Positions 1 through 20,148 of a DNA stretch of 20,148 nucleotides are shown one piece after another. The notes under the pieces are model-generated. The model was not told where the DNA came from. It ran no database searches and saw only the letters and a program-made list of their open reading frames with translations. The stretch is taken from positions 1 through 20,148 of the IMG/VR virus record IMGVR_UViG_3300049847_000261, one strand, 5' to 3'. Positions within the stretch are counted from its first letter, which is position 1. Each line of letters starts with the position of its first letter. This DNA is from a virus. The position numbers were made by a program, and so were the translations under genes.

Positions 1-1
1 G

Positions 2-529
2 AAACAGAAAGAACCTGAACTGCTTAAACTCGACCTTGGCGCAGGGGATAACCCATCACCGGGGTTCAAAGGGGTTGATAAATATGCTGAGAAGGCTGAT
101 TACAAGTTTGATCTTTTCAAGTTTCCGTGGCCTTTCAAAAATGATTCCGTTGACGAACTCTACTGTAACCAGTTCTTCGAACATATCCCTCAAAAGCTTC
201 GAATCCCCTTCATGGACGAGTGCTGGAGAATTCTCAAGGTCGGAGCCAAATTCACTGTCATAGCTCCTTATTACACTTCCATGCGGGCTATTCAAGACCC
301 CACGCATGAATGGCCTCCAATCTGCGAAGCATCATTCCTGTATTTCAATAAGAAATGGCGGGAAGACAACAAGCTAACGCATTACTTGGGCAAGTGCGAC
401 TTTGATTTCACCTATGGGTACAACATCGCTCCAGAATGGAATTCAAGGAATGATGAGGCTAAGTTCTTTGCAATTAAGCACTACACAAACGTGGTTTCAG
501 ATATTGTTGTCAATCTGGTGAAAAAGTGA
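2..529 (+). CDS. Class I SAM-dependent methyltransferase, 5' end missing
   Basis: The reading frame is open from base 2, so the start lies outside the window; 175 residues remain. Visible motifs are LDLGAGDNP near the start, which is the SAM-binding motif I, then a NQFFEHIP segment and a WRILKVGAKFTVIAPYY segment, in the order expected for Methyltransf_11-type enzymes. Such enzymes transfer a methyl group from SAM; the substrate cannot be read from the sequence. In phages they often sit near tail or glycan-related genes, so a role in modifying a surface glycan or another small target is possible. Its stop overlaps the next gene's GTG start by four bases (GTGA), indicating translational coupling with the exported proteins that follow. 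An internal ATG at 212 is not the true start, because motif I lies upstream of it in frame. Confidence 0.85.
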   Translation, partial: KQKEPELLKLDLGAGDNPSPGFKGVDKYAEKADYKFDLFKFPWPFKNDSVDELYCNQFFEHIPQKLRIPFMDECWRILKVGAKFTVIAPYYTSMRAIQDPTHEWPPICEASFLYFNKKWREDNKLTHYLGKCDFDFTYGYNIAPEWNSRNDEAKFFAIKHYTNVVSDIVVNLVKK

Positions 530-1305
530 AACGACTTGGAGCCATATTACTGGCTCTTTTAATTGCTTCGGATTCGTTTGCGGCGATCACCCGTGTCAAT
601 ACACTCCATCAATATATAGCTTCTTCCGGGACAGGATACTCCCTCGGCACTGTTACGGCCGGGAATCTCATCGTCTGTAAGGTGTCGTCTGGAAATAATG
701 GGACTGTATCTCTATCAGGTTCAGTCAATGGGGCTTATACGCAACTGACCCAGCGCATCTTCGACACGAATTTCAGCCACGATATGTTCTACAAGCTCAG
801 TTCTGGGGCTGGTGCTGAGAGCATCACCATAACGACAAGCAACACAGACAATGGTATTTCATGTGCGGAGTTTCAGGATTCGGGTGCCGGAACATGGTCT
901 TTTGATACTTCGATCAGCGTCGACGGATCAGCTCAAGCGGCTACGGCTTCCCCTCGATCAGGCAATTACACCACATCAGGGAATGGCGTCGTTTATATGT
1001 CCTTTGCTGACGAAACCGCTACTTGGTCAGGAACATGTGCGACGTTCCCTTGTCCTACGGGGAGTTTTTCAAACATCAACTGGGATAACACCCATATTGA
1101 CGCTGATGCCGAGTGGCTTAATTCCACAGCTGGGACACAAAGTTCGGGATGGGACGCTACAAGTGCCGCTTCTACACATTGGTCTATCTTTGTGGCGGCT
1201 TTTAAAACAAGTTCTGGTGGGGCTACTATTGGGAGTTTAAAAGCGATCCCCGGAACTGGACAGATGACAACGGTTCCCGGTACAGGTATTTTAGGGACAA
1301 AATGA
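526..1305 (+). CDS. Exported beta-sandwich protein, unknown function
   Basis: 259 residues, GTG start overlapping the upstream stop. The N-terminus is a textbook signal peptide: MKR, a hydrophobic core (LGAILLALLIA) and a likely cleavage after SFA at about residue 19. The rest is rich in Thr, Ser and Gly and predicted all-beta. The pattern VTAGNLIVCKVS, then YTQL, then DMFYKL, then SITIT, then ISCAEF resembles a beta-sandwich repeat seen in secreted bacterial proteins of environmental genomes; this is a recollection of the family pattern, not a search. The C-terminus is a Gly/Pro/Thr tail. It is coupled to the 705-residue exported protein by an ATGA overlap. It could be a virion adhesin or a protein placed on the host surface; a Sec signal is unusual for a tail fibre. 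Confidence 0.75.
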   Translation: MKRLGAILLALLIASDSFAAITRVNTLHQYIASSGTGYSLGTVTAGNLIVCKVSSGNNGTVSLSGSVNGAYTQLTQRIFDTNFSHDMFYKLSSGAGAESITITTSNTDNGISCAEFQDSGAGTWSFDTSISVDGSAQAATASPRSGNYTTSGNGVVYMSFADETATWSGTCATFPCPTGSFSNINWDNTHIDADAEWLNSTAGTQSSGWDATSAASTHWSIFVAAFKTSSGGATIGSLKAIPGTGQMTTVPGTGILGTK

Positions 1306-3419
1306 AGAAATGGGCCGTATTCCTGTTTCTAGCGGCTCCGGCGATGGCAGTTCCTCCGACTATTACACCTTCCATCCCTATCGTATGGGTTAGCTCTGCC
1401 ATGCAGTTCACGGCAAATCAGTCCGTGACATGGAGCATTATGCAGGGGTCTACAGGAACGATATCAGCAGGAGGGCTCTATACGGCTCCCGGCCCGTTAC
1501 GTCCGAAACAGTCCACGTATGGGTGCATGATTACCCCGCAAGACCTCATTACGAACACGAACATCTCTGCGTTGCCAGTAGACACCTCCAGTACGAACTA
1601 CATGCGGGCACAAGCTGGCGGTGCGGTCATTACGATGGAACCCGACATGCCCGTTAACATTTACTCCAATTCCACGACAAGTCAGACGCTTGTATCGCGC
1701 TACACCCCGTCCAATGATGGTGACTATAAAGTCGGGAGTGCCATGACGCTAAGAATGGAGAACGGAATCTTTGCCGATAAGGATGTGGATAAAGATACGC
1801 ACGTTCTGGCCATTGACAAGGATTCCTGTATTGCCTCAGAGATGTACAAGCTGTATCCCGTTGGTACAGATGGTACTTGCCCCTCTTGCAACACCCAATC
1901 CGTATTGGCTTTCCCGAATCGATATAACTTCGTCCTTGGCGTGACAGCAGGAGGACTTCCCATTCTGACCCATGCCCTTACTTACAGGGACATGCGGAAT
2001 TGTGTCGATCTTGGAATCCCTATTCAACACGCCATGCGGATGTCATTTTCTGTTGGTATTCTCTCCAATTCCCATAAATGGCCCGCCATTGCTCATGCGG
2101 CGGATGGCGGTGAACTTCCTTTTGGGACGTACGTCCGTCTTGTATCAACGTTCACAAACACCGGGAGTACGGCGGCTCAATGCGTACAGACGGCCCTCAA
2201 GAATTATGGTGCGGTACTGGATGATGGCGGAATCAATGGACACATCCAGATCGAACAGGCCGCCATCGGGGATTACGACCTGTTTAATGCGTTGATGAAT
2301 GAGCTTCCGGGCATATCAGGGTTCAATGTCAGCAACCTCGAAGTCGCCGATGTTTCGAGCCTTCAGGATGTGGATACCAATAGCCCTACCTATGGTTACG
2401 GGAGAGTCAGCTCCACGAATCCTTATGTCGTTCCATCAAACTTTGCTGTGGTGATTGCGTCCAATACAACAACACATGAATCCAGTTTTATGCCATTGAT
2501 CGTCCAACCCATAACAATAGGGACTGAGCGTGAGGTGGGTTATACTTTCATGCCCGGAACGCCCCAATATCAGCTTCCCGTATGGGTTCATTCTTCTACC
2601 GATACGACTTTCTCCTGCTCGATGACTCCTACACTAGGTTCCCTCACGGCAGGAGGTCTTTATACGGCTCCAAGCACAAACTTCACAAGGTCATCAACGA
2701 CAGTGACGTGTACGGCCACGATGGATCCTGTGAATGCCAAGGTATCTTTCCCTGTGATTGTGACTTCCGGGACAGTGCGAACACGGCTGGCTAATGCGAC
2801 AGATGTGGATTACGGGCCTGATGTGAATGGAAATACATGGTTTAAGGATTATGGGAACTTCTGGCGATTGCAGGGGCACGCCAACTGTGACTGGTCAGGA
2901 GAAACATGGTCAGGAGTGACGGATTCCGGGATTTACAAGCAATGCCAGTATGTACTGGACGGATCCGGTGATATGTTCCATCACTTCTACGTTCCGAATG
3001 GAACTTACCAGATCAATCTCTACTTGGCCATAGGCGGAGGATCGTCACCATTCCCTACGGATACATGGGTTCAAGGAATTGATGCTCAGGGTTCTATTTA
3101 CTCTGGATCGAGTGCTTCCACGATTACCGGAAACGGGGCATGGACATTCTTTGGGCTTACAGGAAAGAAGGTCGATCTCTGCAACGTGACAGGATCGTGT
3201 GCCAGTCAGGTTCCGGGAACAGTAACGCTTACGGCTACTGTAACGGACAATAATCTTGATTTTGTGATCCGACATTTAACAATCAATGGATCAAGCTCGC
3301 GGGTATCTGTTTTGAATGCTTTTGATATTACGCAGACCTCTTCCTTCTCCAACTCTGGAACAGGAAGTATCCGATTGCGCGGCGGTATGAAATTTGGCGG
3401 AGCTGTGAAAATGCGATGA
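1302..3419 (+). CDS. Large exported multi-domain protein (Ig-like, secreted-family and malectin-like domains)
   Basis: 705 residues, start in an ATGA overlap. Residues 1-16 are a signal peptide (MKKWAVFLFLAAPAMA). Residues about 17-65 form an Ig-like unit ending in GTISAGGLYTAPG; the same motif recurs at about 440-460 (GSLTAGGLYTAPS), so two Ig-like domains are present. Residues about 110-350 (VLAIDKDSCIASEMY, PILTHALTYRDM, IQHAMRMSF, KWPAIAHA, ALKNYGAVLDDGG) match the pattern of an uncharacterised domain common in secreted bacterial proteins. Residues about 495-680 resemble malectin-type carbohydrate-binding domains (DVDYGPDVNGNTW, FYVPNGTYQINLYLAIGG). Together this looks like a cell-surface carbohydrate-binding protein rather than a classic tail fibre. 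Assignment is by visible motifs only; a virion role cannot be excluded. Confidence 0.8.
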   Translation: MKKWAVFLFLAAPAMAVPPTITPSIPIVWVSSAMQFTANQSVTWSIMQGSTGTISAGGLYTAPGPLRPKQSTYGCMITPQDLITNTNISALPVDTSSTNYMRAQAGGAVITMEPDMPVNIYSNSTTSQTLVSRYTPSNDGDYKVGSAMTLRMENGIFADKDVDKDTHVLAIDKDSCIASEMYKLYPVGTDGTCPSCNTQSVLAFPNRYNFVLGVTAGGLPILTHALTYRDMRNCVDLGIPIQHAMRMSFSVGILSNSHKWPAIAHAADGGELPFGTYVRLVSTFTNTGSTAAQCVQTALKNYGAVLDDGGINGHIQIEQAAIGDYDLFNALMNELPGISGFNVSNLEVADVSSLQDVDTNSPTYGYGRVSSTNPYVVPSNFAVVIASNTTTHESSFMPLIVQPITIGTEREVGYTFMPGTPQYQLPVWVHSSTDTTFSCSMTPTLGSLTAGGLYTAPSTNFTRSSTTVTCTATMDPVNAKVSFPVIVTSGTVRTRLANATDVDYGPDVNGNTWFKDYGNFWRLQGHANCDWSGETWSGVTDSGIYKQCQYVLDGSGDMFHHFYVPNGTYQINLYLAIGGGSSPFPTDTWVQGIDAQGSIYSGSSASTITGNGAWTFFGLTGKKVDLCNVTGSCASQVPGTVTLTATVTDNNLDFVIRHLTINGSSSRVSVLNAFDITQTSSFSNSGTGSIRLRGGMKFGGAVKMR

Positions 3420-3682
3420 AAGACCCAATAGACAAACTCATCGAAAGTGCCCATAGTCTCGCGGGACTAAACTCCGGGGATATATGGGCTCTCATGTCGG
3501 TGCTTCTCTTTGGATACATCTACTGGACAAAAAAACAGGAGATTTTGAGCAACAAGGGATGGCAGGACATCCGCGAGAAGCAGATTGCCTCAGAGGCCGC
3601 ACAAACAGAAGTGATGAAACGTTTGACAGAAGAAATCGTGGCATTGAAAATGATAATTACTAAATTCCTGATAAAGGAGTGA
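3416..3682 (+). CDS. Small membrane protein with C-terminal coiled coil
   Basis: 88 residues, ATGA overlap with the preceding gene. One hydrophobic segment at about residues 23-39 (DIWALMSVLLFGYIYW) is followed by a charged helical region (about 40-88) with heptad-like spacing of hydrophobic residues. Size, single membrane span and place just upstream of a peptidase fit a lysis accessory protein, such as a one-span holin-like or spanin-like component, but no family motif is evident. Lysis is inferred from neighbours. It could equally be an anchor for the adjacent exported proteins. Confidence 0.7.
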   Translation: MKDPIDKLIESAHSLAGLNSGDIWALMSVLLFGYIYWTKKQEILSNKGWQDIREKQIASEAAQTEVMKRLTEEIVALKMIITKFLIKE

Positions 3683-3685
3683 GTT

Positions 3686-3874
3686 ATGTTTAAGTGGCTT
3701 GACAGGAGAAAACACATTAGACGCGATCAGGATATGCAAGATCGCATGAACGAGGCTGTCGAAGCCAAACATAAGGCGGCACTTGAAGCGTTAGAGAAAT
3801 TAAAGCAGTTCACATCCGAACGCAGGACAAAAGATGAGCCTTACTATGGCCCAGAGCGAAGAGCGCACGCTTAA
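3686..3874 (+). CDS. Small basic helical protein
   Basis: 62 residues, with AAGGAG six bases before the ATG. The protein is highly charged (MFKWLDRRKHIRR, then a helical stretch EAVEAKHKAALEALEKLKQF) and ends in RRTKDEPYYGPERRAHA. No membrane span or signal is seen. It starts three bases after the membrane protein's stop and its 3' end overlaps the next gene by 41 bases in another frame. Function is unknown; it may be a partner of the coiled-coil membrane protein. I do not recognise a named family. Confidence 0.65.
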   Translation: MFKWLDRRKHIRRDQDMQDRMNEAVEAKHKAALEALEKLKQFTSERRTKDEPYYGPERRAHA

Positions 3875-4028
3875 ATGCCCCGTATGCTCAGGAACAGCGG
3901 ATTTAGAGTGGGACGTATTGGATGAACGGGGGTCATGGTGGGACTGTCGGTTTTGTGGGACAAGATTCAAAGTCTATTCGATGGGGTCATCTTCACATGG
4001 TCATGGAAATTCGGAGGAACCGGTATGA
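3834..4028 (+). CDS. Small zinc-ribbon protein
   Basis: 64 residues. Two CxxC pairs, CPVC and CRFC, separated by 19 residues (GTADLEWDVLDERGSWWD between them), form a classic four-cysteine zinc ribbon, followed by a short His/Ser-rich tail. The ATG at 3834 is preceded by AGGA at a normal distance; an alternative in-frame ATG lies at 3846. The 5' end overlaps the preceding gene by 41 bases and the stop overlaps the M15 peptidase start (ATGA). Zinc ribbons of this size usually bind nucleic acid or protein; the target is unknown. Confidence 0.65.
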   Translation: MSLTMAQSEERTLKCPVCSGTADLEWDVLDERGSWWDCRFCGTRFKVYSMGSSSHGHGNSEEPV

Positions 4029-4390
4029 GTAGCCCATGGACATATTTTAAGCCAGAGGAAGTCGAGGGGTTAGATAATGAGTTTATTGCGAAGTTGGAAA
4101 AAGCCAGACACATCGCCGGAGTTCCGTTTGAGATCACGTCAGGGAAAAGAACCGAAGGAGCCAATGCTACCGCAGGAGGGGTGCAAGACTCCGCACACCT
4201 ATCCGGCAGAGCTGTGGATTTGCGAAGTCGTACTTCCCACACGCATTTCAAAATCGTTGAGGGGGCGATCGTTGCGGGAATTCGCCGTATCGGCGTGTAT
4301 CGAAATCAGGAAGGATCACCGAGTCATATTCACCTTGACGACGCCAGTGACCTTCCTCAGGAAGTCCTGTGGCTAGGTGTTTCTCACTAG
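4025..4390 (+). CDS. M15-family zinc peptidase, likely endolysin
   Basis: 121 residues from the ATG at 4025, chosen because it sits in an ATGA overlap; the frame extends upstream to 3935, but that part only shadows the zinc-ribbon gene. The fold opens with WTYFKPEEVEGLD, typical of Peptidase_M15_3-like proteins. SAHLSGRAVDLR supplies zinc ligands H58 and D65, and SHIHLDD supplies H103, the classical HxxxxxxD...HxH arrangement of VanY/D-Ala-D-Ala carboxypeptidases and phage L,D-endopeptidases. It would cut peptidoglycan stem peptides to release virions. There is no signal peptide, so export depends on a holin; holin-like candidates lie on both sides (3416-3682, 5421-5684). Confidence 0.9.
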   Translation: MSSPWTYFKPEEVEGLDNEFIAKLEKARHIAGVPFEITSGKRTEGANATAGGVQDSAHLSGRAVDLRSRTSHTHFKIVEGAIVAGIRRIGVYRNQEGSPSHIHLDDASDLPQEVLWLGVSH

Positions 4391-4435
4391 CTTTCTGTGA
4401 CGATATTTACCATGTTTTTATAGGAGAGTGTAAAT

Positions 4436-5101
4436 ATGAAGAACGATGCTTGTGCGGAGAGAAATTCCATCAAAAGGATGGGAGTGACAAAAGACAACCC
4501 ATCCCGTTTTATCGCATCTTTATGTTTTGGCGTTTTACTCACATTCTCTTTCGCCGGAGAAACAGGGGCCGCCACCAGAGCCGAACTACAGCAACAGATC
4601 ACGGCCCTCAACAATACCGTCTCGGTTTTGGACGGAAGGTTAAACGCGCTGTCTCAAAGCCAAGCTGAACTGATCCGCACCTATAAGCTCACGAACGCCA
4701 CAGTAGGGTCACTCATGGTCGCGGGGACTGTAGCGGGTCAACCGGGGGCTACGCTAACGCTTCCCTTGTCGTTCGTGAAAGGCCCAATGGCGGTGGCAGG
4801 TCTACAGACAGAGTTTGTCATACCTTCAAGCTTTACGGTGACGGGGATTACGGCGGGCCCGGCGGCAGTAGCGGCAAACAAAAGCGTTCAGCTCGCCATC
4901 AATGGCGGTGTCGCTCGCATCATTATCTTTGGCCTGAATCAGGACATGATCGGGTCTGGTGTGGTGGCGAACCTGACGCTCAGGTCTTTAGCGACTACCC
5001 CAAGGGGGACGTACAAGATACCTCTGCGTAACTCTGTATCCTCTGATGCGGCGGGTGGATCACTTCTAATCTTTGAGACATCAGGGGCGGTGGTGCTATG
5101 A
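4436..5101 (+). CDS. Exported protein with coiled coil and cohesin-like domain
   Basis: 221 residues, with GGAGAG eight bases before the ATG. Residues 24-45 form a signal peptide or anchor (hydrophobic core FIASLCFGVLLTFSFAG, possible cleavage after TGA). Residues about 47-80 are a coiled coil (ELQQQITALNNTVSVLDGRL). Residues about 90-221 follow the cohesin fold pattern: GTVAGQPGATLTLPLSF, then VAGLQTEFVIPSSFTVTGI, then GGVARIIIFGLNQ, then SGVVANLTL, then GTYKIPL, then a final SSDAAGGSLLIF strand. Cohesins bind dockerins or act as adhesion modules in bacterial surface proteins. Finding one in a phage lysis/tail region is unusual. The stop overlaps the next gene (ATGA). Confidence 0.75.
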   Translation: MKNDACAERNSIKRMGVTKDNPSRFIASLCFGVLLTFSFAGETGAATRAELQQQITALNNTVSVLDGRLNALSQSQAELIRTYKLTNATVGSLMVAGTVAGQPGATLTLPLSFVKGPMAVAGLQTEFVIPSSFTVTGITAGPAAVAANKSVQLAINGGVARIIIFGLNQDMIGSGVVANLTLRSLATTPRGTYKIPLRNSVSSDAAGGSLLIFETSGAVVL

Positions 5102-5418
5102 AACAGCCTATTTCGGAAGTCGTAAGGGCGTGGTTGCTTGCGCCTATCTTAGAGAAACTAAAAAACATGGAGGCAAAAATGAGTGTATTAAGCGATGCAA
5201 TAGCGGTAGTTTCAGCAGGAGTTCAGGCATTGGGCACACAACTAACAACGGTGGCGACGAGTTTGCAAACAGAAATCGCGGAGATCAATGCCAAGATCGC
5301 GGCTGGAACTGTGACTCAGGCCGATCTCGATAATCTCTCGGCCTTGGCGACGACCTTGAGCGGTATGTCCACAAACGTGACTCAGCTCGACACAGACATC
5401 AAGAACATCATTCCGTAA
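5098..5418 (+). CDS. Small coiled-coil protein with a strong internal start
   Basis: 106 residues from the ATGA overlap at 5098. It is mainly helical: an amphipathic N-terminal helix (MKQPISEVVRAWLLAPILEKL), then Ala/Thr-rich heptads (LSDAIAVVSAGVQAL, LQTEIAEINAKIAAG, LDNLSALATTL). A second in-frame ATG at 5179 is preceded by GGAGG at five bases, a much better ribosome site than the one at 5098, so a 79-residue form is likely made too. Small helical proteins of this type are common beside phage holins and endolysins, but no named family is evident. The next gene has the same double-start layout. Confidence 0.7.
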   Translation: MKQPISEVVRAWLLAPILEKLKNMEAKMSVLSDAIAVVSAGVQALGTQLTTVATSLQTEIAEINAKIAAGTVTQADLDNLSALATTLSGMSTNVTQLDTDIKNIIP

Positions 5419-5420
5419 CC

Positions 5421-5684
5421 ATGTGGATTCCAGACTTCATATTGAAGTTTTTCGGCCACAAGGTTGCAGATAAACTTGACTTACAGGAGGATGCAAAAAT
5501 GGACGAGACTAAGAAATGGTATCAGTCTAAAACTATTTGGGCTGGTATCGCGGCTGTTCTTTTGTCTGCTTACGGTACGGCGGCAGTGAAGTTTGGGCTT
5601 CCGGCTGTCCCTGAATGGGTTTACACCCTATTGGGGGCTATCGGAATCTACAGCAGAGTTACAGCAGACGCCAAGATCGGATAA
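5421..5684 (+). CDS. Holin-like small membrane protein with a strong internal start
   Basis: 87 residues from ATG 5421, which has no clear ribosome site. An in-frame ATG at 5499 (residue 27) is preceded by AGGAGG and gives a 61-residue form starting MDETKKWYQSKTIWAG. That start, with WYQSKTIW followed by a hydrophobic span (AGIAAVLLSAYGTAAV) and a second span (WVYTLLGAIGIYSRV), is typical of small phage holin-like proteins. Holins form pores that let the endolysin reach the peptidoglycan. The long form adds an amphipathic N-terminal helix and could be an inhibitor or regulator, as in dual-start holins. It is the last gene of the plus-strand block. Confidence 0.75.
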   Translation: MWIPDFILKFFGHKVADKLDLQEDAKMDETKKWYQSKTIWAGIAAVLLSAYGTAAVKFGLPAVPEWVYTLLGAIGIYSRVTADAKIG

Positions 5685-5693
5685 TTGTTGAAT

Positions 5694-5722
5694 GGCCCCC
5701 AGTCGATGAGTGGCTGGGGGTC
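5694..5722. terminator. Hairpin between convergent gene blocks
   Basis: CCCCCAG at 5696-5702 pairs perfectly with CTGGGGG at 5714-5720 around an 11-base loop, with G-T and G-C pairs possible outside. It lies just after the last plus-strand gene and before the end of the minus-strand block. No good T-run follows on either strand, so it may be a weak bidirectional terminator or an RNA-stabilising hairpin. Confidence 0.5.
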
Positions 5723-5765
5723 TAGCAGTCACACTCCCCCATACAGATGATGCAGTCGGTCATTT

Positions 5766-5987
5766 TCAGTCCTCGTCAATAAACTCAACACCATCTGGCA
5801 CATCGTGCGTCAAAGCAATCCCAAGAGTGTGTTTGCTGTAAACGTGTTCTGAAATCCATTCCATTATCTTGGGAGGTGTTTCAGCGTCCTTTGATCCATA
5901 GCCAAAGCTGTAAATCATACCCATGAACTGCCCAAGATGACGGGCCTTTTTGCAGGTTAAACAATAGACGTTATAGTCTGTACTCAT
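5766..5987 (-). CDS. Hypothetical phage protein with a CxxC motif
   Basis: 73 residues from the ATG at 5987; a GTG directly upstream (5990) would sit too close to the ribosome site GGAGGGG. The N-terminus YNVYCLTCKKARHLGQFMG carries a CxxC, followed by EWISEHVYSKHTLGIALTHD. The pattern of a cysteine pair, then a helical region with conserved His, is familiar from short uncharacterised phage proteins and suggests zinc binding. It is the last gene of the minus-strand block, separated from the next gene upstream by two structured RNA elements. Confidence 0.7.
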   Translation of the reverse strand: MSTDYNVYCLTCKKARHLGQFMGMIYSFGYGSKDAETPPKIMEWISEHVYSKHTLGIALTHDVPDGVEFIDED

Positions 5988-6023
5988 CACCCCTCCAATC
6001 GAATAGTCTGCTCAAAATCATTC

Positions 6024-6087
6024 GGTGTCTGGCCGCACTAGTAGCGGAAGTATGCTCTCACGGACTTGTGAGATCGCCGCAGACACC
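6024..6087 (-). ncRNA. Structured RNA candidate A (three-way junction)
   Basis: GGTGTCTG (6024-6031) and CAGACACC (6080-6087) form a perfect 8-bp closing stem. Inside are two hairpins: CCGC/GCGG (6033-6036 with 6044-6047, 7-base loop) and TCTCAC/GTGAGA (6056-6061 with 6068-6073, 6-base loop). The strand is given as that of the surrounding genes, but the symmetric structure does not fix it. It is not a normal tRNA: too short and with no D arm. No known riboswitch core is recognised. Confidence 0.5.
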
Positions 6088-6096
6088 TAAAACGAA

Positions 6097-6159
6097 GCGG
6101 GGAGTGTGCGATTCTTACGCCTCAACATACCCCTCGGCTAGCCCTGAGTAGCTCCCCGC
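6097..6159 (-). ncRNA. Structured RNA candidate B (three-way junction)
   Basis: GCGGGGAG (6097-6104) and CTCCCCGC (6152-6159) form a perfect 8-bp closing stem. Inside, GCG/CGC (6108-6110 with 6118-6120, 7-base loop) and CTC/GAG (6133-6135 with 6146-6148, with inner GG/CC) give two short hairpins. Length and layout match element A. On the minus strand the closing stem is followed by TTCGTTTTA, so it could also act as a terminator for the genes upstream. Confidence 0.5.
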
Positions 6160-6163
6160 AAAA

Positions 6164-6526
6164 TCATTTGTCCTCCGGCAACGCTAGGAAGGCCTTGCAG
6201 ATAGCCTCTGGGACTGAACTGCATTCCCCGCTATTCGACAGTCCTCCGTTTATCTGGCAATGAGCATAGCGATCTGTTCGTGATTCTTTTGATACAAAGT
6301 TATAGGTTTGTGATCGTCCAAAGAATATACTTACAGACATGTCTTTAGTGTCTAAATGCTCAACAATCTCCCACGCCGCCCCAATATCGCCGGAGTAGTT
6401 GGGAGGTTCTTTAGGCATCCCTACACGGTCAGTCCACCACTCTTTTCCCGTGATAAAACCCGGAGCATCTTGGCATTGAGCCTTCTTCCACCCCAACTTT
6501 TTCGCTACTTGCTCATTCAAAGTCAT
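6164..6526 (-). CDS. Phage ABA sandwich domain protein
   Basis: 120 residues. The N-terminus MTLNEQVAKKLGWKK, a central SGDIGAAWEIVEHL segment and the C-terminal VPEAICKAFLAL segment follow the pattern of the Phage_ABA_S (ABA sandwich) family, whose members are small proteins of unknown function in phage early regions. Its ATG directly follows the TAG stop of the upstream gene, so translation is probably coupled. Three Cys in the C-terminal half have no obvious zinc pattern. Confidence 0.75.
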   Translation of the reverse strand: MTLNEQVAKKLGWKKAQCQDAPGFITGKEWWTDRVGMPKEPPNYSGDIGAAWEIVEHLDTKDMSVSIFFGRSQTYNFVSKESRTDRYAHCQINGGLSNSGECSSVPEAICKAFLALPEDK

Positions 6527-6820
6527 CTACCTTCCCTCCCCGTTCCCGTCGAGCGCGGCTTTGGCTTCCTTCTCCATAAATTCAAATGGTATAGGCTTAC
6601 CCTCTTTCCAAAGCCTAAGAACATCTAAAACGTGGATAACGACAGCCTCCAGCTTCTCGTTGCGATGAAATAAATCGGTACGCTCCTTTTCTATTGCTTC
6701 GGAAGCTTTATGTGCGTTTGCTAATTCATCTTTGAGTCGGGACAGCTCGGCCTGTAGCTCACAGACGAGACATTGGCGGGCCAGTGATCCGTGCTCGCAA
6801 ACTTTTCCGAATTCGCTCAT
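6527..6820 (-). CDS. Small coiled-coil protein with N-terminal Cys/His motif
   Basis: 97 residues from ATG 6820, chosen because GAGGTGGAGG precedes it; the frame is open to 6913, but that part overlaps the methyltransferase gene. Residues 7-20 (VCEHGSLARQCLVCE) have a C-x-H...C-x2-C arrangement typical of a mini zinc knuckle, followed by a long heptad coiled coil (LQAELSRLKDELANAHKAS to LFHRNEKLEAVV) and a basic tail. Proteins starting with this CEHG...QCxxC pattern are frequent in phages; function is unknown. It is followed directly by the ABA sandwich gene. Confidence 0.75.
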   Translation of the reverse strand: MSEFGKVCEHGSLARQCLVCELQAELSRLKDELANAHKASEAIEKERTDLFHRNEKLEAVVIHVLDVLRLWKEGKPIPFEFMEKEAKAALDGNGEGR

Positions 6821-6845
6821 CCTCCACCTCTCATTCTTTCGGGTT

Positions 6846-7427
6846 TCATGGGTTTGCTTCAAAGAAAGCTTTCGCAAAGTCGATGGGGCAGCTGCTCCTG
6901 GTGCCATCAACATTGTCGTGTTTCATGGCATACGCACCCATCCATCTATTTGACGATACGGGCGAATGAAGTAATGGCCTCTTGGGTGTATTGAACAGTC
7001 CCCAAAGGGCCGTCTTTTTGCTGTACTCCGCGCCGTATTCGCACTGGTTGTAAACAAACACTGGCTTTCCCAAATACCATTTTAGATACCCTGTCGCAGG
7101 GTTCTCTATGCTCCAGAAGGCCAGCGGCGATTTCTCAAATGAAATCTTTGTTGTTCTGTACTGACACTCCCAGATGATCCGCAGACACTCTTTCACTAGG
7201 CGCATCCCTTCTCTAACGTCACGCGGTGTCTTTGCTCTCGTCCTCGCGATGCTGAACATTGTGCAAGGAGGGTTCGCAATGATCCCGTACACATTGGGGG
7301 GGGGTACATAGTTTTCAACCCCTATGTCCTCGCCGATAATGCGAACGTCATACCCCGCGTCACGATAAGGCTTAGAGTCAGATCCCTCTTTCGCGCACAA
7401 GTGAAGGATGATTTTGTCTCCGTTCAA
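6846..7427 (-). CDS. DNA cytosine methyltransferase-like protein, short phage form
   Basis: 193 residues from a TTG start abutting the TAA of the upstream gene. It has a motif I-like LHLCAKEGSDSKPYRDAGYD, the catalytic ANPPCTMFS (C55, motif IV) and SIENP (108-110, motif VI), as in C5-cytosine methyltransferases. It is much shorter than bacterial Dcm-type enzymes: the target-recognition domain and the usual QRR-like motif VIII are reduced or missing (QCEYG...KKTALWG sits there). It may methylate phage DNA against restriction, or modify a base or nucleotide. A run of nine C in the coding strand encodes three prolines (42-44) just before the catalytic motif. Confidence 0.75.
   Translation of the reverse strand: MNGDKIILHLCAKEGSDSKPYRDAGYDVRIIGEDIGVENYVPPPNVYGIIANPPCTMFSIARTRAKTPRDVREGMRLVKECLRIIWECQYRTTKISFEKSPLAFWSIENPATGYLKWYLGKPVFVYNQCEYGAEYSKKTALWGLFNTPKRPLLHSPVSSNRWMGAYAMKHDNVDGTRSSCPIDFAKAFFEANP
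7296..7304. repeat. Run of nine G (nine C in the coding strand) inside the methyltransferase gene
   Basis: G9 at 7296-7304 encodes Pro-Pro-Pro of the minus-strand methyltransferase, upstream of the PPC motif. Tracts of this length can slip; a one-base change would remove the catalytic part of the protein. Confidence 0.85.
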
Positions 7428-7667
7428 TTACTTCTTCTCCTCCCTGTTGAGGGCTTCTAAGAGGGCGTCTGCCATATTTACAGCACTCTGACAGATCGGA
7501 ATATCCCAACCTCCAATACCCAATCCAATCAATCCCTGTAAGCACATCGCCGCAAAATACTCCCGCTTGGTGAGGCCGTAACGGATATCGCAATCTTTAT
7601 CCTCTGGCTGTCGCATATAGTAGACTTCTGGTTTTGATAAATATACAGGATCGCTTCCATTCGTCAT
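7428..7667 (-). CDS. Conserved small phage protein (GLTKREYFA type)
   Basis: 79 residues, AAAGGAA before the ATG. The stretch YGLTKREYFAAMCLQGLIG followed by AVNMADALLEALN is a pattern met again and again in small uncharacterised phage early proteins: a turn, a helix with KREYFA, and a C-terminal helix with ADALL. It is probably an all-helical soluble protein. Function is unknown. It lies immediately upstream of the methyltransferase gene and ends in NREEKK. Confidence 0.75.
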   Translation of the reverse strand: MTNGSDPVYLSKPEVYYMRQPEDKDCDIRYGLTKREYFAAMCLQGLIGLGIGGWDIPICQSAVNMADALLEALNREEKK

Positions 7668-7678
7668 CTGGGTTCCTT

Positions 7679-7957
7679 TCAGGCCGAAGCCTTTATTCGT
7701 TTGTCAGACACTTCTTTTCTGCGAATCCAAATCTGCGCCCCACGATGCGTAAATGGAACCCTCTCAAACCCTGCATCGATCAGTTTGTCTACTTGGGGAT
7801 TCTCGTGGATGAACACTTCCGCTTCTGGAGCATAGCTGTGGATGAACTTCTCAAGCTTCGCCCGTTCGTAATCAATCGCCGTGGCGCACTGAAGCGGCGG
7901 ATGAGTGAAATGTGGAGAAGGCAAGGACATCGCCATGATGAGAAATAGATCATTCAT
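7679..7957 (-). CDS. Hypothetical protein, 92 residues
   Basis: The ATG at 7957 lies in an ATGA overlap with the upstream gene, which supports this start despite a poor ribosome site. The protein shows two His-rich patches (PSPHFTHPP and FTHRGAQIWIRRKE) and a mixed alpha/beta centre (AKLEKFIHSYAPEAEVFIHENPQVDKLIDAGFERV). There is no Cys pair, signal or membrane span. I do not recognise a family. The gene follows the strand and spacing of its neighbours, so it is probably real. Confidence 0.6.
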   Translation of the reverse strand: MNDLFLIMAMSLPSPHFTHPPLQCATAIDYERAKLEKFIHSYAPEAEVFIHENPQVDKLIDAGFERVPFTHRGAQIWIRRKEVSDKRIKASA

Positions 7958-8244
7958 ACATGAGATTTGAGTAAATTGAGTAAACTGAGTTGCTCACAAA
8001 CACAATAGCCGCAGATTCCCGTAGTTTCGCATCCGTAACCCACTATAACTATTGGGCAAATCCATACTTTTCTTCTGTATGTTTCCCCATAGATTCTTGT
8101 TTCAACCAATTCTTTTTCACTATGGCAATGTGGACACGGTGATCCGCCACCCCATTCAGAACATTGAACATCCTCTTGAATTTCCCATCCTCCATCCCAC
8201 ATTCCACCTGTTTTGTATTTATGTGTTTTCATGAAAGAGATCAT
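7954..8244 (-). CDS. Cysteine-rich hypothetical protein, probable zinc ribbon
   Basis: 96 residues from ATG 8244, chosen for the ATGA overlap with the upstream gene; a GTG at 8265 in the same frame is less likely. CPHC (about residue 37) and a later CETTGICGYCVC cluster supply at least six cysteines around a strand-rich middle (VETRIYGETYRRKVWICPIVIV), resembling a zinc ribbon. No membrane span is convincing. The function is unknown. It is one of several small zinc-type proteins in this block. Confidence 0.65.
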   Translation of the reverse strand: MISFMKTHKYKTGGMWDGGWEIQEDVQCSEWGGGSPCPHCHSEKELVETRIYGETYRRKVWICPIVIVGYGCETTGICGYCVCEQLSLLNLLKSHV

Positions 8245-8348
8245 TTCGCTTTGAAATCCTCGCACTTACACCCCACCCACACGCACTTCCCGTATACATC
8301 GATCCCGGCGTGGTCTTCTTTGTCATGCCAACATTCACACACTCTCAT
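8241..8348 (-). CDS. Tiny Cys-rich protein, 35 residues
   Basis: The ATG at 8348 is preceded by GGAGGT six bases upstream, so this internal start is preferred; the longer open frame only shadows the nuclease-like gene. The whole protein has Cys at five places (VCECWHDKEDHAG...GKCVWVGCKCEDFKAK) with two His, a pattern of very small phage zinc-knuckle proteins (CxC...H...H...C...CxC...F). It overlaps its upstream neighbour by 14 bases and its downstream neighbour by four. Function is unknown. Confidence 0.65.
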   Translation of the reverse strand: MRVCECWHDKEDHAGIDVYGKCVWVGCKCEDFKAK

Positions 8349-8745
8349 TCGGAACCTCCATCTCAAAAGAAACTTTCCCCTGCGGAGACAAAACAGCTTT
8401 CCATTTGCGGCACACCCATAACTTCCGTTTCCCTCGCTCTCCACGCTTGACGAAGCTGTAGATGTACAGGTCAAACCACGCCATCAGGTGCGCCAGGTTT
8501 TCATTAGGGCCAAACTTCGGCGGCACGTTATCTATATCGCCTTCCAGATACTTCCGTATGTGAGGATGAATATCAGCAAGACAACCATTCACCAGCCTCG
8601 GCCTTCGGAGATGTGTAGGGTCGTAGCCCATCACATCCCCGAAGCCGTACAGATCCTTCACAAGCACAGGGCCCATCCGACGGTCGCACTCTGCCGTCAC
8701 GAATCCTTCTCGCCGTAGCTCGATGAGTGTCTTGCTGTTTGCCAT
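8335..8745 (-). CDS. Phage nuclease-like protein (VRR-NUC / PD-(D/E)XK type, tentative)
   Basis: 136 residues; ATG overlaps the stop of the SSB-like gene by one base (TAATG). The N-terminal half ELRREGFVTAECDRRMG then VKDLYGFGDVMGYDP follows the pattern of small phage nuclease-like proteins, where a helix, a strand with E and a (R/K)DLFGFxD loop form part of the active site; the C-terminal FVKRGERGKRKLWVCRKW is also typical. The usual strand with Q-x-T/K after the FGFGD motif is replaced by a non-standard segment (LVNGCLADIHPHIRKYL), so catalytic activity is uncertain. Its place next to SSB and the Sak4-like ATPase suits a recombination or repair role. Confidence 0.55.
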   Translation of the reverse strand: MANSKTLIELRREGFVTAECDRRMGPVLVKDLYGFGDVMGYDPTHLRRPRLVNGCLADIHPHIRKYLEGDIDNVPPKFGPNENLAHLMAWFDLYIYSFVKRGERGKRKLWVCRKWKAVLSPQGKVSFEMEVPNESV

Positions 8746-9197
8746 TAGAAGGGCAGACTGTCGTCTTTCTTAGGCTGAGCGATGGGTTCAATGCCCTTGA
8801 TCTTGTTCGACTTTCGGCCTTGGTACTCATCCTGAATGACGTAGCCTCTGAACTCCTGACCGACCCAGTTGGCGGGCGTTACTTCAAACTTGCCTTCCCA
8901 CGGTTGGTCAATCGACTTCAGGAAGTGAATTGCCATTCCGGCTCCCGGAGCGTCTTTCTTCAAGAACGTCACGGAATGAAACACCCGCTCTCCCTTGAAC
9001 TCGCCTTCGGTCGTGACCTCAGCCAGAATATCCACTTTCGGATCTCCGTTCTTTGTCGTGCCTTCCTTCGGGTACATGTCGCCCGCTTTGCTCATGAACT
9101 CCACGATCTCGAACTCGTAGGTTCCCTTCGGCAACAACTTCTTCTCGAACTTACCCTCGTCCTGCTTGATGCCTGTCGCGTCGTATGGAAAACTCAT
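8745..9197 (-). CDS. Single-stranded DNA-binding-like protein (DUF669-type)
   Basis: 150 residues, AGGAGG before the ATG. LPKGTYEFEIVEF at residues 22-34 and a strand-rich core with ERVFHSVTFLKKD are typical of the DUF669-type phage SSB substitutes. The end, PKKDDSLPF, is an acidic tail ending in Phe, as used by SSB proteins to recruit partners. It would coat single-stranded phage DNA and work with the Sak4-like ATPase two genes upstream. A decayed second copy of its 5' part lies at 10905-11010. Confidence 0.75.
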   Translation of the reverse strand: MSFPYDATGIKQDEGKFEKKLLPKGTYEFEIVEFMSKAGDMYPKEGTTKNGDPKVDILAEVTTEGEFKGERVFHSVTFLKKDAPGAGMAIHFLKSIDQPWEGKFEVTPANWVGQEFRGYVIQDEYQGRKSNKIKGIEPIAQPKKDDSLPF

Positions 9198-9599
9198 TTA
9201 CTTGCCTCCTTTAGTAAATCTTCCAGCTTCAAGAATAGGTAGATTTGCTTCTGTCGGGACATAAATAACTTGTCCTTGTTCATGCGAATTTTCTAATCCC
9301 TGAATCCATAGATATCTCAAATACGCCTCATTTCCTTGTAATGACTCTCCGATAATTTTGTTCGCTTGCGCTACGCCCTTTGCTCGTGCTATTTCAGCTT
9401 CGGCAAGCAAACTCGCAGATTCCATTTTTGCTTTGGCTTCTGCAACCGCTACTTCCCGACTAGACTGAGCATGTGCAAGAATAGCTTGCCCTTCCATTCT
9501 CTGGCTATATACGTTGTATTTTGGATACGACCAAAGAGCCGATAGAATCAAAATAATCCCACAAACAATTAGGCTAATTATTCCGTTATTTGAATCCAT
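9198..9599 (-). CDS. Membrane protein related to the C-terminal part of band-7/SPFH proteins
   Basis: 133 residues, start overlapping the ATPase stop by one base. Residues about 7-24 are a membrane span (IISLIVCGIILILSALW). Then comes a long Ala/Glu helix (EVAVAEAKAKMESASLLAEAE with ARAKGVAQANKIIGESL) and the tail GNEAYLRYLWIQGL...VIYVPTEANLPILEAGR. This matches the end of prohibitin/stomatin-like proteins, but the SPFH domain itself is absent. It may scaffold at the membrane or titrate a host SPFH protein such as HflK or HflC, which is inference. It sits between the ATPase and SSB genes. Confidence 0.7.
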   Translation of the reverse strand: MDSNNGIISLIVCGIILILSALWSYPKYNVYSQRMEGQAILAHAQSSREVAVAEAKAKMESASLLAEAEIARAKGVAQANKIIGESLQGNEAYLRYLWIQGLENSHEQGQVIYVPTEANLPILEAGRFTKGGK

Positions 9600-10483
9600 T
9601 ACTTGCCTCCTAGTTTTTTCTGTAAGAAATCAATTGTCTTTTGAATCTTATCGGCGGCCATCTCGTTCCATTCATCCACATCAGCCTTCGTCAAGATGTC
9701 CGTCTCGAACGTGTCCTCTACTTTTACAATGCCAAGCAGACGTTTCACCTCCGCGACTTGCTCAGGACTGGCGAGTGGTGTGGGTGTGCTTTCCCGTTCG
9801 ATGTCGTCTTTGCCGTAGCACATCAGGAAGTTCTTGTATGACCACTCAAACTCCGCCGGGAACTTGTTCTGTCCCACTTCGGCCCGTTCCTTCTTGGTCA
9901 TCGCCACTCGTTTACCCTTGGAGTCCATCACAAGCTGAAACACGTAGTCGAATATGTGCTCGTCGCCCTTCATAGAGTCGGATCCGAATCCGACTTTCTT
10001 CATGCCTTCGCCGTAAACGTCCTTCTGGTGGGCGGTAAGAATCACGTTCATGTCACAAGCAAGCAACATACGCATAATTGCTTTATAGTCACTCTTGACT
10101 TTGGCCCAGTATCGGAACCCGAAATCTTGAAGCTCAGTAGCTTTTTCCGTGTCTGCATATTTACTAAAAATACGTGTCCATTTCTCCTGTATAGCTTGGT
10201 ATAGGATAGTGACAGGATCGATGACAATTGTCCTATAGTCATGCTTCTCGGTGAGCAGGGTTTTGATTTCATCTTTCACCTCGTCGGGGTTGGTGGTGTG
10301 CAGAACAATACTGCCGTTTTTGATGATCGTGTCGGAGTAATTGTCTGTGCCGTGTTCCATGTCGATGATTACGGACTTCGGCCAGTTGATCGCGGCGGTG
10401 GTCTTGCCGATACCGGCGGTACTGAATACCATCATCTTGACTCGTTTATTCTTTGGCTCAGGCGTTTTTGCTTTCGGTGGCAT
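9599..10483 (-). CDS. Sak4-like recombination ATPase (AAA_24 family)
   Basis: 294 residues; AAGGAG eight bases before the ATG. Walker A is at residues 21-29 (STAGIGKTT) and Walker B at 84-89 (RTIVID). The stretch VILTAHQKDV (sensor-like) and the basic C-terminal half agree with phage RecA-fold ATPases of the Sak4/AAA_24 group, which promote annealing of single-stranded DNA together with an SSB. The cognate SSB-like gene lies two genes downstream, and a nuclease-like gene follows it, completing a probable recombination module. The C-terminus DEWNEMAADKIQKTIDFLQKKLGGK is helical. Walker motifs are seen; the family name is from recognised pattern. Confidence 0.85.
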   Translation of the reverse strand: MPPKAKTPEPKNKRVKMMVFSTAGIGKTTAAINWPKSVIIDMEHGTDNYSDTIIKNGSIVLHTTNPDEVKDEIKTLLTEKHDYRTIVIDPVTILYQAIQEKWTRIFSKYADTEKATELQDFGFRYWAKVKSDYKAIMRMLLACDMNVILTAHQKDVYGEGMKKVGFGSDSMKGDEHIFDYVFQLVMDSKGKRVAMTKKERAEVGQNKFPAEFEWSYKNFLMCYGKDDIERESTPTPLASPEQVAEVKRLLGIVKVEDTFETDILTKADVDEWNEMAADKIQKTIDFLQKKLGGK

Positions 10484-10498
10484 GGTGCGTCTCCTTGT

Positions 10499-10873
10499 TT
10501 AGAGTCCATTGGACTTTTTAATTAAATCTGGATTTTCGTAGATGTTGCCAATTACTTTTGGTCTATTAGGTGGCCAGTAAAAATCTTTTTCCTTGCTGTT
10601 GTTTGAAAAATAGAAAGATGCTGTTTTTTTATTAAAAGAAACTATGCCTTTATATTGTTTGTATGCGCAGCATTCCCCTCCTGGCTCAAGCCATTTTTTA
10701 GAGCCGCCCGTCATTAAGATGTCTCCCTCATAAATTTCTTTCCCATTTTTATCAGTAAGGCCAGTAAACTGCATGACAACATCAGTATCCTTTAATAGGA
10801 ATTTTTGTCCGAAATTCTTATGCCAGAATTCTTTGTATATCGGACTCCATATCCTGAATTTTAATTTACGCAT
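10499..10873 (-). CDS. YopX-like protein
   Basis: 124 residues. Hallmarks of the YopX family are clear: an N-terminal KLKFRIWSPIYKEF, the central MQFTGLTDKNGKEIYEGDIL, and the C-terminal VIGNIYENPDLI. YopX-like proteins are common in phages and prophages, form a small beta-rich fold and have no settled function. It has no good ribosome site at ATG 10873. It is separated from the ATPase gene by 15 bases and lies directly downstream of the decayed SSB copy. Confidence 0.85.
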   Translation of the reverse strand: MRKLKFRIWSPIYKEFWHKNFGQKFLLKDTDVVMQFTGLTDKNGKEIYEGDILMTGGSKKWLEPGGECCAYKQYKGIVSFNKKTASFYFSNNSKEKDFYWPPNRPKVIGNIYENPDLIKKSNGL

Positions 10874-10904
10874 TAGTAGGCCCGCCCCGTGTATTCTGAT
10901 TATT

Positions 10905-11010
10905 ACGCCTTTCTTCGTGATTCATTCCTTCGGGTAGGTGTCGACAGCTTTTCTCATGAAGTCCACGATCATTCCACTTTGATTCCTTTGCCGTCATATC
11001 GAAAGCTCAT
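10905..11010 (-). pseudogene. Decayed second copy of the SSB-like gene
   Basis: From the ATG at 11010 the frame reads MSFRYDGKGIKVE and then stops (10969-10971). The next frame continues IVDFMRKAVDTYPKE and stops again. The intact SSB-like protein reads MSFPYDATGIKQDE and, after 16-odd residues, IVEFMSKAGDMYPKE. The DNA is also similar (for example CTCATGAA.TCCACGATC in both, on the plus strand), so this is an old paralogue fragment that lost an internal piece and shifted frame. GGAG still lies before its ATG. It overlaps the end of the 10994-11320 gene by 17 bases. Confidence 0.8.
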
Positions 11011-11320
11011 TTTGTTTCTCCTTTTCTATGTATTTATCAAGATCAATTTCTGTATGATCCTTACAAGCCCAGAAAGAACGACCCTTGTGCCCCCACTCCA
11101 CATTTCTAAAGGAAATGGCTCCACCGCCCACTTGCTTTGATTGAGTCATAGGAACATGGAGCAATTCCGTTATTTCGTAAACGTACGATTCCTCTCTGTG
11201 GCACACCTCGCATATATATGTTTCTGTTTCTGTCCAAAATCTCCTTTCTGGATATTTGCATTTCATGCCGAACCATCTGCCATATTCTTCTCTTTTGTTT
11301 GAAGTTGCGACAGTTTTCAT
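10994..11320 (-). CDS. Hypothetical protein with Cys pairs
   Basis: 108 residues. A basic start (MKTVATSNKREEYGRWFGMKC) is followed by YICEVCHREESYVYEI with a CxxC, and near the end FWACKDHTEIDLDKY with another Cys and His. This spacing could bind zinc. The middle is beta-rich and polar with no membrane span. The family is not recognised. The 3' end runs 17 bases into the decayed SSB copy. Confidence 0.6.
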   Translation of the reverse strand: MKTVATSNKREEYGRWFGMKCKYPERRFWTETETYICEVCHREESYVYEITELLHVPMTQSKQVGGGAISFRNVEWGHKGRSFWACKDHTEIDLDKYIEKEKQNELSI

Positions 11321-11374
11321 CTTCCGCCGCTCCGAAGACTTATTCTAATTATGTGGTCTCGTGGATCGCTCATG

Positions 11375-11656
11375 TCATTCCCCATGCTTAGCGAAACGAA
11401 TGTCCCGTTCAATAGCCTCGTCAATATCATGCTCGATCTTTGAACTCATGGCAGACTCGGCTTCGTTTTCTTCATCTTGTTCAAAAGCTTCTATCATCCA
11501 ATTTTCAGCATAGTATTTTGACTCGTCCTTGGTATAGGTAAGATGAGATTTCTCGATATGTCGGATCATAGCCTCCAAACCAATCTCGATATGTTTTGCA
11601 GGACATTCGTTACATTCAATCGGAATTGTCTTTTCAGTATGCGTCGATAAGCTCAT
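11375..11656 (-). CDS. Small C2H2-type zinc-finger protein
   Basis: 93 residues; the ATG lies in an ATGA overlap with the coiled-coil gene upstream. Residues about 14-38 read IECNECPAKHIEIGLEAM then IRHIEKSH: a C-x2-C pair, a helix and an H-x4-H pair, which is a C2H2 zinc finger, possibly DNA-binding. The C-terminal half is strongly acidic (EQDEENEAES) with a final basic patch. Such single-finger proteins occur in phages and archaeal viruses; target unknown. Confidence 0.7.
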   Translation of the reverse strand: MSLSTHTEKTIPIECNECPAKHIEIGLEAMIRHIEKSHLTYTKDESKYYAENWMIEAFEQDEENEAESAMSSKIEHDIDEAIERDIRFAKHGE

Positions 11657-11880
11657 AGCATCCTCCCGATTTTGGTCAGCAGACTAACCCGTTGCCCGTG
11701 GCTCTTGAGTGCGGCAAGTTCGACTTCAAGCGCGATGATGTCATCCTCAATCTGACTTTGTTGCATAATGAGGTGCTTGATGTTCTCGGCGGCTTCGATC
11801 TCCCATTTACCAAACTTCCGCTGTTTCGCCCGCAGTTCATGGATCTTCTCTTGAATGGCGATTTCGTCTGTTCTGCTCAT
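11653..11880 (-). CDS. Small coiled-coil protein
   Basis: 75 residues from ATG 11880, chosen because it makes an ATGA overlap with the upstream membrane-protein gene; the longer open frame to 12000 only shadows that gene. It is almost entirely helical and charged (EIAIQEKIHELRAKQRKFGKWE, then QSQIEDDIIALEVELAALKSHG) with heptad spacing, then a short basic tail. Function is unknown; it is likely an oligomer. Confidence 0.65.
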   Translation of the reverse strand: MSRTDEIAIQEKIHELRAKQRKFGKWEIEAAENIKHLIMQQSQIEDDIIALEVELAALKSHGQRVSLLTKIGRML

Positions 11881-12083
11881 CGGAATAACCCCATCGCCAT
11901 ATTCATGGCGTACCACACGCCGGCACATACCCCCAATGCCATCAGAAGACACACAAACCCCGCGATCTTCGCCGCCGTGTCCTCCGTGAAGTGATACCAC
12001 GTCCTACGGATACGACGCACTCTCATAGCAAACTCAACATCCTTTTTCTTCTTCTCAATCAATGCCTGTCCCCAGCCGCTCAT
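11877..12083 (-). CDS. Small single-span membrane protein
   Basis: 68 residues from ATG 12083, preceded by GGGGAGGGG; the upstream part of the open frame lacks a ribosome site and shadows another small gene. A basic N-terminal half (EKKKKDVEFAMRVRRIRRTW) is followed by a hydrophobic segment at about residues 38-62 (AAKIAGFVCLLMALGVCAGVWYA), implying an N-in, single-span topology by the positive-inside rule. Function is unknown. It is coupled on both sides by ATGA overlaps. Confidence 0.65.
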   Translation of the reverse strand: MSGWGQALIEKKKKDVEFAMRVRRIRRTWYHFTEDTAAKIAGFVCLLMALGVCAGVWYAMNMAMGLFR

Positions 12084-12184
12084 AACCCCTCCCCCATATA
12101 TAGGCAGTCGTAAAACTCCGACCGCTCCTCGATGACCAACACCGTATCCCAGAACGCACGCAGAACGCTTGTCGGTCTGTTCAT
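12080..12184 (-). CDS. Tiny protein, 34 residues, coupled at both ends
   Basis: ATG at 12184 and stop at 12080 both lie in ATGA overlaps with the neighbouring genes, and no other gene fills this gap. The product begins MNRPTSVLRAFWDTV, continues LVIEERSEFYDC, and ends LYMGEGL. The acidic centre and aromatic residues look like a genuine small protein. The ribosome site of the next gene (GGGGAGGGG) is encoded within its last codons. Function is unknown. Confidence 0.65.
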   Translation of the reverse strand: MNRPTSVLRAFWDTVLVIEERSEFYDCLYMGEGL

Positions 12185-12333
12185 CGGGCTGTCCTGAACT
12201 TCTCACTTTGTAAATGTTGTAGAACCATCGCTCGGTCAAATCCCACGGCTTCGGCAACATCCGCGATCTCGTTCGGTGAGTATGTCGTGAAGTGGGCTTT
12301 GTTTTCTTCCAGCCATGTCATCAGTTCGTTCAT
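12181..12333 (-). CDS. Small helical protein, first gene after an internal promoter
   Basis: 50 residues from ATG 12333, with GGGAGG upstream; an ATG at 12363 in frame lacks a ribosome site and falls at the predicted transcription start. The sequence (ELMTWLEENKAHF, then YSPNEIADVAEAVGFDRAMVLQHL) looks all-helical and its second half resembles a helix-turn-helix, so it may bind DNA. It lies about 30 bases after the start predicted from the strong minus-strand promoter at 12370-12398. No family is recognised. Confidence 0.65.
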   Translation of the reverse strand: MNELMTWLEENKAHFTTYSPNEIADVAEAVGFDRAMVLQHLQSEKFRTAR

Positions 12334-12369
12334 GCTGTCCTCCCTGCCAAGATTTAACTTCATGAGGTA

Positions 12370-12398
12370 AGTATATCAGGAGGATATCAGGCTGTCAA
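12370..12398 (-). promoter_or_regulatory. Strong sigma70-type promoter for the minus-strand block
   Basis: On the minus strand, TTGACA (12398-12393) is separated by exactly 17 bases from TATACT (12375-12370): 11 of 12 consensus positions. Transcription would start near 12363 and run into the 12333 gene. The promoter overlaps the 3' end of the repressor gene and carries the shared operator (12372-12389). Confidence 0.8.
12372..12389. promoter_or_regulatory. Putative repressor operator, copy 1
   Basis: TATATCA-GGAG-GATATC, starting two bases inside the -10 box and filling much of the spacer. The same motif occurs in copy 2 in the same register. On the minus strand it reads as two GATAT half-sites 11 bases apart, one helical turn, as expected for ribbon-helix-helix dimers. 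Confidence 0.65.
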
Positions 12399-12575
12399 TG
12401 GTTTATTTTGATTATTTTTACCGGATAAGAATTGTAGAGGCGGCAATTTCCCGTAGCGTAAAAGATCACGCAAATACTCCTGAACCGTTAAAGAGTGATG
12501 CGCCGCGCACGTCTTCAGGAAAGTGTAGTCTGCTTCGGTGAGTCTCAGTAAAACTGCTCTATTGTGGTTTCTCAT
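12387..12575 (-). CDS. Ribbon-helix-helix (Arc/MetJ-type) transcription regulator
   Basis: 62 residues. After a short basic tail (MRNHN), RAVLLRLTEADYTFLKTCA supplies the DNA-contacting beta strand and first helix, and SLTVQEYLRDLLRYG the second helix of a ribbon-helix-helix fold, often found as a repressor that binds as paired dimers. It is the first gene of the minus-strand block, beside the divergent control region. Its promoter's predicted start coincides with its ATG, so its mRNA may be leaderless. A common motif (TATATCA-N4-GATATC) lies in its own promoter and in the promoter just behind it, fitting self-control plus control of the block. The target assignment is inference. Confidence 0.75.
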   Translation of the reverse strand: MRNHNRAVLLRLTEADYTFLKTCAAHHSLTVQEYLRDLLRYGKLPPLQFLSGKNNQNKPLTA

Positions 12576-12581
12576 GCCACC

Positions 12582-12610
12582 TATATATCATAAAGATATC
12601 CATTTGACAA
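12582..12610 (-). promoter_or_regulatory. Promoter of the repressor gene
   Basis: On the minus strand TTGTCA (12610-12605), 17 bases, TATATA (12587-12582). The expected start is at about 12575, the first base of the repressor ATG. Its -35 box overlaps that of the rightward promoter. Confidence 0.6.
12584..12600. promoter_or_regulatory. Putative repressor operator, copy 2
   Basis: TATATCA-TAAA-GATATC, again starting two bases inside the -10 box, as in copy 1. The four middle bases differ between copies while the outer 13 are identical. Confidence 0.65.
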
Positions 12611-12632
12611 GGCCTGTTTTGTTTTGTAGGTT
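12604..12632 (+). promoter_or_regulatory. Rightward promoter for the replication block, weak -10
   Basis: TTGACA (12604-12609) matches consensus exactly; 17 bases later is TAGGTT, a poor -10. It shares its -35 bases with the repressor promoter on the other strand, and ACAAGGCCTGT overlaps its -35/spacer. The weak -10 suggests activation or that another signal is used. Confidence 0.45.
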
Positions 12633-12673
12633 TGCCCGCAGATGATCTTGGCTATCTTGAACAATCCCATTTC

Positions 12674-12732
12674 CCCGTCAGGCGTGGCTCTTTCCTGCCA
12701 AGGTCATCGCTACGTCCTGACGGGTCTATTTT
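12674..12732 (+). terminator. Leader hairpin, possible attenuator
   Basis: CCCGTCAGG (12674-12682) pairs perfectly with CCTGACGGG (12716-12724); CGT/ACG extend the stem past one bulged base, and an inner TGGC/GCCA hairpin is possible. TCTATTTTG follows. It lies between the rightward promoter and the ribosome site of the 12744 gene. Confidence 0.55.
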
Positions 12733-12743
12733 GAGGAGGGGTT

Positions 12744-13595
12744 ATGCTCTTTGATTTAGCTAGATCTCAAAAGAAAATACGATGGTTTACCCAAGCGGAT
12801 CTATCTCCAGATATAGAGATATGGGTGCATGACGCATTCGCAGACAAATATCTGATGCCCATTCATATCCAAAACGTCAGAGAGTATGTAGACATCCAAC
12901 ACGACAACAAAAAAGTCACATGGGATTGGCTTACAGATTTCCCGAACATAGCCCCTCCATTTGAGCTGATGTGGATGGAATACAAATTCGAGAATGTAGG
13001 TAAAACAGGATTCCTTATCCATTCAGAGAAAACAGATGATGGCTGGTCTATGGTTATCTTCAACTTTCAGCAGATCGAAAGCGACGCTCCGCTTGTATCA
13101 GTAACGAACGCTCTCATTAATAAAGATGGGTCTATTAGACAGCGATCTAATGGTGGATGGGTTAGAAATATATTCCCAGAAATGCCAGATCCTAAGCATA
13201 TTGAAATTTTAAGAAGTGGACTACAAAATGCGTTGATCCCTGTTTTTTTAAGCATCTGTTTTATGAATTGTAAAAACATATCTCTTGATAAATCTCCAGA
13301 GTGGCCCGAAAAACTTCAAAAGTCACGAATAAGAAAAGGAAAACTCCCGTTGATAAGACACCACACAATAATCATCGACGGTATAAAGAAAATAATAAAA
13401 GAGGCGCAAAACGGTAACGATGGGATAAGCCCAAAAGCTCTCCATATCTGCAGGGGCCATTTTAAGAATTTCGATGAGCACCCGTTATTTGGGAAATATA
13501 GAGGGACATATTGGTGGCCTCAGCAAATGCGCGGAAGTAAAGCATTTGGGGAGATCACCAAAGACTATAAAATTAATGCTGTTGTGGGAGGGTAA
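12744..13595 (+). CDS. Conserved phage protein of unknown function with CRGHFK motif
   Basis: 283 residues, GAGGAGGGG before the ATG. The N-terminal two thirds are mixed, with aromatic-rich strands (KIRWFTQADLSPDIEIWVHD, APPFELMWMEY). The C-terminal third has SICFMNCKNISL, then a basic stretch (KSRIRKGKLPLIRHHTIIID), then ALHICRGHFKNF (H234, C236, H239) and GTYWWPQQMRG. This C-terminal pattern is one I recall from uncharacterised phage and prophage proteins located near early control genes. The Cys and His could bind metal. It starts the rightward block, just before the replication gene. Confidence 0.75.
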   Translation: MLFDLARSQKKIRWFTQADLSPDIEIWVHDAFADKYLMPIHIQNVREYVDIQHDNKKVTWDWLTDFPNIAPPFELMWMEYKFENVGKTGFLIHSEKTDDGWSMVIFNFQQIESDAPLVSVTNALINKDGSIRQRSNGGWVRNIFPEMPDPKHIEILRSGLQNALIPVFLSICFMNCKNISLDKSPEWPEKLQKSRIRKGKLPLIRHHTIIIDGIKKIIKEAQNGNDGISPKALHICRGHFKNFDEHPLFGKYRGTYWWPQQMRGSKAFGEITKDYKINAVVGG

Positions 13596-13599
13596 ATAA

Positions 13600-14223
13600 A
13601 TGGCCTGGATTAGAAGCGAGAGTGGACTACCAAGACACCCCAAAACAATCTTATTAAAGAAGCTTATGGGGGTCGAATTGGACGTTGTAATAGGGAGGCT
13701 TCATATGCTCTGGTGGTGGTGTTTGGACTACGCAATTGATGGCGATTTATCCAAAAAGGAGGCCTATATGATTGAAGAAGCCTGCAAAATCCCGCTAAAA
13801 GTGCTCATAAAGTCCGGATTCGTGGATTCGCGTCCGTATAGGAGAATTCATAGTTGGTACGAAATTCAGGGAAACTATCTGCGCTCAAGATTTAAAGATA
13901 CGCCTGAAAAATGGCAACGAATTAAACATTTATACGAAAATGATTTACCCATGTCGTTACACAGGTTGAACGGGGAGGGTAACCCATCGTGGAACAACCC
14001 CCGTAGTCCTGCAGACGTACAGAACAGAACAGAACGGACGGACGTACGGAACGTACGGACGGACAGTGAAAAGACTTTTACGCGCGAGGCTTCGGGCTTA
14101 GGCCCTTCGGGCCAGCCCTTGCCAGCGCCAGCGGAAACGGCGGGGTTGGTGGATGACCAGCCTATGACACCGGAAGACATGAAAGCGATTCGGATTAAAA
14201 ATATGGGGGACTGGAAGAAATGA
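13600..14223 (+). CDS. Replication initiator-like protein
   Basis: 207 residues, GGAGG upstream. The N-terminus AWIRSESGLPRHPKTILLKKL, then VIGRLHMLWWWCLDYAIDGDLS, is the hallmark of the winged-helix DNA-binding domain of phage and plasmid replication initiators (Lin1244/replisome-organizer-like). Residues about 100-120 have a basic segment (SRFKDTPEKWQRIKHLY). A linker rich in Arg/Thr/Pro follows and a short C-terminal region (MTPEDMKAIRIKNMGDWKK). The linker DNA contains direct repeats and a hairpin, as in lambda O, whose gene carries the origin. No helicase-loader gene is recognised behind it. Confidence 0.75.
   Translation: MAWIRSESGLPRHPKTILLKKLMGVELDVVIGRLHMLWWWCLDYAIDGDLSKKEAYMIEEACKIPLKVLIKSGFVDSRPYRRIHSWYEIQGNYLRSRFKDTPEKWQRIKHLYENDLPMSLHRLNGEGNPSWNNPRSPADVQNRTERTDVRNVRTDSEKTFTREASGLGPSGQPLPAPAETAGLVDDQPMTPEDMKAIRIKNMGDWKK
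14014..14113. other. Candidate replication origin inside the initiator gene
   Basis: GACGTACAGAAC (14014-14025) and GACGTACGGAAC (14041-14052) match at 11 of 12 bases, AGAAC occurs three times in tandem (14021-14035), and two CGTACG palindromes lie at 14043 and 14052. About 40 bases further is the hairpin GGCCC-TTC-GGGCC (14101-14113). Iteron-like repeats within a replication gene are typical of phage origins; the activity is inferred. Confidence 0.45.
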
Positions 14224-14519
14224 AGAAAAACTTATTTGCGACTTCTGCGGAAGTGGTGAAGTCTGTTTGGAATCGGTATGGTCTATCTGAAAAAGAATGG
14301 CTTGATCTCAGTCCAGAAGATCGAGTGACGCACTATAACCGAAACCGCAGACGGTCTCCGAATGTGAATATGTTCGAGTGGCCTAGTGATTTGATGTGGT
14401 CGTATTCTCATGATCCGTATTTCCACACACCACAAATGGAGCCATGCAAGAGACCTGACGTGTCGTCAAAGGAATGCCCGTGCAATATGTGCGTAGGCAA
14501 GATCGGCATTGCTAGATGA
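14220..14519 (+). CDS. Hypothetical protein, 99 residues
   Basis: The ATG lies in an ATGA overlap with the initiator gene. The sequence is hydrophilic with aromatic patches (SVWNRYGLSEKEWLDLSPEDRVTHYN, FEWPSDLMWSYSHDPYFHT) and ends in CPCNMCVGKIGIAR, where a CPCxxC cluster plus an upstream Cys could hold a metal. I do not recognise a family. Coupling suggests a role with the initiator. Confidence 0.65.
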   Translation: MKKNLFATSAEVVKSVWNRYGLSEKEWLDLSPEDRVTHYNRNRRRSPNVNMFEWPSDLMWSYSHDPYFHTPQMEPCKRPDVSSKECPCNMCVGKIGIAR

Positions 14520-14740
14520 CCGAACGCAAGCACGAACGGATGTTGCGCCTCGCCAAGCACGAACCGGACTCCAGGCGCGAGTCCAGGTGTTCAGTCTGCG
14601 TGATGTCCGCGCGGGATGTGGTGGGGATTGGGGTTTATGCGGGATGGGCCATAGTTGACCTTGCGCGGGCGTTTTACCAGTTCAACCATAAAAGCCACGC
14701 AGGCGGGGCGTTAGGCCCTAGAATAGGCCGTAGCGTTTGA
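14516..14740 (+). CDS. Hypothetical protein, 74 residues
   Basis: ATGA overlap with the previous gene. A basic start (MTERKHERMLRLAKHEPDSRR) contains two near-identical DNA stretches (CAAGCACGAAC), followed by CSVC and a mildly hydrophobic helix (GVYAGWAIVDLARAFYQF). The C-terminal GGALGPRIGRSV is glycine-rich. The family is unknown. Composition is less convincing than its neighbours, so this is less certain. Confidence 0.5.
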   Translation: MTERKHERMLRLAKHEPDSRRESRCSVCVMSARDVVGIGVYAGWAIVDLARAFYQFNHKSHAGGALGPRIGRSV

Positions 14741-14785
14741 ATTTAGGCCATCCTGATCGTTCTTGCCAGCGCCAAAACGCATAAC

Positions 14786-14902
14786 ATGGCCATTTTGATG
14801 GTTTGTGGGCGTTTGATGGTGACGTGCCCGGACTGCGAGGAGTGGGATGAGATCAGGGAGCAGTTGGAGGCTGAGAGGGATTATCCTGATGAGGTGTTAT
14901 GA
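14786..14902 (+). CDS. Small Cys-containing protein, 38 residues (tentative)
   Basis: The frame reads MAILMVCGRLMVTCPDCEEW and then an acidic helix ending DYPDEVL, with the stop in an ATGA overlap with the next gene. The CPDC pair and a further Cys make a zinc knuckle possible. There is no ribosome site at ATG 14786; inner ATGs at 14798 and 14816 are alternatives. The overlap with the next gene and the lack of any competing frame support it. Confidence 0.4.
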   Translation: MAILMVCGRLMVTCPDCEEWDEIREQLEAERDYPDEVL

Positions 14903-15147
14903 TTAAGATTGAATGGAATTGGCCGCGGGCGTATTGGTGCTCTGGAGGAGCGCGATATGACCTCTTTGGGTGTCTGTGGTATTTGGCCACAGGGTATTAC
15001 GATGAATACCGGAACACCAGGATCGGCAGGATCAGGAAAGCGTATCCGGCTGTGTTCAATAAGATCGATCGCTTTATCAGGAATAGAAATGCAAGGGAAA
15101 CCCCATCTCAGTATCAGTACCCGCCACATTGGCATGATGTTTCTTGA
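14899..15147 (+). CDS. Hypothetical protein, 82 residues
   Basis: ATGA start overlap. It is rich in Trp, Tyr and Arg (KIEWNWPRAYWCSGG, LFGCLWYLATGYYDEY, then a basic helix RIGRIRKAYPAVFNKIDRFIRNRNA, ending PPHWHDVS). A competing frame, 14909-15277, has a much less protein-like composition (Ser/Arg/Gly-rich) and no overlap with an upstream stop, so this frame is preferred. Family unknown; the basic helix may bind nucleic acid. Confidence 0.55.
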   Translation: MIKIEWNWPRAYWCSGGARYDLFGCLWYLATGYYDEYRNTRIGRIRKAYPAVFNKIDRFIRNRNARETPSQYQYPPHWHDVS

Positions 15148-15269
15148 CGGTACGTCGTACGCGGGTAGGATGATGTCGTCGTGGGATGTGCCGCTTGACA
15201 GATCGGCAGGTGTATCGCACAATTCGGGCCACATGATAACGTCAAGGTCCTCGGGTGTGTCCTCGCGCT

Positions 15270-15461
15270 ATGTCTGACTCAGACGTTCCCATCCGTCGCA
15301 TCATCCACGAGTACAAATCCAATGGCTGTTCCAAAGGACATCGCTATTCTGTCAAGACCATCGTCGTCAAAAACAGATTGGATTGGGTGTGTATTTGTCG
15401 ACGGTGCGGCGAGGCGAAGCAGAACTTCAGGGAGTTTGGGCCAAATGGACGCAGGGGATGA
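15270..15461 (+). CDS. Small zinc-ribbon protein
   Basis: 63 residues from ATG 15270 (MSDSDVP); an in-frame ATG at 15255 is also possible. NGCSKGHRYSVKTIVV followed by WVCICRRCGEAKQNF gives a Cys/His and a CxxC knuckle across a beta hairpin, the layout of a zinc ribbon. The ends are basic. No ribosome site is evident. It precedes the parS-like site by 40 bases. Confidence 0.6.
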   Translation: MSDSDVPIRRIIHEYKSNGCSKGHRYSVKTIVVKNRLDWVCICRRCGEAKQNFREFGPNGRRG

Positions 15462-15500
15462 GCGTGTTGTCTAAAACCCGCCCAAATCGAGTGATTGTGT

Positions 15501-15518
15501 ATGTTCCACGTGGAACAT
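15501..15518. other. Perfect parS-like palindrome (ParB binding site)
   Basis: ATGTTCCACGTGGAACAT is a perfect 18-bp inverted repeat; its 16-bp core TGTTCCACGTGGAACA (15502-15517) matches the bacterial chromosomal parS consensus TGTTNCACGTGNAACA at every position. It lies in a 67-base intergenic gap. No ParA or ParB gene is in the window. Confidence 0.8.
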
Positions 15519-15528
15519 GTAATATAAC

Positions 15529-16020
15529 ATGCGTTATCGGACGCACATGACCAAAAGGCTTGATACTAAACGGCTTTGGAAAGCGCAGTACACGGACGGC
15601 ATGGTCGCTAGTGCTTGGGTAGCCATGGCACAGGAGATGAACAGGTCATCTAAATCGCCGCGTGTTCTAGAGCAAATCAAAAAGAATGCTTTGGCTTCTG
15701 CCAGAAAAATCCACCATGGGGGTGCGTCGAATGTTCATCAGACCCCCACACCGACTCCACCAAAATCCAGACCTCTGACCGCGAAACATTCCAGACCTTG
15801 CCCCCTTAACTGCGCCGTGGACGTGCCGTGCCTGCACCCACCGAAGTACCTGAACCAAAGATTCGACCACCCTGGCGGGTACCGATGCACCCGATGCGAC
15901 ACCCTCGTTATCGCTGGTGTTGACGTGCCGTGGCCGTGCCGTAAAACTGCCGTTCGATCTGGAAAGAACTTCCGTCGGGGGCGTGAACAGCGATGTTTTG
16001 AATGTGAGGAGGGGTTATGA
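15529..16020 (+). CDS. Hypothetical protein with C-terminal Cys-rich domain
   Basis: 163 residues (an in-frame ATG at 15547 is an alternative start). The N-terminal part is basic and helical (TKRLDTKRLWKAQYTDG), the middle is Pro/Thr-rich and flexible (HQTPTPTPPKSRP), and the C-terminal part has at least eight Cys (RPCPLNCAVDVPC, GYRCTRCDTLV, WPC, RCFEC), so a multi-knuckle metal-binding domain is likely. It starts 11 bases after the parS-like site. No family is recognised. Its end carries the strong ribosome site of the next gene. Confidence 0.6.
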   Translation: MRYRTHMTKRLDTKRLWKAQYTDGMVASAWVAMAQEMNRSSKSPRVLEQIKKNALASARKIHHGGASNVHQTPTPTPPKSRPLTAKHSRPCPLNCAVDVPCLHPPKYLNQRFDHPGGYRCTRCDTLVIAGVDVPWPCRKTAVRSGKNFRRGREQRCFECEEGL

Positions 16021-16145
16021 CAAGCGAGTTGTACAAGAGCCTGCCGGACAAGGAGAAGGCGTTTTTTGACGCGTTGGTGATGATGTACAAAGAGATGTGC
16101 AAGACGAACCTGTTGTTGGAGCGGATTTTGAAGAACGAAGAATGA
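16017..16145 (+). CDS. Tiny helical protein, 42 residues
   Basis: GAGGAGGGGTT immediately before the ATG is one of the best ribosome sites in the window, and both ends are in ATGA overlaps. The protein starts MTSELYKSLPDKEKAFFDAL and continues as a single amphipathic helix rich in Leu, Lys and Glu (TNLLLERILKNEE). Function is unknown; it is probably a small partner protein. Confidence 0.65.
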   Translation: MTSELYKSLPDKEKAFFDALVMMYKEMCKTNLLLERILKNEE

Positions 16146-16276
16146 TGTTGACGATGGACGAACATATCGCTGGCGTGGACTGGCTGGAAAATCACGGGGT
16201 GGTGTTGTTTGAGCACGGCGTGGAGGACGTGAGCGCGATGGTGGAGCAGGTGATTGCGGAACTTGCGATACACTAG
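16142..16276 (+). CDS. Tiny acidic protein, 44 residues
   Basis: ATGA overlap with the previous tiny gene. The product (MMLTMDEHIAGVDWLENHGV, then VLFEHGVEDVSAMVEQVIAE) looks like one short helix-strand-helix unit, acidic overall. No competing gene on either strand looks more likely. Function unknown. Confidence 0.55.
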   Translation: MMLTMDEHIAGVDWLENHGVVLFEHGVEDVSAMVEQVIAELAIH

Positions 16277-16397
16277 GACGCACGACCACGCGTGTCCGCG
16301 GTGTGGGGTGCGGGTGGAGTGCAGGAGCAAGCGGTGTGATGATTACGATGAGGTGTTGTGTAAGCAGTGTTGGTTAAAGATTTTGGAAGTGGGATAA
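16263..16397 (+). CDS. Tiny zinc-ribbon protein with TTG start (tentative)
   Basis: The frame from TTG 16263 reads LRYTRTHDHACPRCGVRVEC and then includes RCDDYDEVLCKQCW: four to six Cys in two CxxC pairs, a clear zinc ribbon of 44 residues. No ATG is available in this frame; TTG 16263 (AGGTGA a few bases upstream) or TTG 16254 are the options. It overlaps the previous gene by 14 bases and is the last gene before the late control region. Confidence 0.5.
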   Translation: MRYTRTHDHACPRCGVRVECRSKRCDDYDEVLCKQCWLKILEVG

Positions 16398-16413
16398 ATT
16401 TTCACGATCACGC

Positions 16414-16442
16414 TTGACAAGAATTCACAAGTCCGTTAAGCT
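16414..16442 (+). promoter_or_regulatory. Probable late promoter before the packaging genes
   Basis: TTGACA (16414-16419), 17 bases, TAAGCT (16437-16442). The -35 is perfect, the -10 weak. Start expected near 16449, in the palindrome CACAGGCCTGTG and only about 45 bases before the terminator's T-run. Confidence 0.55.
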
Positions 16443-16447
16443 TTGAA

Positions 16448-16459
16448 CACAGGCCTGTG
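16448..16459. promoter_or_regulatory. Perfect 12-bp palindrome at the predicted late start
   Basis: CACAGGCCTGTG is its own reverse complement. A near copy, CACATGGCCTGTG, lies at 16505-16517, and ACAAGGCCTGT at 12607-12617 in the rightward early promoter. It may be a protein-binding site, or simply part of the terminator stem. Confidence 0.4.
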
Positions 16460-16501
16460 GAGCAACCTGATTTTTCTGGTTGTTCTCCGGCCTTTTTTAT
16501 T
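16452..16501 (+). terminator. Strong intrinsic terminator just after the late promoter
   Basis: GGCC-TGT-GGAG-CAACC pairs with GGTTG-TT-CTCC-GGCC (outer GGCC/GGCC, then GGAG/CTCC, then CAACC/GGTTG with small bulges), followed by six T, then ATT. It would stop both read-through from the small upstream genes and any transcript begun at 16449, unless antiterminated. Confidence 0.8.
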
Positions 16502-16567
16502 GCACACATGGCCTGTGGCAATCGGGCGAGATCGGCGGCGGAGACGCTTTAAGCCCCTCGCACCGTT

Positions 16568-17092
16568 TTGGAAAAAGAACAAACAGCGTTAGCTAAAGAG
16601 TTGATTCGAGACGGCGATGGAGCCGATCGTGAAGCTCTTGTCATTCGGAACCGCGTATTCAGTCCCCACCAGTTCGACGAAACCCTTCCTGAGTTTTCCA
16701 CGAAGCAATACCTCTTTCTCAATGCCTACCGGTACGGCGTTCCGTTTGAAGAGGCCTGTGAGAAAGCCGCGTTAACGCCTGAACAGGCAGATCGGTTTCT
16801 GGAGAAGCCCAAGGTTCGGGCGTGGCTGGCGGATCGAGCGAAGAAAGACCACATCAAGCGCGAGTGGGAAGAGCCTGGGCGGTGGTACGAAGAGGGCGAG
16901 AAGATGATGGGGCAAGAGCGCGTGGCGCGGCACAAAGTGGAGATTTGGAAAGAGTTCGGGGCTCGCGTGGCGCGGGTTCCTCGGGCCAACGGTGCGGATG
17001 CTACGACGAACATCGAGATTCACGTTGACGCTTCTGCGGTGCGGGATGCGTTCCGGCGCAAGGAAGCGATTGAGGCGGAGATCTCCAAATGA
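16568..17092 (+). CDS. Terminase small subunit-like protein
   Basis: 174 residues from TTG 16568, the first usable start after an in-frame stop at 16550; TTG at residue 12 is an alternative and no clear ribosome site is seen. Residues about 45-90 (STKQYLFLNAYRYGVPFEEACEKAALTPEQ..FLEKPKVRAWLADRA) form a helix-turn-helix DNA-binding domain like that of small terminases. A charged helical region and a C-terminal helix (DAFRRKEAIEAEISK) for contact with the large subunit follow. Its position one small gene before the large terminase supports the role: recognition of phage DNA for packaging. Confidence 0.7.
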   Translation: MEKEQTALAKELIRDGDGADREALVIRNRVFSPHQFDETLPEFSTKQYLFLNAYRYGVPFEEACEKAALTPEQADRFLEKPKVRAWLADRAKKDHIKREWEEPGRWYEEGEKMMGQERVARHKVEIWKEFGARVARVPRANGADATTNIEIHVDASAVRDAFRRKEAIEAEISK

Positions 17093-17220
17093 AGATCCCC
17101 GTGAAATGCCCGACGTGTCACAAGCTGGCGCATCATTACTGGCTGAACTGGGGCGAGGTCACGTCATGCAACAACTGTTTTTATGTGAATGTCGTGCATG
17201 ACTACCTGAGGCAACCGTGA
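17089..17220 (+). CDS. Small zinc-ribbon protein between the terminase genes
   Basis: 43 residues. ATG overlaps the small-terminase stop (ATGA) and its stop overlaps the large-terminase GTG (GTGA), so the three are translated as a unit. VKCPTCHKLAHHYWLNWGEV then TSCNNCFYVNVV gives two CxxC pairs and two His in a zinc-ribbon fold. It may be a detached zinc domain of the terminase complex or a regulator. This is a gene found by coupling rather than length. Confidence 0.75.
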   Translation: MKIPVKCPTCHKLAHHYWLNWGEVTSCNNCFYVNVVHDYLRQP

Positions 17221-18692
17221 GCAACGTTTCTTTAGCGGAGATCCAAGAGGCCTGCAAATCCAGTCTGCACTTTCTCTGTACGCAGATGCTCGGATACAAA
17301 GACTGGGACGTGGTGCATGACGAGCTGGAGTTGTGGCTGGCGCGTCCGTCGTCAAAGAAAGCCCTTTTGTTGCCGCGAAACCATTTGAAGACGAGCATTG
17401 TGACGATCGGCAAGACGATTCAGGCGATCTTGAAGAACCCGAATGTGCGTGTGTTGATTGCCAATCAGGTGTGGGACATCTCGCGGAAGATGTTGTCTGA
17501 GATCAAGGAAAACTTGGATGGGAAATCGCAGCTTTCAAAACTTTTTGGGGAATTTAGATCGGACTATTGGAATCAGGATGCTATTACTATCCGACAGCGC
17601 ACGAAGGCTCTTAAAGAGCCAACGATTTCCACAACCGGTGTTGAAGCTGAGCAGACGGGTGGCCATTTCGATCTTATCTTTTTGGACGATCTTACGGGTT
17701 TACAGAACTCGCAAACGCCCGAACAGCGGGAGAAGGTGAAACGGTTTCGTCGGTCGATGGTGAACCTGCTTGAGCCGGGTGGACAGCTTCTTGAGGTTGG
17801 GACGCGCTGGCATTTAGACGACACGTTTTCCGAGGTTTTGGAGAAAGAAGCCGAGTACTACGACATCATGGTTCGTCAGGTGGTGGAGAACGGCAAGATC
17901 ATTTTCCCCTTGAAGTTCAACAAGCGATTCGACAAGGACAAGAAGGTTTGGGTATCGAGTGACACGCCTTGCTTTGATTTCATTGACCACCTGAAAAAGT
18001 CGATGACTCCCGCCGAGTACTCCGCGCAATACATGAACAATCCCGTTGATGAAGAAAACCAGTTGTTTAAGCCGGGATACTTCAAGTACTACGACAGACG
18101 GCCTGACAGACTTTTCGTGAGCATGACGATTGATCCGGCGATCAGCGAGAAGCAAAGCGCTGACTACTTCGTGATTAACGTGACGGGGATGGACGAGAAG
18201 TACGACATCTACGTTCTGGATTCTCTCAAAGGCCATTGGAACGTTTCCGAGTCGATCAACAACATCTTTACCATGTACGACAAGTGGCATCCGTCGGTGG
18301 TGGGTCTTGAAACGGTGGCGTTTCAGAAAGCACTCAAGCAGTGGTTGGAAGAACAGATGCGGGTGCGCGGCAGTTACTTCCCGATCACGGAACTCAAGCG
18401 CAACACGAACGAAAGCAAAGAGTTTCGGATTAAGGCGTTGGAGCCGTTTTACCGTGGCGGCAAGGTCTATCACGCGCCGTGGATGAAGTCTTTAGAAGAA
18501 GAGCTTCTGACGTTCCCGAAGGGCCGACATGACGACGAGATCGACGCGCTCGCGAGCCAGTTGGATTTGCTTGTTCCGGGGGATTCCGAGGCACGGCAGG
18601 ACGTTCCGGCGGGGTCTTGGGAAGCGGCGTTCAATGAAGCACGGAAACTGCATCACGGACACAACGATTTTTTTCATGAAACAATTAATTAA
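17217..18692 (+). CDS. terL: Terminase large subunit
   Basis: 491 residues, GTG start in a GTGA overlap. The ATPase half has the deviant Walker A PRNHLKTS at residues 53-60 and Walker B LIFLDD at 153-158, with a coupling-like LLEVGTRWH at about 191-199. The nuclease half has D306 (TIDPA), E365 (GLETVAFQ) and D439/D440 (GRHDDEIDALA), the acidic metal ligands of the RNase H-like fold. It pumps DNA into the procapsid and cuts it. The 3' end overlaps the next small gene by 17 bases. Confidence 0.95.
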   Translation: MSNVSLAEIQEACKSSLHFLCTQMLGYKDWDVVHDELELWLARPSSKKALLLPRNHLKTSIVTIGKTIQAILKNPNVRVLIANQVWDISRKMLSEIKENLDGKSQLSKLFGEFRSDYWNQDAITIRQRTKALKEPTISTTGVEAEQTGGHFDLIFLDDLTGLQNSQTPEQREKVKRFRRSMVNLLEPGGQLLEVGTRWHLDDTFSEVLEKEAEYYDIMVRQVVENGKIIFPLKFNKRFDKDKKVWVSSDTPCFDFIDHLKKSMTPAEYSAQYMNNPVDEENQLFKPGYFKYYDRRPDRLFVSMTIDPAISEKQSADYFVINVTGMDEKYDIYVLDSLKGHWNVSESINNIFTMYDKWHPSVVGLETVAFQKALKQWLEEQMRVRGSYFPITELKRNTNESKEFRIKALEPFYRGGKVYHAPWMKSLEEELLTFPKGRHDDEIDALASQLDLLVPGDSEARQDVPAGSWEAAFNEARKLHHGHNDFFHETIN

Positions 18693-18825
18693 TAGATCAA
18701 AAGAACTCTACGAACGATTCGAGGCAAACTCTCAAAATGAACTCGCACGAAGGTACAAGATCGTGCAATGTGCTATTTGGAAAATCGTCTCGAATAAGGG
18801 ATGGCACGAGGTAGCCAATGGTTGA
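18676..18825 (+). CDS. Small helix-turn-helix protein between terL and portal
   Basis: 49 residues, ATG at 18676 within the end of the large terminase gene. A basic helix (MKQLINRSKELYERFEANS) precedes NELARRYKIVQCAIWKIVSNKGWHEV, a helix-turn-helix with the layout of small resolvase-like or NUMOD-type DNA-binding motifs (ELAxxYxIxxxxIWxIVxxKxW). It ends in an 8-base overlap with the portal start. Its place suggests a regulator, or the leftover DNA-binding part of a homing element. Confidence 0.65.
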   Translation: MKQLINRSKELYERFEANSQNELARRYKIVQCAIWKIVSNKGWHEVANG

Positions 18826-20148
18826 CGCATTTGACAACATGAAAGAAGCCCAGCAAGTCGGGCGGTTGCACGACAGGATTTCTGTTTCCAAGAAATGGAA
18901 AGACCGAGTTGCTGACGATAACAACTGGGAGAACTTGCTTGAAGAAATCAAAGGCAAGTACGACGTTGTCCTTGGCAACACGCAAGTCCCGCCGATCAAT
19001 GAGATGTTTGCCTACAAAGATTCCACGCTCGCTAATCTCTATTACAAAGACCCGTTTATTGCGGTGAATGCCAAGAAGGACGCGACGATTCTATCGGCGT
19101 ACATTCTCGAAGCGGGTGTTAACCATCTCTGGAAAGAACTGAAACTCAAATCCGATATTGAACTCCAAATCACGGACGGTCTGTTTGTGGGCCACGCCTG
19201 GAACAAGGTCGGCAACAACACTAAGACGAGTGGGTCTGGGGATCTGTTAAAGATCGTCGAAGATTCGATTTACGCGAATCGTGTGTCGTGGCGGGATATG
19301 TACATGAACGTGGGATGCAAGAACCCACCGAAGGATTGTATCTGGATTGCCCAGCGAATCTATCGCCCGACGGACGACGTGAAGAAGGACTATCCGAAGG
19401 TCGCAAAGCGTCTTGTTGGAAATTCGTATCCGTCGATTGATGCCAAGTACATGAAGAACATTCTCTACAAAGAGGACTTCAATTACACGGCGATTTACGA
19501 GATTTGGGACGCGCACACCCGCAAGATTTACACGATTGCCGATGAAGTGAATGATCGGTATTTAGAAGAGCCGCGCGACTGGCCGGAGTGGATGGACGAG
19601 TTTCCGTATCAGTTTCTTTCATTCCACAACATTCCCGATGAGCCGTATCCCCAGAGTGACGTGGGGCCGTGGGAACCGTTAGTGAAAGAGAAGATCAAGC
19701 TTTTCACGATGTGCTTGAACTTCGCCAAGCGGTGGAACCGGCAGATGCTGATTAAGACGGGCACGATGGGATTGCAAGACCTCGATAAGTTCGAGAAGGG
19801 CATTGAAGGATCGATTCTTTCAGCAAAGACCACCGGCGACATTCAGCAGGCGATCAAGATGCTGGACTGGGGATCGATGCCGCCGGACTTCTTCATGCTT
19901 CTGGATCGTTTGGATCAGTTGATTGATCGGATTCGTGGGCAGTCGCAATTCACGCAGGGCGGCATGACGCGGACGGCGACTCGGACGATGGGTGAGCTGG
20001 ACTTGATTAAAGGCGGCGTGGACGCTCGCACAGACCGCAAGCAAGACCGGATTGAGACGCATTGTGAGAACATCGCACGTCATCTCATCATGCAGATGAA
20101 GAATAACTTTGACGTGCCGTACATCGCTCGGATTACGGGCAAAGAACC
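18818..20148 (+). CDS. Portal protein, 3' end outside the window
   Basis: 443 codons visible with no stop; ATG 18818 preceded by GAGGT at a good distance. The pattern YKDPFIAVNAKKDATILSAY, SDIELQITDGLFVGHAW, then IWDAHTRKIYTIADEV, then a long helical section ending in a GGMTRTATRTMGELDLIKGG segment is typical of phage portal proteins that form the ring through which DNA enters the head. It directly follows the large terminase, the usual order. The N-terminal region before residue 30 is charged and may vary. Confidence 0.85.
   Translation, partial: MVDAFDNMKEAQQVGRLHDRISVSKKWKDRVADDNNWENLLEEIKGKYDVVLGNTQVPPINEMFAYKDSTLANLYYKDPFIAVNAKKDATILSAYILEAGVNHLWKELKLKSDIELQITDGLFVGHAWNKVGNNTKTSGSGDLLKIVEDSIYANRVSWRDMYMNVGCKNPPKDCIWIAQRIYRPTDDVKKDYPKVAKRLVGNSYPSIDAKYMKNILYKEDFNYTAIYEIWDAHTRKIYTIADEVNDRYLEEPRDWPEWMDEFPYQFLSFHNIPDEPYPQSDVGPWEPLVKEKIKLFTMCLNFAKRWNRQMLIKTGTMGLQDLDKFEKGIEGSILSAKTTGDIQQAIKMLDWGSMPPDFFMLLDRLDQLIDRIRGQSQFTQGGMTRTATRTMGELDLIKGGVDARTDRKQDRIETHCENIARHLIMQMKNNFDVPYIARITGKE

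Follow-up and report, generated by a model that had tools for sequence, protein, structure and literature searches.

Regulators of the ribbon-helix-helix (RHH) type provide the closest described systems for the locus considered here. Arc of phage P22 places two dimers on half-sites 11 bp apart, and CopG of plasmid pLS1 is an RHH autorepressor that works at its own promoter. MobC of plasmid RA3 is an RHH protein that represses its own promoter via a palindrome lying between the -35 and -10 elements (PMC4175270), and RelB, from the E. coli relBE system, binds as RHH dimers to repeated 6-bp subsites (PMC2812701).

The stretch of DNA analysed, called the window throughout, is a viral fragment of 20,148 bp that carries genes for the terminase large subunit (TerL) and an M15-type endolysin. 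Between its leftward block and its rightward genes sits a minus-strand gene for a 62-aa protein (Table 1). We think it highly probable, from the sequence and its comparison with relatives, that this protein is an autorepressor of the Arc/CopG/MobC kind that would also act on the promoter of the early operon. With MobC it would share the RHH fold and an imperfect palindromic operator between the -35 and -10 of its own gene, but MobC has 176 aa, is a plasmid transfer protein and has a single operator of other sequence in a relaxase operon. Arc, too, is a small phage RHH repressor with 11-bp half-site spacing and sites that overlap promoter elements; however, it acts at the ant region through another operator sequence, and the Pfam Arc model (PF03869) gave no match to the 62-aa protein up to E=1. 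CopG is an RHH autorepressor and among the best fold neighbours of the window protein, yet it serves plasmid copy control and has a different operator. RelB offers RHH dimers, repeated 6-bp subsites and autorepression, but it is an antitoxin with a co-repressor toxin, and its 12-bp half-sites allow no spacing. RHH autorepression is known. A search of the open-access literature found no description of the present system, and to that extent both this protein and its two operators in one register are new.

The 62-aa protein and its flanking promoters

The 62-aa protein is very likely an RHH protein. Its best Pfam and NCBIfam matches are to NikA-like (PF21983) and MbpA families, the former at E=3e-5 and 24.4 bits, which is under the curated cut-off of 27 bits. 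The single-sequence AF2 model has an extended segment at residues 7-12 and helices at 14-26 and 31-41, with a core pLDDT of 78-90 and no DSSP strand in the monomer, and its fold neighbours, at Z about 4, are nearly all RHH proteins, among them NikA, AtaR, Arc (PDB 1par, 1baz) and CopG. In searches by sequence, tblastn with the 62-aa protein returned nothing from the phages, plasmids and viral_contigs collections, the search of solved structures yielded no RHH protein for it or for the small protein of the relative L021, and the RHH_1 model failed to detect the RHH genes of these phages.

Table 1. Coordinates in the window of the 62-aa gene and its surroundings; operators and promoters are predictions
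Feature	Position	Strand or location	Basis or remark
Leftward early block	5766..12333	minus	ORF list, PHROG matches; proposed target of operator 2
SSB-like gene	8745-9197	leftward early block	PHROG match
Sak4-like gene	9599-10483	leftward early block	PHROG match
First gene of the early block, 50 aa, with a Shine-Dalgarno start	12181..12333	minus	homologues in L041 and L042
Early-operon promoter, TTGACA-GCCTGATATCCTCCTGA-TATACT, 17-base spacer	12370..12398	minus	11/12 consensus, TG before -10
Operator 2 (behind), predicted; GATATC-N5-GATATA, overlaps RHH stop codon and early-operon -10	12372..12388	minus	exact match
62-aa gene, very likely RHH	12387-12575	minus	
Front promoter, TTGTCA-AATGGATATCTTTATGA-TATATA, 17-base spacer	12582..12610	minus	ATG of the RHH gene six bases after the -10
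Operator 1 (front), predicted; GATATC-N5-GATATA, overlaps spacer and -10 of RHH gene promoter	12584..12600	minus	exact match, same register as operator 2, same class in L185
Divergent promoter, possible but weak, TTGACA-17-TAGGTT, facing the rightward genes that start at 12744	12604..12632	plus	read from sequence
First rightward gene	12744-13595	plus	
TerL gene	17217-18692		

A sequence-only reading had drawn attention to the motif TATATCA-N4-GATATC on either side of this gene. The full string, TATATCANNNNGATATC, has exactly two exact matches in the 20,148 bases, so the claim of two sites stands, but the end it gave for the site behind the gene, 12389, is one base too far. The placement it described is also what we find: each site begins two bases inside the -10 of a minus-strand promoter with a 17-base spacer, one before and one behind the 62-residue gene, and GATATC, itself palindromic, takes up the equal spacer position in both promoters. 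The -35 of the early-operon promoter falls within the RHH coding region. From its bases, the most natural reading of each site is a pair of GATAT(C/A) subsites with 11 bp between their centres, the second overlapping the -10. Because of this overlap, part of the dyad is promoter-like by nature, and the informative shared part is the GATATC fixed within the spacer. The consensus scanner lists the early-operon promoter only, since the TATATA of the front promoter fails its rule of a T at position 6. The window thus has a palindromic, operator-like site laid over the promoter of the RHH gene, and L185, the closest relative with such a gene, keeps it.

Six bases separate the front -10 from the ATG of the RHH gene, and the same geometry is found in the relatives L021, L041, L048 and L185. 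At this distance transcription is predicted to begin on the first base of the ATG, and, to judge by promoter position, the RHH mRNA is probably leaderless. A similar ATG is found for the gene that comes first behind the second promoter: in the window (12363), in L021 (7329) and in L042 (1807), it lies in frame, upstream of the Shine-Dalgarno start, and coincides or nearly coincides with the predicted +1.

In the proposed mechanism, RHH dimers would occupy both GATAT(C/A) subsites of an operator, perhaps cooperatively, and would in this way cover the spacer and -10 at each of the two tandem leftward promoters. Upon infection both promoters would fire, and as the protein accumulated both would be damped: occupation of operator 1 would block RNA polymerase and turn off transcription of the RHH gene itself, and occupation of operator 2 would turn off the early operon, comprising the 50-aa gene and then the recombination and SSB genes.

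The rightward genes open with one whose product matches phrog_20769, of unknown function, and distant actinobacteriophage proteins, and continue with a replication-initiation-like gene. The possible divergent promoter in front of them was not picked up by the consensus promoter scan. Its TTGACA overlaps the -35 of the front promoter almost exactly (12600-12632), and two polymerases at such overlapping divergent -35 elements could mutually exclude one another.

The paired motif in relatives

Since the 62-aa protein had no matches in the collections, relatives were sought through TerL. The best match, L039/L185, has 66% TerL identity and comes from a record of 41,379 bp; the L039 contig ends before the region upstream of TerL is complete, and the other end of the record, L185, is the sole source of the homologue. 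Its RHH gene (2157-2303) encodes 48 aa that align with the window protein at 37% over 38 aa (BLASTP E=2e-9, pairwise) and match the Pfam NikA-like family at 40.8 bits, above the cut-off. The promoter in front of it reads TTGCCT-AGGGTATATCCTTATGA-TATGAC and the one behind TTGCAT-ATGGTATATCCATGGGA-TATATA, and in both the spacing and register of the motif match the window, although the bases around the motif differ. The pattern KATATCN5GATATV occurs in the whole L185 record only at those two flanking promoters, and in none of twelve other relatives. The expectation that relatives keeping the RHH gene would keep the paired motif was thus borne out, at both promoters, in the closest such relative. 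The RHH gene of L185 is not the first of the leftward genes, and this we counted against the autorepressor reading. Looser TATC-N5-GATA copies adjoin the L185 gene at 2064 and 2363; the second (2363-2375) is 17 bp from the rear operator, a layout that suggests tandem cooperative binding at this site. Elsewhere in L185, on the plus strand, 3618-3854 and 4185-4418 encode two small proteins similar to the 58-aa protein of L041; neither has a Pfam match, and from its residues each looks to have an RHH-like pattern.

In L021 (64%) and L041 (64%) a paired motif of another form, TATC-N1-GATA, marks the two promoters that flank a 58-aa gene, one not confirmed as RHH. L048 speaks against the autorepressor reading, since the gene at the equivalent place is clearly a NikA-like RHH gene and yet no recognisable motif pair lies before or behind it. 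The TATC-N1-GATA motif is present three times in the 39.5 kb of L021, the third copy being 250 bp further along the operon, and twice in the 14.8 kb of L041, versus 0.016 per kb in other relatives. The flanking sites of L021 are in one register, and the front site of L041 is further upstream within the spacer. In a front-versus-behind shuffle test the values were 2/500 for L021, 34/500 for L041 and 380/500 for L048; that of the window (92/500) was left unused, because the "behind" stretch taken for it started within the operator. Between the small proteins of L021 and L041 there is a weak likeness. Pfam recognises neither as RHH, hhalign gives 0.9%, a single-sequence AF2 model of the L021 protein has three helices, and a profile built from the two retrieved only L021's own contig. 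They are positional analogues only. As for the remaining loci, no motif was found in the fetched loci surrounding the NikA-like matches of G004 and G013, and sequence reading around the weak NikA-like match of G018 showed no such promoter pair. In L020, CGATAGTTAAGA units are repeated before leftward genes (2050-2170), perhaps as a different operator or an iteron set.

Competing explanations of the sites

The alternative that survives best, though we regard it as improbable, is that the sites are bound by some other protein, either a host RHH regulator or, for instance, the 50-aa first early product, and that the RHH gene is merely a neighbour. The 50-aa product looks HTH-like on reading its sequence, and the unpaired RHH gene of L048 fits with such a neighbour. 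However, it is the RHH gene that the motif accompanies, rather than the 50-aa gene: L042 carries the homologue of the 50-aa gene but lacks both the motif and an RHH gene in front, whereas in L185 both motif and RHH gene are present and no 50-aa homologue was found. Moreover, unrelated loci likewise put an RHH gene at the motif. When viral contigs were scanned with the promoter-operator pattern alone, 17 stretches were retrieved, and 7 of them (L005, L009, L010, L012, L014, L015 and L018) form one related group in which an RHH gene lies 66-89 bp from the motif. From their protein sequences, these loci are read as TnpB-type elements, and the seven count as one independent case. The RHH protein of L012 passes the Pfam RHH_5 and Arc cut-offs. 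In L193, which belonged to the model used, an RHH gene is 194 bp from a motif. In phage contigs the TnpB-type genes share TTGACA-NNGTGATATCACTATGATATAAT-like promoters, with a small RHH gene alongside and divergent.

The DNA pattern alone was also considered as a diagnostic, and was rejected. The full front-promoter pattern retrieved eight stretches, and only one of them, L192, which is the L185 record again, starts an RHH gene at the ATG; among 300 genomes of the order of a relative's bacterial bin there was one match. GATATC-N5-TGATATA resembles an extended -10, and most viral sites that carry it start no RHH gene.

That resemblance is the substance of a second alternative, to which we give very little credence, namely that the two sites look alike only because each belongs to a good sigma-70 promoter with an extended -10 element (TGATATA) and contains GATATC by chance. 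Half of each site is indeed the -10 itself, and a search for TATATCA-N4-GATATC with up to 3 mismatches gave 8 matches versus 4.97 expected from shuffles, which is not unusual; this control, having been run at up to 3 mismatches, is silent on the exact pair. Against chance stands the rarity of the spacer element: ATATC is found in the spacer of 9 of 242 comparable (TTG-17-TAT) promoters in 540 kb of relatives, and six of these nine make up three flanking pairs, in the window, L185 and L021, each pair with one offset (5, 5 and 9, respectively), the other three being isolated. The same arrangement also recurs in L185 despite the different flanking bases. In a scan of 1.85 Mb (177 viral loci), which predates the finding of L185 and counts L021 twice, as L021/L070, there were 19 promoter pairs 100-450 bp apart that share at least 6 bases in the same spacer register, and only in the window and L021 does a small gene start right at the first promoter.

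Least credible of all is ordinary antitoxin or mob autoregulation by an antitoxin or relaxosome accessory protein, a reading to which the NikA-like and MbpA matches lend some colour, but the window setting is one of phage replication, recombination and terminase genes, the genes adjoining the RHH gene had no toxin-family match in the scans run, and the gene behind it varies between relatives, so that no constant toxin partner is recognised: the window has the 50-aa gene, L021 and L185 have genes with weak matches of zinc-ribbon-like or Lar-like kind, and L048 has a member of a third family.

Immunity and wider meaning

Three relatives (G018, G021 and G040) carry integrase-like genes, the match in G040 being under the Pfam cut-off. 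This evidence that relatives are temperate had escaped the sequence-only reading, as had the leaderless ATG and the possible divergent promoter. In the window and nine relatives, records that may be incomplete, neither an HTH_3 match over the cut-off nor any S24 match was found. As no CI-type repressor was recognised, the RHH protein might be the main repressor. We advance only tentatively, as something possible but on the doubtful side, the broader idea that in these phages a leaderless RHH protein would take over the role of a CI-type protein as main immunity repressor, and that from phage to phage the operator sequence and the spacing of its half-sites (N5 or N1) would change together with the type of repressor.

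In any case, the comparison provides a concrete candidate regulator and two candidate operators for an uncultivated phage lineage without a recognised CI-type repressor, and it shows that comparison can test a motif noticed by eye in a single genome. A general operator shape for small RHH repressors is suggested as well, in which GATATC-N5-GATATA covers the spacer and -10; the same shape is seen, independently, beside RHH genes in TnpB-type elements.
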